Assembly (NCBI RefSeq): GCF_001026905.1
Contig: NZ_LAQL01000002.1
Location: 682,001-746,000, forward strand
From: Kiloniella spongiae
GTDB taxonomy: Bacteria > Pseudomonadota > Alphaproteobacteria > Kiloniellales > Kiloniellaceae
DNA length: 64,000 nucleotides
Reading direction: 5' to 3'
Positions 1-64,000 of the stretch are shown one piece after another. The notes beneath the pieces are model-generated. The model ran no database searches and was not told the DNA's origin. It saw nothing but the letters and a program-made list of their open reading frames with translations. Within the stretch, counting starts at the first letter, position 1. The number at the start of each line of letters is the position of its first letter. The position numbers and the translations under genes were made by a program.

Positions 1-254
1 CGATTTGGCTGGAAGTTGACGGTACCCGCTATCAAAACAGCTCAACAAGCAATCTTGTCCACCGTATTCCGGAAACAATCGCCCATCTCAGCCATTTCAT
101 GACGCTTTTGCCCGGCGATGTTATTTTGACAGGGACCCCGTCCGGCGTAGGTATGGGAATAAAGCCAGATCCGCTTTTCCTTAAACCGGGCATGACAATG
201 GAGCTTGGAATTGACGGTCTCGGCACCCAAAAACAAACCGCAGTATCCGCATGA
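1..254 (+). CDS. Fumarylacetoacetate hydrolase family protein, C-terminal part
   Basis: The gene enters from outside the window. The open frame starts at base 3 and gives 83 residues before TGA at 252-254. It contains GDVILTGTPSGVG, the glycine-rich signature near the C-terminus of the fumarylacetoacetate hydrolase (FAH) fold. Members are metal-dependent hydrolases, decarboxylases or isomerases of beta-keto acids and acylpyruvates in the cytoplasm. The metal ligands lie upstream and are not visible, so the substrate cannot be assigned. No terminator is evident between it and the next gene. Confidence 0.85.
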   Translation, partial: IWLEVDGTRYQNSSTSNLVHRIPETIAHLSHFMTLLPGDVILTGTPSGVGMGIKPDPLFLKPGMTMELGIDGLGTQKQTAVSA

Positions 255-429
255 AAATTTTGCGGAAACCACTGTTCAGTTTTCTATAAAGAGCATTTTC
301 CCTGCATCAAAAAGATGTGATCAGAAAATTTGTGCTTCCGTTTTGCTCTAAATCATATAAATACTGGCTCCCAATTGAATATAAGAAAGTGAACAGGCAC
401 AAAGCTCGACAGGAAATCGTGCCATAAAA

Positions 430-975
430 TTGGATCCCGTGTTGATAGCAACCTTGAAAAAACTCCACAGCTATTGGAGTGAGAAAAAACAGCAACGACC
501 CTTTCCAGCCCGAAAGGATCTTGATCCGCTCGATTTTCACTATGCTCTGGGCGATGTTTCTCTGATTGACGTCGAGCAGGGCGAAAACGATCACAACCCG
601 ATTTATAAAGTTCGCTTACTCGGCAGTAACATTCAAGAGCGTATTGGAAGCTCCTTCTCAAACCGCAATCTTGATGATTTTCCAGAACAGGATTCTCTCG
701 ACAAGATGCGCCTCGCCTACAAAAAGGTTCTCAAAACGGGGGAACCTCTGGCTTATCCAAGCTTTTTTAAATACGGCGAAAAAGAGCAACCATTTGTATG
801 CTGTATCTGGCCTCTTTCAACGAACGGGGAAAAAATCGATATGCTGCTGTGCTGTCGAGAACAAATCTTTGATAGAGCTCTTGTGCCTAATCAAAGCCAA
901 CTCGCGAAAGAACCGGAAATATGGCCGTACCAGCAATGGGGGAATACCTCACTTCTCTCACCCATGGTTCATTAA
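430..975 (+). CDS. PAS_5-type sensor protein
   Basis: A 181-residue cytoplasmic protein that resembles the PAS_5 family (PF07310), a single-PAS-domain family common in Rhodospirillales and of unknown function. The pattern LDPLDFHYALGDVSLIDVE followed by a Y-x-V-R-L-L-G strand and a helix matches the two other copies at 24684 and 25374. Conservation fades after about residue 150, leaving a 30-residue tail. The chosen start is TTG at 430 with an AGGAAA stretch about 12 bases upstream; no ATG fits better. It has no output domain, so it probably senses a ligand or acts through a partner. A strong terminator follows. Confidence 0.75.
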   Translation: MDPVLIATLKKLHSYWSEKKQQRPFPARKDLDPLDFHYALGDVSLIDVEQGENDHNPIYKVRLLGSNIQERIGSSFSNRNLDDFPEQDSLDKMRLAYKKVLKTGEPLAYPSFFKYGEKEQPFVCCIWPLSTNGEKIDMLLCCREQIFDRALVPNQSQLAKEPEIWPYQQWGNTSLLSPMVH

Positions 976-1013
976 AGAGCATGCACTCAAACCAGTACAA
1001 AACAATACAAAAA

Positions 1014-1043
1014 GGCTCTGAATGATTTATTCAGAGCCTTTTT
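1014..1043 (+). terminator. Rho-independent terminator after the PAS_5 gene
   Basis: A perfect 10-bp stem (GGCTCTGAAT at 1014-1023 with ATTCAGAGCC at 1029-1038), a 5-base loop and a TTTTT run at 1039-1043. It lies about 40 bases after the stop codon. Confidence 0.85.
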
Positions 1044-1186
1044 AAAATCATCATACAAGTGAAGCGTCACATTTCAACGCTTAGCCTTCTATTCAACAAT
1101 TAGATTTTGAGTATCTAACAAGGCTTTTATAACATCATCCTGCAGGCCCAACCGTACTGAAGCAACACAAACCAATTAACACAAAA

Positions 1187-1217
1187 TAAAGCCAGCCAAT
1201 AAAATCGGCTGGCTTTA
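1187..1217 (-). terminator. Terminator of the RTX adhesin gene
   Basis: An 11-bp perfect inverted repeat (TAAAGCCAGCC at 1187-1197, GGCTGGCTTTA at 1207-1217) with a 9-base loop. On the minus strand it is followed by a T-rich stretch. It lies about 50 bases past the RTX stop. Confidence 0.7.
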
Positions 1218-1268
1218 TAAAAAGACATAGAATAACCGTCAGGCCGAAACCTTAAACTTCCAATTGAC

Positions 1269-4200
1269 TTAGTCGATGATAATCTGGGACGCAGGATTGT
1301 TGACCAGATCATCAATACTGTCGATCATTCCACCAGCTGTACCCATATTGTTAAAAGTAATGGAAGAACCGTTGTGGAAGTCAACAACCACGGTACCATT
1401 CTCACCATTATCAGTAACGTTCGAAATCATGGCATTGAGGTCAGCCAGATCCAAACCACCTGCACCGCTATCAACCACATCAGTAAAACGAAGAACATCT
1501 TCGGAAGCGTTAAAATCAGTAACAACATCCTGTCCAAAAATATCATTTACGCCTGTCCCCTTGAGAGAGAAAATAAAGATATCTGCATCATTCCCTCCCG
1601 CCAGTACATCGTTGCCTGTACCGCCATGGAGAGTATCGTTATCGTTTCCGCCCTCAAGGGTATCATTGTTATCACCGCCATAAAGGAGATCGTTGTCGTT
1701 ACCTCCTTCAAGGACATCATCACCTTCATCACCTCTTAGGATATCATGACCATTCCCACCTTCGAGAATATCGTTTCCGATGCCCCCGATAAGAATATCG
1801 TCATCATTGCCACCGCTGAGTTCATCCGCCCCTTCACCTCCGCGAAGTATATCCTTATGATTCCCGCCACTTAAAGTATCATCACCGTCATCGCCATAGA
1901 GGATATCGTTACCATTCCCACCTTCGAGAATGTCGTTATCATCACCGCCAAAAATGATATCATTATCACTTCCGCCATCAATAACATCGTCCCCTTCATC
2001 GCCGTAAACAATATCATTACCACTACCTGTATTGATATCATCATCACCGGTGCCACCACGAACAATATCACGAGCCTTGGTATTATTCACAAAGATGTCA
2101 TTGCCATCCCCAAGATCAACATTTGTGTTGGTCAAGCTGCCATCAACAATGGTTGCATTGGTCGTGTGCGGTGCACCTGAGCGAACTTCACCTTTGTTGA
2201 TCAATACTGTGTCATTACCTTCACCTGCATCAATATTAAACTCAGCAGGATAAGTAGAAGAACCAGCGCCATTAGCAGAGTTGGTCACGACAAGGATGTC
2301 ATCTTTATCTCCAAGGGTAATATCACCACGCTTGGCATTCTGTACACTCAGGATAATTTCCTCATCCTTGTGCGCAGAGTAATCAACAGATGCTTCAACA
2401 AAATCACGAACCGTAACCGTTTTATGTGCAGCAGTATCAACAGCAACTGACTTTTCACCCGGTGCATTCCAGCCAGAAGCTTCGTAAAGCTCGGTACTTG
2501 CGGTAACCAGGCCCTTAACCTCAATGCTGAGATTTACAGGAGCGCTTACATCACCATCGTTATCTGTAATGGTATAGCTAAAATCTTCAATGATAGGGCC
2601 ATTCGGACGAATTCCTGCATCCTCAAATGGTTCGTAGTAATAACGCCCTTCAGAAGTAATATACAACATACCATAGGTACCAGCGATGGATTGTTGACTG
2701 GTATTTTCCTTAGACAGAGTAATCTCAGTACCATCAAAGGTTACAGAATTCACCCAGACGCCACCATCAGCACCGGCAAGATCATTATCAAGCACATTCC
2801 CCTTAGCTTCACCAAGGCCCTCACCAGCAGCAATAGCAACATTCTCATCAACAACAGCTTCAGGATTATCATCAGAAACCCGGAACCGAAGAGAGCCCTC
2901 TGCAGTTGTTCCATCCGCATCGGTTAGAACAACCCTGAATGTTAATTCAACCTGATCAGATATATCAGTACGTGCCGCATCAGGATGATCAATTGGCCTC
3001 AGCAAAATGATTTCATAGCGACCGGTTGCAGGGTTAATGCTCAGGGTAAGTACATCTTCGTCTTCCCCATTATCGCCAATCGCAGCCACACCTGTGATAA
3101 CCATAAGGCCGTTCACCTCAACAGGGGAACCAAAGGTAATTACCTCACCACCGGAAGTCAGATCTACTGACGCACCATTTCCATAATCAACATCAACAAC
3201 AAGCTCCAGGTCAGAAATCGCGAACGTTCCGGCGCCATCAGCACCAAAATCACCTTCCAGAGTTCCTGATTGTTTAGCAGTGCCCGCAGCAATATCACTC
3301 TCGCGAATATGGCCAGCATACTCATCGCCGGCTGTTGGCACTGCATCTTCGATGTCTATAACCAGTTTCGCGCTTGCTTCATCACCATCACCATCTTTGA
3401 TGGTATAGCCAAACTCAACCTGCTTATTCTGGTCGGGATTACCTTCGGGGTAGAATTTATATGACCCATCGGGTTTCAGATAAAACTGGCCCACATCTTT
3501 AATGATCAACGCTCCGGAGATGTCGTAAGTTTTCCCTTCATACGTATAAGAAATGACAGAGGCCCCATCAGCACCAACCGTGTCATTATCCAACACATTC
3601 CCGGCAATTCTTTCACCATTAAAGGAGTGATCTTCATCTAGAATGGCAACGGTTTCACTGTCAGACACCTCAATAGTCAGCTGGCCATTATCGGTATCAC
3701 CATCGCCATCGGTTACTTCGTAACCGAATACCAATTTCAGGGCATCACCAATACCTTTGTCGCCTTTATGGTCCAAACCACCACCGTATTGACGATAAGC
3801 GTAATCACCTGTTTCCTTATTCAGATAAACATCAAAGACAGCTTTGCCATCTGCATACCCGACAAGAACCAGACTTTTACCATCAGTGGAAACTGTTTGA
3901 TGCACAGTAATCGGGTTGCCACCAGATGACAGATCAGCAAGATCAATCGGATTACCAGCAGCATCTGTGAAGTCTTCAAGCGAAATCGCAGTGAACTCGC
4001 CACCATCAGCACCAAAGTCAGCGACGATTGTACCTGTTGCTATTGCCCAGGCACTCGGCAAGCTGCTCTCATCTGTCGAATTAGATGCATCGACAACGCT
4101 TGGCACATCATCTTCAATGATAATTTCAAGAGCAGAGATATCCTGATCACCATCACCATCAATGGTTTCGTAACGGAAACTCAGAGTAACAGGATCATGG

Positions 4201-7200
4201 TTTCCACCATTATCAGGATGATCAATCGGGCCTTTCAGCTCGATTGTGTAATCCCCGGATGTCTTGTTGATAGTAACGACAACGATTTCCTGAACGCCAA
4301 CCTTACCGACAAGAACAAGATTTCCGTTACCATCGTCAGTCACTGCGCCAAAGATAACATCCTGACCACCGGACTGTAGTATTTCGCCGTCTGGTCTACC
4401 GTCTTCACTGTCTTCCCAGCTATCGAACCAAATATCGGTTACAGAACCACCGTCAGCACCAAGGCCAAGCTCAAGCGTGCCAGAAATGAAGGAGTTGTCA
4501 TCAATGCCATCAACCAGCGTCGTTTCGTCAATGAAAACATTCTCATCGGCAAAGACAGAGCGGGAATCAACTTCGTCATCCTCGATACGCACTGTTAGAT
4601 CCGCAGTATCAGTATCGCCGTCACCGTCGGTAACAGTTACTTCAAAACGTAAATCAATCGGATCGTAATCATTACTGTGAGATTGACCATCCGGGATCGC
4701 ATCGTGTTCTGAGTCATAAGATACATCTGGATGATCAACCGGACCAAGCTGGGTTACAGTGTAATCACCAGTAGCTTGATCAATAACAATCTTGATTACA
4801 TCCTGACCTGCTGCTGAACCAGTGTATACCAGTTCGCTTGCTACAACAGCTGATGTAAAGATTACAACAACTCCACCCGAATAAAGTGTTATTCCAGAAG
4901 GATCCAGATCTTCACTATCAGTCCAGCCTTTGAATTCAATTCCGGTAACAGAACCACCATCTGAACCAAAATCAACGTCCATTTTTCCGGTCAGAGTCGT
5001 ATTGTCAGGATCGTTGTCATCCAGACGCTTTTCCTTGATACGACCAGCATAGTCATCAGAGATCGATGGACCATCATCTTCAAACTGAATAACAGAACCA
5101 AGATCAACGCTGTCAGCTGACTGATCACCATCAGCATCGGTTACAGTAACAATCAGGTTCAAGATACCAGAATTCATAATCTCCGGAGTGTCAGCCTCAT
5201 CGTGATCAGTATCATCGTGTTCCAACACACGTGACTGAGTTACAGTCACATCGCCTGTATCAGCATCAACTGAAACACGGAATACTTCACCGCCTGTTGT
5301 AGAAGAGCCGACGATATCGCCACCAGCTTCCAGTGTCAGGATAACCTCTTCATTAGTTATCGCATCAACAAGACCACTATCAACTGGATGACGATCTGTA
5401 AGGTTCAGTGCATATTCAGTTGCACCAGAAGCGGCTTCACCATCAGCACCAAAGATAGAGCTATTTACAAACAAGTCAGCGGCAGAAACAGTTACATCAG
5501 CCAGAAGGCCGTCATTCTCAGTGTCATCACCGTCATTCTCAGTTTCGTCGAGATCAATCTCAACGCCATTCAGAAGCGCGATATCCGCTGTAGGATTATC
5601 ATCGGTTACTGCTACCGTCAGCTTGGCAGAGGCCTGATCCCCATCGGCGTCTTCGATTGTGTAGTCAAAGACTTCATTCATGGTGTCAGCCGCTGTAGAA
5701 ACAGCTTCAACAGTAAAGCCATTACCAAACCCGGTTGGGCTCAGAGTAACGGATGTCATACCCGGGATTTCTAGTTCAAGAACAGTCTGCCCCTGAACTG
5801 TCGTACCAGTGAAAGGACCACCAGGTGCCTCAACCGTCCAATTCACAACATCATTAGGATCAGAATCGGAAATGGAACCTAGTGTAATCGCAAGATAATC
5901 AGAAGAAATTGCCCCACCAGCATCAGACAAACTTACGGTAATACTTTCCATTACCCCACCATCATCAATGGAGGTGGCATCTCCGGTCCCCTGATTAACG
6001 TTACTGATACCAATACCGCCGAATTCAGATCCTGTTAAAATAACATCAACAGGAGATCCATCAGAAATCAGATCACCTGCGCCTGTCAGGGTAACAATTA
6101 CACCTGTCGCAGGATTAGCCTGAGTATAGGTGTTACCGTTATAAGATCCACCACCAAGAGCAAAATCTTCTCCAGGGTGATCTGCTGGACCTTCATAGCT
6201 ATAGTCACCAAGATTTTCACCAGCCATATCAACTGTGAACGTCGCATCAGCAGTTGTTGAAACTGTCAAAATGCCAGTTACAGCATCAAAGCTGTAGTCA
6301 GAAGGCTCACTGGAAACTACAGACTGGCCATCATTAGCTAGGGTGAAGGTCACACCATCATGTGTCACTTCACGTACAACACCCGCACCATCAGCACCAA
6401 AGCTATCGCCGTTATCGAGCAGAGTTCCGGTTACAATATTCCCGGCGTTTTCATCCGTAACTTCAAGGGTATCATCACCAGTAACAGGTGTATCATCGTC
6501 GACAGATAAGGATAACGTTCCGTCAACAGAATCACCTGTAGCATCAGTCACACGATAATTAAAAACAAACTCAATGTTGTTCTCATCTTCTCCCTCAGGA
6601 TGAGCAATCGCAGCAAGCTGTGTAATGCTGTAGTTACCAGATGTTGTATCTGCCAGAGTTACACTAAGTACAGCTGTACCGTCTTGTGTTACCGTCAAGG
6701 CAGTACCACCAGCGCTTAATTCATAAACAAAACCAGCTGGTGCGCCTGTTGCCAACAATAGAAGTGAACCTGCACCATCTCCCCCATAATTATGAGAAAG
6801 TGTTCCCGCAACATTGATAGGAGTATCATCACCAACACCACCATTATTGCCCTGAAGACCAGAAACATCATCATCGTCCAGAATGACTGTTTCATTCGCG
6901 GCGTCAATCGTAGGGAAATTGATCAAGGTTTCAGCACTAGCCGCAATAACCAATTCCGCCAAACCACTTAATGAACCTGCAAGGCCCCCTTGTGCAGAAA
7001 GGCCATCAAGATCGACATCGCCCAGATCGTCATCATAAATGCTACCACCACCGCCTTGTGGGCCTGCGCCAGCGCCGGCTGCAGTTTCCAGTGTTTCACC
7101 TTCAGCAAGAGCCTGTGCTTGACCGATCAGAAGGCTTGAAGAAAGTTCAATGCCACCGATTACAAGAACAGGTGCGTCTGCGCCCTGTGCGTTTTCAACC

Positions 7201-7469
7201 AGATTCTGGAATACAATACGGCTGTCGGCGCTACCATCGCCGTTACTGTCAAAGGTCAGGACAAAATCATTCCCTTCCAGTACCGGGGTTGCTACCGTTG
7301 CATCAAAGTTAAGGGTCGCTGTTTGACCTTTTTCCAGAGAGATCGTTTTGGTTTCACCACCTGCCGGGGCTGTTACTTCAAGGGCAGAAGCAGCCTGCCC
7401 AACCAGAAGATCTTTGCCTTCTTCTCCAGAAATCAGTGCGTCTTTATGCTCTGTCTGCTTAACAGCCAT
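1269..7469 (-). CDS. Giant RTX adhesin with T1SS-143-like repeats
   Basis: A 2066-residue, Asp/Gly/Thr-rich, cysteine-poor surface protein. From the N-terminus it has a module of about 125 residues, a TAAG di-alanine motif at residues 129-132, and a poly-Gly linker. A long array of immunoglobulin-like repeats follows, recurring as ADGG or ADGA, then DHPD, then VTDGDGD, then DDxP; these resemble VCBS, DUF5801 and T1SS-143 repeats. At about residues 1805-1967 there are some 18 RTX nonapeptides, and the last 100 residues form a type I secretion C-terminus ending in QIIID. There is no Sec signal, as expected for ABC-type export. The start is ATG at 7469 behind GGAG; an upstream in-frame start lacks a ribosome site. 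It stands alone: no T1SS transporter, lapD or lapG is nearby. Likely role: calcium-stabilised adhesion or biofilm. Confidence 0.85.
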   Translation of the reverse strand: MAVKQTEHKDALISGEEGKDLLVGQAASALEVTAPAGGETKTISLEKGQTATLNFDATVATPVLEGNDFVLTFDSNGDGSADSRIVFQNLVENAQGADAPVLVIGGIELSSSLLIGQAQALAEGETLETAAGAGAGPQGGGGSIYDDDLGDVDLDGLSAQGGLAGSLSGLAELVIAASAETLINFPTIDAANETVILDDDDVSGLQGNNGGVGDDTPINVAGTLSHNYGGDGAGSLLLLATGAPAGFVYELSAGGTALTVTQDGTAVLSVTLADTTSGNYSITQLAAIAHPEGEDENNIEFVFNYRVTDATGDSVDGTLSLSVDDDTPVTGDDTLEVTDENAGNIVTGTLLDNGDSFGADGAGVVREVTHDGVTFTLANDGQSVVSSEPSDYSFDAVTGILTVSTTADATFTVDMAGENLGDYSYEGPADHPGEDFALGGGSYNGNTYTQANPATGVIVTLTGAGDLISDGSPVDVILTGSEFGGIGISNVNQGTGDATSIDDGGVMESITVSLSDAGGAISSDYLAITLGSISDSDPNDVVNWTVEAPGGPFTGTTVQGQTVLELEIPGMTSVTLSPTGFGNGFTVEAVSTAADTMNEVFDYTIEDADGDQASAKLTVAVTDDNPTADIALLNGVEIDLDETENDGDDTENDGLLADVTVSAADLFVNSSIFGADGEAASGATEYALNLTDRHPVDSGLVDAITNEEVILTLEAGGDIVGSSTTGGEVFRVSVDADTGDVTVTQSRVLEHDDTDHDEADTPEIMNSGILNLIVTVTDADGDQSADSVDLGSVIQFEDDGPSISDDYAGRIKEKRLDDNDPDNTTLTGKMDVDFGSDGGSVTGIEFKGWTDSEDLDPSGITLYSGGVVVIFTSAVVASELVYTGSAAGQDVIKIVIDQATGDYTVTQLGPVDHPDVSYDSEHDAIPDGQSHSNDYDPIDLRFEVTVTDGDGDTDTADLTVRIEDDEVDSRSVFADENVFIDETTLVDGIDDNSFISGTLELGLGADGGSVTDIWFDSWEDSEDGRPDGEILQSGGQDVIFGAVTDDGNGNLVLVGKVGVQEIVVVTINKTSGDYTIELKGPIDHPDNGGNHDPVTLSFRYETIDGDGDQDISALEIIIEDDVPSVVDASNSTDESSLPSAWAIATGTIVADFGADGGEFTAISLEDFTDAAGNPIDLADLSSGGNPITVHQTVSTDGKSLVLVGYADGKAVFDVYLNKETGDYAYRQYGGGLDHKGDKGIGDALKLVFGYEVTDGDGDTDNGQLTIEVSDSETVAILDEDHSFNGERIAGNVLDNDTVGADGASVISYTYEGKTYDISGALIIKDVGQFYLKPDGSYKFYPEGNPDQNKQVEFGYTIKDGDGDEASAKLVIDIEDAVPTAGDEYAGHIRESDIAAGTAKQSGTLEGDFGADGAGTFAISDLELVVDVDYGNGASVDLTSGGEVITFGSPVEVNGLMVITGVAAIGDNGEDEDVLTLSINPATGRYEIILLRPIDHPDAARTDISDQVELTFRVVLTDADGTTAEGSLRFRVSDDNPEAVVDENVAIAAGEGLGEAKGNVLDNDLAGADGGVWVNSVTFDGTEITLSKENTSQQSIAGTYGMLYITSEGRYYYEPFEDAGIRPNGPIIEDFSYTITDNDGDVSAPVNLSIEVKGLVTASTELYEASGWNAPGEKSVAVDTAAHKTVTVRDFVEASVDYSAHKDEEIILSVQNAKRGDITLGDKDDILVVTNSANGAGSSTYPAEFNIDAGEGNDTVLINKGEVRSGAPHTTNATIVDGSLTNTNVDLGDGNDIFVNNTKARDIVRGGTGDDDINTGSGNDIVYGDEGDDVIDGGSDNDIIFGGDDNDILEGGNGNDILYGDDGDDTLSGGNHKDILRGGEGADELSGGNDDDILIGGIGNDILEGGNGHDILRGDEGDDVLEGGNDNDLLYGGDNNDTLEGGNDNDTLHGGTGNDVLAGGNDADIFIFSLKGTGVNDIFGQDVVTDFNASEDVLRFTDVVDSGAGGLDLADLNAMISNVTDNGENGTVVVDFHNGSSITFNNMGTAGGMIDSIDDLVNNPASQIIID
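1569..2057 (-). repeat. RTX nonapeptide repeat array
   Basis: About 18 consecutive 27-bp units encode the pattern GG-x-G-x-D-x-hydrophobic-x, with mild variants such as GDEGDDVID and GGNDNDTLH. The units form a calcium-binding beta-roll that folds once outside the cell. This is coding repetition and not a mobile element. Confidence 0.85.
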
Positions 7470-7671
7470 GTGGTACTCCAGTACAATGTTTGGAAGTGAA
7501 TTTATAGCCGCGGCCAAAAACACCTAAGTCAATTAGTTTAAAGTTACCCCAAACTACCTGAGGATGAGATTTGATCAATTAAAATTTCATCACAACCGAT
7601 ACCAATATGTATGATTTAAACTACTTTTTTCATAAGAGAAAACCCGGACACAACCCAAGGATTATAAACAC

Positions 7672-7703
7672 AACAAAAGGCACTCACAGGAGTGCCCTTT
7701 GTT
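7672..7703 (-). terminator. Terminator of the que operon
   Basis: A 13-bp stem with one mismatch (AACAAAAGGCACT at 7672-7684 with AGTGCCCTTTGTT at 7691-7703) and a 6-base loop. It lies 30 bases past the queF stop. The arms are A/T-rich on both outer sides, so it may work in both directions, serving the RTX leader side too. Confidence 0.65.
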
Positions 7704-7732
7704 AAAATTCAAACTCAATTTAAACTTAAGTA

Positions 7733-8200
7733 TTATCCACGACCTCGATAAGGAGGAACGCCCTGGTCTGGAATCCAGATACCTTCTGGGACTGGGCCTG
7801 ATTGATAGAAAACATCAATTGGAATACCACCGCGCGGGTACCAGTAACCGCCAATACGCAACCACTTTGGCTCTAAAAGCTCTTCGATACGCTTGCCGAT
7901 GGAAACAGTGCAATCTTCATGGAAAGCACCGTGGTTCCGGAAAGATCCAAGGAAAAGCTTAAGCGACTTACTTTCGACCAGCCAGTCACCCGGTACGTAG
8001 TCGATCATAAGGTGGGCAAAGTCCGGTTGACCTGTAATAGGACAAAGGGATGTGAATTCCGGTGCCGTAAAACGGACAACATAGCCTGATCCCTTTTGTG
8101 GATTGGCAACACGTTCCATCACGGCTTCTTCCGGACTATCCGGTAACTTACTGTCGCCACCCAACTGGGTCAGTTTTGAATAGATGCTTTCTTCTGTCAT
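7733..8200 (-). CDS. queF: NADPH-dependent 7-cyano-7-deazaguanine reductase QueF
   Basis: A 155-residue single-domain (short, YkvM-type) QueF. It reduces the nitrile of preQ0 to preQ1 with two NADPH in the cytoplasm. The nucleophilic cysteine is in [11 protein letters not shown], the substrate region is ESKSLKLF, and the FHED motif supplies the general acid-base residues. It is the last gene of queC-queD-queE-queF, about 90 bases after queE, and is followed by a terminator. The length fits the family, and nothing looks damaged. Confidence 0.95.
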
Positions 8201-8289
8201 TTCTTTTCAAGCTCCAATGTTCAAGAGCAGCCACCGTTATCTCTTATTCTGATGACCAAATTTATAATATTAACAGGGTCTCGGCGAGA

Positions 8290-9078
8290 CTAAACACCGC
8301 GTTCATTACCCCAGATCAAAACATGCAACTGAGGCAAAACTGTTGCGTCGTACCACTCGTCTTCAACCACTTTATCGATAAGCCACCGCATCCGGTTCAT
8401 AACACCCGACAGATCAATTGTGGGTTCCGTTTCTTCTACAGTACCTGGCGTATGATTTCCGGGTTGCAAATACATTCTCAGGCCCGGGAAGCGTCGATGT
8501 ACTTCTTTGGCATAGGCATAGTCCCGATCATCAAAAACAACCACCTTCATAATGGTTTCTGTATCAGATCCCGCAGCAGCAACACAGCCCGCCAATAAAT
8601 CCCAATCCGTCTCCATTTCGGACGACGGGGGTTTCGGACTCAATGTTAAATTATCCAGCTTTGAAAACCAGTCTTTGACCACACTACCCTGTGTTTCCAA
8701 GGCAAAGCGATAACCCTGCTCATGCCCCAAATCAATCAAAGCCCCAAGCGGTTGAATCGCCGGATTTCCCCCGGAGAGAGAGACCAACAACGGCTTACCA
8801 CCAGATAGCGATGCAACTTCAGTCATGATTGCAGTCGGAGACATTGGCTTCCACTGATCGCGAAAACTTGAATCCACGGCATAGAGTGTATCGCACCAAC
8901 TACAACGATAATCACACCCCCCCATACGCACAAAAACGGTAGGTAGTCCCGTCAGAGCACCTTCGCCCTGTATTGTAGGACCAAAAATCTCACTGACCTT
9001 TATTGTCCGCGCATTGGGAGGCACATCGGAAAACACTTTCATGCCCGATGTATTATCGTTTGATGTTTCGGTAATCAT
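8290..9078 (-). CDS. queE: 7-carboxy-7-deazaguanine synthase QueE (radical SAM)
   Basis: A 262-residue radical SAM enzyme that contracts 6-carboxytetrahydropterin to 7-carboxy-7-deazaguanine. The N-terminus has the substrate-loop signature [12 protein letters not shown]. The iron-sulfur motif is CX3CX2C (CDYRCSWC), and SGGNPA follows as the SAM-binding GGE-like motif. Its ATG overlaps the queD stop in an ATGA (9075-9078), so the two are translationally coupled. The first 25 residues are poorly conserved; a start at the internal Met at residue 13 is possible. Confidence 0.93.
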
Positions 9079-9431
9079 GGTCTGTACTCAGCCCAAGTCT
9101 TGGGCGTTTCACTCACCCGAAGCGCCGTAACCTCTGGCCAGCGCTCAAACGACCAATCAAACAGATACTTGGACAGGCGCTCAGCCGTAACATTATCATC
9201 CCCCAACACTTCATTAAGGTGACGGTGGTCCAGGACATCATCGATGTATTGTTTCAGCTCACTTAATTCGAGGTAATCGCGAACAAAACCAGCCGAGTTC
9301 AAATTCTCACCAGAGAGTTCGATCTCAACAATGTAGTTATGACCGTGCAACCGTGAACAGGGATGTCCTTCGGGAACACCCATCAACTGATGTGACGCTG
9401 AAAAGGTAAATTGCTTAGAAATCCGGTACAT
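9075..9431 (-). CDS. queD: 6-carboxy-5,6,7,8-tetrahydropterin synthase QueD
   Basis: A 118-residue member of the PTPS/QueD family; it turns dihydroneopterin triphosphate into 6-carboxytetrahydropterin. The zinc ligands are the His of FSASHQL and the two His of LHGHNY. The Cys in [10 protein letters not shown] and the DHRHLNEV segment complete the active site. It lies 3 bases after queC and overlaps queE by 4. No GTP cyclohydrolase gene is in the window, so the first step must be encoded elsewhere. Confidence 0.94.
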
Positions 9432-9434
9432 CCA

Positions 9435-10136
9435 TCAGGCTCCCTTGGCTTTTTCAACAGCTTCAAGCCAATAGTCGGGATCTTGATAGATTGTCGGATC
9501 TTCTACATTAGCAACATGAAAGGCTTCGCGACGTTCCACACAGGTACCACACCGCCCACAGTGATGTTCATAGCCTTTATAGCAAGACCATGTTTCCTCG
9601 AAAGGAACCTTTAAACGGCTGCCTTCTGCCGCAATATCACTTTTGGGAAGATGCACAAAGGGCGTATAGAGCTTAACCGCCGCGTAGCCATCCAGCGCAT
9701 GCCGCTGCATTTCCTCGAAAGAATCAATGAAGGCAGGGCGGCAATCGGGATAAATGAAGTGATCCCCCCCGTGAACCGCAGCGGCAACAGCATCTGCATT
9801 CTCGGCCGCAGCAGCGCCAAAGGCAATTGCCAACATAATCGCATTGCGGTTCGGTACAACCGTAACCTTCATGGTTTCTTCTTCATAATGTCCGTCAGGC
9901 ACATCAACATCGTCGGTAAGGGCAGAGCCGGATAGCAAAGCACCTACGTTGGCAATATCAATGACATTGTGCGGTACCCCAAGGCGTTCTGCACAGCGGC
10001 GGGCATAATCGAGTTCTTTCTTGTGACGTTGACCGTAGTCGAAAGATATCAGGCGCGTTAACTCAGCCTCCGCAGCAACCTTGTGCGCAAGCGTAACCGA
10101 GTCCAAGCCACCTGAACAGATGACGAGTGTTTTCAT
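9435..10136 (-). CDS. queC: 7-cyano-7-deazaguanine synthase QueC
   Basis: A 233-residue ATP-dependent enzyme that converts 7-carboxy-7-deazaguanine to preQ0. It begins MKTLVICSGGLDS, the PP-loop of N-type ATP pyrophosphatases, and ends with the zinc-binding cysteines of CYKGYEHHCGRCGTC. The start is ATG at 10136 behind AAGGA; an 18-residue upstream extension has no ribosome site. It is the first gene of the operon. Its leader shows inverted repeats but no preQ1 riboswitch I could recognise. Confidence 0.94.
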   Translation of the reverse strand: MKTLVICSGGLDSVTLAHKVAAEAELTRLISFDYGQRHKKELDYARRCAERLGVPHNVIDIANVGALLSGSALTDDVDVPDGHYEEETMKVTVVPNRNAIMLAIAFGAAAAENADAVAAAVHGGDHFIYPDCRPAFIDSFEEMQRHALDGYAAVKLYTPFVHLPKSDIAAEGSRLKVPFEETWSCYKGYEHHCGRCGTCVERREAFHVANVEDPTIYQDPDYWLEAVEKAKGA

Positions 10137-10524
10137 TCGTTCCAATCCTTGTTTTTCTACCGGGTAGGCTGCGACCGGGGAGCCCGACAATGCGCGGATG
10201 GCTCCAGTTTCGATTTAAATCGCGCACCCCGATATACCCCAGAAGAAGAAAAAAGCAAAGGGCAAGAGCAATTCCCTAATCGAAGACCACCTATGCGAGG
10301 GTGGCAAAAACAAGCGTGTCGCCCTTAAAACAAGGCGAATGATGGATCTGTGAAACATAAAAACAGATCATGAAAACAGATACACTTCCTACATTACATT
10401 TAAAGTCACCACTCCAAACTGTGGCCCTAAACAAAATTTCGCTCTGGGCCGTTGTCCTCTCACAATGCCTGTGGTTATGATGCTTTTTGCTTATCTATCC
10501 TCCCCTTCAATCCTCGAGGCCATT
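10137..10524. other. Intergenic region between queC and gabD
   Basis: A 388-base divergent region. On the queC side the leader holds an inverted repeat (GGAGCC at 10179-10184 with GGCTCC at 10200-10205). In the middle is a small hairpin, CCACC/GGTGG at 10287-10304. The gabD side is AT-rich and presumably contains its promoter. I see no gene in it. Confidence 0.5.
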
Positions 10525-11976
10525 ATGGAACTTCAAGACCCCTCTTTGTTACGTGATAAATGCTACATCAATGGTGCATGGGCTGATGCAGACAGTGGAG
10601 AAACCTTTGCTGTAACCAACCCGGCGAATGGTGATGTTCTGGCCTCAGTTCCCAAGATGGGAGAGACAGAAACACTCCGTGCCATTCAAGCTGCCGAAGA
10701 CGCCTTTGGTCCCTGGAAAGACAAAACCGCCAAAGAGCGCGCGCAGATTATGCGCAAATGGTTTGAACTGATTATGGAAAACCAGCGCGATCTCGCGTTA
10801 CTGATGACACTTGAGCAAGGAAAACCCCTGGCAGAAGCCATGGGTGAAGTGGCCTATGGTGCAAGTTTTGTCGAATGGTTTGCTGAGGAATGTAAACGCA
10901 TCTATGGCGACACCATTCCAGAGCACCTGCCCGGCAGACGTCTTGTTGTGACAAAAGAACCAATCGGTGTTGTCGCCGCCATTACCCCGTGGAACTTCCC
11001 AATTGCCATGATTACCCGCAAATGCGCCCCGGCAATCGCTGCGGGCTGTACTGTCGTGATCAAACCGGCAGAGGACACACCCTTAAGCGCTTTTGCCTTG
11101 GCAGAGCTTGCTGAACGCGCTGGCATTCCCAAAGGCGTTATGAACATCGTTTCCGGCATTCCACAGCAAATTGGCAAGGCCCTGACCGAAAGCAAAGCGA
11201 TCAGAAAACTGACCTTCACTGGTTCGACACCCGTCGGCAAGCTTCTCATGAAACAGTGTGCAGATACCGTGAAAAAGACCTCTATGGAACTGGGAGGGAA
11301 CGCACCCTTTATCGTTTTTGATGACGCAGATCTTGATGCTGCAGTCGAAGGCGCAATGATGAGCAAGTTCCGCAATGCAGGACAAACATGTGTCTGCTCT
11401 AACAGGATCTTGGTTCAGGAAGGTATCTATGAAGCCTTTGCGCAAAAGCTTGTCGAAAAAACGGCGGCACTAAAGGTTGCTCCCGGCATTGAAGATGGCG
11501 CCCAGCAAGGACCGCTTATTAATGCTGCTGCATCAAGCAAAGTCAGTGAACTTATCGATGATGCCGTCAGCAAAGGTGCGAAAACCGAAATCGGTGGTAA
11601 CCCGCATGATCTCGGTGGAACCTTCTTTGAGCCAACCGTTATCACTGGCGTAACCGATGACATGCGCATTTTCAGCGAAGAAATCTTCGGCCCTGTGGCC
11701 CCGCTCTATAAGTTCAAAACCGAAGATGAAGCCGTTAAAATGGCAAACGACACGCCCTTTGGTCTCGCAGCATACTTCTATAGTCGGGATATCGGGCGCG
11801 TATGGCGTGTGTCTCGTGCGCTTGAATACGGCATCGTTGGGATTAACGAAGGTATCATCTCAAACGAAGTTGCCCCCTTTGGCGGCGTCAAGGAAAGTGG
11901 TGTAGGCCGAGAAGGCTCCAAATACGGCATGGAAGATTTCCTCGAGATCAAATACCTCTGTATGGGTGGCATTTAA
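10525..11976 (+). CDS. gabD: NAD(P)-dependent succinate-semialdehyde dehydrogenase
   Basis: A 483-residue aldehyde dehydrogenase that oxidises succinate semialdehyde to succinate in the last step of GABA and related amine breakdown. The catalytic cysteine is in GQTCVCSNR, the general-base glutamate in ELGGNAPF, and the cofactor motifs are TPWNFP and FTGSTPVGK. EIFGPVAP and a C-terminal FGGVKESGVGREGSKYG are typical of GabD. The start at 10525 follows GAGG; an upstream ATG would add 20 poorly conserved residues. No GABA transaminase lies beside it. Other semialdehyde substrates cannot be excluded. Confidence 0.88.
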   Translation: MELQDPSLLRDKCYINGAWADADSGETFAVTNPANGDVLASVPKMGETETLRAIQAAEDAFGPWKDKTAKERAQIMRKWFELIMENQRDLALLMTLEQGKPLAEAMGEVAYGASFVEWFAEECKRIYGDTIPEHLPGRRLVVTKEPIGVVAAITPWNFPIAMITRKCAPAIAAGCTVVIKPAEDTPLSAFALAELAERAGIPKGVMNIVSGIPQQIGKALTESKAIRKLTFTGSTPVGKLLMKQCADTVKKTSMELGGNAPFIVFDDADLDAAVEGAMMSKFRNAGQTCVCSNRILVQEGIYEAFAQKLVEKTAALKVAPGIEDGAQQGPLINAAASSKVSELIDDAVSKGAKTEIGGNPHDLGGTFFEPTVITGVTDDMRIFSEEIFGPVAPLYKFKTEDEAVKMANDTPFGLAAYFYSRDIGRVWRVSRALEYGIVGINEGIISNEVAPFGGVKESGVGREGSKYGMEDFLEIKYLCMGGI

Positions 11977-12000
11977 GGTTTCACTCAAGTATCAAATATT

Positions 12001-12027
12001 AAAGGAGTTTTCGAGCTCCTTTTTTAT
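12001..12027 (+). terminator. Terminator after gabD
   Basis: A 7-bp stem (AAAGGAG at 12001-12007 with CTCCTTT at 12016-12022), an 8-base loop and a T-run. It starts 24 bases after the gabD stop. Confidence 0.75.
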
Positions 12028-12032
12028 TTTCC

Positions 12033-12215
12033 AGAGACCTCAGCAAAACGATCTACACTGAGAAAAAAACCGAAATAGTATTTGGCACGTGTTAATTCAC
12101 GCAAACATACCAAGACCAAAAAGAGAACAAATAGGAGCCAATTGGCAAAAATTATGTAGATCAACTCATAATTTTATAATGAACGTAACCGCTGTAGAGT
12201 TTTGCTGAGGTCTCT
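12033..12215. repeat. Inverted-repeat element, possibly MITE-like
   Basis: AGAGACCTCAGCAAAAC at 12033-12049 is repeated exactly as its reverse complement at 12199-12215. A further 6-7 bases match after a 2-base gap. The outer flanks both carry TCC (12030-12032 and 12216-12218), a possible 3-bp target duplication. The 149-base interior is AT-rich. The right arm encodes the C-terminus of the small ORF at 12174-12395. Two arms at the ends of an element under 200 bp suggest a miniature inverted-repeat element or an inverted duplication. Confidence 0.5.
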
Positions 12216-12395
12216 TCCAATATTAGACAAACACAGATCGTTAATGAATCGAGAGAATTGTATTCTTACTTTCAGGAGTAATGATCTTTTGCCTCTTCTT
12301 ATCTTAAGAAGAATCAACTGTACGCGTTTAGATTTATTGCCCGATGTGTTTCGTCGCAAGAGGAGAACCAGCCAAACAAGAATAGCTATTGTCAT
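12174..12395 (-). CDS. Putative small basic membrane protein
   Basis: A 73-residue ORF whose ATG lies 2 bases after the stop of the hydrolase gene, with GGAG inside the end of that gene as a possible ribosome site. The N-terminus (AILVWLVLLL) would make one membrane helix, followed by an Arg/Lys-rich tail. The last dozen residues are encoded by an inverted-repeat arm, so the C-terminus may be recently acquired. I recognise no family. It could be a real third gene of the tetR operon or a chance frame; an opposite-strand frame over the same bases looks less likely. Confidence 0.35.
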   Translation of the reverse strand: MTIAILVWLVLLLRRNTSGNKSKRVQLILLKIRRGKRSLLLKVRIQFSRFINDLCLSNIGRDLSKTLQRLRSL

Positions 12396-12397
12396 TA

Positions 12398-13363
12398 TTA
12401 AAGAACTCCGTTTTCAATATTTTGGTCAATCAACTCACCCGTCCTAAAATATCGAAGGGCCGCAGCCACCACTGTATTTCTGTCACACAAGGACGAGTGC
12501 AATCCGGGCAAAACAAGTACCTGATCACATCCCAACATACGAGCCTCTGAAACAGAAACCACACCGTCATCGTCACCGGGCAATAACGGATTATAGCCTT
12601 CCCCATCTGACTTACCCCCAGCAATAATTCCAGTTTCACATTCAGGCATTGGTATTTTTTGTGCAAACTCAGGCACCAATTCCTGCCCGGACTTTCCATA
12701 GATAAGCTTATACAAAGCTAGTTGCTTGACCCATTCTGCAATAGCAGAACCCTGATTTGGCGGGGCAATCATAAGCAAGCGCTCAATATTTACCCTTGCT
12801 TTCCATGATGTCAGGTTAGCCAGAAGTTGCCTGACAACCAATCCGCCCAGAGAATGGGTAATAAAAGATACTGCTTTAATATCATTCCTATGGGACAGAA
12901 TTCGTGCCAACTGATCAGCATGCTCATGAATATAAGCTCTGGTTGAGGGGTAGGTAATTGCAGCGACTTCATAGCTTTCATCCGCAAAGGCACGCTTCAT
13001 CTTCTGGAAGGTATCGCCTGAACGCGTGATGCCGTGAACCATCACCAATAAATGTACGCCATCAGTTTCCGGATGGACTGGAGGCACAACTTGTTTCTGA
13101 ACTTTATAATGTTCAAAGACAGAAAAGCAGTCTTCAAACGTCCCCCATGCCTGACGCTTGTCATCGGGATCAAGTAAACGAAAGTGCCCACTGTAAAGAT
13201 TGAACTGGATGCGCCAACTGGCATAGATAAATTCATCACGCCAGAATTGCTTGCCCCCCAAAGTTGGCATTTGAATATTAAGAGGCGCGCCACTGCTTGT
13301 CCGCAAATTCTCAGTTGCAAATTCCATACCCTGTCGCAGATATTTTTCAATATTGTCAATCAT
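12398..13363 (-). CDS. Alpha/beta hydrolase, lipase-like
   Basis: A 321-residue protein with a serine hydrolase core: HGITRSGDTF near residue 130 (oxyanion hole), nucleophile elbow THSLGG, a likely acid in PGDDDGVVSV and a late His in GLHSSLC. The overall look is of PGAP1/LipA-like lipases or carboxylesterases. There is no signal peptide, so it is probably cytoplasmic or membrane-associated. Its ATG overlaps the TetR gene stop in an ATGA, which places it under that repressor. The substrate is unknown; a fatty-acyl or aromatic ester is plausible. Confidence 0.75.
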   Translation of the reverse strand: MIDNIEKYLRQGMEFATENLRTSSGAPLNIQMPTLGGKQFWRDEFIYASWRIQFNLYSGHFRLLDPDDKRQAWGTFEDCFSVFEHYKVQKQVVPPVHPETDGVHLLVMVHGITRSGDTFQKMKRAFADESYEVAAITYPSTRAYIHEHADQLARILSHRNDIKAVSFITHSLGGLVVRQLLANLTSWKARVNIERLLMIAPPNQGSAIAEWVKQLALYKLIYGKSGQELVPEFAQKIPMPECETGIIAGGKSDGEGYNPLLPGDDDGVVSVSEARMLGCDQVLVLPGLHSSLCDRNTVVAAALRYFRTGELIDQNIENGVL

Positions 13364-13998
13364 TGGATTTTTCCCGTAAAATCAGCATGATCTTTAAGAC
13401 CGTTCAGGAAAGTTGTTATCAACAAGCTACAAACATCGTGTGAGGATCGGCTTATAACCACATCCAGCTTCTTTTTGTCTGCAAGTGAAATAATACCATG
13501 CAAGCTCGCCCAAAGCGTTGCAGACACATCCCTTCGTTCTTCTGCTCCCCTCCCGGACAAAAGAGGAAGCAAAACCTGATCAATGACACTTAGTAACTTC
13601 AAAACTCTTTGATTATACCATTCAGGTAAGTCATCTTCGCTGGAAGGCACATGATCAAAAAGCAGGCGCCACAGACTTCTATTCTCATCAATGAACGCGA
13701 GATAACCAATTAAGAGTTTTTCTAGGTTTTCGTTAGCAGAACCAATGTCCGCTTCGCCGTCTAATCGAACCATGGATAGGTGATCATATAACCGTTCTAG
13801 GGTTTTGCCGTTCAGGATAAGTATAAGTTCGTCAATATTTGTATAAACGTTATAAATCGTCCCTGGAGCATAGCCGATTTTTTGCGCAATCTTTCGGGCG
13901 GAAAGTTCTGATACTCCGCCGGCCATGACTAAATCTTCAGCGGCATCAAGAATCATTACTTTCAATTCATCAGGACTATGATCAACACGTCGTGCCAT
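13360..13998 (-). CDS. TetR-family transcriptional regulator
   Basis: A 212-residue regulator. The N-terminal helix-turn-helix is SARKIAQKIGYAPGTIYNVYTNIDELI at about residues 33-59, a textbook TetR recognition helix. The C-terminal ligand domain holds WASLHGI, seen in TetR C-terminal families. It leads an operon with the alpha/beta hydrolase and probably represses it and itself through the palindrome just upstream. The inducer is unknown. Confidence 0.88.
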   Translation of the reverse strand: MARRVDHSPDELKVMILDAAEDLVMAGGVSELSARKIAQKIGYAPGTIYNVYTNIDELILILNGKTLERLYDHLSMVRLDGEADIGSANENLEKLLIGYLAFIDENRSLWRLLFDHVPSSEDDLPEWYNQRVLKLLSVIDQVLLPLLSGRGAEERRDVSATLWASLHGIISLADKKKLDVVISRSSHDVCSLLITTFLNGLKDHADFTGKIQ

Positions 13999-14044
13999 CT
14001 GTTAAGACTTCTTTCTTCCTGTTAAAGTTACAACTATAGAATAG

Positions 14045-14057
14045 TGAACACCGTTCA
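14045..14057. promoter_or_regulatory. Candidate TetR operator
   Basis: TGAAC-ACC-GTTCA is a perfect 13-base palindrome located 47 bases upstream of the tetR start. On the minus strand it overlaps a plausible promoter, with TTGAAC inside the palindrome and an AT-rich TATAGT nearby. Position and symmetry fit autorepression. Confidence 0.55.
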
Positions 14058-14064
14058 AAATTCA

Positions 14065-14104
14065 ATAAAAAAATAACGCCACCCTTCAATTAAGACGTAT
14101 GGCG
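14065..14104 (-). terminator. Terminator after psuG
   Basis: On the minus strand GCGCCAT pairs with GTGGCGT (two wobble pairs) around a 16-base loop, followed by TTATTTTTTTA. A second hairpin (GCGCTA/TAGCGC, 14102-14121) lies between it and the psuG stop and shares bases with it, so the two are alternatives. Confidence 0.6.
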
Positions 14105-14126
14105 CTATATAATTTTAGCGCATTTG

Positions 14127-15053
14127 TTAGCTTAAAGCGCTCAAATCCTTTGCAATATTAGCAGCCAATACCGCATTATTTTTCACAAGCGCTATATTGG
14201 ATTCCAAACTACGTCCCTTGGTCAATTCAACAATTTTTCCTAATAGATAAGGGGTAATTTCCTTGCCAAAAATGCCGTCTTTTGTCGCGCTGTCCAATGC
14301 AGACGCAATGACGCCATCCATTTCCGCTTTATCCATAGCATGGCTTTCAGGAATTGGGTTCGCAATCACAGCGCCCCCCTGATAGCCAAGGTCCTGTTGT
14401 ACCGCCAGCATACCGGCAATCTCGCTTGCCGTATTCGCCGTCAAAGGAGCATCCAAACCGGAATCACGGCAATAGAATGCTGGAAACTGCTTTGTTTGAT
14501 AGCCAACAACAGGAACACCTCTGGTTTCCAGAAATTCAAGTGTTTTTGGTAAGTCCAAAATAGATTTAGCCCCGGCACAAATGACAGCCACAGGTGTCTT
14601 TGCCAGTTCTTCCAAATCGGCAGAGATATCAAAATCGTTTTCTGCACCCCGATGAACACCCCCGATACCCCCCGTGGCAAAAACAGAAATGCCAGCCATT
14701 GCCGCACAAATCATCGTTGCCGCAACAGTTGTAGCGCCGTCACCCTTTTGCGCAACGATCAATGGCAGATCCCGACGGGATAGTTTCGCAACATTCTCGG
14801 CCTTGCCCAGCTTTTCCAACGCAGCTTCGTCCAGGCCGATACGGATAACACCGTCAAGCACAGCAATTGTTGCCGGTACTGCGCCTTGCGCACGAATCAG
14901 ATCTTCTACCTCGCGAGCCGTTTCCACATTCTTAGGATAGGGCATACCATGTGCAATAATAGTTGATTCCAATGCAACGACAGCTTTTCCCTCAGCAAGG
15001 GCATTCGCAACTTCGGGGGCAATATTCAGGTGTTTTTCCAATTTCGGATTCAT
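14127..15053 (-). CDS. psuG: Pseudouridine-5'-phosphate glycosidase PsuG
   Basis: A 308-residue member of the indigoidine synthase A-like family (PF04227). It cleaves the C-C bond of pseudouridine 5'-phosphate to uracil and ribose 5-phosphate. Visible signatures are ALESTIIAHGMPYP near residue 28 (catalytic Glu region), AQKGDGATTVAATM with the Schiff-base lysine, and GGIGGVHRGAENDFDISADL with metal-binding Asp. The length matches the family. It lies 28 bases after psuK and shares its operon. Confidence 0.93.
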   Translation of the reverse strand: MNPKLEKHLNIAPEVANALAEGKAVVALESTIIAHGMPYPKNVETAREVEDLIRAQGAVPATIAVLDGVIRIGLDEAALEKLGKAENVAKLSRRDLPLIVAQKGDGATTVAATMICAAMAGISVFATGGIGGVHRGAENDFDISADLEELAKTPVAVICAGAKSILDLPKTLEFLETRGVPVVGYQTKQFPAFYCRDSGLDAPLTANTASEIAGMLAVQQDLGYQGGAVIANPIPESHAMDKAEMDGVIASALDSATKDGIFGKEITPYLLGKIVELTKGRSLESNIALVKNNAVLAANIAKDLSALS

Positions 15054-15081
15054 GCTTTTACCAATAGTTTATTTTAAGAGT

Positions 15082-16011
15082 TCAAGAGCCAATAACGCCC
15101 AAAGAAAGATCCCGCAAGTTCGCAGATGTCGCGCCTTGATCTTTTACGGTGATACTTGCTGCATTAATGCCCCGCTTCAGGGCAACATCCGGTTTGTACC
15201 CTTCGGCTATGCCGCTAAGAGTACCGGCAATTAACGAATCACCGGCACCAGTTACATCCGTAATTTCGACTTCAATCGCCGGAACATGTTTAAAATCTTC
15301 ACCTTCGAAAATATAAGCACCTTTCATCCCCGCAGAAATCACAACTGCTTTTGCGCCTTTGCGTGCAAGTACAGAACCCGCTTTGACAATGTCCTCTTCT
15401 GATACGATTGTCAGCCCGACCAGCTCACTTGCTTCATCCACATTACAAAACAGAATATCCAAATGCTGCAGAATAGAGTTAAGCTTTGTAGCCTTTGCGA
15501 CAGAAACAGCATCTGCAGCCAGAAATTGATCAGGACCACATTGACTGGATAGAGCTTCTAGCGCAGAAACAGGCATGTTCGTATCGATGAACAAGATTGG
15601 ATAAGAAGCCATACGGTCCTTAAGTCCGGCAAACATCTCTGGGCTGACATGGTCATAGATTTCCATATCAGCCAAACCAAAGGCCAATTCACCGCCGGGC
15701 TGTAGAACAGCCGTGTAGGTTGCTGTTGAAAAGGTCTTTGATCTAGGTAAAGCTAAAACATCGAGTCCCTGCGCAATAAACTGCTGCTCCAAGGCATCAC
15801 CGGCCACATCCTGCCCCCAATAGCTCAACAGTCCTGCCTCAACACCAAGTCTGTTGAGATTCATTGCCACATTATGAGCAACCCCGCCGGGATAACGAGA
15901 AACAGTGACCGGGTTTGACGTTCCCTGTCGGATCGCTGTGTGACATTCAGAGCGCACATCCCAATGGGCTGCACCAATGCAAAGCACAGACTTAGTATTA
16001 TCTTTCAACAC
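15082..16011 (-). CDS. psuK: PfkB-family kinase, probable pseudouridine kinase PsuK
   Basis: A 309-residue ribokinase-fold enzyme. PGGVAHNVAMNLNRLG near residue 42 is the first PfkB signature and DVTGAGDSLIAG near the C-terminus holds the catalytic Asp and anion hole. Alone it would only be a PfkB sugar kinase; adjacency to psuG makes phosphorylation of pseudouridine to its 5'-phosphate the likely reaction. No nucleoside transporter is present nearby, so the substrate may come from RNA turnover or a carrier elsewhere. Confidence 0.88.
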   Translation of the reverse strand: MLKDNTKSVLCIGAAHWDVRSECHTAIRQGTSNPVTVSRYPGGVAHNVAMNLNRLGVEAGLLSYWGQDVAGDALEQQFIAQGLDVLALPRSKTFSTATYTAVLQPGGELAFGLADMEIYDHVSPEMFAGLKDRMASYPILFIDTNMPVSALEALSSQCGPDQFLAADAVSVAKATKLNSILQHLDILFCNVDEASELVGLTIVSEEDIVKAGSVLARKGAKAVVISAGMKGAYIFEGEDFKHVPAIEVEITDVTGAGDSLIAGTLSGIAEGYKPDVALKRGINAASITVKDQGATSANLRDLSLGVIGS

Positions 16012-16164
16012 ATTAACTCACGAAATAGGCTTACTGACAGTTATAGCAATCGTTTTACGCAGAAACAGCCTCATAATACCAGAAGATGTTCGCGCATTTG
16101 ATCAATATCAATGTTTGTTACTCAATATTGCTTAAAATCACAGGTGAAAATGATTTTTGACTGA

Positions 16165-16713
16165 TTGAACGATCTTTTCTCTCTCATTTTCAGACCAACT
16201 ACGACAACATTAAGCACAGAGCATCGCGTGAGAAAAAACGTAAAAAGAGCAACGACAAAAAAGAGCGGCTTCTCACCCCGCTTTTTGTCCCGTCGCGCGT
16301 TTTTTGCGTTCACAGCAATGATATCTCTATGCTTGCAAATCCTTATTCCGCTGGAACAGAGTTGGGCTAACCCGCCACAAAATCCGGATATCAACTCAGA
16401 AGATGTTTTTGTTATCTGTACACCGACCGGGCTCAGAGTTCTTTCACTAAACTCTGAAGATGATGGCCAACCAATCGAAAGTACGCTGGACCTATCGTGC
16501 CCAGCTTGCTCATTGGCTTCGGTAACCCTTGCTCCTCTACCCGTCAATGATCCCTTCCTATACCAAACTCGTTTTGCTATAGCGGATAATTGGGTCGAGC
16601 TATCAGAAATATCCCATGATCGACCAGCGCCACCACCACCAGCCAGGGCACCACCTCTCATGTTGCTACCGAAAATACATACTGAAGTCCTAATAAGATC
16701 AAAGACTGTGTAA
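16165..16713 (+). CDS. DUF2946-like protein
   Basis: A protein of up to 182 residues. A membrane segment (FFAFTAMISLCLQILIPL) is followed by FVICTPTGLRVL and CPACSLASV, the cysteine pairs characteristic of DUF2946, a family often found near copper uptake or export genes. The ORF start is TTG at 16165; GTG at 16228 is a good alternative and would leave a normal signal anchor. It probably faces the periplasm. The tail is proline-rich. A terminator overlaps the stop codon. Its copper role is inference from the family. Confidence 0.65.
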   Translation: MNDLFSLIFRPTTTTLSTEHRVRKNVKRATTKKSGFSPRFLSRRAFFAFTAMISLCLQILIPLEQSWANPPQNPDINSEDVFVICTPTGLRVLSLNSEDDGQPIESTLDLSCPACSLASVTLAPLPVNDPFLYQTRFAIADNWVELSEISHDRPAPPPPARAPPLMLLPKIHTEVLIRSKTV

Positions 16714-16741
16714 ACACATTGTTTCACAGTCTTTGTTTTTT
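16700..16741 (+). terminator. Terminator overlapping the DUF2946 gene stop
   Basis: A perfect 11-bp stem (CAAAGACTGTG at 16700-16710, CACAGTCTTTG at 16725-16735) and a T-run to 16741. The left arm includes the last codons of the gene and the stop TAA starts the loop. Confidence 0.9.
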
Positions 16742-16808
16742 GTGCTTTGAGCCTCTTCTCATTATCAACACAATGTTCTAGGACTATGATTTGGGGCACG
16801 AAAAAAAA

Positions 16809-17753
16809 TCAAGCGTAGGCCTGGCTCATGATCGACCAATAAAGCTCGCGGCATCCCGGATAAATCGATGCCCCTAAAGAGGAATAGCTCTTTAGGGTTA
16901 TTGTGGTCGGATGGACCACTTCAGGTGACCGAATCATGGCTGGTGGGTTTGCAATCAAGGTAAATCCCAGATCAGGTAGACGACTATGTAACTCGACCTG
17001 TTTTTCTGGCACGTCAATTCTCAATTCTTTCTCTGAACGCTCTGCCACATACCTAATCATTGCCAATGCTGTTTCACTGTCTGGTGCAATCATTGGCCCC
17101 AAATGATGCTGTTCACGTTGGGGGCTAGCAAGCGTAAACCCGATAATCTCGCCCTGTTTATCCTCAACAACAATAGCGTAATCGGCTTGAAGATATCTCT
17201 GTTCCAATAACCCGTGTCGACTTGCACCAAGTGCCTTCGCATCCAAACGGATAATATTCTCTAGGTCATTTTTGTACATAGCCCGTAAGGTTACATTAGG
17301 AAGAACAGGTTCAGAATCTCTACTTAAAAACTGCTCTGGAGAACCAAAAAATTTTCTGATCCGGCCAGCGACCTCATAACCACACTTCCTATAGAGCGGC
17401 TCGCCCTCTTCTGTTGCAATCAGGCACAATACTCTTCCCTGTGCAGCTTCATGACTATGCAAAGCTTCCATCACAGCACGACCATATCCACGTCTTTGAT
17501 GACCTGGGTTCACCATAATCATCCCGATTGATGCTAGATCATCTCCATAGGGGAAAATAGCACCAGTAGCGATGATACCGCCACAGCTATCCCGAACACC
17601 GAGAAAAACCGAAACCTGTAGCATAATTTCGAGATCTTTAACGACATGAGTCCAGCCCAAGCTTTCAACCAAGGTATAGATCGCAGGCACATCATCAGGC
17701 GTTAAAACGTCAAAAAAGGCAGCTTCAGGCCTATCCGTTAACATCGACAACAA
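16809..17753 (-). CDS. GNAT acetyltransferase, two-domain
   Basis: A 314-residue acetyltransferase. The N-terminal GNAT domain carries the acetyl-CoA loop NPGHQRRGYGRAVMEAL and a second strand-helix ending LYRKCGYEVAGR. The C-terminal half looks like the second GNAT-like domain of YitH/Acetyltransf_18 proteins. The substrate is unknown. Its start overlaps the end of the acuI-type gene by 23 bases, so the two are co-transcribed; an alternative start at MLTDR 4 codons later shortens the overlap. Confidence 0.8.
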   Translation of the reverse strand: MLSMLTDRPEAAFFDVLTPDDVPAIYTLVESLGWTHVVKDLEIMLQVSVFLGVRDSCGGIIATGAIFPYGDDLASIGMIMVNPGHQRRGYGRAVMEALHSHEAAQGRVLCLIATEEGEPLYRKCGYEVAGRIRKFFGSPEQFLSRDSEPVLPNVTLRAMYKNDLENIIRLDAKALGASRHGLLEQRYLQADYAIVVEDKQGEIIGFTLASPQREQHHLGPMIAPDSETALAMIRYVAERSEKELRIDVPEKQVELHSRLPDLGFTLIANPPAMIRSPEVVHPTTITLKSYSSLGASIYPGCRELYWSIMSQAYA

Positions 17754-18723
17754 CGCGCCCCTGAACAGCTCCCTTCAGAATGGCAGCCCCTAGATCAGGC
17801 AAATCGTTGAGGGTTGCATGCTGTACCATCTTTTCCAGCTTTCCCAGTGGTAGATCAGAAACAACACGTTGCCACGCTCTTTGACGATTTACAAAAGGCT
17901 GCATGACCGAATCAATTCCCAAGAGGTTCACACCGCGAAGAAGGAAAGGAATAACCGTGGCAGGTAGCGCTGCGCCTCCTGCAAGGCCAACAGCAGAGAC
18001 CGAAGCACCATACTTCATCTGGCCAAGGACACGAGCCAGCATCGCCCCGCCAACAGCATCAACACAACCAGCCCATGTTTCGCTCTCAAGCGGGCGCTTC
18101 ACGACTTCATTCAACTCATCCCGGGCGACGATCCTGCTTGCTCCAAGCTCTTTGAGGTAATCCGCTGTATCTGGACGCCCCGTAACACCGGCAACGCTAT
18201 AGCCGAGGCTTGCCAAAATAGACGTAGCGATGGAACCAACCCCACCAGCAGCCCCCGTAACAAGCACATCACCCTGATCCGGTTTCAATCCATGATCTTC
18301 AAGTGCCATTACGGCCAGCATTGCCGTAAAGCCTGCTGTTCCCACGGCCATCGCCTGCTTTGTGCTCAAACCATCAGGTAAGGGCACCAACCAGTCAGCC
18401 TTCACACGTGCTTTTTGCGCATAGCCACCCCACCAGGCTTCACCAACGCGCCATCCGGTTAGCACTACTTTGTCACCGACTTTATAACGATCATCATCAG
18501 ACTCTTCGACCGTTCCGGCAAAATCTATACCCGGAACATGGGGATAGTTCCGAACCAGACCGCCGTTGCCCGTGATACAAAGACCATCTTTGTAATTAAC
18601 AGTAGAGTACTCCACCGCCACAGTCACATTGCCATCAACAGGAAGACTATTATTTTCCAGTTCTTTGACTTCAGAACGAACAACACCTTCTTCGGATTTA
18701 TCAACAACGAGCGCTTTGAACAT
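17731..18723 (-). CDS. acuI: AcuI/YhdH-type NADPH-dependent acrylyl-CoA reductase
   Basis: A 330-residue zinc-free medium-chain reductase. YSTVNYKDGLCITGNGG and VPGIDFAGTV match the YhdH/AcuI subfamily, and VTGAAGGVGSIATSILA is the NADPH-binding loop. AcuI reduces acrylyl-CoA to propionyl-CoA and removes toxic acrylate made from DMSP in marine alphaproteobacteria. No DMSP lyase is in view, so the physiological substrate is inferred. The start is ATG at 18723 behind AGGGA; five upstream codons are dropped. Confidence 0.85.
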   Translation of the reverse strand: MFKALVVDKSEEGVVRSEVKELENNSLPVDGNVTVAVEYSTVNYKDGLCITGNGGLVRNYPHVPGIDFAGTVEESDDDRYKVGDKVVLTGWRVGEAWWGGYAQKARVKADWLVPLPDGLSTKQAMAVGTAGFTAMLAVMALEDHGLKPDQGDVLVTGAAGGVGSIATSILASLGYSVAGVTGRPDTADYLKELGASRIVARDELNEVVKRPLESETWAGCVDAVGGAMLARVLGQMKYGASVSAVGLAGGAALPATVIPFLLRGVNLLGIDSVMQPFVNRQRAWQRVVSDLPLGKLEKMVQHATLNDLPDLGAAILKGAVQGRVVVDVNG

Positions 18724-19055
18724 TTTATTCCCTAACAATCTGATGTGGCTGGTATCTATTGGGCATCTTTTATGCGTTAATAACGGATTATATTGAGATC
18801 AAATAAGCATAACACCAAAAGAGTACTCCGCCCCGTTTTCAACTGAAAGAGAGAATTTTGCACAAGGACTATGAACCATAAAGTCACAGCTCCTATCCTC
18901 CTGAGCAAATAAATTACACAGATTTGCATTTTCCATAGGAAAGTATTCCTTTATAAATTTTAAAATTTTATCACTTTTTTTATACATTCAAGAAATAATA
19001 GGTCCGGGTCATTAAACAAAGGTCAATAAAAATTGATCAAAAGGAGACTGGAGCT
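18724..19055. other. Intergenic region before the chemoreceptor
   Basis: An AT-rich 332-base divergent region. A minus-strand frame at 18799-18936 (45 residues, AAGGA about 10 bases upstream of its ATG) could encode a small protein, but it has no recognisable family and I treat it as doubtful. TCAAT-AAAA-ATTGA lies just before the chemoreceptor ribosome site and may be coincidental in this AT-rich DNA. Confidence 0.4.
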
Positions 19056-20999
19056 ATGTCTTTTAATATAGGAAGCAGAATTTTAGCAGCAGCAGCCTTG
19101 ATTGTTGTTGTCACTTTTTCCGCTTTTATTCTTTATTTTGATATTCATCAAAGTAATGAAATTCGCTCATCATTGAAATCAAAAGTGATTGAAACAGGTC
19201 ATTTAGCAACAAATGGTATTTCCAACTGGATGAGCGGACGACAACTTCTTATCGAAAACATAGCCGAAAACATTCAATCATCACCGACAAATGAGACCGC
19301 TTGGGAAACGATTAATAAGGAAATACTAAAAACCGCTTTCTTATCTACATATTTTGGTAACAACGAGGGAGATATGACTTTGTTTCCCGATGACCCTCTA
19401 CCCGAAGATTACGACCCCAGAAAACGACCTTGGTATATAGGTACAAAGCAAACTCAAGCCAGCTTTCTAACAGAACCATATGTCGATGCTTTCAGCGGTA
19501 ATCTTATTGTAACTATGGCTAGCCCCGTACAAGATAACAGTGCCTTATTAGGTGTTGCTGGAGGGGACATTGAAATAACGACCATAGTAGATTTAATTCG
19601 AAGTGTTGATCTTGGCGGTATTGGGTATGCTTTTCTGATTAACGATCAGGGCACAGTTCTAATACACCCGGATAAACAATGGACACTAAAACCAGTTGGA
19701 GAAGTTTATCCCGAAGAAACACCAGTACTTTCCACAGAAATGCAAAACTTTGCCGAAGGTTCTTCAGATCAAATTTTCGCATTCTTTAAAGTTGAAGGGC
19801 TCCCAAGCGTGAATTGGTATCTTGGATTAGCAATTGACAGAAATGCTGCCTTTGAAGAGCTTTCCAATTTCAGGTTAACGTCGATCATCACAGCCGCTAT
19901 TGCTGTGCTTGCTATCATGGGTCTCCTTGGTGTTCTCGTCAGATTGTGGGTATCAAAGCCTGTTATTGCGATGACAGATTCAATGACAAACCTTGCCAGT
20001 GGTAACCTTGATGTCAACATTCCCGGGCAAGAACGAAAAGACGAAATCGGTTCAATGGCAGCTGCAGTTAATGTTTTCAAAACCAACGCCATAGAAATGG
20101 GACGCTTAGCACAAGAAAACAAAGAATCAACCGAACGGCATGCGCGTGACCGCCGGGAAACCCTGAACAAAATGGCAGATTCATTTGAACAGTCTGTCCT
20201 GTCCATTGTTGAAACCGTTGTTCAGGCATCCAGCAATACCCAGGACGTTGCCAGCCAGCTAACGGCGAGTGCCGAAGAGTCCAATGTACGAACCCAAGCC
20301 GTTTCAAACGCCGCCATTGAAACCAGTCAAAACGTGCAAACCGTGGCCGCAGCAACAGAAGAACTTTCTGCTGCCATCCGAGAAATTGGCGTCCAGGTTA
20401 CCCAATCTATTCAAGTAACGGCAGAAGCCGTCGATGGCGTTAACCGAACCAATGGAACAGTTACAGAGCTTGCTGGTGCCGCCCAACGTATTGGCGAAGT
20501 TGTGAAGTTGATTTCAGATGTTGCGGGTCAAACCAACCTGTTGGCTCTTAATGCAACAATTGAAGCAGCAAGAGCAGGAGATGCTGGCAAAGGTTTTGCC
20601 GTTGTTGCCTCTGAAGTTAAAACACTCGCAAACCAAACCGATCAAGCAACTGGAGACATCCAGACGCAGGTTGATGGCATTCAGGGGGCAAGTAGCCAAT
20701 CGGTGCAAGAAATCACCAACATCAGCTCAACGATCGAACGCATGAACGAATTTGCCAACGCAATTGCAGCTGCGATTGAAGAACAAGGGGCCGCAACGCA
20801 AGAAATTTCAAACTCGGTGCAGAAAGCCGCCGCAGGTACGCAAGAGGTATCAAGCAATGTTGAAGTTGTTACCAAAGCATCTTCACAAGTCAGCGCTGAA
20901 GCAAACAATCTTCTGCAATCATCTCGTGAAATGCAGTCCATGGCCGAGAACCTGCGTACCGAAGTCCAAAGCTTCCTGTCCACAGTACGAGAGAGTTAA
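19056..20999 (+). CDS. Methyl-accepting chemotaxis protein, dCache amino-acid receptor
   Basis: A 647-residue transmembrane chemoreceptor. Helix 1 is at about 8-28, a periplasmic dCache_1 domain covers about 30-270, helix 2 about 275-298, then HAMP and a cytoplasmic signalling domain with the conserved hairpin tip ([19 protein letters not shown]). The sensor domain has Y119, R124, W126, Y127, D144 and D171, spaced as in the published dCache amino-acid motif of PctA (Y121, R126, W128, Y129, D146, D173). So an L-amino acid is the likely attractant. The start follows AAAGGAG. No CheB/CheR-tethering pentapeptide is seen at the C-terminus (TVRES). Confidence 0.9.
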
Positions 21000-21047
21000 T
21001 TTTCGGGGAGGTACCTTCTAGGGGTGTAATTTCCAGCAAAAAAACTT

Positions 21048-21088
21048 AAACAAACAGGCTCCACTCAAAAAGCGGAGCCTGTTTGTTT
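21048..21088. terminator. Bidirectional terminator between chemoreceptor and GGDEF gene
   Basis: A perfect 15-bp stem (AAACAAACAGGCTCC at 21048-21062, GGAGCCTGTTTGTTT at 21074-21088) with an 11-base loop. A-rich and T-rich outer arms make it usable by both convergent genes. Confidence 0.85.
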
Positions 21089-21155
21089 ACTTGATCTACG
21101 TTGAATTGAATTAATAAAAAGCACTTAAGACCTGGCACTGATCTTTACAGATATT

Positions 21156-22331
21156 TTAAAGATCAGAGAAAAACCCAAAGTTATTCTTACCCTTTTTCTT
21201 AATTGCATACATGGATTGATCAGCACAGTTCAAGAGCTGTTCTGGCGTTGTTCCGTCATCAAGTGAGAAGGCAATCCCGATAGAAGCACCAACTCTGGCT
21301 TCTGTATCATCAAGAACAAAAGGAACATTCAGCTGCTCTATCAAGGTTTCGGCAAGCTCTTTAACCCCATCCCGACTGGTCACTTCCTTTAACAGAATAA
21401 TAAATTCATCTCCGCCTATACGCGCAGCCATATCTTCAGGAGCTAAAATAGCGCGAATGCGATCAGCGACCCCGACCAGAATGGCATCCCCTGCTTCATG
21501 GCCCAGAGTGTCGTTAATCGCTTTAAAACCATCAAGATCTATAAAGAAGACCGCCGTTTTCTCGCCAGCAGTTCTGTCTTCTGCAAGAATATCCTTGAGG
21601 TATTTCAAACAAAGGCGGCGGCTTGGCAACAACGTCAGCGCGTCGTGGTTGGCCAGAAACTTCATCTTCTGTTCTGCGGCTTGTAAATCCTCGGCAAGCC
21701 AAACCATTTCCTGGGCCTGCGTTGCCATCCGTTCTTCACTATCGATCAACTCGGAAACCTGGACGTGAAGGCGTTCTTCGGACAAACGTAAAGCGTTTTC
21801 AGCTTCTATTCTCTTTTGAATATTCAGTTGCTGCTCTTCGGCAATAACCGCCAGTTCTTCAGCCTGCGCTTCCAGGCGCTCCCCAATATCACGGAAGTTA
21901 TGGCGTTCGATATCAAAACGCTCTTCCGCCAAAATTAGAGCATCCCTAACCTTTTGCTTTATTTCATTCTTTTGTTGTTTTTCAATTTCCAGAACTGAAA
22001 CCAAAGCTTTTGAAAGTAAATCATCGATCTCTTTAGCGGAAGGTTCGGCATCCCACCAGACAACATCAGAAATCCTGGTTTCGTTTTTCTTGGTGTTTTC
22101 ACTGGAATTTGAGCTGGAATTTGAGCTGGAATTTGAGCTGGAATTTTGACCTACATTAGCACGAGCGTTTTTATCGGAATAAACCTTGGCAACAAAGCGT
22201 GGCGCAAGCGTACGCATAACATAGCTTTGATCACCAGTCCCCCGACCAAGAACAAATTCTTCAACCTCAAACTCTACCCCGAGCTCCTCTTCGGGGTTAC
22301 CGAACGCTAACATTACCGAAACTACCCCCAC
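21156..22331 (-). CDS. Diguanylate cyclase (GGDEF)
   Basis: A protein of up to 391 residues that makes c-di-GMP from two GTP. An N-terminal acidic region of unknown fold is followed by a Ser/Asn linker (three NSSS-type units), a coiled coil of about 120 residues, and a C-terminal GGDEF domain with an intact RIGGDEF active site and FIDLDGFKAIND. The product-inhibition site is not canonical: APED stands where RxxD is expected. It has no membrane segment. GTG at 22331 is the longest start; ATG at 22313 is equally possible. Confidence 0.88.
   Translation of the reverse strand: MGVVSVMLAFGNPEEELGVEFEVEEFVLGRGTGDQSYVMRTLAPRFVAKVYSDKNARANVGQNSSSNSSSNSSSNSSENTKKNETRISDVVWWDAEPSAKEIDDLLSKALVSVLEIEKQQKNEIKQKVRDALILAEERFDIERHNFRDIGERLEAQAEELAVIAEEQQLNIQKRIEAENALRLSEERLHVQVSELIDSEERMATQAQEMVWLAEDLQAAEQKMKFLANHDALTLLPSRRLCLKYLKDILAEDRTAGEKTAVFFIDLDGFKAINDTLGHEAGDAILVGVADRIRAILAPEDMAARIGGDEFIILLKEVTSRDGVKELAETLIEQLNVPFVLDDTEARVGASIGIAFSLDDGTTPEQLLNCADQSMYAIKKKGKNNFGFFSDL
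22102..22149 (-). repeat. 12-bp tandem repeat coding for a Ser/Asn linker
   Basis: CTGGAATTTGAG is repeated three times in perfect register, with a fourth degenerate copy. It encodes the SSSN linker of the diguanylate cyclase in frame. Multiples of 12 bp allow length change by slippage without a frameshift. Confidence 0.85.
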
Positions 22332-22644
22332 TGCCCTTTTGCACCAATGGATCTGACAGATCTTATAATCTATGGTGGAGTGCTATTTCTTATGAAACAA
22401 TGATTTCAATCATATGTAATTATAGTGTTATTTTTCTTATTGCACCTTCTCCTAACACATTTTGGTCAAAAAAACATGCCCCTGTTTGAAAATATGGGAA
22501 CTGAATACCCGATTACCTTTTCCCTCGCTAAAGAATTCTTTTCAGTATGTCCCTCTTGACCAATAGGTTTCCTGCGTTAATTAATGAGCCTCAGAAATGA
22601 AAACAATGAAAATTGCGTAATAACAAGGTAAGCACGATATCAGT
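22332..22644. other. Divergent intergenic region, GGDEF and sodium channel genes
   Basis: A 313-base AT-rich region that must hold promoters in both directions. TTGACC at 22556-22561 is a possible -35 element facing the channel gene, but the sequence 17 bases further on matches a -10 element poorly. I see no gene or repeat. Confidence 0.4.
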
Positions 22645-23547
22645 ATGACGATGGAAAAAGCGACTCAAGACCAGGCAACAATTAGCTCCTCAAAAGAGTT
22701 GACTAGTAATAGTCTTCCCAATAAAGCGTTGCGTGTGGTTTTAGAAGGCAACACCTTTACTTGGGTAATCACCATTCTCATTTTGATCAATGCCGTCACA
22801 TTAGGACTAGAAACCAACTCCAGCCTAACACCTTTCCAGACAGAACTTCTCCATTGGGTCGATAAGATTATCTTGGTTATTTTTTCTCTGGAGCTCGCTT
22901 TAAAATTTTACACCTATCGATTAGGCTTCTTTAAGTCTGGTTGGAATATTTTTGATCTGCTCATTGTCACAATCGCTTGGGTTCCAGCCAGTGGTGCTTT
23001 GGCAGTCTTGCGTGCCTTGCGTATTCTGCGTGTTTTGAGGTTGATTTCCGTAATTCCGCAGATGCGTCGGGTCATCGGGGCAATCGTTGCTTCTATTCCC
23101 GGTATGCTTTCTGTCGTAGGCGTGCTTTCCATCGTCTTTTACGTGGCCGCAGTTCTGACCACCAAGCTTTTTGGCCAACACCCCGATCCCAACATGCAGG
23201 AATGGTTCGGGTCGGTTTCATCCTCGGCTTATACCCTCTTTCAGATTATGACGTTGGAAAGCTGGTCCATGGGGATTGTTCGTCCAACAATGGAAATTTT
23301 CCCCCATTCCTGGATTTTCTTTATTCCCTTTATCATCATAACCAGCTTTGCAGTCTTGAATCTCTTTATCGGTATTATTGTTGATGCCATGCAGACATCA
23401 CACGAAAGCGACACCGACGAAAAGATAACAGAAATGGCAAACATCACACATGATGATCTCCAGACTCTTATCAACCGTTTTGATGTCCTGGAAAACAAGA
23501 TCGACCAGCTATCTGATTCTGATACGCAGCCTTCAACCAAGAGCTAG
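22645..23547 (+). CDS. Bacterial voltage-gated sodium channel (BacNav)
   Basis: A 300-residue single-repeat ion channel that would form a homotetramer in the inner membrane. Six membrane helices are visible. S4 carries arginines every third residue (R123, R126, R129, R132). The pore loop contains TLESWSM at 203-209, the sodium selectivity filter of NavAb- and NavMs-type channels. A cytoplasmic tail ends in a short coiled coil (LINRFDVLENKIDQL), also typical. Such channels are linked to motility and pH or salt response in marine and alkaline bacteria. It is convergent with an MscS channel gene. Confidence 0.93.
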   Translation: MTMEKATQDQATISSSKELTSNSLPNKALRVVLEGNTFTWVITILILINAVTLGLETNSSLTPFQTELLHWVDKIILVIFSLELALKFYTYRLGFFKSGWNIFDLLIVTIAWVPASGALAVLRALRILRVLRLISVIPQMRRVIGAIVASIPGMLSVVGVLSIVFYVAAVLTTKLFGQHPDPNMQEWFGSVSSSAYTLFQIMTLESWSMGIVRPTMEIFPHSWIFFIPFIIITSFAVLNLFIGIIVDAMQTSHESDTDEKITEMANITHDDLQTLINRFDVLENKIDQLSDSDTQPSTKS

Positions 23548-23589
23548 ATAACCCAGGAAAGGTGCCCCAGAAAGTCACTGGGATTTGGT

Positions 23590-24435
23590 TTAATACATCT
23601 CTTCAAAGTCAGCTGTGGTATCGCTCACGGCAATCGCAGTCCCGCCAGAAAGTAACTCTATCTTTTCAGTCTTAAGCGCGCTCAACAAGGCTGTGTTTAC
23701 CCGGTACCGTTCTTGATAATAACACTGGCTGGGCACCCAATAGCGCAGGCCAATGACAACACCACCATAAGTGAAGTCATGCACACCGATCTGTGCCCGC
23801 GGCTCACTCGGAACCAGATCATCCTTCTCTAAAACATTTCGCAACACCTCAATCGCGCGATCTGCATCCACAGAACCGGCAAGAGGAATGCGTGTTTCTA
23901 CAATCCGGTTGCGGTGAGAATTGGTAATGACTTCGCCGACAATCCGCTTGTTCGGGATCGTAATGAGCTCCTTGTCTTCCCCGATCAATTGAGTATAGGC
24001 CAGCTTGACTTCATGCACGACACCGCTGCCCCCTTTGACGATAATGGTATCGCCAATGGTAAAAGGCCGCGTGAGGATAATAGAAAGCCCTGCGCCATAG
24101 TTGGACAAAGGTCCCTGTATCGCCAAGGTAGCACCAAAAGCGCCAGCACCCGCCAACGCAATCAACGGTGCCGTACTGATCCCGAAATTGCCGAGGGTAA
24201 TAATGATTACAAAAGCAACCAGGACAACTTTGACAATATTGCCGATAAAACCCGACAATGTCTGATCAAACTCTTTGCGCAAACAAAGTCCTGTAACCTT
24301 ACCACCGATCCAGCCCGCAATTTTCAAGCCGATGATAAGAACAATAATGGCCCCTAGTATCTGGAAACCATAAGCCACCCCAAATTCAATTCCCTTATTG
24401 ATTAGGGCTTCTGCTGTTTTGAGTTCTTCATCCAT
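23590..24435 (-). CDS. Small-conductance mechanosensitive channel, MscS family
   Basis: A 281-residue channel of the basic MscS size that releases solutes at hypo-osmotic shock. It has three N-terminal membrane helices, a Gly/Ala-rich pore helix (IALAGAGAFGATLAIQGPLSNYGAG at about 93-117), then the beta domain with RPFTIGDTIIV and PNKRIVGEVITN. The C-terminal alpha/beta cage follows. Only 42 bases separate it from the convergent sodium channel gene, with a weak CCCAG/CTGGG hairpin between them. Confidence 0.92.
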   Translation of the reverse strand: MDEELKTAEALINKGIEFGVAYGFQILGAIIVLIIGLKIAGWIGGKVTGLCLRKEFDQTLSGFIGNIVKVVLVAFVIIITLGNFGISTAPLIALAGAGAFGATLAIQGPLSNYGAGLSIILTRPFTIGDTIIVKGGSGVVHEVKLAYTQLIGEDKELITIPNKRIVGEVITNSHRNRIVETRIPLAGSVDADRAIEVLRNVLEKDDLVPSEPRAQIGVHDFTYGGVVIGLRYWVPSQCYYQERYRVNTALLSALKTEKIELLSGGTAIAVSDTTADFEEMY

Positions 24436-24683
24436 TGCCTAACAACCACCAATATTATCTGACCGTTACGTGTTTATGGTCTTAAATTTCTGGCCCCCAT
24501 CAAAGCGTGAAGTGAAGAGTGCATCAACTGTTAATCAGCATTCCTCAAAAAAAATTGGTTTCTGAATATATATTTAACTTCTTTCCACCATGCTCTTGGT
24601 CGGGAATGACAACTTACCCCCATTACACTTTGGTTTGATATTTGTCCGCCATCCTTTGGCTTAATGTTTGAGAGTAGTTTTTA

Positions 24684-25172
24684 ATGGCAAAGCCTATAAA
24701 GTTTTATACTCGGGGTTTTGACGAGAGTTTTTTAGATCGATGTGATGTGCGAATTGCTGCATTCTATCAAATGTGGAAATCAAAGTGCAAAGATGACACC
24801 ATCCCCTCCCGAGCTGATTTTGACCCAATTGAGATGGTTGAGTTTTTGCCTGGCATAACTCTGGTTGATGTCGACAAAGATACTCAAAGCCTGATGTATA
24901 GACTGGTCGGCACAAACGAAGTCGCCGTTCGCGGCAAAGATCCCACTGGTGATAGTGTGCAGGAACATTTCCACGCAACAACCTGGGAAGATACTTGGGA
25001 AAATTATAGTCATGCCATCAATAATCTAGGCATAGTCTTCGATGATCTGGATATGCCAAATGCGAACGGTATTATAGTTGGCGATGAAACGATATTTGTT
25101 CCCTTAGCCCCAGATGGGAAGAACGTGAACATGGTTATGCTTTACAGCATCCAGAGAGAACCTTCCAAGTAA
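24684..25172 (+). CDS. PAS_5-type sensor protein, tandem copy 1
   Basis: A 162-residue protein that is essentially one PAS domain of the PF07310 type. ADFDPIEMVEFLPGITLVDV is followed by a Y-R-L-V-G-T strand and a C-terminal VNMVMLYSIQ strand. By hand count it is about 70 percent identical to the next gene, with a clear helix preceding the PAS core (FLDRCDVRIAAFYQMW). It has no output domain, so it may be a ligand-sensing partner of another protein. The 201-base gap to copy 2 suggests separate promoters. Confidence 0.78.
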   Translation: MAKPIKFYTRGFDESFLDRCDVRIAAFYQMWKSKCKDDTIPSRADFDPIEMVEFLPGITLVDVDKDTQSLMYRLVGTNEVAVRGKDPTGDSVQEHFHATTWEDTWENYSHAINNLGIVFDDLDMPNANGIIVGDETIFVPLAPDGKNVNMVMLYSIQREPSK

Positions 25173-25373
25173 GGCATCCGCTTGCTATGCCCGGAATAAA
25201 TCATGAATAACCCGAGACACCTATAAATCTAAAACCTGACCTTCGGCTTTCACAAAACGGTTTCGGTTTTATAGAATATATATTATCAACCTTTTTAAAC
25301 CTATCTTTCCAGGGCATCTAAAATTTAATCCCCTCTCTCATCACTTTAAGTACATTTTTGAAAGCACTTTTGA

Positions 25374-25862
25374 ATGACAAAACCTATGAAATTTAACGCC
25401 CGGGTTTTTGATGAGAGTTTTCTCGAACAATGTGATCAACGGATTGCCGCATTCTATGAAATGTGGAAATCTAAATGCAAAGACAACACCATTCCCGCCC
25501 GAAGTGATTTCGACCCAATCGAGATGGTTGAATTTTTACCCGGAATCACGCTGGTCGATGTGAATAGCAAAAACAAAGAACTCACTTATCGCCTCGTCGG
25601 GACAAAAGAAGTCGCTGTCCGGGGGAAAGACCCGACAGGTGAGGCTGTGAAGGATAATTTTCATGCAAATACATGGGAAGATACTTGGGGCAATTACGGC
25701 CATGTCATTGATACCAAGGGCATCGCCTATGACAATTCGGATATACCAAATTCAAACGATGTCATGGTCCGGGATGAAACAATTTTTGTTCCCCTGTCGC
25801 CAGATGGTGAGCAGGTAAATATGGTGATGCTCTATAGCATACAAGGGAAAGCTTCCACGTAA
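25374..25862 (+). CDS. PAS_5-type sensor protein, tandem copy 2
   Basis: A paralogue of the preceding gene of the same length (162 residues), colinear from end to end with no gaps. Most differences cluster at about residues 64-71 and 106-133, in the regions that would surround the PAS ligand pocket. The core strands are unchanged. This pattern suggests duplication followed by change of ligand or partner specificity. Function unknown. Confidence 0.78.
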   Translation: MTKPMKFNARVFDESFLEQCDQRIAAFYEMWKSKCKDNTIPARSDFDPIEMVEFLPGITLVDVNSKNKELTYRLVGTKEVAVRGKDPTGEAVKDNFHANTWEDTWGNYGHVIDTKGIAYDNSDIPNSNDVMVRDETIFVPLSPDGEQVNMVMLYSIQGKAST

Positions 25863-25881
25863 GTCCTGCAGATTGATATCG

Positions 25882-26193
25882 CTATAAAACAATACTTTTG
25901 GACTCTATCGCCTCGGAAAACTTGGATCGCAGGCAAATCAGGTTGGACCGGTAAAAATTTGGCCCCAGCCAAGCCGCAAATTGCCGACCTGTTTCATATG
26001 CAAGCTCAGCACTTTTACGACTGGGGTTTGGGCCTTTACAGCGTTTGGGATAATCAAACGGCAAGCCACGACGATAATCCTCGTAGCCTTGTTGAAAAGC
26101 ATCAGAGCGGTATAGCTTATCGACCGATGTCGTAATAAACACTTTAGAATTGCTATCAGGTGAATTTCTGGACGATCTGGAAGTATCATTCAT
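25882..26193 (-). CDS. Small protein resembling Rmf/CrpP family
   Basis: A 103-residue protein. The central part, AFQQGYEDYRRGLPFDYPKR followed by LAYETGRQFAAWLG, recalls ribosome modulation factor and CrpP-like proteins, in which a GYxxxxxG helix precedes an NPY/CPY turn and a W-x-x-G-x-x helix. The N-terminal Ser/Asn-rich 25 residues are probably disordered. If real it could bind ribosomes in stationary phase. The match is by pattern only. It is convergent with the second PAS gene. Confidence 0.55.
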   Translation of the reverse strand: MNDTSRSSRNSPDSNSKVFITTSVDKLYRSDAFQQGYEDYRRGLPFDYPKRCKGPNPSRKSAELAYETGRQFAAWLGPNFYRSNLICLRSKFSEAIESKSIVL

Positions 26194-26484
26194 CGCTTAA
26201 CTGTAACTCATTTAAATCAGCCAACCACAGCTGAATATCCAAGCACAGCTCAATATAATATCACAGCCACCTTATTTACAGGGGTAATACTGCATCCTTT
26301 CGATTTAGCATAAATTTGGAGCCATCACACAAAAGCTTTCTCCTATGCCCATCAAACATCAACAAACTTGACTAAACACCCCATACGTATGAGTTTGTCG
26401 GGTGAATTTACAGTACATCACCTGTCCAACTATGAAATCGACCTTTAACGCCCACACCTTGGAGGAAGAACCATCTATTACGAT

Positions 26485-27348
26485 ATGCCGCTCTATCGCC
26501 CTCCGAGTGAAGGGAACAACCTGATCATACAGGCAACGCTTGGGTGCTCTGCGAATTACTGTACCTTTTGTTCCATGTACAAGACCAAAACATACCGGGC
26601 AAGACCGCTGGACCAGGTCTTCGCAGATATTGATCAAGCGGCGCAAGAATGGCCCACGGCAAGCCGTGTCTTCCTTGCTGATGGTGATGCACTCACCCTG
26701 TCGATGGATAATCTGCGCGCGATCTTAAACAAGCTCCACGAAACATTCCCCGAACTGACAAGGGTATCGGCCTATGCCACGCCGAAAAACCTGATCGACA
26801 AATCTGTTGATGAGTTACGCGAGCTTAAAGCGATGAAACTCAGTCTCGTATATATGGGCATCGAATCAGGCTCGACACAGGTCCTCAAGCGTGTGATCAA
26901 AGGTGCCTCGCACAAGACCCATGGCATGGCATTGGATAATGCCACCGCGGCTGGCTTGAAAGTATCCGCCACGGTGATCCTCGGGCTTGCAGGACAGGCG
27001 GGCTGGAAAGATCATATTGCGAGTACGGCACAACTGATCAACGAGCATCCGCCGACCTATCTCTCAACCTTGCAACTCACCCTCGATGAAGGCGCCATCG
27101 ATGAGTTCATGGCAGAGCAGGAAGCCGGGTTTGAATTTCAAGATGATGATGCCATCCTTCAGGAACAGGAACAGCTACTCAAGCTTCTGGACCCGCCAAA
27201 GCCAGTTATTTTCCGTTCTAACCATGCATCGAACTGTTTGCCACTGGCGGGCAATCTGCCCAAGGACCGGAACAAACTGTTGGATATTATTACTGCGGCT
27301 AAAGAGCAAACCCACTTGCGCCGTTCTCCCTTTATGCGCGGCCTATGA
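26485..27348 (+). CDS. Radical SAM protein of unknown substrate
   Basis: A 287-residue protein of the COG1032/Elp3-like radical SAM type. CSANYCTFC is a CX4CX2C cluster motif, a variant of the usual CX3CX2C and one seen in this small subgroup beginning YRPPSEGNN. GDALTLSMDNL and MGIESGS follow as SAM-binding motifs. The last 100 residues look like a small substrate-binding cap. A strong GGAGG lies 20 bases upstream of the ATG, too far for the usual spacing, so the true start is not certain. Reaction unknown. Confidence 0.82.
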   Translation: MPLYRPPSEGNNLIIQATLGCSANYCTFCSMYKTKTYRARPLDQVFADIDQAAQEWPTASRVFLADGDALTLSMDNLRAILNKLHETFPELTRVSAYATPKNLIDKSVDELRELKAMKLSLVYMGIESGSTQVLKRVIKGASHKTHGMALDNATAAGLKVSATVILGLAGQAGWKDHIASTAQLINEHPPTYLSTLQLTLDEGAIDEFMAEQEAGFEFQDDDAILQEQEQLLKLLDPPKPVIFRSNHASNCLPLAGNLPKDRNKLLDIITAAKEQTHLRRSPFMRGL

Positions 27349-27405
27349 TAAAGGGAACTGTGATGCAAAACCTCTATATGCGTAATTTGTGGTACTAAAA
27401 CTCTT

Positions 27406-28086
27406 ATGAAAATCTTTCCCCGCCTCTCGTTCCTTTCTGTCAAGGGTGTCCCCACCCTGTCATGGAGTTCGCCAAAGCCATTGAATTTGCGGCCTGACCT
27501 TATCACCGTAATCTTGTTGGTTGTCGGCCTGATAATATTTGGCCTTGGCGAAGCCCTTCTGATCGCGGCGGGAACAGGCGTAAGCCCCTGGACAGTCCTT
27601 GCACAGGGCGTCAGTCAACAGGCGGGCTGGAGCATCGGTCTATCAACCTTTATCGTCAGTATAACCGTGCTGATCCTCTGGTGGCCACTCAAACAGGTGC
27701 CGGGTATCGGTACCATCCTGAACGCCATTATTATCGCCCTCGTGCTGGAATTCGCCCTGCCCTACATTCCGACACCTGATGCCTATATATTCCAAATCTT
27801 GCTCACCCTTCTGGGCATTCTGGTAACAGGGTTGGGCAGCGGTATTTACCTGATCGCCAATTTAGGACCGGGGCCAAGAGACGGCCTGATGACCGGGTTA
27901 CAGCAACAAACCAACCTTCCCATCGCATGGATCAGAAGCGGTATAGAGCTAACCGCCGTAATCGCCGGCTGGTCCCTCGGCGGTGTCGTCGGCCTCGGCA
28001 CCGTGCTATTCGCCGTTTTGATCGGCCCTTCGGTGGCACTTAGTCTGTTTGTTCTGGATAAGGTGTTTGGTGGGGAAGAGAGGTAA
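27406..28086 (+). CDS. YczE-type inner membrane protein
   Basis: A 226-residue protein with five or six predicted helices. GLGEALLIAAGTGVSPWTVL near residue 46 and GLGSGIYLIANLGPGPRDGL near residue 140 are two homologous halves, the pattern of the YczE/YitT-like family (DUF6198-like). These are thought to be small-molecule transporters or regulators, with no defined substrate. The first 30 residues are not membrane-spanning and the start has no clear ribosome site, so it may start later. Confidence 0.75.
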   Translation: MKIFPRLSFLSVKGVPTLSWSSPKPLNLRPDLITVILLVVGLIIFGLGEALLIAAGTGVSPWTVLAQGVSQQAGWSIGLSTFIVSITVLILWWPLKQVPGIGTILNAIIIALVLEFALPYIPTPDAYIFQILLTLLGILVTGLGSGIYLIANLGPGPRDGLMTGLQQQTNLPIAWIRSGIELTAVIAGWSLGGVVGLGTVLFAVLIGPSVALSLFVLDKVFGGEER

Positions 28087-28735
28087 CATTAAGGCAAGCT
28101 ATCATAGAAATTCACTAAATTAGAAACGTTAAACAGTTTCCAAAATAATAATGCAGATAAATTGACGCATTAAACATTATGGCTCAATCGAAGTAATTCA
28201 AATATTCTCACCTTCTCAGTTTATTTATAAAAATTTAGAGTTTTATCCTCAAATCAGTAGAAAAATACCTCTCCAAAAGCAACCCTCACCACTCGCATAC
28301 AGAGAATAACAGTATAATAATTATTTTTTTACGGGTGATTAAGTTTTAAAAATATGTTTATACTGATCATAAAAAAACAAACAAATTGATCTAAAGGGGA
28401 GCAAAAAAAGCACGCTGAAACATCTGAGAAATGGTTTAGGTAAAGTTGTAATTCTTAATAATTTTTGCCCTGCACATTTGAAAGATGCGCAATTTCTTAC
28501 AAAAAATCCATGAAGCCCCTCGCCAAAACTCAAACCTAACTATCTCCTCAGAATATTGGAAATTTTGGGATCAACTTCTTGAGAATTCTTGCCGCAGGTT
28601 AGGTGAAGATACCGAATAGCTGACAGACTGTACGCTAGGAATTTTTTTTACAATAGAGAGTCTACCGTTTTCTATCGGCTTTCAAAATTCACACCTAGTT
28701 AATTTGTATATTATTACGAACTAATAGGGCCAATA
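28087..28735. other. AT-rich intergenic region
   Basis: A 649-base region, more AT-rich than its flanks. A minus-strand frame of 64 codons at 28339-28533 and short plus-strand frames exist, but none has a ribosome site or a recognisable product. No inverted repeat, terminator or duplicated tRNA end was found. The promoter of the patatin gene must lie near its right end. Confidence 0.5.
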
Positions 28736-30745
28736 ATGCCACATATTAAACATAAAAGACCTGTCCGTACTATCCTATATACAATCTCGACACTAATCCT
28801 TGGAGCGTGCACAGAGTCACGATTAGAAGATTTGACTGTAAAGGTTTGGGAAACATCTGATATTAAACCCACCCAATACCCTGAAGTGCATTATCCTGAA
28901 GTGCATTATAAAGATGGATTGCGATCCAAAATATCATCCAAAACAACGGTCGGCATTGCTTTTTCTGGAGGGGGAACGAGAGCAGCAACAGCAACTATTG
29001 GCCAACTAAGAGCTCTCCACAAACTAGGTTGGATAAAGCAGGTAGATTATATTGCAGCCGTTTCGGGGGGGTCTTGGACAGCAATTCCTTATACTTTCTT
29101 GCCTAAACATTCATTGATAGATGATGATGAAGAAGATAATAAGTTCTTAGGAGCCTATTTAAAACCCGATCAACTAAATGATGAATGGTTAAGCAAAGAA
29201 GCCGAACCCAATGGGATGATGGCTTCAACCATACCAAGTAATATGATAGCTCCTTATTATTTATTCGAAGCACTAAGTCTCCGTGGTGACGAGACTTACA
29301 GTAGCACAATTGGTCGAATATTTTTAAGTAAGTTTGATTTAGATGATCGTTCAAAATTTTTTACGTGGAATACGGACAGCCGAGATCAAATCATCGAACG
29401 AAATGAAGAAGAGAAATTATCAGAAAACGACTTCATAACTGTCGAGCGAGATAATCGCCCTTATCTAATCGTAGGGGGAACATTATTTTCCCGCGACGAC
29501 CAATTAAAAGATGACATATATCACGTAGAGATGACCCCTCTATACAGTGGCATCCCCTCTCAAGCGAGAATTACAGTAGGATTAATAAAGTCATCCAACA
29601 AATTGAAAGGGGAAGATGCTGAATACAAAATTTATGGGGAACGAGGGTTAAGCCCTAAAGAACGCTTCATAATTGACAATAAAAAGAAGAGCATACCTGA
29701 AAAAAGACCTTATCAACCAGACCCTGAACCTGAACTTGAAATCGAACCACATCACCGATATATCGGCGGTGGTTATATTGATTCATTTGCATTTGATTCA
29801 AAAAGGCCTCGAAAATCAGATCCATCAGATCCATCAGATCCATATGTAAACGTTGATATATCAAAATCACGATACAAGTTCACCTTATCCGATATGGCTG
29901 GCATCAGCGGTGCTGCACCGCAAGAAACGTTGGCGGGATTGGGCTTACTTGATTTAGGCTTCCCAGAACTACGACACTGGCCAATCTCGTCAAGTTTGTC
30001 AGATTTGAAATATACGGACTCTGATGGGGATAAGGATCCTACAAAGGCATACGAATATACCTTTGGCGATGGAGGACATCTCGACAACTTAGGTATAATG
30101 CCACTGCTTGCCCGTAAAGTTGATAAAATAATGGTCTTTATCAACACTCCTCAACCTTTCAATCCTTATGAATGCCTCAACATAGAGGACAAAAGCGAAT
30201 TTGATAATTTATGCCCAACAAATAACTTCCTAAAAGATAGATTAAATACACCCCGAACAAAGGAAATATATGGCGAAGTCCTCGTTGACGACTTAATCGC
30301 AATGTTCCGACCAATCGAAGCGAAACCTTTTAATGTTGTTTTTGAGAACGGTGAAGAAGAGCTTGAAAATATTTACAAAGCTTTCAATGCAGACCGGGCG
30401 AAAGGCGCTCCACTAACTTACTGCAAAGTATATAAAGTAAAGAGCAATGCTGTATATAACATCAAACATGACGAAGAATACAAGCCGACGATATGTTGGA
30501 ATTATCTAGACAGAGCACAGTCTTGGATAGAAGAAGTTAGAAAATCTGGCTTCACGTCAACACAATATCGCGACCTTGTGAATGGCAAAAGAGATTTCAA
30601 AAATTTCCCACATTATGGAACTTTTTTAGAGCGGCGTCTTCAATTAATAGCTCTTAATCCAGCACAAACTAATGCACTTTCTGCTTTAACGACATGGTCT
30701 ATCTTGAAATCAAGAGATGAGATCCAAGAAGCACTTAAGTTTTAA
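28736..30745 (+). CDS. Patatin/cPLA2-like phospholipase lipoprotein
   Basis: A 669-residue protein. The N-terminus is a lipoprotein signal with the lipobox LGAC at about residue 25. SGGGTRAATATIGQLRAL provides the oxyanion-hole glycines and AAVSGGSW the nucleophilic serine, as in patatin and cPLA2 catalytic domains. The catalytic Asp is probably in GDGGHLDNLG. Known members hydrolyse acyl esters of phospholipids. It has small internal repeats (PEVHY twice, SDP three times). Base composition is more AT-rich than the neighbours, and a tRNA follows, so acquisition by transfer is possible. Expected location: membrane-anchored in the envelope. Confidence 0.8.
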   Translation: MPHIKHKRPVRTILYTISTLILGACTESRLEDLTVKVWETSDIKPTQYPEVHYPEVHYKDGLRSKISSKTTVGIAFSGGGTRAATATIGQLRALHKLGWIKQVDYIAAVSGGSWTAIPYTFLPKHSLIDDDEEDNKFLGAYLKPDQLNDEWLSKEAEPNGMMASTIPSNMIAPYYLFEALSLRGDETYSSTIGRIFLSKFDLDDRSKFFTWNTDSRDQIIERNEEEKLSENDFITVERDNRPYLIVGGTLFSRDDQLKDDIYHVEMTPLYSGIPSQARITVGLIKSSNKLKGEDAEYKIYGERGLSPKERFIIDNKKKSIPEKRPYQPDPEPELEIEPHHRYIGGGYIDSFAFDSKRPRKSDPSDPSDPYVNVDISKSRYKFTLSDMAGISGAAPQETLAGLGLLDLGFPELRHWPISSSLSDLKYTDSDGDKDPTKAYEYTFGDGGHLDNLGIMPLLARKVDKIMVFINTPQPFNPYECLNIEDKSEFDNLCPTNNFLKDRLNTPRTKEIYGEVLVDDLIAMFRPIEAKPFNVVFENGEEELENIYKAFNADRAKGAPLTYCKVYKVKSNAVYNIKHDEEYKPTICWNYLDRAQSWIEEVRKSGFTSTQYRDLVNGKRDFKNFPHYGTFLERRLQLIALNPAQTNALSALTTWSILKSRDEIQEALKF

Positions 30746-30761
30746 AGAAAAATAAGTTTAA

Positions 30762-30838
30762 TGGTGATCCCGGCGCGATTCGAACGCGCGACCCTCAGAT
30801 TAGGAATCTGATGCTCTATCCTGCTGAGCTACGGGACC
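30762..30838 (-). tRNA. tRNA-Arg (anticodon CCU)
   Basis: A 77-base cloverleaf with an encoded CCA. The acceptor GGTCCCG pairs with CGGGATC, the D arm is GCTC-AGCAGGAT-AGAGC, the anticodon stem is TCAGA/TCTGA with loop TTCCTAA, and the T arm is GCGCG-TTCGAAT-CGCGC. The anticodon is CCT in DNA, reading AGG codons. The 3' end faces the patatin gene. Confidence 0.97.
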
Positions 30839-30950
30839 ACTGGGTGTTTTTATAGTTGAGAGTTTCTTTTCTGCCAAGGGGGCCATGCAGGCTTCTTTGT
30901 CATTTTCAGGTGCTATCTGATGACAGGCAACACACCTTTTGCGCAGCCAT

Positions 30951-30984
30951 AAAAAGAACCCCGGCAGTTTTGGGCTACCGGGGT
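30951..30984 (-). terminator. Terminator-like hairpin beyond the tRNA
   Basis: On the minus strand ACCCCGG pairs with CCGGGGT around a 13-base loop, and TTCTTTTT follows. Another 7-bp hairpin (AAGGCAC/GTGCCTT, 30993-31018) precedes it. It is about 220 bases beyond the RTX stop, so it could end a long 3' untranslated region or a minus-strand small RNA. Confidence 0.6.
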
Positions 30985-31028
30985 CGGGAGTTAAGGCACA
31001 TTACTGACAGGGTGCCTTTGGGAGTTTC

Positions 31029-31172
31029 CCTATAGCGATCTCATATTGCTTTTCCTACTCACTTCACCATCCCCTGGCGGTGCTGATTTGCTTGTGTAGT
31101 GAAGTTACACTTCCCGCTTTGCGGTCCACCATAAAACAAGGCGTAGAAGGAAATTGAAATCGCTATGTTTTT
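31029..31172 (+). ncRNA. Candidate structured RNA
   Basis: The ends of this stretch pair: ATAGCGAT at 31032-31039 with ATCGCTAT at 31159-31166, continuing with bulges to about 31058 and 31142. Inside are ACTTCAC/GTGAAGT (31061-31067, 31099-31105) and a CCGC-TTT-GCGG hairpin near 31114-31124. TTTTTT follows the closing helix directly on the plus strand. Paired ends with a poly-U finish and an open centre recall 6S-like RNAs, but I recognise no family and have no expression evidence. No protein frame fits. Confidence 0.35.
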
Positions 31173-31205
31173 TAGATCATTACACAATCAAGTTTGGGAT
31201 CACGT

Positions 31206-33392
31206 TTAGACAGTTGTTGTTTCAGTGATGATGCTGTTGTTATCCAACAGATCCTGCAGGCTCTGACCACCAAAGTCAGCGGTTGCAACGCGGTCCCAAC
31301 CGCTGTCTGCGCCACAGGATGGGCCATCACCATTGTTGACTAACAGGTTATTACCATCGACACGCAGGTAGTTTTCAAGAGGATCACCCTCAACACCTGC
31401 TTCGTAGCCAACATCGCCTAAGAGATCAGCAACATTGATCACATCGCCTTCGTCCGCATTGAAGTCAAAGATATAGTCAACACCGCGGTCAGAAGTCACC
31501 ATAAAGGTATCTGCACCCGCGCCGCCCAGCAGATAGTCGGTGCCATCGCCGCCGATGAGAATGTCATCACCTTCACCACCAATCAGCAGATCAAGACCAC
31601 GACCGCCATCCAGCGTATCATTGCCTTCATCGCCAAAGAGGAAGTCACGACCTCTGCCACCAGACAGATCGTCATCACCGCCACGTCCCCAGAGGATATC
31701 CTGACCACGCAGGCCAGTGATGGTGTCATTACCATCTTCACCCATCAGATAGTCATTACCGCGGGTACCTGTAACCGGGCTTGGTTCTGGTGTGGGTTCT
31801 GGTGTTGGCTCTGGTGTGGGTTCCGGCGTTGGCTCGGGAGTTGGTTCCGGTGTTGGCTCAGGAGTTGGTTCCGGTGTCGGCTCGGGAGTTGGTTCCGGTG
31901 TCGGCTCGGGAGTTGGTTCCGGCGTTGGCTCGGGAGTTGGTTCCGGTGTCGGCTCAGGCGTTGGCTCAGGAGTTGGTTCCGGTGTCGGCTCAGGAGTTGG
32001 TTCCGGCGTTGGCTCAGGAGTAGGTTCCGGCGTCGGCTCAGGAGTTGGTTCCGGTGTTGGCTCAGGAGTAGGTTCCGGTGTTGGCTCAGGAGTTGGTTCC
32101 GGTGTTGGCTCAGGAGTTGGTTCCGGTGTTGGCTCAGGAGTTGGTTCCGGTGTTGGCTCAGGAGTTGGTTCCGGCGTTGGCTCAGGAGTTGGTTCCGGCG
32201 TTGGCTCAGGAGTTGGTTCCGGCGTAGGAGTAGGCTGAGTATTGGAAAGCTGGACGGTCTGGTCGTTGAACTTCACAGCTTCAACATTGATCAGCTTGTC
32301 CGTGCCTTCCTTACCACGAAGATCGCGAATTTGGTGACCGTCTTCGGTTTCCGTGATTTCATAATCGCTGGCATTACCGTCGTATACCGCAGTGTCATTA
32401 CCCTCACCGCCTTTGAGCGTATCGTCACCTGCCCCACCGTTCAGGGTATCTGCCCCCGCAGCGCCAGAAAGCACATTGTTGCCCTTGTTGCCCTGAAGAA
32501 CATTATCCAGCTCGTTTCCTGTAGCATTGATGTTATCAAGACCCAGCAGATTAATTCCGATCAGATTTTCACCCGCAGTCGCGCTAACCGATGTTTGCAC
32601 AACATCATCGCCGACCAGATCAACCTTGGCATTTTCCCCCGCCAGCGCAACAGCTACGGCAACAGACTTGGACAGGTCGCCACCAGAGAAACGAACGTTA
32701 TAATCTCCATCGGCAAGTTGTTTCTGATAACCGCCGCTTTCATAAGTTTGAGTGTTTTGGGCCTCACCACCTGCGACAGGCGTTGTGCTAACCGTAATGT
32801 CGCCACGGCCTTCACCAACGGAATAGAAGCCGTCACCATCACTGTCTTTATAGGCAACGCCGGTCAGAAATTTATCGCCGCCCTGATCAGAAAAATTCTG
32901 GGTGGTCATCAAAGCGTTATAAGAAACACCATTACGCGCAGTGAAATCGCCTTCGCGCACACCCAGGCCAACTTCGGTGAAGTTGTCGCTCATCAAATTG
33001 GTACGGTGACCAGAGCTTTTAAACAGCCCTTCGTGTTCGCTCAGGGTTGTTGCTGGCTTGTCAAGCTCGCCTGTTGATCCTTGCCAGGCGATATTCTCAC
33101 CCCAATTGCGGGTGCTATACCCTGCGGCGCGCATGCGTTGCCCCGGATCACTACCGCCGCTTCCGGTATGGCTGAAGGTGTTGGTATTGAGCATCCAGTC
33201 TGAATGCTCTCGCCCGGCATCAATCAGCTGCTCATTAAATGCCAGCGGCTGTTTGCTATCACCAGAAATCTGCCCCGGTGGTAGCCCCTGATTAAGGTCA
33301 ATACCCAGCCTCGCCGCTTCGGCTTCGGGGTCGAGACGGGCACGATTTATAAGTTCAAGTTGATATTGTTCGAGATCACTCGGTTTCGCCAT
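31206..33392 (-). CDS. RTX protein with CAP domain and Thr-Pro-Glu-Pro repeat
   Basis: A 728-residue protein. Residues 5-150 form a CAP/SCP (PF00188) domain with HSDWM, FSHTG, ENIAW and SSGHRTNLM motifs. A beta-rich segment resembling a CNA-B or SdrD-like module follows, then a first set of RTX repeats. A linker of about 37 TPEP units covers about 385-536, and a second RTX block and C-terminal secretion region end the protein. No Sec signal: type I secretion is expected. CAP domains bind lipids or act as proteases in other systems; the role here is unknown. The start at 33392 follows AAAGGA, dropping 17 poorly supported codons. Confidence 0.85.
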   Translation of the reverse strand: MAKPSDLEQYQLELINRARLDPEAEAARLGIDLNQGLPPGQISGDSKQPLAFNEQLIDAGREHSDWMLNTNTFSHTGSGGSDPGQRMRAAGYSTRNWGENIAWQGSTGELDKPATTLSEHEGLFKSSGHRTNLMSDNFTEVGLGVREGDFTARNGVSYNALMTTQNFSDQGGDKFLTGVAYKDSDGDGFYSVGEGRGDITVSTTPVAGGEAQNTQTYESGGYQKQLADGDYNVRFSGGDLSKSVAVAVALAGENAKVDLVGDDVVQTSVSATAGENLIGINLLGLDNINATGNELDNVLQGNKGNNVLSGAAGADTLNGGAGDDTLKGGEGNDTAVYDGNASDYEITETEDGHQIRDLRGKEGTDKLINVEAVKFNDQTVQLSNTQPTPTPEPTPEPTPEPTPEPTPEPTPEPTPEPTPEPTPEPTPEPTPEPTPEPTPEPTPEPTPEPTPEPTPEPTPEPTPEPTPEPTPEPTPEPTPEPTPEPTPEPTPEPTPEPTPEPTPEPTPEPTPEPTPEPTPEPTPEPTPEPTPEPTPEPSPVTGTRGNDYLMGEDGNDTITGLRGQDILWGRGGDDDLSGGRGRDFLFGDEGNDTLDGGRGLDLLIGGEGDDILIGGDGTDYLLGGAGADTFMVTSDRGVDYIFDFNADEGDVINVADLLGDVGYEAGVEGDPLENYLRVDGNNLLVNNGDGPSCGADSGWDRVATADFGGQSLQDLLDNNSIITETTTV
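31783..32240 (-). repeat. 12-bp tandem repeat array encoding TPEP
   Basis: About 37 units of a 12-bp sequence (plus-strand form GGTTCCGGTGTT and variants with GGCTCAGGAGTT). Each encodes Thr-Pro-Glu-Pro on the minus strand. Silent third-base variation is frequent, so the array is not a very recent expansion. The opposite strand reads open as GSGV repeats, which I regard as a shadow. Confidence 0.9.
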
Positions 33393-33812
33393 AAGTTTGT
33401 CCTTTCGGTTTTCAAGAGTGCAAACCATGGACTGAACCAGCAAAAAAATGTTGTGAGAAAAGCTAGATATATCTGTGACTTAAACAGGATCTTATTGCCT
33501 TTATCTCCTCACATTTCAGACTCTAAATTATTACCGATGTAACGAGAAACACCGTAAATCTGCGATTCACAGATGGCGATTTGAACAGAAAGAATAGAGC
33601 ACGCTGTGTCTTAATCCAGACGTGCCTTTTCATCGCCACGATTGGCGCGAACGCATCCCATCCCGTCATGATTACATCGCCAAAACAGTCTGCACGCAAA
33701 AGCTTCACTAGCACGCGCACAGATCATGTAACCGTCAATTTATCGAGACAAGTACGCCGCCAGATACGAAATCACAGGGTGAAAATCCATCGAACCGAAT
33801 CAAGCAAACTCA
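33393..33812. other. Intergenic region between RTX and pip
   Basis: A 420-base gap between two minus-strand genes. The RTX promoter must lie in its left part (near 33400-33550). Frames of 60-93 codons on both strands lack ribosome sites and known motifs. A short imperfect repeat (AATCTGCGATT...CAGATGGCGATT, near 33555-33577) is seen. I see no gene. Confidence 0.5.
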
Positions 33813-34769
33813 TCAGCCAAGCGCGCGGAATTTATTCATGGCGTCAACCAATGCCTTGGTGATCCCCGGCTCAAAGGCAGAATGCCCGGCATCATCAATA
33901 AATTTAAATTCCGCTTCGGGCCAGGCTTTGTGCAGATCATAAGCCGTTGATGCAGGACAGACGATATCATAGCGGCCATGAACAATAACCGCTGGAATAT
34001 TTCTGATGCGATCAATCCCGCCCAGCAAACCGCCTTCGGGTAAAAAGCATCCATTGACAAAATAGTGTGCGATCAGGCGACCAACCGGGAGCGCGCGCTG
34101 ATCATCCAGAGAAGCTTTGACAATTTCCGGGTTGGGCAAAAGTGTCACGCAACTGGCTTCGTAACTGCTCCACGACTTGGCAGCGGGCAAATGGATCGAC
34201 GGATCGGGATCTGTCAGACGTTTATAATAAGACCCAAGAATATTTTCACGCTCTTCTTCGCTTAACAGAGAGACAAAGTCTTCATATGCTTCCGGAAAAA
34301 TCGACCCGACACCCTGTTCGCTCAAATACCAATCCAACTCTTTGGGGCGAGACAGGAAAATACCACGCACAACCAATGCATCTGTGCGCTCGGGATGCGC
34401 CTGTGCATAGGCCAATGACAATGTTGATCCCCATGATCCGCCAAAAACAATCCAGCTTTCAATGGCCAGTTTCTCGCGCAGAAGTTCCATATCGGCAATC
34501 AGATGAGGCGTATCGTTATTTTCGAGTGATCCCAGCGGCAAGGATTTTCCACAGCCACGCTGATCAAACAAAACAATGCGATAGTGCGCAGGATCAAAAA
34601 ATCGACGATGCGCTGCCCCGGTGCCAGCGCCCGGACCACCATGGACAAACAGCACCGGTTTGCCTTGAGGGTTGCCAGAGACCTCCCAATAGATCTCGTG
34701 CCCATCCCCCACAGAGAGAAAGCCCATGTCATAAGGTTCGATTTCAGGATACAGATCTTTTGGGTTCAT
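33813..34769 (-). CDS. pip: Proline iminopeptidase (prolyl aminopeptidase)
   Basis: A 318-residue alpha/beta hydrolase of peptidase family S33. HGGPGAG is the oxyanion-hole motif, DQRGCGKS is the family signature, GGSWGS holds the nucleophile Ser, HGRYD the Asp and DAGHSA the His. It removes N-terminal proline from short peptides in the cytoplasm. The length and motif order are those of bacterial Pip. It is divergent from the nuclease-like gene, with only about 60 bases between likely starts. Confidence 0.94.
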   Translation of the reverse strand: MNPKDLYPEIEPYDMGFLSVGDGHEIYWEVSGNPQGKPVLFVHGGPGAGTGAAHRRFFDPAHYRIVLFDQRGCGKSLPLGSLENNDTPHLIADMELLREKLAIESWIVFGGSWGSTLSLAYAQAHPERTDALVVRGIFLSRPKELDWYLSEQGVGSIFPEAYEDFVSLLSEEERENILGSYYKRLTDPDPSIHLPAAKSWSSYEASCVTLLPNPEIVKASLDDQRALPVGRLIAHYFVNGCFLPEGGLLGGIDRIRNIPAVIVHGRYDIVCPASTAYDLHKAWPEAEFKFIDDAGHSAFEPGITKALVDAMNKFRALG

Positions 34770-34830
34770 AATGCAGCTCGAAATACCATTAAAGGTTGAA
34801 ATATTATTGCTACCCTACTATGACGAGACT

Positions 34831-35655
34831 ATGCCCACATTAAAAGCCTCCATCCCCAGATTATTTTTACTTTCCTTGCCTTTATACGGCTGGCTTTCAT
34901 TCGGTGAACCCGTTTCAGCACAAGAAACACCCCCCTCTTTCGAGCCAGCCTTTGACAAACGAGTTAAGGTCACGGCAATTACAACAGCCCACCACCTAAG
35001 ACTTGCTGATGATACGACCATCAAACTGGCTGGCCTGCTTTTACCGACACAGCAGGACTGTGAACGATTAGCGGTTGTGTGCCCCGTTGTTGAACAGCTC
35101 ACAAGTTATCTAGCGACAACACTCGATCAACAACAGATCTACATCGCCAGCAACACCCTGAATCTCGACAGAAATGATCGGTTGTTGGCACAGGTAAAAA
35201 ACAAAGAAAGCAATTGGATACAAAAAGGAATTCTGCAACAGGGCTATGGCAGGGTGATCACGACAACAGCACACCCCACAGATCTGAAAGAAATGCTCCG
35301 CATCGAAGATCAGGCCCGGGTAGCTCAAAAGGGAATATGGCACCTGAAGGCTTTTCAGGTTTTAAAAACGGACAATCTCAACACCAAAACCGATCGTTTT
35401 CAGATTATTGAAGGCACGATCCAGAAAACAGCCGAAGTGCGCGGTACAGTCTATTTAAACTTTGGGCAGGACTGGCGGAAGGACTTCACGATAAAGCTGG
35501 AGAAAAACCATCGCACATCCTTTGTCAACAAAGGCAAAAACCTGCTGGAGATGGTTGGCAAAAGGGTACGAATACGGGGCTGGCTGTTCTGGGAAAACGG
35601 ACCTATGATATCTCTCTATACGCCGGAACAGTTAGAATTCCTATCGACAGAGTAA
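34831..35655 (+). CDS. Exported thermonuclease-like protein
   Basis: A 274-residue protein with a signal peptide (LFLLSLPLYGWLSFGEPVSA) and a staphylococcal-nuclease-like OB fold at about 35-185 (TIKLAGLLLP, LDRNDRLLAQV, QGYGRV, KGIW). The catalytic Arg/Glu positions of active SNase are not preserved (KLAGLLLPTQ in place of the R-L...D-x-P-E pattern), so nuclease activity is doubtful. A second small domain with YLNFGQDWRKDFTI and the RGWLFWENGPMI segment is common to alphaproteobacterial relatives. The ATG at 34831 is chosen because it begins the signal peptide; an upstream frame opens at 34771. Confidence 0.7.
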   Translation: MPTLKASIPRLFLLSLPLYGWLSFGEPVSAQETPPSFEPAFDKRVKVTAITTAHHLRLADDTTIKLAGLLLPTQQDCERLAVVCPVVEQLTSYLATTLDQQQIYIASNTLNLDRNDRLLAQVKNKESNWIQKGILQQGYGRVITTTAHPTDLKEMLRIEDQARVAQKGIWHLKAFQVLKTDNLNTKTDRFQIIEGTIQKTAEVRGTVYLNFGQDWRKDFTIKLEKNHRTSFVNKGKNLLEMVGKRVRIRGWLFWENGPMISLYTPEQLEFLSTE

Positions 35656-35680
35656 TGTAACTATTCAGGACCTGACACAG

Positions 35681-36100
35681 ATGCCCGACAATAATACAGC
35701 GAAAACAGCCCCCACAGAAATAAGCTTGCAGAAGCTATTGGATAGAGCAAAAGCAGAAATAACAGAACTCGACCCTGTTGAAATAAAAGCACTCCTGCCA
35801 CAAAACGATGTTATTCTGCTTGATATCAGAGATATCCGGGAACTACAGCGCGAGGGCATGATCCCGGGCAGCTACCACTGTCCCCGTGGCATGCTTGAAT
35901 TCTGGATTGCCCCTGATAGCCCCTATTACAAACCTGCCCTTTCGCCTGATCATCAGTTTATTTTACACTGTGCATCAGGATGGCGATCTGCCCTTGCAGC
36001 AAAAACCCTTCAAGACATGGGGATACCAAAGGTCAGCCATATGAAAGGCGGCTTTAGCGCATGGAAAGAATGTGGATTAGAAGTCGAAGAAAAGACATAA
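35681..36100 (+). CDS. Rhodanese-like domain protein
   Basis: A 139-residue single rhodanese domain. The active-site loop is HCASGWRSALAA with a reactive cysteine, and ILLDIRDIRELQREGMIPGS is the conserved entry motif. Such proteins transfer sulfane sulfur or act as sulfur carriers. It lies 25 bases after the nuclease-like gene and before the M48 lipoprotein, and may be transcribed with them. The physiological acceptor is unknown. Confidence 0.88.
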   Translation: MPDNNTAKTAPTEISLQKLLDRAKAEITELDPVEIKALLPQNDVILLDIRDIRELQREGMIPGSYHCPRGMLEFWIAPDSPYYKPALSPDHQFILHCASGWRSALAAKTLQDMGIPKVSHMKGGFSAWKECGLEVEEKT

Positions 36101-36129
36101 TTCCTTTATAAATTCCTCATAAAGGAATT
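36099..36129. other. Hairpin at the end of the rhodanese gene
   Basis: A perfect 11-bp inverted repeat (AATTCCTTTAT at 36099-36109, ATAAAGGAATT at 36119-36129) begins at the rhodanese stop codon. It lacks a following T-run, so it may be a processing or attenuation element between the rhodanese and M48 genes. Confidence 0.55.
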
Positions 36130-36161
36130 AACGGTATAATTTCAAGAAACAGCGTGAACTC

Positions 36162-37646
36162 ATGACGATGACAACTCTTTCCCGTTTCAAGACACCCCTT
36201 CTGGCTCTCGCCCTTATTTCCAGCGGTCCTCTGCTCTCTGGCTGTTCAACATCCGAGGCAACCGGGCGGACCTTCTTTAATGGTGGCTTGACGCCAGCGC
36301 AGGAGCAGAAGGTTGGTGCAACTGAGCATGTGAAAATAATCAAAGAGTTTGGCGGCACCTATGACGAAGATCCAGCGCTAACAAACTACATCAACAGTCT
36401 AGGAAACTTCCTTGCCAAGACATCCGAGACACCCGATCAAAAATTCACCTTTACCCTTTTGGACAGCCCAGTTGTCAACGCCTTTGCCCTACCCGGCGGA
36501 TACGTTTACACCACACGCGGGCTTCTTGCATTGGCTAACGATGAAGCAGAAGTTGCCGGTGTGATCGCGCATGAAATCGGCCACGTCACAGCAAAACATT
36601 CCGCAGAGCGATACGGCTCAACCTTAACCGCAAACATTTTGGCTGCAGGTGTTGGTATTCTAACAGGCAGCGGACAGGCGGCACAGGCAGTAGGAACAGC
36701 CGGTGCTGTTGCCGTCAAAAGCTTCTCTCGCGATCAGGAATTCGAAGCAGACCTTTTGGGCGTCCGGTACCTCTCTCGCGGTGGTTTTGACCCCAATGGT
36801 ATGGGAGAATTTCTAAGTCAATTACAGGCCAGTAGCCGCCTGGATGCTGAAATTGCAGGTGATCCTGATCGCGCCGACCAGTTCAATATCATGCAAACTC
36901 ACCCCAGAACAGCAGACCGTATTCAGCGTGCAATCCAACAGGCAGGAACAAAGACAGTCAACAACCCGATTATCGGGCGGGATGTCTATCTCAAAAAAAT
37001 TGATGGCATGCTCTATGGCGATGATCCATCGCAAGGGTATATTCGCGGACAAAAGTTCTCTCATCCGGAGCTCAAACTTACCTTTACGGCCCCCAAAGGT
37101 TTTCGCCTGATCAACAGTAAAACAAAAGTTGCTGCTGTCGGCCCCGAAGATTCACTCATCATCTTTGACGGTGCAAAAGGAGAAGTCACCGGAAGCCTAA
37201 AAAGGTACATGACCAATGTCTGGGCTAAAAAAATTAGTCTTAAAGGTGTTGAAAAAATCACCATCAATGGCATGGAAGCCGTAACAGGCAGCACGCAGAT
37301 CAACACAAAAAGCGGCAAGAAAGACTTCAGACTAATTGCCATTCGGTTTGCCGGAAACAAGGTGTACCGCTTTACCTTTATTACCGATCCAAGCCAAACA
37401 AACCGCTTTTCGGAAGACTTCAGACGAACAACATATTCTTTCAAAAAACTATCAAATACCGAAGTTGCTAAACTAAAGCCCTATCGAATCAAAATTCATA
37501 CCATCCGTTCCGGCGACACACTGACAAGTCTCGCCAAAAGAATGCCCTTCGCAGACTTTAAGCTAGAACGGCTCCTTGTTCTCAATGGCTTGACCAAAAA
37601 CAGTCAACTCGTCCGCGGACAGAAAATCAAACTCGTTACCGAATAA
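36162..37646 (+). CDS. M48 metalloprotease lipoprotein with LysM domain
   Basis: A 494-residue lipoprotein with lipobox LLSGC (Cys28). Zinc-binding HEIGH is at residues 137-141 and the third ligand is the Glu of FEADLLGVRYL. These belong to the BepA/LoiP-like M48 family of outer-membrane protein quality control. A middle domain of about 150 residues and a C-terminal LysM (IRSGDTLTSLAKRMPF to RGQKIKLV) suggest peptidoglycan binding. It sits in the periplasm, anchored to a membrane. Start at ATG 36162 with a weak ribosome site. Confidence 0.9.
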   Translation: MTMTTLSRFKTPLLALALISSGPLLSGCSTSEATGRTFFNGGLTPAQEQKVGATEHVKIIKEFGGTYDEDPALTNYINSLGNFLAKTSETPDQKFTFTLLDSPVVNAFALPGGYVYTTRGLLALANDEAEVAGVIAHEIGHVTAKHSAERYGSTLTANILAAGVGILTGSGQAAQAVGTAGAVAVKSFSRDQEFEADLLGVRYLSRGGFDPNGMGEFLSQLQASSRLDAEIAGDPDRADQFNIMQTHPRTADRIQRAIQQAGTKTVNNPIIGRDVYLKKIDGMLYGDDPSQGYIRGQKFSHPELKLTFTAPKGFRLINSKTKVAAVGPEDSLIIFDGAKGEVTGSLKRYMTNVWAKKISLKGVEKITINGMEAVTGSTQINTKSGKKDFRLIAIRFAGNKVYRFTFITDPSQTNRFSEDFRRTTYSFKKLSNTEVAKLKPYRIKIHTIRSGDTLTSLAKRMPFADFKLERLLVLNGLTKNSQLVRGQKIKLVTE

Positions 37647-37654
37647 TCAGGACT

Positions 37655-39547
37655 TTGAATTTGGTAGATATTATAAACAAGCCTGTTCCAAACGAGTTCT
37701 CTCCTCGGATGGACTGTACTGTCAAAAAGCATTGGCGTCCTTCAATTGCCATGGCTCTCTCTTTTGGCTTTGGCAGCATGACAATGATCGCGCTGGCTAT
37801 AGTTATATGGCTTTCCTTCGATACTGCCCGGGATAATACCTTTGCTTTAACAAGGGAAGTCACAGAAGTAACTTTCGGCTCCATTCGTTCGCATCTGGAC
37901 AAAAACCTAAACGCGGCCGCACGCCAAGTGACCTATATGGCAGATCTTATTGAACACGGTTTGTTGGATCCAGATGATGAAAAAGCCATAACTCAAACAA
38001 TCAAAGGAGCTCTTGCCGCAACACCTCAGGTTCATGGCATGATCCTTTTAAAAACAAATGGTTCATCTGTGAGGGCGGGCTGGGCGGATGCCACATCCTT
38101 TATCAGTCACAACGAAAGGGGTGACAATGAATACCGCTTTGCAGCTTTGCTACAGAATATAGGTCAAACCCGACAAGTTTATTGGGGTGGCGTTGTCTGG
38201 GTAGAGGAGCTTGGAGAGCCTTATATTTCAGTATTCCATCCTATCTACCAAGGTGATAAATACCTCGGTGCGATCGGGGCCGTCATTTCTATCAGTTCGC
38301 TTTCCGATTACTTTAATAAGTTGGATGAAGAGACTGGCAACCACACTTACCTCTTGCTTGACCGCAACAAAGTCCTGGCCCATCCGTCCCTGATAGATAT
38401 GAGCCGTTCCGGACTATCCGCAGAGAACCCCCTTCCAACTCTAAATCAGGTTGTTGATGGTAATCTCCGGCGAATATGGAATGAGCCCCTGTTTGATTTC
38501 ACCGATATACTTGGCAATGGTGACATCAAGGGCCATGCGGTTGACTCTTTCTCTGGAGAACTTTCTTTTCTTCACACCAGTTTTTCTGACTATGGTTTTA
38601 AAGACTTAACCCTAGGTATCTATTTCATGGAAGGTGAGTTGGAGGGCTATTACGAGCGGCTTTATCTTACCGGTTTTGCTGCTCTGGTTATTGCTTTGAT
38701 TACTGTCATCATCATATTTTTCTCTGGTAGATTTATTGCCATTCCTCTCCAACGTCTTGCCGAAACATCGCAACAAGTTAGTCAACTGGATCTTGTTCAC
38801 ACACAACGCCTACCCGGCAGTATATTCAGAGAGCTGGATACGGCAGCAACTGCTTATAATTCGATGCTTGGCGGACTGAAATGGTTTGAGAACTATGTTC
38901 CCAAGAAGCTCGTGCAACAGCTTATGGAAACCAATGGCGAGGGCATTATTTCCGAAGAGCGGGAAATAACTGTCATGTTTACCGACATTGTCAGCTTTAC
39001 CCCGCTGAGCGAATCAATGCCCGCGACAGAGCTTGCTAACTTGCTCAATCATCACTTTGATTTGTTGGGTGCCATTATCGAACAAGAAGGCGGCACAATC
39101 GATAAATACATTGGCGATTCAGTCATGGCATTCTGGGGTGCTCCGACACAGATGGATGATCACGCCAAACATGCCTGTAATGCAGCTTTGCGCATTGAAA
39201 AAGCACTGCAAGAAGACAATAACCACAGAAAAGAAATGGGCCTGCCTGCTATAAACATTCGAATAGGCATTCATAGCGGCCTTGCCGTTGCCGGCAATAT
39301 CGGGGCCAAAGGACGTGTTAACTACACTTTGATTGGTGATACGGTAAACACCGCACAACGCCTAGAAAGTCTTGCAAAAGATGTTCTGACAACCAGCTCA
39401 GAAACCGCAAAAACATTGATTTCATCCACGACGTGGAACGATATCAAAAACGATCCCAAGATGAAAACGACACCAAAAGGATTTTTTGCTCTACGAGGTA
39501 GAGAAACTGAAACAGAGGCCTATGAGTTAAAAAACCCAGAAGCCTAG
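37655..39547 (+). CDS. Membrane adenylate cyclase (class III) with sensor domain
   Basis: A 630-residue protein. Helix 1 is near 30-52, a Cache-like periplasmic sensor follows to about 340, helix 2 near 345-368, and a HAMP-like linker leads to the cyclase domain at about 425-615. The metal-binding Asp residues are in MFTDIVSFT and KYIGDSVMAFWG, and the Lys-Asp pair with N-T-A-Q-R fits ATP as substrate, so it probably makes cAMP. The TTG start lies only 8 bases after the M48 stop, so the two may be co-transcribed. ATG at 37709 is an alternative. Confidence 0.88.
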   Translation: MNLVDIINKPVPNEFSPRMDCTVKKHWRPSIAMALSFGFGSMTMIALAIVIWLSFDTARDNTFALTREVTEVTFGSIRSHLDKNLNAAARQVTYMADLIEHGLLDPDDEKAITQTIKGALAATPQVHGMILLKTNGSSVRAGWADATSFISHNERGDNEYRFAALLQNIGQTRQVYWGGVVWVEELGEPYISVFHPIYQGDKYLGAIGAVISISSLSDYFNKLDEETGNHTYLLLDRNKVLAHPSLIDMSRSGLSAENPLPTLNQVVDGNLRRIWNEPLFDFTDILGNGDIKGHAVDSFSGELSFLHTSFSDYGFKDLTLGIYFMEGELEGYYERLYLTGFAALVIALITVIIIFFSGRFIAIPLQRLAETSQQVSQLDLVHTQRLPGSIFRELDTAATAYNSMLGGLKWFENYVPKKLVQQLMETNGEGIISEEREITVMFTDIVSFTPLSESMPATELANLLNHHFDLLGAIIEQEGGTIDKYIGDSVMAFWGAPTQMDDHAKHACNAALRIEKALQEDNNHRKEMGLPAINIRIGIHSGLAVAGNIGAKGRVNYTLIGDTVNTAQRLESLAKDVLTTSSETAKTLISSTTWNDIKNDPKMKTTPKGFFALRGRETETEAYELKNPEA

Positions 39548-40230
39548 GAACTGTTTTCATCCAGATGTCTTAGAAAATCGTCGTGCGTCTTCCCCTTTTC
39601 ATGGGGGAAGCGTTCTTCCAGGACAATCATCTGCTCAATACGGTCAAGGCGAAAAACTCGAAACCCTTGACGGAGTTCACACCAAGCCCCCAACATCCAT
39701 ATAGCGCGATAGAGTTGTAATCCCAGTGGCCAGAGTGTGCGCTGGCTTTTATCACCCTTGCCGTCCTTGTAATTAATCAAGACCTTATTCTGATTACGAA
39801 TACCATGTCGTAGATCACCAACATCGATAACGATAGGCTCTGGAAAAGCATCCCCATGGGCGGCCAAACTAGGCTTTGCTAACCTCGGACGTAAAAGATC
39901 TGGAAGGACACTATCAATTTTCTGGATAACATCTGTCGCGGCCAGTGCCAGTTTCGGGTCTGCCCAAGCCTGCACCATCGCCATACCAAAAGTAAGTGCT
40001 TCAAGCTCTTCCGCATCAAACATCAAAGGCGGCAGATCGTAGCCTTCATAAAGTAAATAGCCAACACCCGCCTCTCCCTCAACAGGGACACCTGAGCCGA
40101 TTAAATCTTTGATATCACGATAAACTGTGCGTGTGGAAACTTCTAACTCTTCGGCTAGTTGATCGGCTGTAACCAGGCGGCCACGGCGTAAAATTTGAAC
40201 TAAACGAAATAAACGGTCGGCCCGTCGCAT
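39544..40230 (-). CDS. WYL-domain transcriptional regulator (YafY-like)
   Basis: A 228-residue regulator. An N-terminal winged helix (MRRADRLFRLVQILRRGRLV, then VSTRTVYRDIKDL) is followed by a WYL domain (LQLYRAIWMLGAWC and FRLDRIEQM). WYL proteins sense ligands, often nucleotides or nucleic acid. The start at 40230 overlaps the stop of the phosphoesterase-like gene in a TAATG, so the two are translationally coupled. It meets the adenylate cyclase gene end to end, with a 4-base overlap of the stop codons. Confidence 0.88.
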   Translation of the reverse strand: MRRADRLFRLVQILRRGRLVTADQLAEELEVSTRTVYRDIKDLIGSGVPVEGEAGVGYLLYEGYDLPPLMFDAEELEALTFGMAMVQAWADPKLALAATDVIQKIDSVLPDLLRPRLAKPSLAAHGDAFPEPIVIDVGDLRHGIRNQNKVLINYKDGKGDKSQRTLWPLGLQLYRAIWMLGAWCELRQGFRVFRLDRIEQMIVLEERFPHEKGKTHDDFLRHLDENSS

Positions 40231-41030
40231 TAGCTTTCCAGCACCTCGAGAACCTGGCCATCCAAACCAATACAAGCGGCAATTAACTTACCACCAAACC
40301 CACAGCCACCATCAAGCGTAACGGCGTATTCGTCATATTTAGGTCCGCCCTGTTCCGGGTCGTAACCTCGAAACAACCGCGTAAAGGGGCCAAAGTTACC
40401 CTTAACCTGTTGAAAACCTTTGTTTGCCCACCAGAAGCTATCTTTTTGGGTTTCCAAAGGTCGGCTGGGGTTAATCCCTGCATTAACAAAGAGCGTTGTC
40501 CCATTATCAGGATAAGCAGCACGCTTAAGCTGACCAAGAATCTGGTAATGCCCGGGCTTTTCCTGCATGGCCCGGCGTACCTTGTTCGTCCAACGCGTTA
40601 ACTGCATGGCACCAGCTGTCGCTTCGCGGAAGCCTTCTTGCGGGTTAAAGCCATAGGCCTGAAGTGACGCACCAACACCCTGATCCAGCATCCACTGAAG
40701 AACGCCTCTTGGGTCTGTCGCAAACTGTAGCTGAAGCAACTTTTGCCACATCTCTTCCTGAGAGCCTCTTAGATAGACAATATCCCTGGGAAAATTTTGA
40801 TATCTGGCAAGGAAAAAGCGGCGAAAAGAAATTAGTTCATCCAAGGTTTCGCTCACCTTGGTGCCATGCCCCATAAAGTTACCAAGATAGATAACACGAT
40901 CACCGCGTTTTAATCGTGTTTCAAGGGCGGCATGGATGTTTCGCAACAGATCAAGCTCACCGTGAATGGCGCTTACAGCCCAAATACGGTGCGAGGCAGT
41001 CAGGATCGCAAATTTTTGCATATCCCCCAT
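40230..41030 (-). CDS. Metallophosphoesterase-like protein, probably inactive
   Basis: A 266-residue protein with the calcineurin-like fold. The metal-binding motifs are degraded: AIHG (A21 for Asp) instead of DxHG, GNFMGHG at 50-56 instead of GDxxDRG, RGSQEE at 89-93 instead of GNHE, and RGYDP instead of GHTP. The structural LDGGCGFGGKLIA remains, so the fold was kept while catalysis was probably lost. Active relatives include diadenosine tetraphosphate hydrolases. Coupling to a WYL regulator suggests it may bind a nucleotide for that regulator. Start: ATG 41030, or 41021 behind GGGGG. Confidence 0.75.
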   Translation of the reverse strand: MGDMQKFAILTASHRIWAVSAIHGELDLLRNIHAALETRLKRGDRVIYLGNFMGHGTKVSETLDELISFRRFFLARYQNFPRDIVYLRGSQEEMWQKLLQLQFATDPRGVLQWMLDQGVGASLQAYGFNPQEGFREATAGAMQLTRWTNKVRRAMQEKPGHYQILGQLKRAAYPDNGTTLFVNAGINPSRPLETQKDSFWWANKGFQQVKGNFGPFTRLFRGYDPEQGGPKYDEYAVTLDGGCGFGGKLIAACIGLDGQVLEVLES

Positions 41031-41145
41031 GGAAAGGACGGTACCCCTGTTACAGCTATAGCGAGAATGAGTGCTTATATAAGGAAAAGCGTTATATTCT
41101 CGCCTGATTGTCCGATAAACGGACGATTAAAAACGAAGAAGATAT

Positions 41146-41177
41146 AAACGCGGCCCCGCGTTAACGGAACCGCGTTT
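41146..41177 (-). terminator. Terminator of carD
   Basis: An 8-bp stem AAACGCGG/CCGCGTTT (41146-41153, 41170-41177), with a GC-rich loop of 16 bases. On the minus strand a T-rich tract follows. It lies 20 bases after the carD stop. Confidence 0.7.
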
Positions 41178-41196
41178 CCACATGTTCTCCGTAAAA

Positions 41197-41694
41197 CTAG
41201 GCTGCTGCAAGCATTTCTTCTAGTTTTACTGCTGCTGAATCTTCATCGATATCTTCAACAGCTGCAAATTCACGAGCCAAGCGTTCCAGAGCAGCCTGAT
41301 ACATCTGGCGCTCACTAAAGGATTGTTCCGGTTGTTCCGGACCACGGTGAAGGTCACGGACAACTTCCGCAATAGAAACCGGGTCGCCGGAATTAATCTT
41401 CGCTTCATATTCCTGAGCACGACGGCTCCACATTGTCCGCTTTGCGCGCGAACGTCCCTTAAGAGTTGTAAGGGCGTCTTCCATAAGTTTGCGGCTAGAC
41501 AACTTACGTAAACCAGAACTCTCCGCACGCGCCAAAGGCACACGCAATGTCATTCTGTCTTGTTCAAAAGTCACAATAAGCAATTCAAGCGTAACGCCAG
41601 AAATCTCTTGGGTTTCGATACCCTGCACGCGTCCAACACCATGGGTTGGGTAGACCACGTAATCACCGGCACTATATTCAGCTTGTTTACCCAT
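41197..41694 (-). CDS. carD: CarD-family transcriptional regulator
   Basis: A 165-residue CarD/CdnL-like protein. The N-terminal Tudor-like RNA polymerase-interacting domain contains YSAGDYVVYPTHGVGRVQGI, and the C-terminal half is the helical DNA-binding domain (KLMEDALTTLKGRSRAKRTMWSRR). It binds the polymerase beta subunit and stabilises open complexes at many promoters, rRNA among them. Length and pattern are normal for alphaproteobacteria. In this group it is often beside fdxA and the SUV3/Hsp15 pair; here fdxA is adjacent but the pair is 4 kb away. Confidence 0.95.
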   Translation of the reverse strand: MGKQAEYSAGDYVVYPTHGVGRVQGIETQEISGVTLELLIVTFEQDRMTLRVPLARAESSGLRKLSSRKLMEDALTTLKGRSRAKRTMWSRRAQEYEAKINSGDPVSIAEVVRDLHRGPEQPEQSFSERQMYQAALERLAREFAAVEDIDEDSAAVKLEEMLAAA

Positions 41695-42162
41695 TAGATC
41701 TCATCTCTCCGTTTTGACAGCCTGAATTTATCCAGACCCTACATTCATATAGGCATGTTTTTTGTTTTCGCTATCCTTGACCTGCAAAAAATGCAGATGA
41801 AAACATACCAGAAACGCATGGACGCAATTTCCCCACACAATTTTCTATAAAAATTGGCAGGGGAAGAAGTTAGTTGTTAAGTGAAACTTACTAAAGATGC
41901 AGGAAAATCTTGTCCCAGCACCGCACCAGCAATCCATCCGTCACAGATATGTTATACAGGATTTACAGCAAAATTTCAATATTCGCATAGCACATGCCAG
42001 CTACGCGATTAGAGCATAGTTCGGTTAATTTAAAGAAACTCGAATTTTAGAGGGATTTTGCAGTCTTAAACGCTTAAAACTTGCGCCAAGTAAATCATGA
42101 TTTCAAAGCAACGGATTAACAAATTCGTTGAGCACCCCTGTCACAGGTGCTCACGCATCTTA
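41695..42162. other. Intergenic region between carD and fdxA
   Basis: A 468-base gap between two minus-strand genes. A GAGCACC/GGTGCTC hairpin (42130-42152) just past fdxA is its likely terminator, although the following T-rich stretch is short. The right end carries the carD leader and promoter. I see no gene or conserved RNA. Confidence 0.55.
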
Positions 42163-42501
42163 TCAGCCAGTATCGCCAGGCTTTTCACTGAAATGATCTT
42201 GCAGCTTACTCGCCACACCATTCCACTCGTCTGCATCAGCAGGCTTTTCGCCCATACGCGTTATATTCGGCCAGATATCTGCCCACTTCTTGTTGAGGTC
42301 CATAACAGTCTCTGAAGCAGGATCGGTATCAGGCAAAATCGCTTCCGCAGGACATTCAGGCTCGCAAACACCGCAATCAATACATTCATCCGGATGAATG
42401 ACGAGCATGTTTTCCCCTTCGTAGAAACAATCTACGGGGCAAACTTCGACGCAGTCCATATATTTGCATTTAATGCAATTTTCCAGGACGACATATGTCA
42501 T
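42163..42501 (-). CDS. fdxA: 7Fe-8S ferredoxin FdxA
   Basis: A 112-residue ferredoxin. [17 protein letters not shown] forms the 3Fe-4S site and [12 protein letters not shown] the 4Fe-4S site, with the characteristic C-terminal helix ([12 protein letters not shown]). It carries electrons in the cytoplasm. ATG at 42501 follows GGAG with 8-base spacing. It belongs to the same neighbourhood as carD in many alphaproteobacteria. Confidence 0.95.
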
Positions 42502-42576
42502 CGTCTAATCTCCACTTGGCTCCTGACCAGTCACAGGACTTACCCTGTGTTCCCTTTTGGGTTTATGAAAAGGGCC

Positions 42577-43041
42577 TTACCCTTTCAGGCCCAAACGAGC
42601 AAGAGCTTTTTTACGTGCATCACCGTTATCGCGATCAGAAACGTAGAGCAACCCGGCAATTCGCCGCATCAAACTAGCTTCGTAATGATGCAGTTCGCCA
42701 TCAGCATAGACAACCTCCCACATCATTTCCATAAACTCCCTACGTTCTTCAGCGCTATGACTGTCGTTGATAACCCGCGTAAAGGCAAAAAGCTGACTCG
42801 AGCTACCTGCTTTCTCCTCTGCGAGAGAGAGTAATTCCGCACCGTCTTCAGCACTCAAACCCAAACGACTTTGAATAAGTTCGATAATTTTCCCTCGCTC
42901 TTCCGGGCCAAAATCATCATCCATACCTGCGGCTTCCACCATTAAAGCAGCTGCAGCAACTTTTTTGTCACTGTGGCTAACCAAAGCGCCCTGTGGCTTT
43001 TGAGTAATTTCACCCAATAGTTCTTTTATACGACCAAACAA
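42577..43041 (-). CDS. TerB-family protein
   Basis: A 154-residue helical protein of the TerB/DjlA N-terminal type. VSHSDKKVAAAALMVEAAGMDDDF and MEMMWEVVYADGELHHYEASLMRRIAGLL are two repeats with acidic metal-binding-like positions. In other bacteria TerB relates to tellurite and stress resistance, but stand-alone copies have no known role. It uses a TTG start with GAGGAAAG upstream. Confidence 0.85.
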   Translation of the reverse strand: MFGRIKELLGEITQKPQGALVSHSDKKVAAAALMVEAAGMDDDFGPEERGKIIELIQSRLGLSAEDGAELLSLAEEKAGSSSQLFAFTRVINDSHSAEERREFMEMMWEVVYADGELHHYEASLMRRIAGLLYVSDRDNGDARKKALARLGLKG

Positions 43042-43220
43042 TCAACTTTCCTCAACTATGACAAAGTTCAGTAACAAACCTCTATAAAAAAGCACGATCT
43101 TGAATATGTAGCGCCTTTAGAGTCCCGGTATCATTAAGTATCTTGAAGACAGGAACCTCGAAGTACATCTATAATCTAGTATCAGCCCAACACATAAACA
43201 ACTTCTCAAGACCTCATAAC

Positions 43221-43892
43221 ATGACATCTCAGACAACAAAAACATCTTCACCTGCTCCCGACGCAAGACGTTATGCGCCAGCAACAGAACGTAACAGGCA
43301 AGTCATCTTTGAAATTTTAAAAGGCCATGCCCCCGAAGCGGGAACATTGTTAGAGATCGCGAGCGGGACAGGCGAGCACGCAGCATGGATAGGATCACGC
43401 TTGCCAACATTAACATGGCAAACCAGCGAATATGACACCGATCTTTTCCCAAGCATAACAGCACACATTATGGCATCTGGAGCGAAAAACATCACACCTC
43501 CGATTCATATTGATACTACGCAAAAAAATTGGGGCCTAGAAGAAGGAAAACTGATTCAACTTCAAAACAAAACCGATGCTATTATCTGCGCCAATATGAT
43601 TCACATCGCCCCATGGGAAGTTGCTATCGGCCTCATCCAAGGTGCATCAAAATTCCTGACACCAAACGGTTTTTTGTTCATTTATGGCCCCTTCTTTCAA
43701 AGTGGTGTGAAAACTGCCCTCTCTAACATTGAGTTTGATAATTGGCTAAAAAAACGGGATTCATCCTGGGGCATTCGGCAGCTCGATGATGTAAAGAACC
43801 TTGCTCAGGATCATGGCTTACTTTTGCACAACATTCACACCATGCCTGCGAATAATCTTTTTTTGCAGTTCAAAAAAATTAGTAAGATTTAG
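43221..43892 (+). CDS. DUF938-family SAM-dependent methyltransferase
   Basis: A 223-residue protein with a Rossmann methyltransferase core: ILEIASGTGEHAAWIG-like sequence (LLEIASGTGEHAAWI) is the SAM-binding loop and ICANMIHIAPWEV the active-site segment. RYAPATERNRQVI at the N-terminus is diagnostic of DUF938. The substrate is unknown. The start at 43221 is preferred because the upstream 26 residues are not conserved-looking. It converges with the LysR gene. Confidence 0.88.
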   Translation: MTSQTTKTSSPAPDARRYAPATERNRQVIFEILKGHAPEAGTLLEIASGTGEHAAWIGSRLPTLTWQTSEYDTDLFPSITAHIMASGAKNITPPIHIDTTQKNWGLEEGKLIQLQNKTDAIICANMIHIAPWEVAIGLIQGASKFLTPNGFLFIYGPFFQSGVKTALSNIEFDNWLKKRDSSWGIRQLDDVKNLAQDHGLLLHNIHTMPANNLFLQFKKISKI

Positions 43893-43894
43893 AA

Positions 43895-44812
43895 TTACGC
43901 ATTCCCAAAATCATTCCAAAGAGGAGAAGACATTGCTTCACTTTTAATCCATGACAAGAATGCTTTGTTCTTTTTTCGCTGAGCATCCCGGGAGATAACA
44001 GTATAAACCTGACCATTGGGGACAAAACCAAACGGCGCAACCAACCGCCCAGCGCGAATATCCTCACTGACCAGTGCCCAAGGTGCTATCGCAGCCCCCA
44101 GTCCGCCCATCGCCGCTTCCAACATAAAATAAATATGTTCCAGCTCAGTCCCTTTATCAGTATCAGACACTCGAATATCAACCCTCTTTGACCAATCCTG
44201 CCAAGCGGACCTCCGGGTTAAGCTATGTAATAAAGGCACGCCTTCCTGCTCCAAAAGACTTTCCGTCTCGGAAATAGCAAATCGCGCTTCCAGTTCAGGT
44301 GTCATGACCGGTCCCACCAACTCAGCAAACAGGGGGGTCGCATCGACATTTGCTGGCCAGTTATTTTCACCAACAACAATTGCCAAATCACATGCAGCAT
44401 TTGCCAGATTAGGGATCACCGTCGTCGTGCTCAATCGAACATCAATCTTGGGATAATGCGCAGAGAACCGATGTAAACGCGGCAAGAGCCATCGCATCAT
44501 GAAGGTTCCAATGCAAGCGACATCCAATGCCCCCTCTTCACTATCAACCACACTGGAAATACTCGCTTCAAGCTGATCAAAAATAGCCGTTAGCTGTGGC
44601 TGTAACTTCAATCCCGCGTCTGTGAGTTGTAACTTGTTACGCGGGCCCTCAAACAAGCGAACACCCATGACATCTTCCAGATGACGGATCTGCTTGCTGA
44701 TGGCGCCATAGGTGACATTCAGCTCTTGGGCCGCATCGACCATACGCCCCTTTCGGGCCGTTACTTCAAAGGCCCGAATTGCATTTAATGGCGGTAACGA
44801 TGATCTATTCAT
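43895..44812 (-). CDS. LysR-family transcriptional regulator
   Basis: A 305-residue regulator. LPPLNAIRAFEVTARKGRMVDAAQEL is the N-terminal winged helix of the GcvA-like LysR subgroup. The substrate domain follows from about 90. It is divergent from the EamA transporter gene and probably regulates it. The ATG at 44812 gives the family's normal N-terminus; a GTG five codons earlier is possible. Confidence 0.9.
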   Translation of the reverse strand: MNRSSLPPLNAIRAFEVTARKGRMVDAAQELNVTYGAISKQIRHLEDVMGVRLFEGPRNKLQLTDAGLKLQPQLTAIFDQLEASISSVVDSEEGALDVACIGTFMMRWLLPRLHRFSAHYPKIDVRLSTTTVIPNLANAACDLAIVVGENNWPANVDATPLFAELVGPVMTPELEARFAISETESLLEQEGVPLLHSLTRRSAWQDWSKRVDIRVSDTDKGTELEHIYFMLEAAMGGLGAAIAPWALVSEDIRAGRLVAPFGFVPNGQVYTVISRDAQRKKNKAFLSWIKSEAMSSPLWNDFGNA

Positions 44813-44817
44813 ACTAG

Positions 44818-44905
44818 TTTTTCTCACATAGATCAGAAAAATGATCGATTTATTCTTTGCAAATCAAGCGATTTAATCAACTCGTATTTTCAATAGTGAG
44901 AAAAA
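44818..44905. promoter_or_regulatory. Inverted repeat between lysR and eamA genes
   Basis: TTTTTCTCAC (44818-44827) and its exact reverse complement GTGAGAAAAA (44896-44905) flank the intergenic region. The position suits a LysR regulator acting on both promoters. The left arm overlaps the first codons of the longer lysR reading. Evidence is from symmetry only. Confidence 0.4.
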
Positions 44906-44953
44906 ATCCTTTTCTGTGAATCCAGAAGCAACACGTAGAAGGCAACTTCCCAA

Positions 44954-45796
44954 ATGGACACAACCGTCTTTCTTGCCATAATGGCTGGTGCACTTATGCA
45001 TGCAGGATGGAACGCCGTTATCAAGATCGGTTTGGATCGCTTCTCTGCGATTCTATTACTTTCACTTTTTCAAGGTGCAATCTCTTTCGCTTTAATCCCC
45101 TTCTTCCCAACCATCGCCAGTGATGCCTGGCCATGGTTATTGGCCTCTATCCTGTTACATGTCGGATACAAGTTTTTCCTGATCAAAGCTTATGCCTTAG
45201 GGGATTTAAGTCAGATATACCCGCTCGCTCGTGGAACTGCTCCGTTAATCGTATCTGTTATTAGCGCCCTATACCTCGGCGAAGTCCTTTCACTTACCAA
45301 TGCCGTTGGCATTGTCTCTATTGGTATGGGAATCATGGCCATGGCGCTAAGCAAAGGCCCCAACACACCACCTCTTTCCAGGAAAGCACTGATCTTTGCT
45401 TTTTGTACTGCCTCTTTTACCGCCGCCTATACGTTAGTGGATGGAATAGGAGCCCGCGTATCCTTTAACGCTTCTAGCTTCACCTTGTGGTTATTCGCCG
45501 GCGACAGTCTCATTATGCTGGTGTCTGCTCTATTTTTACGGGGGAGAGGGGCTGTAACAAAAACATTACCGGAATGGAAAAGTGGCTTAATCGCCGGGGC
45601 TCTTTCTCTCGGGTCTTACTGGATTGCCATCTGGGCAATGACCAAAGCACCAATTGCCTTGGTTTCCGGCCTCAGAGAAAGCAGTGTGCTGTTCGCCATG
45701 TTTATCGCCGTATTCCTGCTCAAAGAAAAAGCCGGTATAATCAGGTGGTTAGCTGCTTTTTCTATTGGCACAGGGATTCTTCTTACCCGGTTTTAA
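44954..45796 (+). CDS. EamA-family (DMT) transporter
   Basis: A 280-residue inner-membrane protein with ten hydrophobic helices in two EamA repeats. The central PLARGTAPLIVSVISAL and C-terminal SGLRESSVLFAMFIAVFLLKEK are typical. Such carriers export amino acids, nucleosides or metabolites. The LysR gene beside it is the probable regulator. The substrate cannot be told from sequence. Confidence 0.9.
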   Translation: MDTTVFLAIMAGALMHAGWNAVIKIGLDRFSAILLLSLFQGAISFALIPFFPTIASDAWPWLLASILLHVGYKFFLIKAYALGDLSQIYPLARGTAPLIVSVISALYLGEVLSLTNAVGIVSIGMGIMAMALSKGPNTPPLSRKALIFAFCTASFTAAYTLVDGIGARVSFNASSFTLWLFAGDSLIMLVSALFLRGRGAVTKTLPEWKSGLIAGALSLGSYWIAIWAMTKAPIALVSGLRESSVLFAMFIAVFLLKEKAGIIRWLAAFSIGTGILLTRF

Positions 45797-45802
45797 GGGG
45801 GC

Positions 45803-46441
45803 TTAACGCCCAGAGGTCGAAGCAGAGATCGAGGCAGAAATCCAGGATATCAACAGATTGAGAAAACGCCCTCTTAAAGCAAGTTCATCTTCACTCAATC
45901 CTGAAAGGAGCTTTTCTTTTTGATCCACAACATCCGCACTGATTTCTTCTGTCCGAATAATGTTTCCCGCAAGCTGGGTATCCCCCATTCCTGACCAATT
46001 ATCATTGACCGTAAAACCATAAGGCTTCATTGCATCTGACCACGTCGCATCCAACAAAAGGGGTTGCGCACAGTCATCCACATTCAATTGAACGATATTG
46101 TGAAAGTCCGATACGTCTTGGTTAAGAATTATATTTTGGAGCTCTGTTGGCATGGTTGCATGCACAGGGATACCTCTGTTGAAATAAAGAAAAACCTGAA
46201 GAACATCAGCTTTACACCCAAGAGAATTTAATAAATCCCTGAGAAGAATGTGCTTACCAGAACACGTTCCACTTCTCTTCGCATACACGGCACGCGGATC
46301 CCTCACCCCTGCGCCACCATATGGCATTTGACGCACAAAATGATAGACATCCACAACGGACTTCAAATCATGTTTGGATAAAATGTCAGCAAGAAAAGCT
46401 TGATAATTTAGATCAGGAGAAACACCACCTAAGCAAGACAT
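45803..46441 (-). CDS. Transglutaminase-like domain protein
   Basis: A 212-residue protein with a papain-like/transglutaminase core: C60 in KRSGTCSGKH, H114 in SDFHNIVQL and D131 in LLLDATWS. These are the order and spacing of bacterial transglutaminase-like hydrolases. No signal peptide is seen, so it is probably cytoplasmic. The substrate is unknown. It ends 7 bases from the EamA stop on the opposite strand. Confidence 0.7.
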   Translation of the reverse strand: MSCLGGVSPDLNYQAFLADILSKHDLKSVVDVYHFVRQMPYGGAGVRDPRAVYAKRSGTCSGKHILLRDLLNSLGCKADVLQVFLYFNRGIPVHATMPTELQNIILNQDVSDFHNIVQLNVDDCAQPLLLDATWSDAMKPYGFTVNDNWSGMGDTQLAGNIIRTEEISADVVDQKEKLLSGLSEDELALRGRFLNLLISWISASISASTSGR

Positions 46442-46453
46442 GAAAAGATCTCA

Positions 46454-46849
46454 TCAATCATTCTGGCGAAGTTTATCTATGTCTCGACGATCTTTTTTGG
46501 TTGGTCGCCCAGCACCCATATCACGTATCGCGTTATCCCCAACCGGGTTTGCCTTACCAGTTTTTTGATTGTCTATCGGGGCAAGGTCTTCATATAGTTC
46601 GCGTGCTTCAGGCGCAGGTCCCCGCCGATCTCCCAAGGCCAAAATCTTGATGACCCGAATGCTGGCCCCTTGCGTAAAGGTCAGCACATCATCAGGCTTA
46701 ACCAACTGACTGGCTTTATTGATCGCCTTGCCGCCAACACGCACCCGACCGCCAGTACAAACTGTACTGGCGATTGAACGCGTTTTAAAGAATCGCGCAT
46801 ACCAAAGCCACTTATCAATGCGAAGACTTGCCTTTTCATCACCAGCCAT
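46454..46849 (-). CDS. hslR: Hsp15-like S4-domain RNA-binding protein
   Basis: A 131-residue protein with an S4 domain (RIDKWLWYARFFKTRSIA, GGRVRVGGKAINKASQLVKPDD). Hsp15 binds stalled 50S subunits carrying nascent chains. The C-terminal tail (PTKKDRRDIDKLRQ) is basic and typical. Only 11 bases separate it from the upstream helicase gene, so the two share a transcript. Confidence 0.9.
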   Translation of the reverse strand: MAGDEKASLRIDKWLWYARFFKTRSIASTVCTGGRVRVGGKAINKASQLVKPDDVLTFTQGASIRVIKILALGDRRGPAPEARELYEDLAPIDNQKTGKANPVGDNAIRDMGAGRPTKKDRRDIDKLRQND

Positions 46850-46860
46850 CGCAAAAGCCT

Positions 46861-49623
46861 TTAGCGTTTAAAAGCCATGTCCTGAAGCACAGCAAAAGGT
46901 GAATCGGCCATTCTGGCTTTTTCAGCTTCAACCTGTTTCTTCCGGGCTTCTTTTTTCTTGGGATCCTGCTTTTTGGGTCCACGGAGACTAAAAGCAGTCA
47001 CACCACCCTTTAGTCTATTAGGATGAAATCTCAAAGATTTAAGGACAAACGCAATCTGCTGGTCGTCAAGGCCAGAAGCTTTTCGCATATCACCATTAAT
47101 GGCAAACGATCCGACAGGAAGCTTCAGATCGTCATCTGCTTTCTGCTCCTTTTGATCTTCGACGGCCACTATATCCGCAGCATTCACCTCAGATTCTAAA
47201 ACTGTGCTATCCTGTTCACCAACAGATGCAGATACAGCCGTATCATCTACAACTGGCGCCTCCACAGCAGGCGTTGCAATCTCAACAACCTTAGCCTTGG
47301 AATCAGCGTTTTTGTTATCCGGTTTCTTTTCGCCGTCATCTTTGCTCAAACGAAGCAATTTATAGGCTTCATGAGAAATCCGTTCCAGAATGTCAGCCCG
47401 CAAAACAAGCTCGCGCCCCTTGCGGTTTGAAAGATGACGATACCCAATAGCAGCACAGAAAATATCTTTCTGGGCGTCGGATGGCGTAAAATGTTTGCTC
47501 TCAAAGTCGGGAAGTTCAGGAACGGTAACTTCATTCCAGGCAGCCCATAACAAAGCACGTATTCGGCTTGGTCTTGGGCGATTCAAATTCGGCAAGAAAA
47601 CACTTTCCCGACCAAGGCGTAAGCCAAGATCTGCTAAAGCTTTTCGATCTGCTTTGCTCAAGCCGTTAATCTGGTCTCGGAGTAAATAACGCGGCACAAG
47701 CCCTAAGCCTTCAATAACCTGGAAAGCAATACCACGGGCAGTCCCTTCAAGCTCGGCATCAGAGAGATAAAACAAAGGCTTGAGTTGTGCCCGTAAATGA
47801 CGTTCCAACCATCCTACTAGACGCAGCCTGATTTTCTCGCGCATCGGGCTATCAATGAATTCGGTCGAATAGACATCAACAGATGGGTTGAGTGAACTCT
47901 CACCTTTGATCAACTTGCCCACAGGAATACCGCGCCAGGTTAGCTCGCCCGAATCATTCAACAGGAATGACCCGTCGTTATCTTCTTCCAGCACAGAAAC
48001 CCGCGCAGGCATTTCGCTTAAAAGCGTTTTGCGCGCAGCCGTCAGACCCGGTTTAATATCCGACCCCTGAAGGCTTTCATCCAGAACAAAAGAGAACCCA
48101 ACGATACGTCCAAGGAGTTCTCCTTCGACAATAACATCACCATTTGCTTTAACCGTCGACACTATATTTTCTCCCGCCTGGAGGCTTCGTACCAATTTTG
48201 CTGCTCGTCTATCGACAAACCTTTGAGTTAAACGCTCGTGAAGCGCATCCGATAATCGATCTTCTATCGCACGACTGACGCCTTGCCAATGCTCATTATC
48301 TCTTATCCAGTCTGATCTATGACTAATATAGGTCCAAGTTCTGATATGAGAAATGCGCGCGACCAAAGTATCTATGTCACCGTCGATGCGATCAATACGC
48401 TTGATTTGAGTTGCAATCCAGTCCTCAGGAAGCACCCCATGGTTGCCCATCAAATAATGATATATCTGAGAAAGCAACCGAATATGTTGATCCGTCAGAA
48501 TTTTTCTAAAATCAGGAACCTGACATACTTCCCAAAGTAACTTTACCCGCGCGGCGTTTGTGGCGCTGTCCTGAACCGTACTTTCCTGTGCCAGCGCAAT
48601 TAATGCCTGATGGTCTTCGGCATTGCGCACACGTGACAGAATTTTGTCGTCAGCTCGTCTCTCCAAAGATTTAATCAACTGTTCCGGCGAACGATAGTCT
48701 AAGTCATTATTCCGCCAGTAAATAACACGTAACGGGTCATAATCGTGGTTTTCCACACGAGCAATCAAATCTTCGTCTAACGGCCCGACATTATTTGTGG
48801 TGCCAAAGGTTCCATCCCGGGTATGGCGCCCGGCACGTCCGGCAATCTGGCCAACCTCTGATGCATAGAGGTAACGCGAAATACGCCCGTCAAACTTTTC
48901 CATCCGGGAAAAAGCAACATGATTCACATCCAGATTAAGCCCCATACCAACCGCATCGGTTGCTACCAGATAATCCACATCGCCGTTTTCGAACAACTCA
49001 ACCTGCGCATTTCTCGTTCGCGGACTCAGAGCACCAAGAACTACAGCCGTACCTCCGCGGTGCTGTCGAATAGTTTCCGCCAACTGATAAACATCTGCCG
49101 CAGAAAACGCGACCACCGCAGATCGGGGCGGTAAGCGAATGATCTTTTTACTTCCTGAGAAGGTCAGGCTTGAAAAACGGGGTCGCTCGATAAATTCGAT
49201 ATCTCTGACAAGCTTCTTCAAGATTGGCGCGATTGTATTCGAGCCCATAAACATGGTCTCAGAAGTCCCGCGCGCATTCAAAAGTCGGTCGGTAAAGATA
49301 TGTCCCCGTTCCTCATCTGCCGCCAACTGTATTTCATCAATGGCGAGAAATTCGACCAGTTTATCCACGGGCATGGATTCAACAGTACAAAAGAAATAAC
49401 GCGCAGCTTTGGGCAGAATTTTTTCTTCACCTGTGACCAGTGCGCACTTGTCAGCACCTTTTATGGCGACAGCTTTGTCATAGTTCTCACGGGCCAATAA
49501 CCGCAAAGGAAAGCCAATCATGCCCGAGCTATAAGCTAACATCCGCTCCATAGCCAAATAGGTTTTACCCGTATTTGTCGGACCAAGAACTGCCGTGATT
49601 TTAGCTGATGCCAGAAAACTCAT
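46861..49623 (-). CDS. SUV3-like RNA helicase
   Basis: A 920-residue DExH-box helicase of the family shared with mitochondrial SUPV3L1. GPTNTGKTYLA is Walker A, DEIQ with ADEERGHIFTDRLL is motif II, VATDAVGMGLNLDV and QIAGRAGRH are motifs V and VI. A long middle region and an Ala/Lys/Glu-rich C-terminal tail complete it. Its role is probably RNA turnover or structure resolution. Followed by hslR; divergent from copC. Confidence 0.93.
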   Translation of the reverse strand: MSFLASAKITAVLGPTNTGKTYLAMERMLAYSSGMIGFPLRLLARENYDKAVAIKGADKCALVTGEEKILPKAARYFFCTVESMPVDKLVEFLAIDEIQLAADEERGHIFTDRLLNARGTSETMFMGSNTIAPILKKLVRDIEFIERPRFSSLTFSGSKKIIRLPPRSAVVAFSAADVYQLAETIRQHRGGTAVVLGALSPRTRNAQVELFENGDVDYLVATDAVGMGLNLDVNHVAFSRMEKFDGRISRYLYASEVGQIAGRAGRHTRDGTFGTTNNVGPLDEDLIARVENHDYDPLRVIYWRNNDLDYRSPEQLIKSLERRADDKILSRVRNAEDHQALIALAQESTVQDSATNAARVKLLWEVCQVPDFRKILTDQHIRLLSQIYHYLMGNHGVLPEDWIATQIKRIDRIDGDIDTLVARISHIRTWTYISHRSDWIRDNEHWQGVSRAIEDRLSDALHERLTQRFVDRRAAKLVRSLQAGENIVSTVKANGDVIVEGELLGRIVGFSFVLDESLQGSDIKPGLTAARKTLLSEMPARVSVLEEDNDGSFLLNDSGELTWRGIPVGKLIKGESSLNPSVDVYSTEFIDSPMREKIRLRLVGWLERHLRAQLKPLFYLSDAELEGTARGIAFQVIEGLGLVPRYLLRDQINGLSKADRKALADLGLRLGRESVFLPNLNRPRPSRIRALLWAAWNEVTVPELPDFESKHFTPSDAQKDIFCAAIGYRHLSNRKGRELVLRADILERISHEAYKLLRLSKDDGEKKPDNKNADSKAKVVEIATPAVEAPVVDDTAVSASVGEQDSTVLESEVNAADIVAVEDQKEQKADDDLKLPVGSFAINGDMRKASGLDDQQIAFVLKSLRFHPNRLKGGVTAFSLRGPKKQDPKKKEARKKQVEAEKARMADSPFAVLQDMAFKR

Positions 49624-49868
49624 CTATCCCTCCCGCACAAAGGAGGCAGTGATAAACAAACACGTAAATATCCAAATCAAAAAAGCTTAAATAATAAGAA
49701 GGTTTATACACGGGAAAATCAGGGAAGAAAATGCGATTCCTCACAGGCCAAAAACTTATTGCGACAGTAAGCAATAATTTTTAGCTCGTAGTGTAATTTG
49801 ACCTTCCCCCTACTGGAAAGATTATATTATTCAACGATTGGCAAAACTTGCAATCTTTGAGGAAGATT

Positions 49869-50228
49869 ATGAAATCAATATTCTCGACACTATTGACCGT
49901 TTTATTTTTAATAACCTCTCTTCCAAATGAAAGTATTGCGCATACAAAGGTCACAAGTACTGTACCCGCAAACGAAGCCGTCCTCAAAAAATCACCGGAT
50001 GAAATAAAACTCACCCTCCCGGAATCCCTCAAAATCACGGCTTTGAAGTTGTTGGATAATCAAGGAAACGAGCTCACACTAAAACAAGATAAAAATCTGA
50101 ATCCCGTCACGGAAAAAATAGCGATCCCCCCATCCTTAGATGCAGGAACCTATCGTGTTATCTGGCGGGGAATTTCCGCAGACGGGCACCCAATTAAGGG
50201 GCAAATTACTTTTACTGTTTCTCCATAA
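49869..50228 (+). CDS. copC: CopC-type periplasmic copper-binding protein
   Basis: A 119-residue protein with signal peptide MKSIFSTLLTVLFLITSL ending SIA. The mature chain begins with His (HTKVTSTVPANEAVL), the N-terminal copper ligand of the CopC cupredoxin-like fold, and DGHP near the C-terminus supplies further ligands. ATG at 49869 follows GAGGAAG; a TTG seven codons earlier is unsupported. It leads a copC-copD pair. Confidence 0.92.
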   Translation: MKSIFSTLLTVLFLITSLPNESIAHTKVTSTVPANEAVLKKSPDEIKLTLPESLKITALKLLDNQGNELTLKQDKNLNPVTEKIAIPPSLDAGTYRVIWRGISADGHPIKGQITFTVSP

Positions 50229-50243
50229 ATCAGCAACGCTCAG

Positions 50244-51119
50244 ATGATCGAAAATACAGAATACTTACTTACAGTTCTCAAGACTGTTATTTATGGTTGC
50301 AGTCTCTTTTCCGGTGGCACTTTACTTTTCTTGCATATATTTTTCAAAGAAACCCAAGACGTTCATTCAAAGCTATATTCTTTTATTACAAGATCAAGTT
50401 TATTAGGGATTGCGCTTATCCTTGTAAATTTAGGATTACAAGTGATCTGGCTTTCTGCGGGAGACTTAAGCGCGCTTCATGATCCGGATATGCTCGCTCT
50501 CGTGCTGTTTTCTTCAACAGGACATGCACAATTATTTCTGGGCTTAGGGCTTGCCAGTATAGCCTTTGCGTCAAAAATAAACTATCCCGTTTATGGTCTT
50601 CTGGTCTTAGCAATAATCCCGATCAGCTATGCTTTATCCGGGCACACAGGATTCTATTCACCAACTTGGCTTTTGAAGATTTTTATTATTGTCCATCTAT
50701 CTATCGCCTGTTTTTGGGTTGGCAGCTTCATTCCTCTGCTCACGCTTATTGATCAGAAAGTAGAAACCACATCAGATACCTTGGAACGCTTTGGAGCCAT
50801 AGCCACTGTCTTGATTCCTTTTCTGCTCGCGACAGGAGTAGGCATGGCATGGTTAATCGCTGGGGGAATCGATGGCCTGACAACAGATTATGGATTAATG
50901 CTTCTGGGAAAGGTCTGCCTCGTCACTCTGTTGTTATGCTTTGCCGCCTTAAACAAATTGCGTCTCGTACCACAATTCAGAGCAGGTCAGACACAAGCTG
51001 CCAAAAAACTCAACCGCTCAATCAAAACTGAAATTCTGCTTGTGTTGATAATCTTGGCCTTCACAGCAACCATCACAACGATAATTCCGCCCGAAAATCT
51101 CGGACACCGTCTTGGTTAA
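50244..51119 (+). CDS. copD: CopD-type copper transport protein
   Basis: A 291-residue inner-membrane protein with about eight helices. SGHTGFYSPTW and FIIVHLSIACFWVG hold the His residues of the CopD domain (PF05425). With CopC it moves copper across the inner membrane, probably for cuproenzymes. It starts 15 bases after copC. Confidence 0.9.
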   Translation: MIENTEYLLTVLKTVIYGCSLFSGGTLLFLHIFFKETQDVHSKLYSFITRSSLLGIALILVNLGLQVIWLSAGDLSALHDPDMLALVLFSSTGHAQLFLGLGLASIAFASKINYPVYGLLVLAIIPISYALSGHTGFYSPTWLLKIFIIVHLSIACFWVGSFIPLLTLIDQKVETTSDTLERFGAIATVLIPFLLATGVGMAWLIAGGIDGLTTDYGLMLLGKVCLVTLLLCFAALNKLRLVPQFRAGQTQAAKKLNRSIKTEILLVLIILAFTATITTIIPPENLGHRLG

Positions 51120-51185
51120 TTGGCACACGGATTTAGTTGTAGCTTGCCTTAATCACCATCTGGAACGATCATCTTTTAACTCAAC

Positions 51186-51830
51186 TCATTGTAACTCTGC
51201 AGGAACAGGTCCGTCCTTTCCAGGATCCCACCCCGAAGACCACATTTCATAAGGTACGATATGCGGCTTTACGCCATTCTTCTCAAACCATGAATCAATA
51301 GCGAAGCTTTTCCCTGTAGATGCTTCGACAACCGCTGCGGATGTATGAGGCCACCCACCGATAAAAAATCCCCGGGTAACCTGTGATCTTAGCTTGTGAT
51401 GTTTGATCAGTCCCAATTCCTGGAGAAAAATCAACGTGGTCGTTGTGTTTGCGGACTCATCCTCACAATCCAACTGTCCAGGTTGTCCATAGCCGGTAAA
51501 GGTGCCGCCGATATCATTTTCAGTACCTGCTTTTGGAGCATTCATTTGCTCCATATAAGCAACCGCCTTTGCCATAGCAGCTCGTTCTTGCTGCGCAGTT
51601 TGCGCCACACCAAAAGCCTGAATAAGCCCCCGTTTATCAGTTTCACTCATGGTCAAGCTCAACCGACTTGAACATCCATATCCATGGCAATACTGATATT
51701 GCGCCAAGGTTGGTACAGTGACTCCTTTGCGTTCAAAAACCATATTGGGCGAAGAATCCGGCCCGGCTGCACAACCAGAGAGCACCAAAGAAACAGCCAT
51801 TAATACCGATTTCGGGAACCGATTAAACAT
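51186..51830 (-). CDS. Lipoprotein with a possible cysteine-peptidase core
   Basis: A 214-residue lipoprotein (lipobox LSGC, C20). C122 in QLDCEDESANT, H162 in GGWPHTSAAVVE and D179 in FAIDSW sit in the order Cys-His-Asp, as in transglutaminase-like or NlpC-like folds. I recognise no named family. It is convergent with copD. The last residues (WDPGKDGPVPAELQ) are hydrophilic. Confidence 0.7.
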   Translation of the reverse strand: MFNRFPKSVLMAVSLVLSGCAAGPDSSPNMVFERKGVTVPTLAQYQYCHGYGCSSRLSLTMSETDKRGLIQAFGVAQTAQQERAAMAKAVAYMEQMNAPKAGTENDIGGTFTGYGQPGQLDCEDESANTTTTLIFLQELGLIKHHKLRSQVTRGFFIGGWPHTSAAVVEASTGKSFAIDSWFEKNGVKPHIVPYEMWSSGWDPGKDGPVPAELQ

Positions 51831-51958
51831 AACGATAAAGCCCTTTGTCCGAGCATAACGGACTTAATAATCACAAAAATTATCTCACCGTTTTTACAGG
51901 ATCACAAAATTCCTGCAACAGCTTTCAATATACCAACACCCTTTCATCTGCTAGATAA

Positions 51959-51987
51959 CTTGAAAAACTGATCTGATTAAGCCATAT
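51959..51987 (+). promoter_or_regulatory. Candidate RpoH (sigma-32) promoter of htpG
   Basis: CTTGAAA at 51959-51965 and AGCCATAT at 51980-51987, separated by 14 bases. The E. coli sigma-32 consensus is CTTGAAA and CCCCATNT with about 13-14 bases between. It lies 78 bases before the htpG ATG. Confidence 0.6.
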
Positions 51988-52064
51988 GTCTTTTTGCTCT
52001 TGCTATAAACAGCCAAGAGATTAGCAATATTACTTCGACTAGTTAAAAGGTGGATTATACAATC

Positions 52065-53966
52065 ATGTCTGAGGAACAACTTTCCTTCCAGGCCGAGGTT
52101 TCTCGCCTCTTGGACATTGTGGCCCATTCGCTTTATTCCAATAAAGAAATCTTTCTGCGCGAGCTCATTTCCAATGCATCAGACGCTTGCGATAAACTTC
52201 GGTACTTAGCGGTAACAGATGGCGACCTGATGAAAGACGATCCGGATTTCAGGATCGACTTGGAAATAGACTCAAATGCCAACACGCTCACTATCAGTGA
52301 TAACGGCATTGGCATGAATCGCCAGGAGCTTATTGATAATCTTGGTACCATCGCGCGTTCCGGCACCAGCGCCTTTATGGAACAGATGGAAAGCAGCAAG
52401 GACGGAAACAACCTGATCGGCCAATTCGGTGTTGGTTTCTATTCCAGCTACATGGTTGCTGACAAGGTTAGCGTGACCAGCCGTCGCGCTGGCGAAGATC
52501 AGGGCTGGCAATGGGATTCAGATGGCAAAGGTAAATTCACTATTGCCGAAGTAGAGAAACCTCTACGCGGAACATCAATCACGCTGCACCTTAAAGAAGA
52601 GCAAAAAGAATACAGTGAAGAGCTACGTCTTCGCACCATTATCAAAACCTATTCCGATCACATTCCAATTCCGATCCGTCTCAAAAAAACGCCCGTAGAA
52701 AACGATGATGGCAGCATAGAGAACGATACAGAATGGGAAACGCTGAATTCAGCGTCTGCAATCTGGACACGGAGCAAATCCGATGTAACAGACGAACAGT
52801 ACAAAGAGTTCTATCATCACGTTGCCCATGCCTATGATGATCCCTGGTTACGTGAACATTTCCGTGTAGAAGGTGTATTGGAATATTCCGGATTGCTTTA
52901 TATTCCAGGCAGCAAGCCCTTTGACCTTTTCCATCCAGATCGAAAACACGGCGTAAAACTCTATGTCCGTCGCGTCTTTATCACGGATGATTGCCAAGAA
53001 CTTATTCCGGCTTATATGCGGTTTCTGAAAGGCGTTATTGATTCAGAAGACCTGCCGCTCAATATCAGCCGTGAGATGCTTCAGGATAATCCGATGCTGC
53101 GTAAAATTCGCGGTGGCATTGTGAAACGCGTTCTCGGTATCCTCGATAAAAAAGCTGAGAACGAGCAGGAAGAATATCTAAAATTCTGGGAAAATTTCGG
53201 CTCTGTTCTCAAAGAAGGCCTTTACGAAGATCTCCCGCAAAAAGATGCCCTCTTAAAACTCTGTCGTTTTAAATCCACAAAAACGGATAGCTGGATCAGC
53301 CTAGCCGATTACCTCGAGAACATGAAAGAGGGACAAGAACATATCTACTATATCTCTGGTGAAGATGAGCAGGCTCTGCGTCGCAGCCCACAGATTGAAG
53401 GTTTCAAAGCCAAAGATGTGGATGTGCTTGTTCTTCATGACCCAGTTGATGAATTCTGGGTAACATCAATTAATGAGTACGAAGGCAAAGGCTTCAAATC
53501 TGTCACCCGTGGTGGCGCTGATCTCAATAAGATTAACGCTGCTGACGATAAAGGTGAAGCTTCCAAAGATAAAGAAGAAGACAAAGCGGAACTCGGTGCC
53601 CTGCTCGGATACATGAAACTGACTCTGGAAGGGGAAGTCAAGGATATCCGCAGTTCAGAACGCCTCACGGACTCTGCTGTTTGTCTTGTGGCAGATGAAG
53701 GAGATATGGACATTCATCTGGAACGTATCCTGCGTAGTCACAAGCAGGTCGATGAAGCCAGTAAACGTGTGCTCGAGATCAACCCGAAACACGACCTGGT
53801 CAAACGTCTTTCAGATCTCATTAAAAAAGACGGTGCAGCCAAAGAACTCGAAGATATCGCTTGGCTTCTACTGGATCAGGCAAGAATTCTCGAAGGGCAG
53901 ATTCCATCAGACGCGGCGACATTTGCACAACGCATGTCCCGTGTTATGGGCAAGGGTCTTTCATAA
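52065..53966 (+). CDS. htpG: Hsp90 chaperone HtpG
   Basis: A 633-residue Hsp90. The ATPase domain contains LRELISNASDACDKLRYL, DNGIGMNRQEL, and GQFGVGFYSSYMVA. The middle domain with VRRVFITDDCQELIPAY and a C-terminal dimerisation domain complete it, without a eukaryotic MEEVD tail. The ATG at 52065 gives the normal N-terminus; a GTG five codons earlier is possible. A strong terminator and a heat-shock-type promoter flank it. Confidence 0.97.
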   Translation: MSEEQLSFQAEVSRLLDIVAHSLYSNKEIFLRELISNASDACDKLRYLAVTDGDLMKDDPDFRIDLEIDSNANTLTISDNGIGMNRQELIDNLGTIARSGTSAFMEQMESSKDGNNLIGQFGVGFYSSYMVADKVSVTSRRAGEDQGWQWDSDGKGKFTIAEVEKPLRGTSITLHLKEEQKEYSEELRLRTIIKTYSDHIPIPIRLKKTPVENDDGSIENDTEWETLNSASAIWTRSKSDVTDEQYKEFYHHVAHAYDDPWLREHFRVEGVLEYSGLLYIPGSKPFDLFHPDRKHGVKLYVRRVFITDDCQELIPAYMRFLKGVIDSEDLPLNISREMLQDNPMLRKIRGGIVKRVLGILDKKAENEQEEYLKFWENFGSVLKEGLYEDLPQKDALLKLCRFKSTKTDSWISLADYLENMKEGQEHIYYISGEDEQALRRSPQIEGFKAKDVDVLVLHDPVDEFWVTSINEYEGKGFKSVTRGGADLNKINAADDKGEASKDKEEDKAELGALLGYMKLTLEGEVKDIRSSERLTDSAVCLVADEGDMDIHLERILRSHKQVDEASKRVLEINPKHDLVKRLSDLIKKDGAAKELEDIAWLLLDQARILEGQIPSDAATFAQRMSRVMGKGLS

Positions 53967-53995
53967 TAAGACCTTTCTCTATGAGATATTTATCA

Positions 53996-54026
53996 AAAAG
54001 GCGGCTGAGTATTTCAGCCGCCTTTT
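53996..54026 (+). terminator. Terminator of htpG
   Basis: A perfect 9-bp GC-rich stem (GGCGGCTGA at 54000-54008, TCAGCCGCC at 54014-54022), extended by A/T pairs, with a 5-base loop and TTTT. It lies about 30 bases after the stop. Confidence 0.92.
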
Positions 54027-54066
54027 CTTCATGCAATAAAAATTGTCAAATTATTCTTAGCGAAAA

Positions 54067-54915
54067 TTAACTGGGATTGCTCTCGTGCAGAACTGCCCCA
54101 AGAATTGCGCCCCCGGTGCCATCTTGTAATAACAGGGCATAACCATCTTTCGGTGATAGCCCCAATGAGGCAAAGCTGAAGGAAAGGGAAACATCGATAC
54201 CGTTCCATTCACCAACACGTTCGAACCCGCGAACAACGTGCTTGTTGACCATGAACAATCCTTTGTTCTCGCCCCGCTGAATTTCAGTCTCATGCTGCTC
54301 ATCAAATACCGCCACCCACAAAGTAGCGGAACCTCCAAGAGGAAGCTCTTTGTTAAAATTCACGGTTGGTTCAGACAAAGTATTGCCCGTAATAGACAAA
54401 GACACTGCCTTACCTGCTTTGGCGGCTTCTTCTATTCCGAGCAGAACATCGCCCCGACGTGATCCCACCAGCTCTTTGCGCCCGTCAATAACCAATTGTG
54501 GCGTATAGACATATCGTAATGACATGGAGGAACCATAGTCACGTTGTCGTTGCGTTGCTTCCGGACTGGAAAAGGGATCTTTCCAGCCTATATAATCCCA
54601 GTAATCAACATGATACGACAGAGCAATGATTCCGGGCTGGTCGGCAAGTTCGGTCAAAAGCGCATCAGCAGGCGGACAAGAACTACAGCCTTGCGACGTA
54701 AAAAGCTCGATGACAACAGGTGCTGTTTCAGAAAGCCCCGCGACATTGGCAGCCTGTGCAACCAATTGCCCCTGAGCCAAACGTTTTTCCGCAGCCTGAA
54801 CTATCTCACTAGATGGACCACTTATGGCCATATAAGCCCAAGCTGAAGAGAGACCAAGTGCAACAAAGGCAAGTCTCACTAATGGGCGTTTGAACAGGGT
54901 CTTTAAATATTTCAT
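54067..54915 (-). CDS. DUF1223 thioredoxin-like exported protein
   Basis: A 282-residue protein. An N-terminal membrane or signal segment (RLAFVALGLSSAWAYMAI) is followed by VIELFTSQGCSSCPPADALL, the CSSC motif of DUF1223. The rest (HVDYWDYIGWKDPF, VYTPQLVIDGR) is the conserved family core. It probably acts as a periplasmic thiol-disulfide protein. ATG at 54915 is chosen; TTG two codons upstream is also open. Confidence 0.9.
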   Translation of the reverse strand: MKYLKTLFKRPLVRLAFVALGLSSAWAYMAISGPSSEIVQAAEKRLAQGQLVAQAANVAGLSETAPVVIELFTSQGCSSCPPADALLTELADQPGIIALSYHVDYWDYIGWKDPFSSPEATQRQRDYGSSMSLRYVYTPQLVIDGRKELVGSRRGDVLLGIEEAAKAGKAVSLSITGNTLSEPTVNFNKELPLGGSATLWVAVFDEQHETEIQRGENKGLFMVNKHVVRGFERVGEWNGIDVSLSFSFASLGLSPKDGYALLLQDGTGGAILGAVLHESNPS

Positions 54916-55020
54916 ATTCAAAGCCTATGCCTCTTTCAGCGAGAGCTCCAGTCACGTCAACTTCAAGTTTGCGCGAGCAGGGCAAACTTTGCCTATAATT
55001 CTGCCGAGTTCTCACTCAAG

Positions 55021-55046
55021 AAAAAAGCAGTCCACAGGAACTGCCT
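55021..55046 (-). terminator. Terminator of acnA
   Basis: On the minus strand AGGCAGT pairs with ACTGCTT (one G-U pair) around an 8-base loop, followed by a T-run (A-run at 55021-55026). It begins about 24 bases after the acnA stop. Confidence 0.8.
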
Positions 55047-55069
55047 TTCCATAAAAGATACAGACGATC

Positions 55070-57748
55070 TTATACAGCGTCGTTCATCAGATTACGTAGT
55101 ACGTAATGAAGAATACCGCCGTGACGGAAGTACTCGACTTCATCAGCAGTATCAATACGGCACATCAATTTGATGTTTTCTACAGAACCATCGGGGCGAC
55201 TGATACGGCAGTCAACATCCATTCCCGGCGTAATCCCGTTTTCGATGCCTGAGATGTCGACCGTTTCATCACCTGTTATCCCCAATGTTTCACGAGTCAC
55301 ACCATCTTTAAAGACAAGCGGCAAAACACCCATGAACACAAGATTGGAACGATGAATACGCTCAAAGCTTTCAACGATAACAGCCTTAACGCCTAATAAA
55401 CGTGTTCCCTTGGCCGCCCAGTCACGGGAAGATCCCATGCCGTATTCCTTACCACCAAAAACAACCAGCGGTGTCCCATCATCTATGTACTTCATAGCCG
55501 CATCATACACTGGCATAACTTCGCCCTTGTATTTAGAGAAGCCGCCTTCTGTCCCCGGGACCATTTCGTTTTTGATACGAATGTTGGCAAAGGTACCCCG
55601 CATCATAACTTCGTGATTACCACGACGAGACCCGTATGAGTTAAAATCAACAGGGCGTACTTGATGACCTGTGAGGTATTCACCACCAGGGCTATCTGCT
55701 TTGATTGCACCAGCAGGTGAGATATGGTCAGTGGTTATATTGTCTGCCAGAACGAGCAGTGGTCGTGCACCAGCGACGTCACTGAAATCACCAGCCTCTT
55801 TGCTCATGCCCTGAAAGAATGGCGGATACTGAACATAAGTACTCTGATCATTCCAGTCATAAGTTAGGCCAGTCGCAGTTTCGATTTCTTTCCACTGCTG
55901 TGGACCTTCAAAAACATTTGCATAGCGCTCTTTAAACATTTCCGGTGTTAAGGCAACGTTAGAGATTTCCTGAATTTCCTGTGACGTAGGCCAGATGTCT
56001 TTTAAATAAACATCCTGCCCATCTTTACCCTGACCAATAGGATCATTCAGAAGATCAATAGTCACATTACCAGCCAGTGCATATGCAACAACAAGAGGCG
56101 GTGATGCCAGATAATTCAAACGCGTCTGTGGGCTGACGCGTCCTTCAAAGTTACGGTTACCGGACAGCACTGCCGCAACCTGTAATTCTTTGTTATCAAT
56201 CGCGTCGATATGCTCATCAGCAAGTGGACCAGAGTTCCCGATACAGGTCGTACAGCCATACCCAACGAGGTCAAAACCAATCTGGTTGAGATAATCCTGA
56301 AGTCCCGCTTTTTCGAGATAATCAGTCACAACTTGCGATCCTGGCGCCAGGGATGTTTTCACCCAAGGCTTAGATGTCAAACCAAGCTCAACGGCCTTTT
56401 TAGCCACAAGACCGGCACCAATCAGAACAGACGGGTTCGACGTGTTGGTACAGCTGGTAATAGCGGCGATCATCACATCACCATTGCTCAGTGCGTAATC
56501 TTTACCTTCAACGGGGGATTTCTCGCTCGCTTTATTACCCAAAGCTTCATTGATCAACTCAATGGATTTAGGGGCAAGATTGCTAAGTGAAATACGATCT
56601 TGTGGACGCTTTGGCCCCGCCAGACTTGGCTCAACAGTAGAAAGATCAAGCTCCAGTGACGATGTAAAGACAGGATCAGGGGTATTTGTATCACGCCACA
56701 TACCTTGCGCCTTGGCGTATTCTTCTACCAAAGCAACGCGGTCAGCATCACGACATGTAAAGCTCAGGTAACGGATGGTTTCTTCATCAATAGGGAAGAA
56801 ACCACAGGTTGCCCCATATTCAGGTGCCATGTTTGCGATTGTCGCCTGATCAGCTAGTGTCAAATTATCAAGGCCAGCACCATAAAACTCAACAAACTTG
56901 CCAACCACACCATGGGCGCGAAGAATTTCCGTTACCGTCAAGACGAGGTCGGTTGCGGTTGTTCCCTCTTTCATCTTGCCAGTAAGTTTCATACCGACAA
57001 CTTCCGGAATCACCATGGACACAGGCTGCCCCAGCATCGCCGCTTCCGCTTCTATACCCCCAACACCCCAACCGAGCACAGAAAGGCCATTTACCATGGT
57101 TGTGTGAGAATCAGTCCCCACCAAGGTATCCGGATAGGCAATCGTTACGCCGTCTTCTTCTTTGGTCCAGACAACCTGGGCGAGGTTTTCAACATTCACC
57201 TGATGACAAATACCTGTTCCCGGCGGAACAACACGGAAGTTATCAAAAGCAGTTTGTCCCCAGCGAAGGAAAGAATAGCGTTCCCCGTTACGTTCAAACT
57301 CCAGATCAACATTTTTCTGAAATGAATCTGCGCCGCCAAATGAATCAACCATTACGGAATGATCAATAACTAAGTCAACAGGAGAAAGTGGATTGATCTT
57401 CTTGGGATCCCCCCCCATCTCGACCATTGCCTGACGCATTGCCGCCAAATCAACAACCGCTGGAACACCTGTAAAATCCTGCATTAGAACGCGTGCAGGG
57501 CGATAGGCAATTTCACTATCCGAAGTACGGTTTTTCAACCATTCGGCCATTGCTTTGATATCGTCGACCTTAACACTGCGATCGTCTTCAAACCGTAACA
57601 GGTTTTCCAAAAGAACTTTCAGGGAAAATGGGAGGCGAGAAATATCGCCAAGAATCTTGGAAGCTTCCTCGAGACTATAATAATCGTATGTTTTGCCATT
57701 TGCTGTGAGTTGACGACGGGTATTCAGGGTGTCCTTACCAAGAGCCAA
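55070..57748 (-). CDS. acnA: Aconitate hydratase A
   Basis: An 892-residue aconitase that isomerises citrate and isocitrate in the TCA cycle. The iron-sulfur ligands are Cys of [12 protein letters not shown] and two Cys of [28 protein letters not shown] and [12 protein letters not shown] are conserved. The start is TTG at 57748 behind AGAGGAG with 6-base spacing; the longer frame (35 extra codons) has no ribosome site, and this start gives the family's usual length. Confidence 0.96.
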
Positions 57749-58065
57749 TTTAATCTCCTCTTGCTGGTATGCTTCTCTCCAGATGGGGCTTTTATTATGT
57801 TCATCGATAAAGAGATCACCAAAAAAATCACTCGCGATCCAATAAACAACCAAGCCTTCTCATCTACTTATATTCTGGTTATTCAAGTTAGCTCTTTGGA
57901 GGTAAAAATCAATATACGCCGCACCTAAAAAATAAGAATTAATTAAGTTTACCATTAGCAATCACTAATGGTAAGGCCGATAATTTCTCCTCTTGAGCTT
58001 ACAGCAGGAGGAACATTTAGAAGTATCTATAGGAACTTCTGTTTACATTAACGAGAACGATAAAA
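57749..58065. other. Divergent region between acnA and cytochrome c
   Basis: A 317-base region holding the acnA leader and the cytochrome c promoter. TTACCATTAG (57949-57958) and CTAATGGTAA (57965-57974) form a perfect 10-bp palindromic hairpin with 6-base loop, of unknown role; no T-run follows it, so it may be an operator. No gene seen. Confidence 0.5.
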
Positions 58066-58602
58066 ATGGGTTTTAATTTTTGGACACTCCTCCAACGCAG
58101 TTTCATCACGCGTTACAAAATTATCCTCTTGGCTGTAACTGCTATCATAGCGGGAAGTTACTTTATTTTCCATTACTCAAAACCATTTGACCAACAAGAT
58201 AGTACAGATACCAATTCCGATCTTGGCATCAACAGTGCTTCAAATGATATCAGTGGGGAAAGTTTATATCTGCAAAACTGCGCCTCTTGTCACGGCACAA
58301 TGCTTCAGGGTGAAGCAAACTGGCGGAGTCCCAAAGAAGACGGATCATTGCCTGCACCACCCCATAATCAAGATGGGCACACCTGGCATCATCCGGACCG
58401 TTTGCTGTTTCACATAACCAAATTCGGCGGTGCCTCGGTTACGCCCAAAGGATTTAAAAGCAATATGCCAGCTTTCCAAGACGTCTTGAGTGATAAAGAG
58501 ATAATTGCGACTCTGGAGTTTATAAAAAGCAATTGGCCAAACGATATTCGCCAACGCCAACAGAATATAACAAACAAAGATGCAGCATCCCTACCCCAGT
58601 AA
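58066..58602 (+). CDS. Membrane-anchored c-type cytochrome
   Basis: A 178-residue protein with an N-terminal anchor helix (IILLAVTAIIAGSYFIF). Haem attachment is CASCH and the likely Met ligand is in KSNMPAFQDVL. It is a single-haem class I type that would shuttle electrons on the periplasmic side. The genes downstream (hemN, nnrS) suggest low-oxygen or nitrogen-oxide respiration. Confidence 0.88.
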   Translation: MGFNFWTLLQRSFITRYKIILLAVTAIIAGSYFIFHYSKPFDQQDSTDTNSDLGINSASNDISGESLYLQNCASCHGTMLQGEANWRSPKEDGSLPAPPHNQDGHTWHHPDRLLFHITKFGGASVTPKGFKSNMPAFQDVLSDKEIIATLEFIKSNWPNDIRQRQQNITNKDAASLPQ

Positions 58603-58659
58603 GCTCCGGTTAACTTCCATCCCGATTGACTAGAAAGGATTAACCCTCTCTGGCCTTTC

Positions 58660-58673
58660 TTGACATAAATCAA
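58660..58673 (+). promoter_or_regulatory. FNR/FixK-type box upstream of hemN
   Basis: TTGAC-ATAA-ATCAA, one base from the perfect FNR consensus TTGAT-N4-ATCAA, is centred about 42 bases before the hemN ATG. It would allow induction at low oxygen. Confidence 0.7.
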
Positions 58674-58708
58674 GGATTACACACAAACGTTCAGCTATTT
58701 CATAGCGT

Positions 58709-60058
58709 ATGAAAACAGAGATCATACAAAAATACGACAAAGGGGTCCCTCGTTATACGAGCTACCCCACCGCACACCTTTTCAAGCCTGATTTTGAGAC
58801 CAGTACTTACACTGACTGGTTACAGGCTATCCCAAAAGAAATGCCACTCTCTTTGTATTCTCACATCCCCTATTGTGACAGTCTCTGTTGGTTTTGTGGC
58901 TGTCACACCAAGATCACTCAGAAATACAAACCCATAAAAGACTATATGGGATCTTTGCAAAAAGAAATCCTGATGGCAGCAGATGCCATGGGACGGGGCC
59001 GCCCCGTTAATCATATGCATTTCGGTGGCGGCAGCCCGACAATTCTGATACCAGAAGATGTTAGCGCGCTATTCCAGACATTCAATCAGGCTTTCACCTT
59101 CACGGATGATGCAGAGATCGCCGTTGAGATCGACCCGCGAGATATCAGCCAAGAAGCGATCAGGGCTTGGGCAAAAGGTGGCGTTAATCGCGCCAGCCTG
59201 GGCGTACAAGATATTCAAGACAAGGTCCAAAGAGCAATTAACCGCATCCAGCCAATTGAACAAACAGCCAAGGTTGCCAACTGGCTACACGAAGAAGGCG
59301 TTCATGGCATCAATATGGATTTGATGTATGGTCTCCCTTATCAAACTGTCGAATCAGTTTTGGAAACCATTCGTCAAGTTATGAGCATGGCCCCGGAACG
59401 AATTGCTCTCTTTGGCTACGCACACATACCGTCACTAAAACCTCATCAACGATTGATTCCCGAAGAAGTTCTGCCCGACTTCAACGAAAGGTTTGAGCAA
59501 CAGGAAGCTGCAGCAGAATTATTACAAGGCTATGGTTTTGTCCGGATTGGTCTGGATCATTTCGCCAAGCCCGACGACCCCATGGCCATTGCTTTTAAAA
59601 ATGGTACTCTCAGACGTAATTTCCAAGGCTATACAACCGATAAAGCGGACGCCATGATCGGTTTTGGCGCTTCGTCAATCGGTGCCCTTCCAAGCGGTTT
59701 TGTTCAAAATATTGTTGCAATCAGAAATTATCGAGCAGCAATTGACAAAGGAAATTTTGCCGTAGCCAAGTCTATCCCCTTTAAAGGTCAAGACAAACTA
59801 AGAGCCGCAATTATAGAACAACTCATGTGCTATCACGAGGTTGACCTCAATAATATTTGCGATAAATTTGGAAGTTCAATCACTGATTTCGACTACGAGA
59901 TCAAAGCCTTACAATCTTTTGTCGATGATAGAATCGCACGTTATCAAGATGGTATTATTTTTGTCGAGCATGATGCCCGGGCTTTGGTTCGAGCCGTTTG
60001 TGCCTTGTTTGATGAGTATCATGGATCAAGAGAGATGACCTACTCACAAGCGGTATAG
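58709..60058 (+). CDS. hemN: Oxygen-independent coproporphyrinogen III oxidase HemN
   Basis: A 449-residue radical SAM enzyme that converts coproporphyrinogen III to protoporphyrinogen IX without oxygen. The cluster motif is CX3CX2CXC (CDSLCWFCGCH), with the HemN-specific N-terminus VPRYTSYPTA and GGGSPT. The HemN C-terminal domain is present. It follows the cytochrome c gene by 106 bases and has its own FNR box. Confidence 0.95.
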   Translation: MKTEIIQKYDKGVPRYTSYPTAHLFKPDFETSTYTDWLQAIPKEMPLSLYSHIPYCDSLCWFCGCHTKITQKYKPIKDYMGSLQKEILMAADAMGRGRPVNHMHFGGGSPTILIPEDVSALFQTFNQAFTFTDDAEIAVEIDPRDISQEAIRAWAKGGVNRASLGVQDIQDKVQRAINRIQPIEQTAKVANWLHEEGVHGINMDLMYGLPYQTVESVLETIRQVMSMAPERIALFGYAHIPSLKPHQRLIPEEVLPDFNERFEQQEAAAELLQGYGFVRIGLDHFAKPDDPMAIAFKNGTLRRNFQGYTTDKADAMIGFGASSIGALPSGFVQNIVAIRNYRAAIDKGNFAVAKSIPFKGQDKLRAAIIEQLMCYHEVDLNNICDKFGSSITDFDYEIKALQSFVDDRIARYQDGIIFVEHDARALVRAVCALFDEYHGSREMTYSQAV

Positions 60059-60174
60059 CCATTAAATAAGTTTTAGTGCCCATAGGGCAGGTAAAACTGC
60101 GCGCCTCTGTCACATATTCAAATAGATATATTTAATATACATTATTAAAAGGAAATACGAGGAATAACATTAAT

Positions 60175-61362
60175 ATGGTAACAGCAAGTTCACCTTTCTG
60201 GCGGGCAGGTTTCAGACCCTTTTTCACAGCCGGAGCCCTATATGCTCTGATTGTCTTGTCACTCTGGATCCTGATACTTGCTGGCGTTATAGATTACGAA
60301 ACACATATCGCGCCTTCTCTCATTCACGGGCACGAAATGATCTATGGCTTTGGTGTTGCAGCAATTGCCGGCTTTATTTTAACGGCCATGCCGAACTGGA
60401 CGAATACAGTACCTTTATCCGGCAAGGCCCTCATTGCACTCTTTGGTCTTTGGTGCCTGGGACGATTGTCCTTATGGGCCGGGACATTCCTTCCCTATAG
60501 TTTCCTTGCCATTATTGATCTGCTTTTCTTACCTGTTTTGTCTATCTACACCGCACGAATACTATTCAAAACCGGCAACAAACGTAATCTCATGTTACCC
60601 GGTATCTTTATGATTCTTGCCATCTTTAACCTGTGTTTTTACCTATCTGAAGCAGGCATCGCGCCCCATTCTTCCAGAACCGTTCTCGAAGCCGCCATAT
60701 CTCTTTTACTGCTTCTAATCACCATTATCGGGGGGCGCATTGTCCCTGCCTTTACAAGGAATGCTCTCGCAGCCAAAGGAACCAAGGCCGACATAGGCGC
60801 ACCAACCAAACTCAATATCCTCTGTATTGCCGGCACTGCTATAATGATGATTGGTGACTTATTCATCGCTGATGGTTGGCCAGAACTCTTTGCATGTTTT
60901 TGTGCCATACTCGCAGGATTGCATCTCGCCCGTCTTTACTTCTGGAAGGGATGGATGACGCTTTCTGACCCCCTGTTATGGGCAATGCATGCGGCTTACT
61001 TATGGATACCTATCGGGCTTTTTCTAAAAGCTTATGGTTTTGTCACCTATGGTTATTTTTGGGAAGGCGCACTCCATGCACTAACAGCCGGAGCCATCGG
61101 AACAATGATCCTTGTTGTAACTGCAAGGGCTGGTCTCGGCCATACCGGTAGCGCCCTGAGAACAAATCCATACCTGACAGTATCCCTTTACGCACTAACA
61201 CTGTCTGCAATCTTTCGTGTTGCCCAGTCCTTTATCCACAACGATTTTTCTGAACAGTTGCTTTATCTGTCTTCCCTTTTTTGGGTTCTGGCCTTTGGCC
61301 TCTATCTCGTCAACTTTCTACCTTTAATGACTCGCCCCAGGTTGGACGGAAAACCTGGTTAA
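60175..61362 (+). CDS. nnrS: NnrS-family heme-copper membrane protein
   Basis: A 395-residue protein with about twelve membrane helices. FWRAGFRPFF at the N-terminus, HGHEMIYGFG and GGRIVPAFTRN are family signatures (PF05940). NnrS proteins protect against nitric oxide and are regulated with denitrification genes. It ends in a 4-base overlap with the opposite-strand GT87 gene. Confidence 0.93.
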   Translation: MVTASSPFWRAGFRPFFTAGALYALIVLSLWILILAGVIDYETHIAPSLIHGHEMIYGFGVAAIAGFILTAMPNWTNTVPLSGKALIALFGLWCLGRLSLWAGTFLPYSFLAIIDLLFLPVLSIYTARILFKTGNKRNLMLPGIFMILAIFNLCFYLSEAGIAPHSSRTVLEAAISLLLLLITIIGGRIVPAFTRNALAAKGTKADIGAPTKLNILCIAGTAIMMIGDLFIADGWPELFACFCAILAGLHLARLYFWKGWMTLSDPLLWAMHAAYLWIPIGLFLKAYGFVTYGYFWEGALHALTAGAIGTMILVVTARAGLGHTGSALRTNPYLTVSLYALTLSAIFRVAQSFIHNDFSEQLLYLSSLFWVLAFGLYLVNFLPLMTRPRLDGKPG

Positions 61363-62609
61363 AGATCACAGGATCTTCTGTTTTGTGAAACTGCACGTGA
61401 TACAGCAAGAACAAACAGAGAAAAAATCACAGGAAATCCGATCTGAATACCAAAGTTCTGCCCTATCCCAGCCAGAATGAGCGGCGTAACAAAGCCACAG
61501 ACAAGAATAGTCTTTTCCCAAAACACGCCACCCTTTTCAGCCATGTCCATGGCGAGCAGAGCAATCGGAATTGCAAGTAGTGTCATCTCGTAATCGAAGA
61601 GATAGGGAAGAAGTAATAATATCGCGGGTATAAGGGCAGCAAAAGTCATATTTGTTGGACCATATCGATACCAAAGCCAAATCAATACACCGACAACTCC
61701 AGATGCCATACCCCAATGAATTACGTAAGAAAAATCATCCGCAAAACCAAACATTTTGAGTGTTATATAAAGGCTTGGCATTTTTTCGAAAAGCAAAAGC
61801 CCTTGCCCCATAATTGATTTAACCACAGCCATGTTCTGAAAAAACACACCCCATAGCTCCCAACCAAATACAGCCAGCGACACACCAACAAAGAGACATG
61901 TGGTCAAGGTCGCAGACCAAAACACTCTCCATTGCTGGGAAACAATAAGAACTATCGGAATAAGTACGCCGAGCTGAGGTTTAAAGGCCAGCAATCCAAT
62001 AAAAATACCTGCAAGAACTGGTTTGGATCGAAAACAGACAATCGCACAAGCAAGTAACCCGGTACTCAACAGCGAATTTTGTCCATGAACCATAGTAAGG
62101 TACACAGCAGGATAAGCAATAATGAGTAATATCGCATAGCGGTGTTGAAATAACCGTTTCAGCGAATAAACGTAAAAAAGAAAGCTGCCTCCCAGAAACA
62201 AAAAATATGATGTTAAGTATGGGATCGCGGCAAGAACTGTAGCAAGCAAGGTAAAAGTCGGCGGGTAATGCCATAAAAATACAGCATCATTTCCAGGAAC
62301 GGCCAATTGCTGGATTTCAACAATTCTCTCCCGGACAAACGCCGCCTCGGGTACACCTTCCAAAGCAAGGTAACCCGCAGACCAAAAAGTAATAAAATCA
62401 TAACCAACCGGGCTATTACTAGCATCAAGCATATTGTCGATAGAAGACATCAACGCTATTGCCCGTAACAAGCAGATACCCAAAATAAAGCAAGCATACA
62501 AACGCAGCCGACCGGGATCAAAAACGGCTAAGAATAAGTCAGTATTTTTTGCCTCTGTATGTTTTGAAATCAAATCACGCCTACTTATTTGCCACTCTTG
62601 AATACGCAA
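61359..62609 (-). CDS. GT87-type membrane glycosyltransferase (DUF2029)
   Basis: A 416-residue polytopic protein. DFITFWSAGYLALEG near residue 72 and WHYPPTFTLL are typical of DUF2029/GT87 enzymes, which use polyprenyl-phosphate-linked sugars. About ten helices are visible. The acceptor is unknown. Its ATG or an internal start near residue 30 may be used. Confidence 0.8.
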   Translation of the reverse strand: MRIQEWQISRRDLISKHTEAKNTDLFLAVFDPGRLRLYACFILGICLLRAIALMSSIDNMLDASNSPVGYDFITFWSAGYLALEGVPEAAFVRERIVEIQQLAVPGNDAVFLWHYPPTFTLLATVLAAIPYLTSYFLFLGGSFLFYVYSLKRLFQHRYAILLIIAYPAVYLTMVHGQNSLLSTGLLACAIVCFRSKPVLAGIFIGLLAFKPQLGVLIPIVLIVSQQWRVFWSATLTTCLFVGVSLAVFGWELWGVFFQNMAVVKSIMGQGLLLFEKMPSLYITLKMFGFADDFSYVIHWGMASGVVGVLIWLWYRYGPTNMTFAALIPAILLLLPYLFDYEMTLLAIPIALLAMDMAEKGGVFWEKTILVCGFVTPLILAGIGQNFGIQIGFPVIFSLFVLAVSRAVSQNRRSCDL

Positions 62610-62716
62610 AACTAACTTAGAGATGACAAATAAATATTAACAATTAGGCATACCACACCAACTCTTACACAACAGGGCGTACAAGAATTGAGCTTTGACA
62701 AAACCAGCCATAAAAA

Positions 62717-62735
62717 ACGCGTTGTATTCTAACGC
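62717..62735 (-). terminator. Terminator after the 93-residue gene
   Basis: A 5-bp stem GCGTT/AACGC (62719-62723, 62731-62735) directly after the stop codon, with TTTTTT on the minus strand beyond it (A-run 62712-62717). Confidence 0.65.
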
Positions 62736-63017
62736 CTAAAAAGCCGCTTTCTCAACTTGCTGATCCAAAGAAAAATCCAGAACAGGATCAACAGGAGACT
62801 GGTTAACAGTTTTCTTTGTCCAGTCAGATTTTTTTCGCACCAATTCTGCCGCGCCAACGTTCTTTTCGCCCATCAATGGATTTTTTAAACGCGCATAGGT
62901 GACGCCATCAACATGCGATTTGTAGATATCGCTCACAATCCAATCTTGCAAAAAACGTGTCCGTTTTGAATAGACATCGCCAACAACAGGTAATTTTTCT
63001 GGAGTTTTTTCCTTCAT
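62736..63017 (-). CDS. Small conserved protein, paralogue A
   Basis: A 93-residue hydrophilic protein. It shares with the next gene the pattern GDVYSKR, QDW, YKS, DG, YARL, G-x-K-x-V, A-E-L and SDW. It has a C-terminal extension rich in acidic residues. I recognise no family. The start has AAGG 7 bases upstream. Confidence 0.7.
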   Translation of the reverse strand: MKEKTPEKLPVVGDVYSKRTRFLQDWIVSDIYKSHVDGVTYARLKNPLMGEKNVGAAELVRKKSDWTKKTVNQSPVDPVLDFSLDQQVEKAAF

Positions 63018-63193
63018 AGAGCACCTTCGTAGTTCAGAATTGAAACAATGACAGTCGCTCGAAATTATGAAGGATCTTCGACCACATCAAGGTCAACTAC
63101 AGGCACTAGAGAGGTTAACATATAATTGTCACCTCACGAACACAAATCAGACCCAGCCACACTATTTTCGACCTCAAGCATCAAATTTGGGTA

Positions 63194-63217
63194 TTAAAAA
63201 ACCCGCCATGAAGCGGG
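63194..63217 (-). terminator. Terminator after the 70-residue gene
   Basis: On the minus strand CCCGC pairs with GCGGG around a 6-base loop, followed by TTTTTT (A-run 63196-63201). It lies about 30 bases after the stop. Confidence 0.8.
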
Positions 63218-63249
63218 CTTTAATTGCACAAAATTTATCAGATAAATCT

Positions 63250-63462
63250 TTATGCTGGCATTTTACGAAGCCAATCTGAACCACGGCGCGTCAACTCAAC
63301 AGCACTAACCGATTTATCTCCAATGTTTTTATTGCGGAGTCGAGCATATTCCAGCCCGTCAATTGTCGATTTATAAACCTCAACAACTTCCCAATCTTGG
63401 TACGATGCGTGCCTTTTAGAAAAAATATCACCGATCTCAGGCATATGCTCGAACTCTCTCAT
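63250..63462 (-). CDS. Small conserved protein, paralogue B
   Basis: A 70-residue protein colinear with the 93-residue one: GDIFSKR, QDWEVVEVYKS, DGLEYARLRN, GDKSVSAVELTRRGSDWLRK. The match covers nearly its whole length. A second ATG at residue 7 (MPEIGD) has a better ribosome spacing. It looks like a small beta-rich domain of unknown role. Confidence 0.7.
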   Translation of the reverse strand: MREFEHMPEIGDIFSKRHASYQDWEVVEVYKSTIDGLEYARLRNKNIGDKSVSAVELTRRGSDWLRKMPA

Positions 63463-63753
63463 AAATCATTCTTAAAACTATTCTCATGATCTCTTCAGGG
63501 ATTGATACTCTGCTGACCGCGATGGATCAAACGTTAAGATAAATTTTATCTAAAAAAACAGAAAAAATACAATCCCGAACTAACTTGAGAACATGTTTCC
63601 TAAAAAATTAACTACCCATAGAGTTAACTGAACAATTAAGGAAAGTATGCATATAATATGATCATTTTAAGACAATCACAAAAATAACATTCTGCAGCGC
63701 ATCGACCCAAGTGTCATCGACAAGCATTTCTGTCAAGAATCTCGTGACCAGCA
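63463..63753. other. Intergenic region before the aminotransferase
   Basis: A 291-base AT-rich gap between two minus-strand genes. No gene, repeat or clear terminator was seen. Confidence 0.5.
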
Positions 63754-64000
63754 TTACCTTGTCGACAGGATATCATTTTTCAAACAATCTTCAAAACGTA
63801 CCAGAAAGCTATCGCAGACACCTTTGTCGTGTGCAATTGAAATATAAAGCTTGGTTCCCATCGGGTTAAGGAAGACACCTCTTTTGAAAAGGCCCAACAT
63901 CATGGCGCGCCCCTTCTTTTTGTCACCTGTTGCTGTTGAACGATAGTTGAAAACCTCTTGATCAGTAAACACGATTTGAGCCAAGGGGCCATCACCAATC
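63754..64000 (-). CDS. Class III aminotransferase, C-terminal part
   Basis: The gene continues past the window. The 82 visible residues read from GDGPLAQIVFTDQE to a stop at 63754. FKRGVFLNPMGTKLYISIAHD is the C-terminal region of PLP-dependent aminotransferases of the glutamate-1-semialdehyde mutase type. The PLP lysine is upstream, so whether it is a true GSA mutase or another aminotransferase cannot be said. Confidence 0.82.
   Translation of the reverse strand, partial: IGDGPLAQIVFTDQEVFNYRSTATGDKKKGRAMMLGLFKRGVFLNPMGTKLYISIAHDKGVCDSFLVRFEDCLKNDILSTR

Follow-up and report, generated by a model that had tools for sequence, protein, structure and literature searches.

The window analysed here, the whole stretch of 64,000 nt from Kiloniella spongiae (assembly GCF_001026905.1, contig NZ_LAQL01000002.1, positions 682,001-746,000 of the forward strand), encodes a receptor that we judge, with a probability of about 0.9, to be a canonical dCache_1AA amino-acid chemoreceptor. 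Amino acids are very likely its ligand class, and the receptor most likely steers the cell by them. Pfam searches of the 647-residue protein returned dCache_1 (3.8e-21), HAMP (3.9e-10) and MCPsignal (1.3e-30). The PF02743 domain is flanked by two hydropathy peaks (residues 1-32 and 269-305), as in dCache_1 receptors, and the HAMP and MCPsignal domains, together with CheW-domain proteins in the same genome, place the protein among the chemotaxis proteins. It belongs to a well-known kind, an ordinary chemotaxis receptor, and represents a sound annotation rather than a new system. The gene is organized as follows.

19056..20999, + strand: methyl-accepting chemotaxis protein, PctA-type, 647 aa (TM, dCache_1, TM, HAMP, MCPsignal)
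19056..19151, + strand: first transmembrane helix region, residues 1-32 (hydropathy windows from residues 1-14 above 1.6)
19158..19826, + strand: periplasmic dCache_1 ligand-binding domain, residues 35-257 (PF02743; alignment to PctA 5ltx)
19860..19970, + strand: second transmembrane helix region, residues 269-305 (hydropathy windows)
19938..20087, + strand: HAMP domain, residues 295-344 (PF00672)
20439..20894, + strand: MCP signalling domain, residues 462-613 (PF00015)

The best solved relative of the sensor was PctA of Pseudomonas aeruginosa (PDB 5ltx; E 1.3e-63, 42% identity), followed by 6pxy, which we take to be Pseudomonas CtaA, and then by PctB and PctC. PctA (also PDB 5t65 and 5t7m) has the same domain type, and residues 29-275 of the window receptor, 247 in all, aligned to it without a gap, so that every position equals the PctA number minus 2. 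The original prediction had been that Y119, R124, W126, Y127, D144 and D171 keep the PctA spacing. We found all six residues at these numbers (codon starts 19410, 19425, 19431, 19434, 19485 and 19566, respectively) and the spacing to be exact, although as a list of the motif the prediction was right in part. We took the definition of AA_motif from papers quoting the original 2022 motif paper; as given there, it comprises Y121, R126, W128, Y129, Y144 and D173 in PctA numbering (PMC9796306), or, as a pattern, [YFWL]....[RK].W[WYF]-n-[YF]-n-D (PMC11237719). Five of the predicted positions belong to it, whereas PctA D146 is a ligand contact outside the motif and Y144 had been left out. Since Y142 occupies the Y144 position, the motif as quoted is complete in the window receptor (Y119, R124, W126, Y127, Y142 and D171). 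The residues concerned, with one further ligand-contact position, are these.

19344..19346, + strand: S97 (TCT), at the position of the PctA ligand contact F99 (PctA alignment, orthologue codons)
19410..19436, + strand: Y119, R124, W126 and Y127 of AA_motif, carboxylate side (residue check, PctA alignment)
19479..19481, + strand: Y142, motif residue equivalent to PctA Y144 (PctA alignment)
19485..19487, + strand: D144, equivalent to PctA D146, a ligand contact outside the published motif (PctA alignment)
19566..19568, + strand: D171, equivalent to PctA D173, amino-group side (PctA alignment)

The six motif residues of PctA and its D146 are thus identical here, and the pair D122-R124, which forms a helix-forming salt bridge in PctA, is kept as D120-R122. 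The D146 position is Glu in PctB and variable among relatives; its counterpart in PctC, Asp149, faces the ligand amino group (PMC6974571). By chance, AA_motif is expected 1.4e-7 times per domain, and none of 200,000 composition-preserving shuffles showed the exact pattern. A permissive form was kept in 33 of 35 homologues. Among the 28 homologues from outside Kiloniella, the six motif columns matched the window residue in 86-100% of cases, compared with a column mean of 38%, and the D144 column did so in 79%. Homology tells more about the motif than the shuffle statistic does, and it points to a family trait rather than to chance.

We propose the membrane-distal Cache module as the binding site of an L-amino acid whose carboxylate would be held by Y119, R124 and W126 and whose amino group by Y142, D171 and probably D144, with Y127 supporting the pocket. 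Binding would alter the signal passed through the second transmembrane helix and HAMP to the MCP domain, which would feed one of the CheA/CheW systems of the cell and bias swimming; both the Che system served and the attractant or repellent sense of the response are presumptive. The domain order, the motif, the homology and the CheW-domain genes at two loci are the observed elements of this route. An AlphaFold model of the receptor, built from a four-sequence alignment, reached a mean pLDDT of 42.3, which is too poor for fold or pocket geometry, so the pocket geometry given here rests on homology.

The part of the pocket that meets the ligand side chain differs from that of PctA. Y101 is kept, but F99 is replaced by serine (S97) and several of positions 109-118 are changed, among them F109 (M107), M111 (L109), R112 (F110) and S115 (D113). 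The ligand range of PctA therefore cannot be transferred to the window receptor, and, with these side-chain contacts changed, the confident prediction does not extend to particular amino acids. At the S97 position F is found in each of the seven Kiloniella orthologues (codon TTT in K. majae), none of which shares the serine of the window receptor, suggesting that the ligand range of the latter may have shifted. The F99S change relative to close orthologues offers a small natural test of the side-chain pocket setting the amino-acid range. It also bears on the idea that the motif is kept while the altered end of the pocket admits a narrower or non-proteinogenic ligand, such as GABA, a beta-amino acid or taurine, which we consider possible but unlikely. 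PctC, the GABA receptor of P. aeruginosa (PDB 5ltv), likewise has serine at the F99 position, and this residue, Ser101, contacts GABA in the crystal (PMC6974571); the core R, W and D are shared as well, and the changes at R112 and F109 are further departures from PctA. PctC is 35% identical and differs in length by 3 residues. Against the idea, PctC carries Phe at Y144 and Ala at G171, whereas Y142 and G169 are retained in the window receptor, and the pocket as a whole is nearer to PctA (24 of 33 positions) than to PctC (20 of 33).

In a relative from another family (59% sensor identity), the receptor gene adjoins a His/Arg/Lys-type amino-acid ABC transporter. The Kiloniella receptor locus adjoins DMSP genes, not amino-acid genes, which counts against the amino-acid reading. 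In K. majae and in three more genomes (G009, G013 and G014), lysR, dmdA and an acuI-like gene precede the receptor. The K. majae dmdA (L013:3602-4735) matched the NCBIfam DMSP demethylase NF009133 with 518.6 bits against a cut-off of 410, and dmdA in the other three was assigned by position and similar N-terminal sequence. Every one of the eight Kiloniella loci read, including the window, has the acuI-like gene close to the receptor; in the window it is the following.

17731-18738, - strand: AcuI/YhdH-family (acrylyl-CoA reductase family) gene, next to the receptor

Judged by its genes, the locus is a putative DMSP-catabolism block in most Kiloniella. The acuI-like gene and the receptor are separated by 317 bases (18739-19055), of which 60 match the acuI-dmdA spacer of K. 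majae and about 120 its lysR-receptor spacer. Because this gap retains sequence from either side of the pair, dmdA and lysR appear to have been lost from the window genome between about 18874 and 18936. The block shared in K. majae with the DMSP demethylase, lysR and the AcuI/YhdH-family gene, and the constancy of the acuI-like neighbour, would fit a receptor for DMSP or a DMSP-derived compound, a reading that we regard as very improbable. The receptor stays in the window genome although dmdA and lysR appear to have gone from the locus, which argues against a strict DMSP role, and we rejected it as the main reading. Furthermore, no acuI, dmdA or lysR genes lie close to the orthologues from other families, and an amino-acid motif with R124 is unlike the amine-type pocket that binds betaines.

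In three Kiloniella genomes (G012, G009 and G014) the receptor is preceded, on its own strand and at a distance of about 176-211 bases, by a second gene for the same sensor domain.

L031:1468-2259, + strand: stand-alone dCache_1 protein, signal-peptide-like N-terminus, complete amino-acid motif
L032:1381-2232, + strand: stand-alone dCache_1 protein, signal-peptide-like N-terminus, complete amino-acid motif
L033:1492-2283, - strand: stand-alone dCache_1 protein, signal-peptide-like N-terminus, complete amino-acid motif

These proteins, 263-283 residues long, are hydrophobic at the N-terminus, carry all six motif residues and lack a second transmembrane segment, HAMP and MCP domain. They are 29-31% identical to the window receptor and retain the motif at that distance. 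The tree joins them to the receptors from these three genomes (98/98), on a long branch whose length makes the placement less sure. Such a grouping would fit a local duplication of the receptor sensor with rapid change afterwards. We did not find such a protein in the window genome or in the remaining genomes sampled from the class. Free dCache proteins beside receptor orthologues are the more unusual lead, and the best one for follow-up. That the Kiloniella receptor, with its altered side-chain pocket and its place in a DMSP-catabolism block, uses an amino-acid-type pocket to sense DMSP or a closely related compound, helped in some species by a free periplasmic duplicate of its sensor, seems extremely unlikely.

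The suggestion that the window receptor is an amine-type (dCache_1AM) or purine-type (dCache_1PU) sensor can be practically dismissed: the W126, Y127, Y142 and D171 positions are common to the amine type, but that class lacks a conserved basic residue at R126 and has an insertion with an R103/D133 pair upstream of the pocket, whereas here R124 and Y119 are present and the PctA alignment leaves no room for an insertion, and the purine class has McpH F167 and D169 and a glycine at the D173 position, where the window receptor has T153, A155 and D171. Returning to amino acids, a published test took six new dCache domains with the motif, and every one of the six bound amino acids (PMC11237719). SO_1056, with Asn at the D173 position, showed no amino-acid binding, and PctA D173N was reported to be without L-Trp binding (PMC9796306); the window receptor has Asp (D171) at this position. 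Because the amine and purine signatures are missing, D171 is Asp and all motif-bearing domains in that test bound, the ligand class is predicted with high confidence. Together with the full motif and the gap-free PctA homology, these points back the original prediction of an amino-acid ligand.

The window genome contains 35 MCPsignal matches above the cut-off and 12 dCache_1 matches. CheW domains were matched five times, at two loci, and three of these matches fall in long CheA-like frames. Our motif census covered the 12 dCache_1 matches and, with flanks of limited length, 30 MCP loci; of the 12, only the domain of the window receptor showed the amino-acid motif, with no other among the 30 loci. 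The analysis thus assigns a ligand class to one of the 35 chemoreceptor-domain matches of a marine Kiloniella genome. Close orthologues were found in seven other Kiloniella genomes and were missing only from one that is 77% complete, and moderately close ones (45-61% identity) are scattered in other families of the class. A scan of viral contigs found no more relatives. In the tree the PctA-type proteins of Pseudomonas branch apart, so there is no indication of a recent transfer from that genus. Among named genomes the closest is that of K. majae, whose orthologue (L013) is 88% identical over the whole protein and 77-80% in the sensor, with the same motif. Its neighbours include GGDEF and ion-channel genes, as in the window; it differs in having F at the S97 position, and dmdA and lysR upstream.

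Other genes were observed in the window. The Ion_trans protein encoded at 22645-23547 has a filter-like stretch, TLESWSM, and resembles voltage-gated sodium channels of bacteria. Across most of the Kiloniella loci read, its gene is found two genes downstream from the receptor or right beside it, often with a GGDEF gene (21156-22331, - strand, in the window) in between. At 37655-39547 a guanylate/adenylate cyclase catalytic domain is joined to a second dCache-like domain, a weak one without the amino-acid motif. Two adjacent single-domain PAS_5 genes lie on the same strand (24684-25172 and 25374-25862), and in G013, G008 and G007 a PAS_5-type gene is instead directly upstream of the receptor orthologue.
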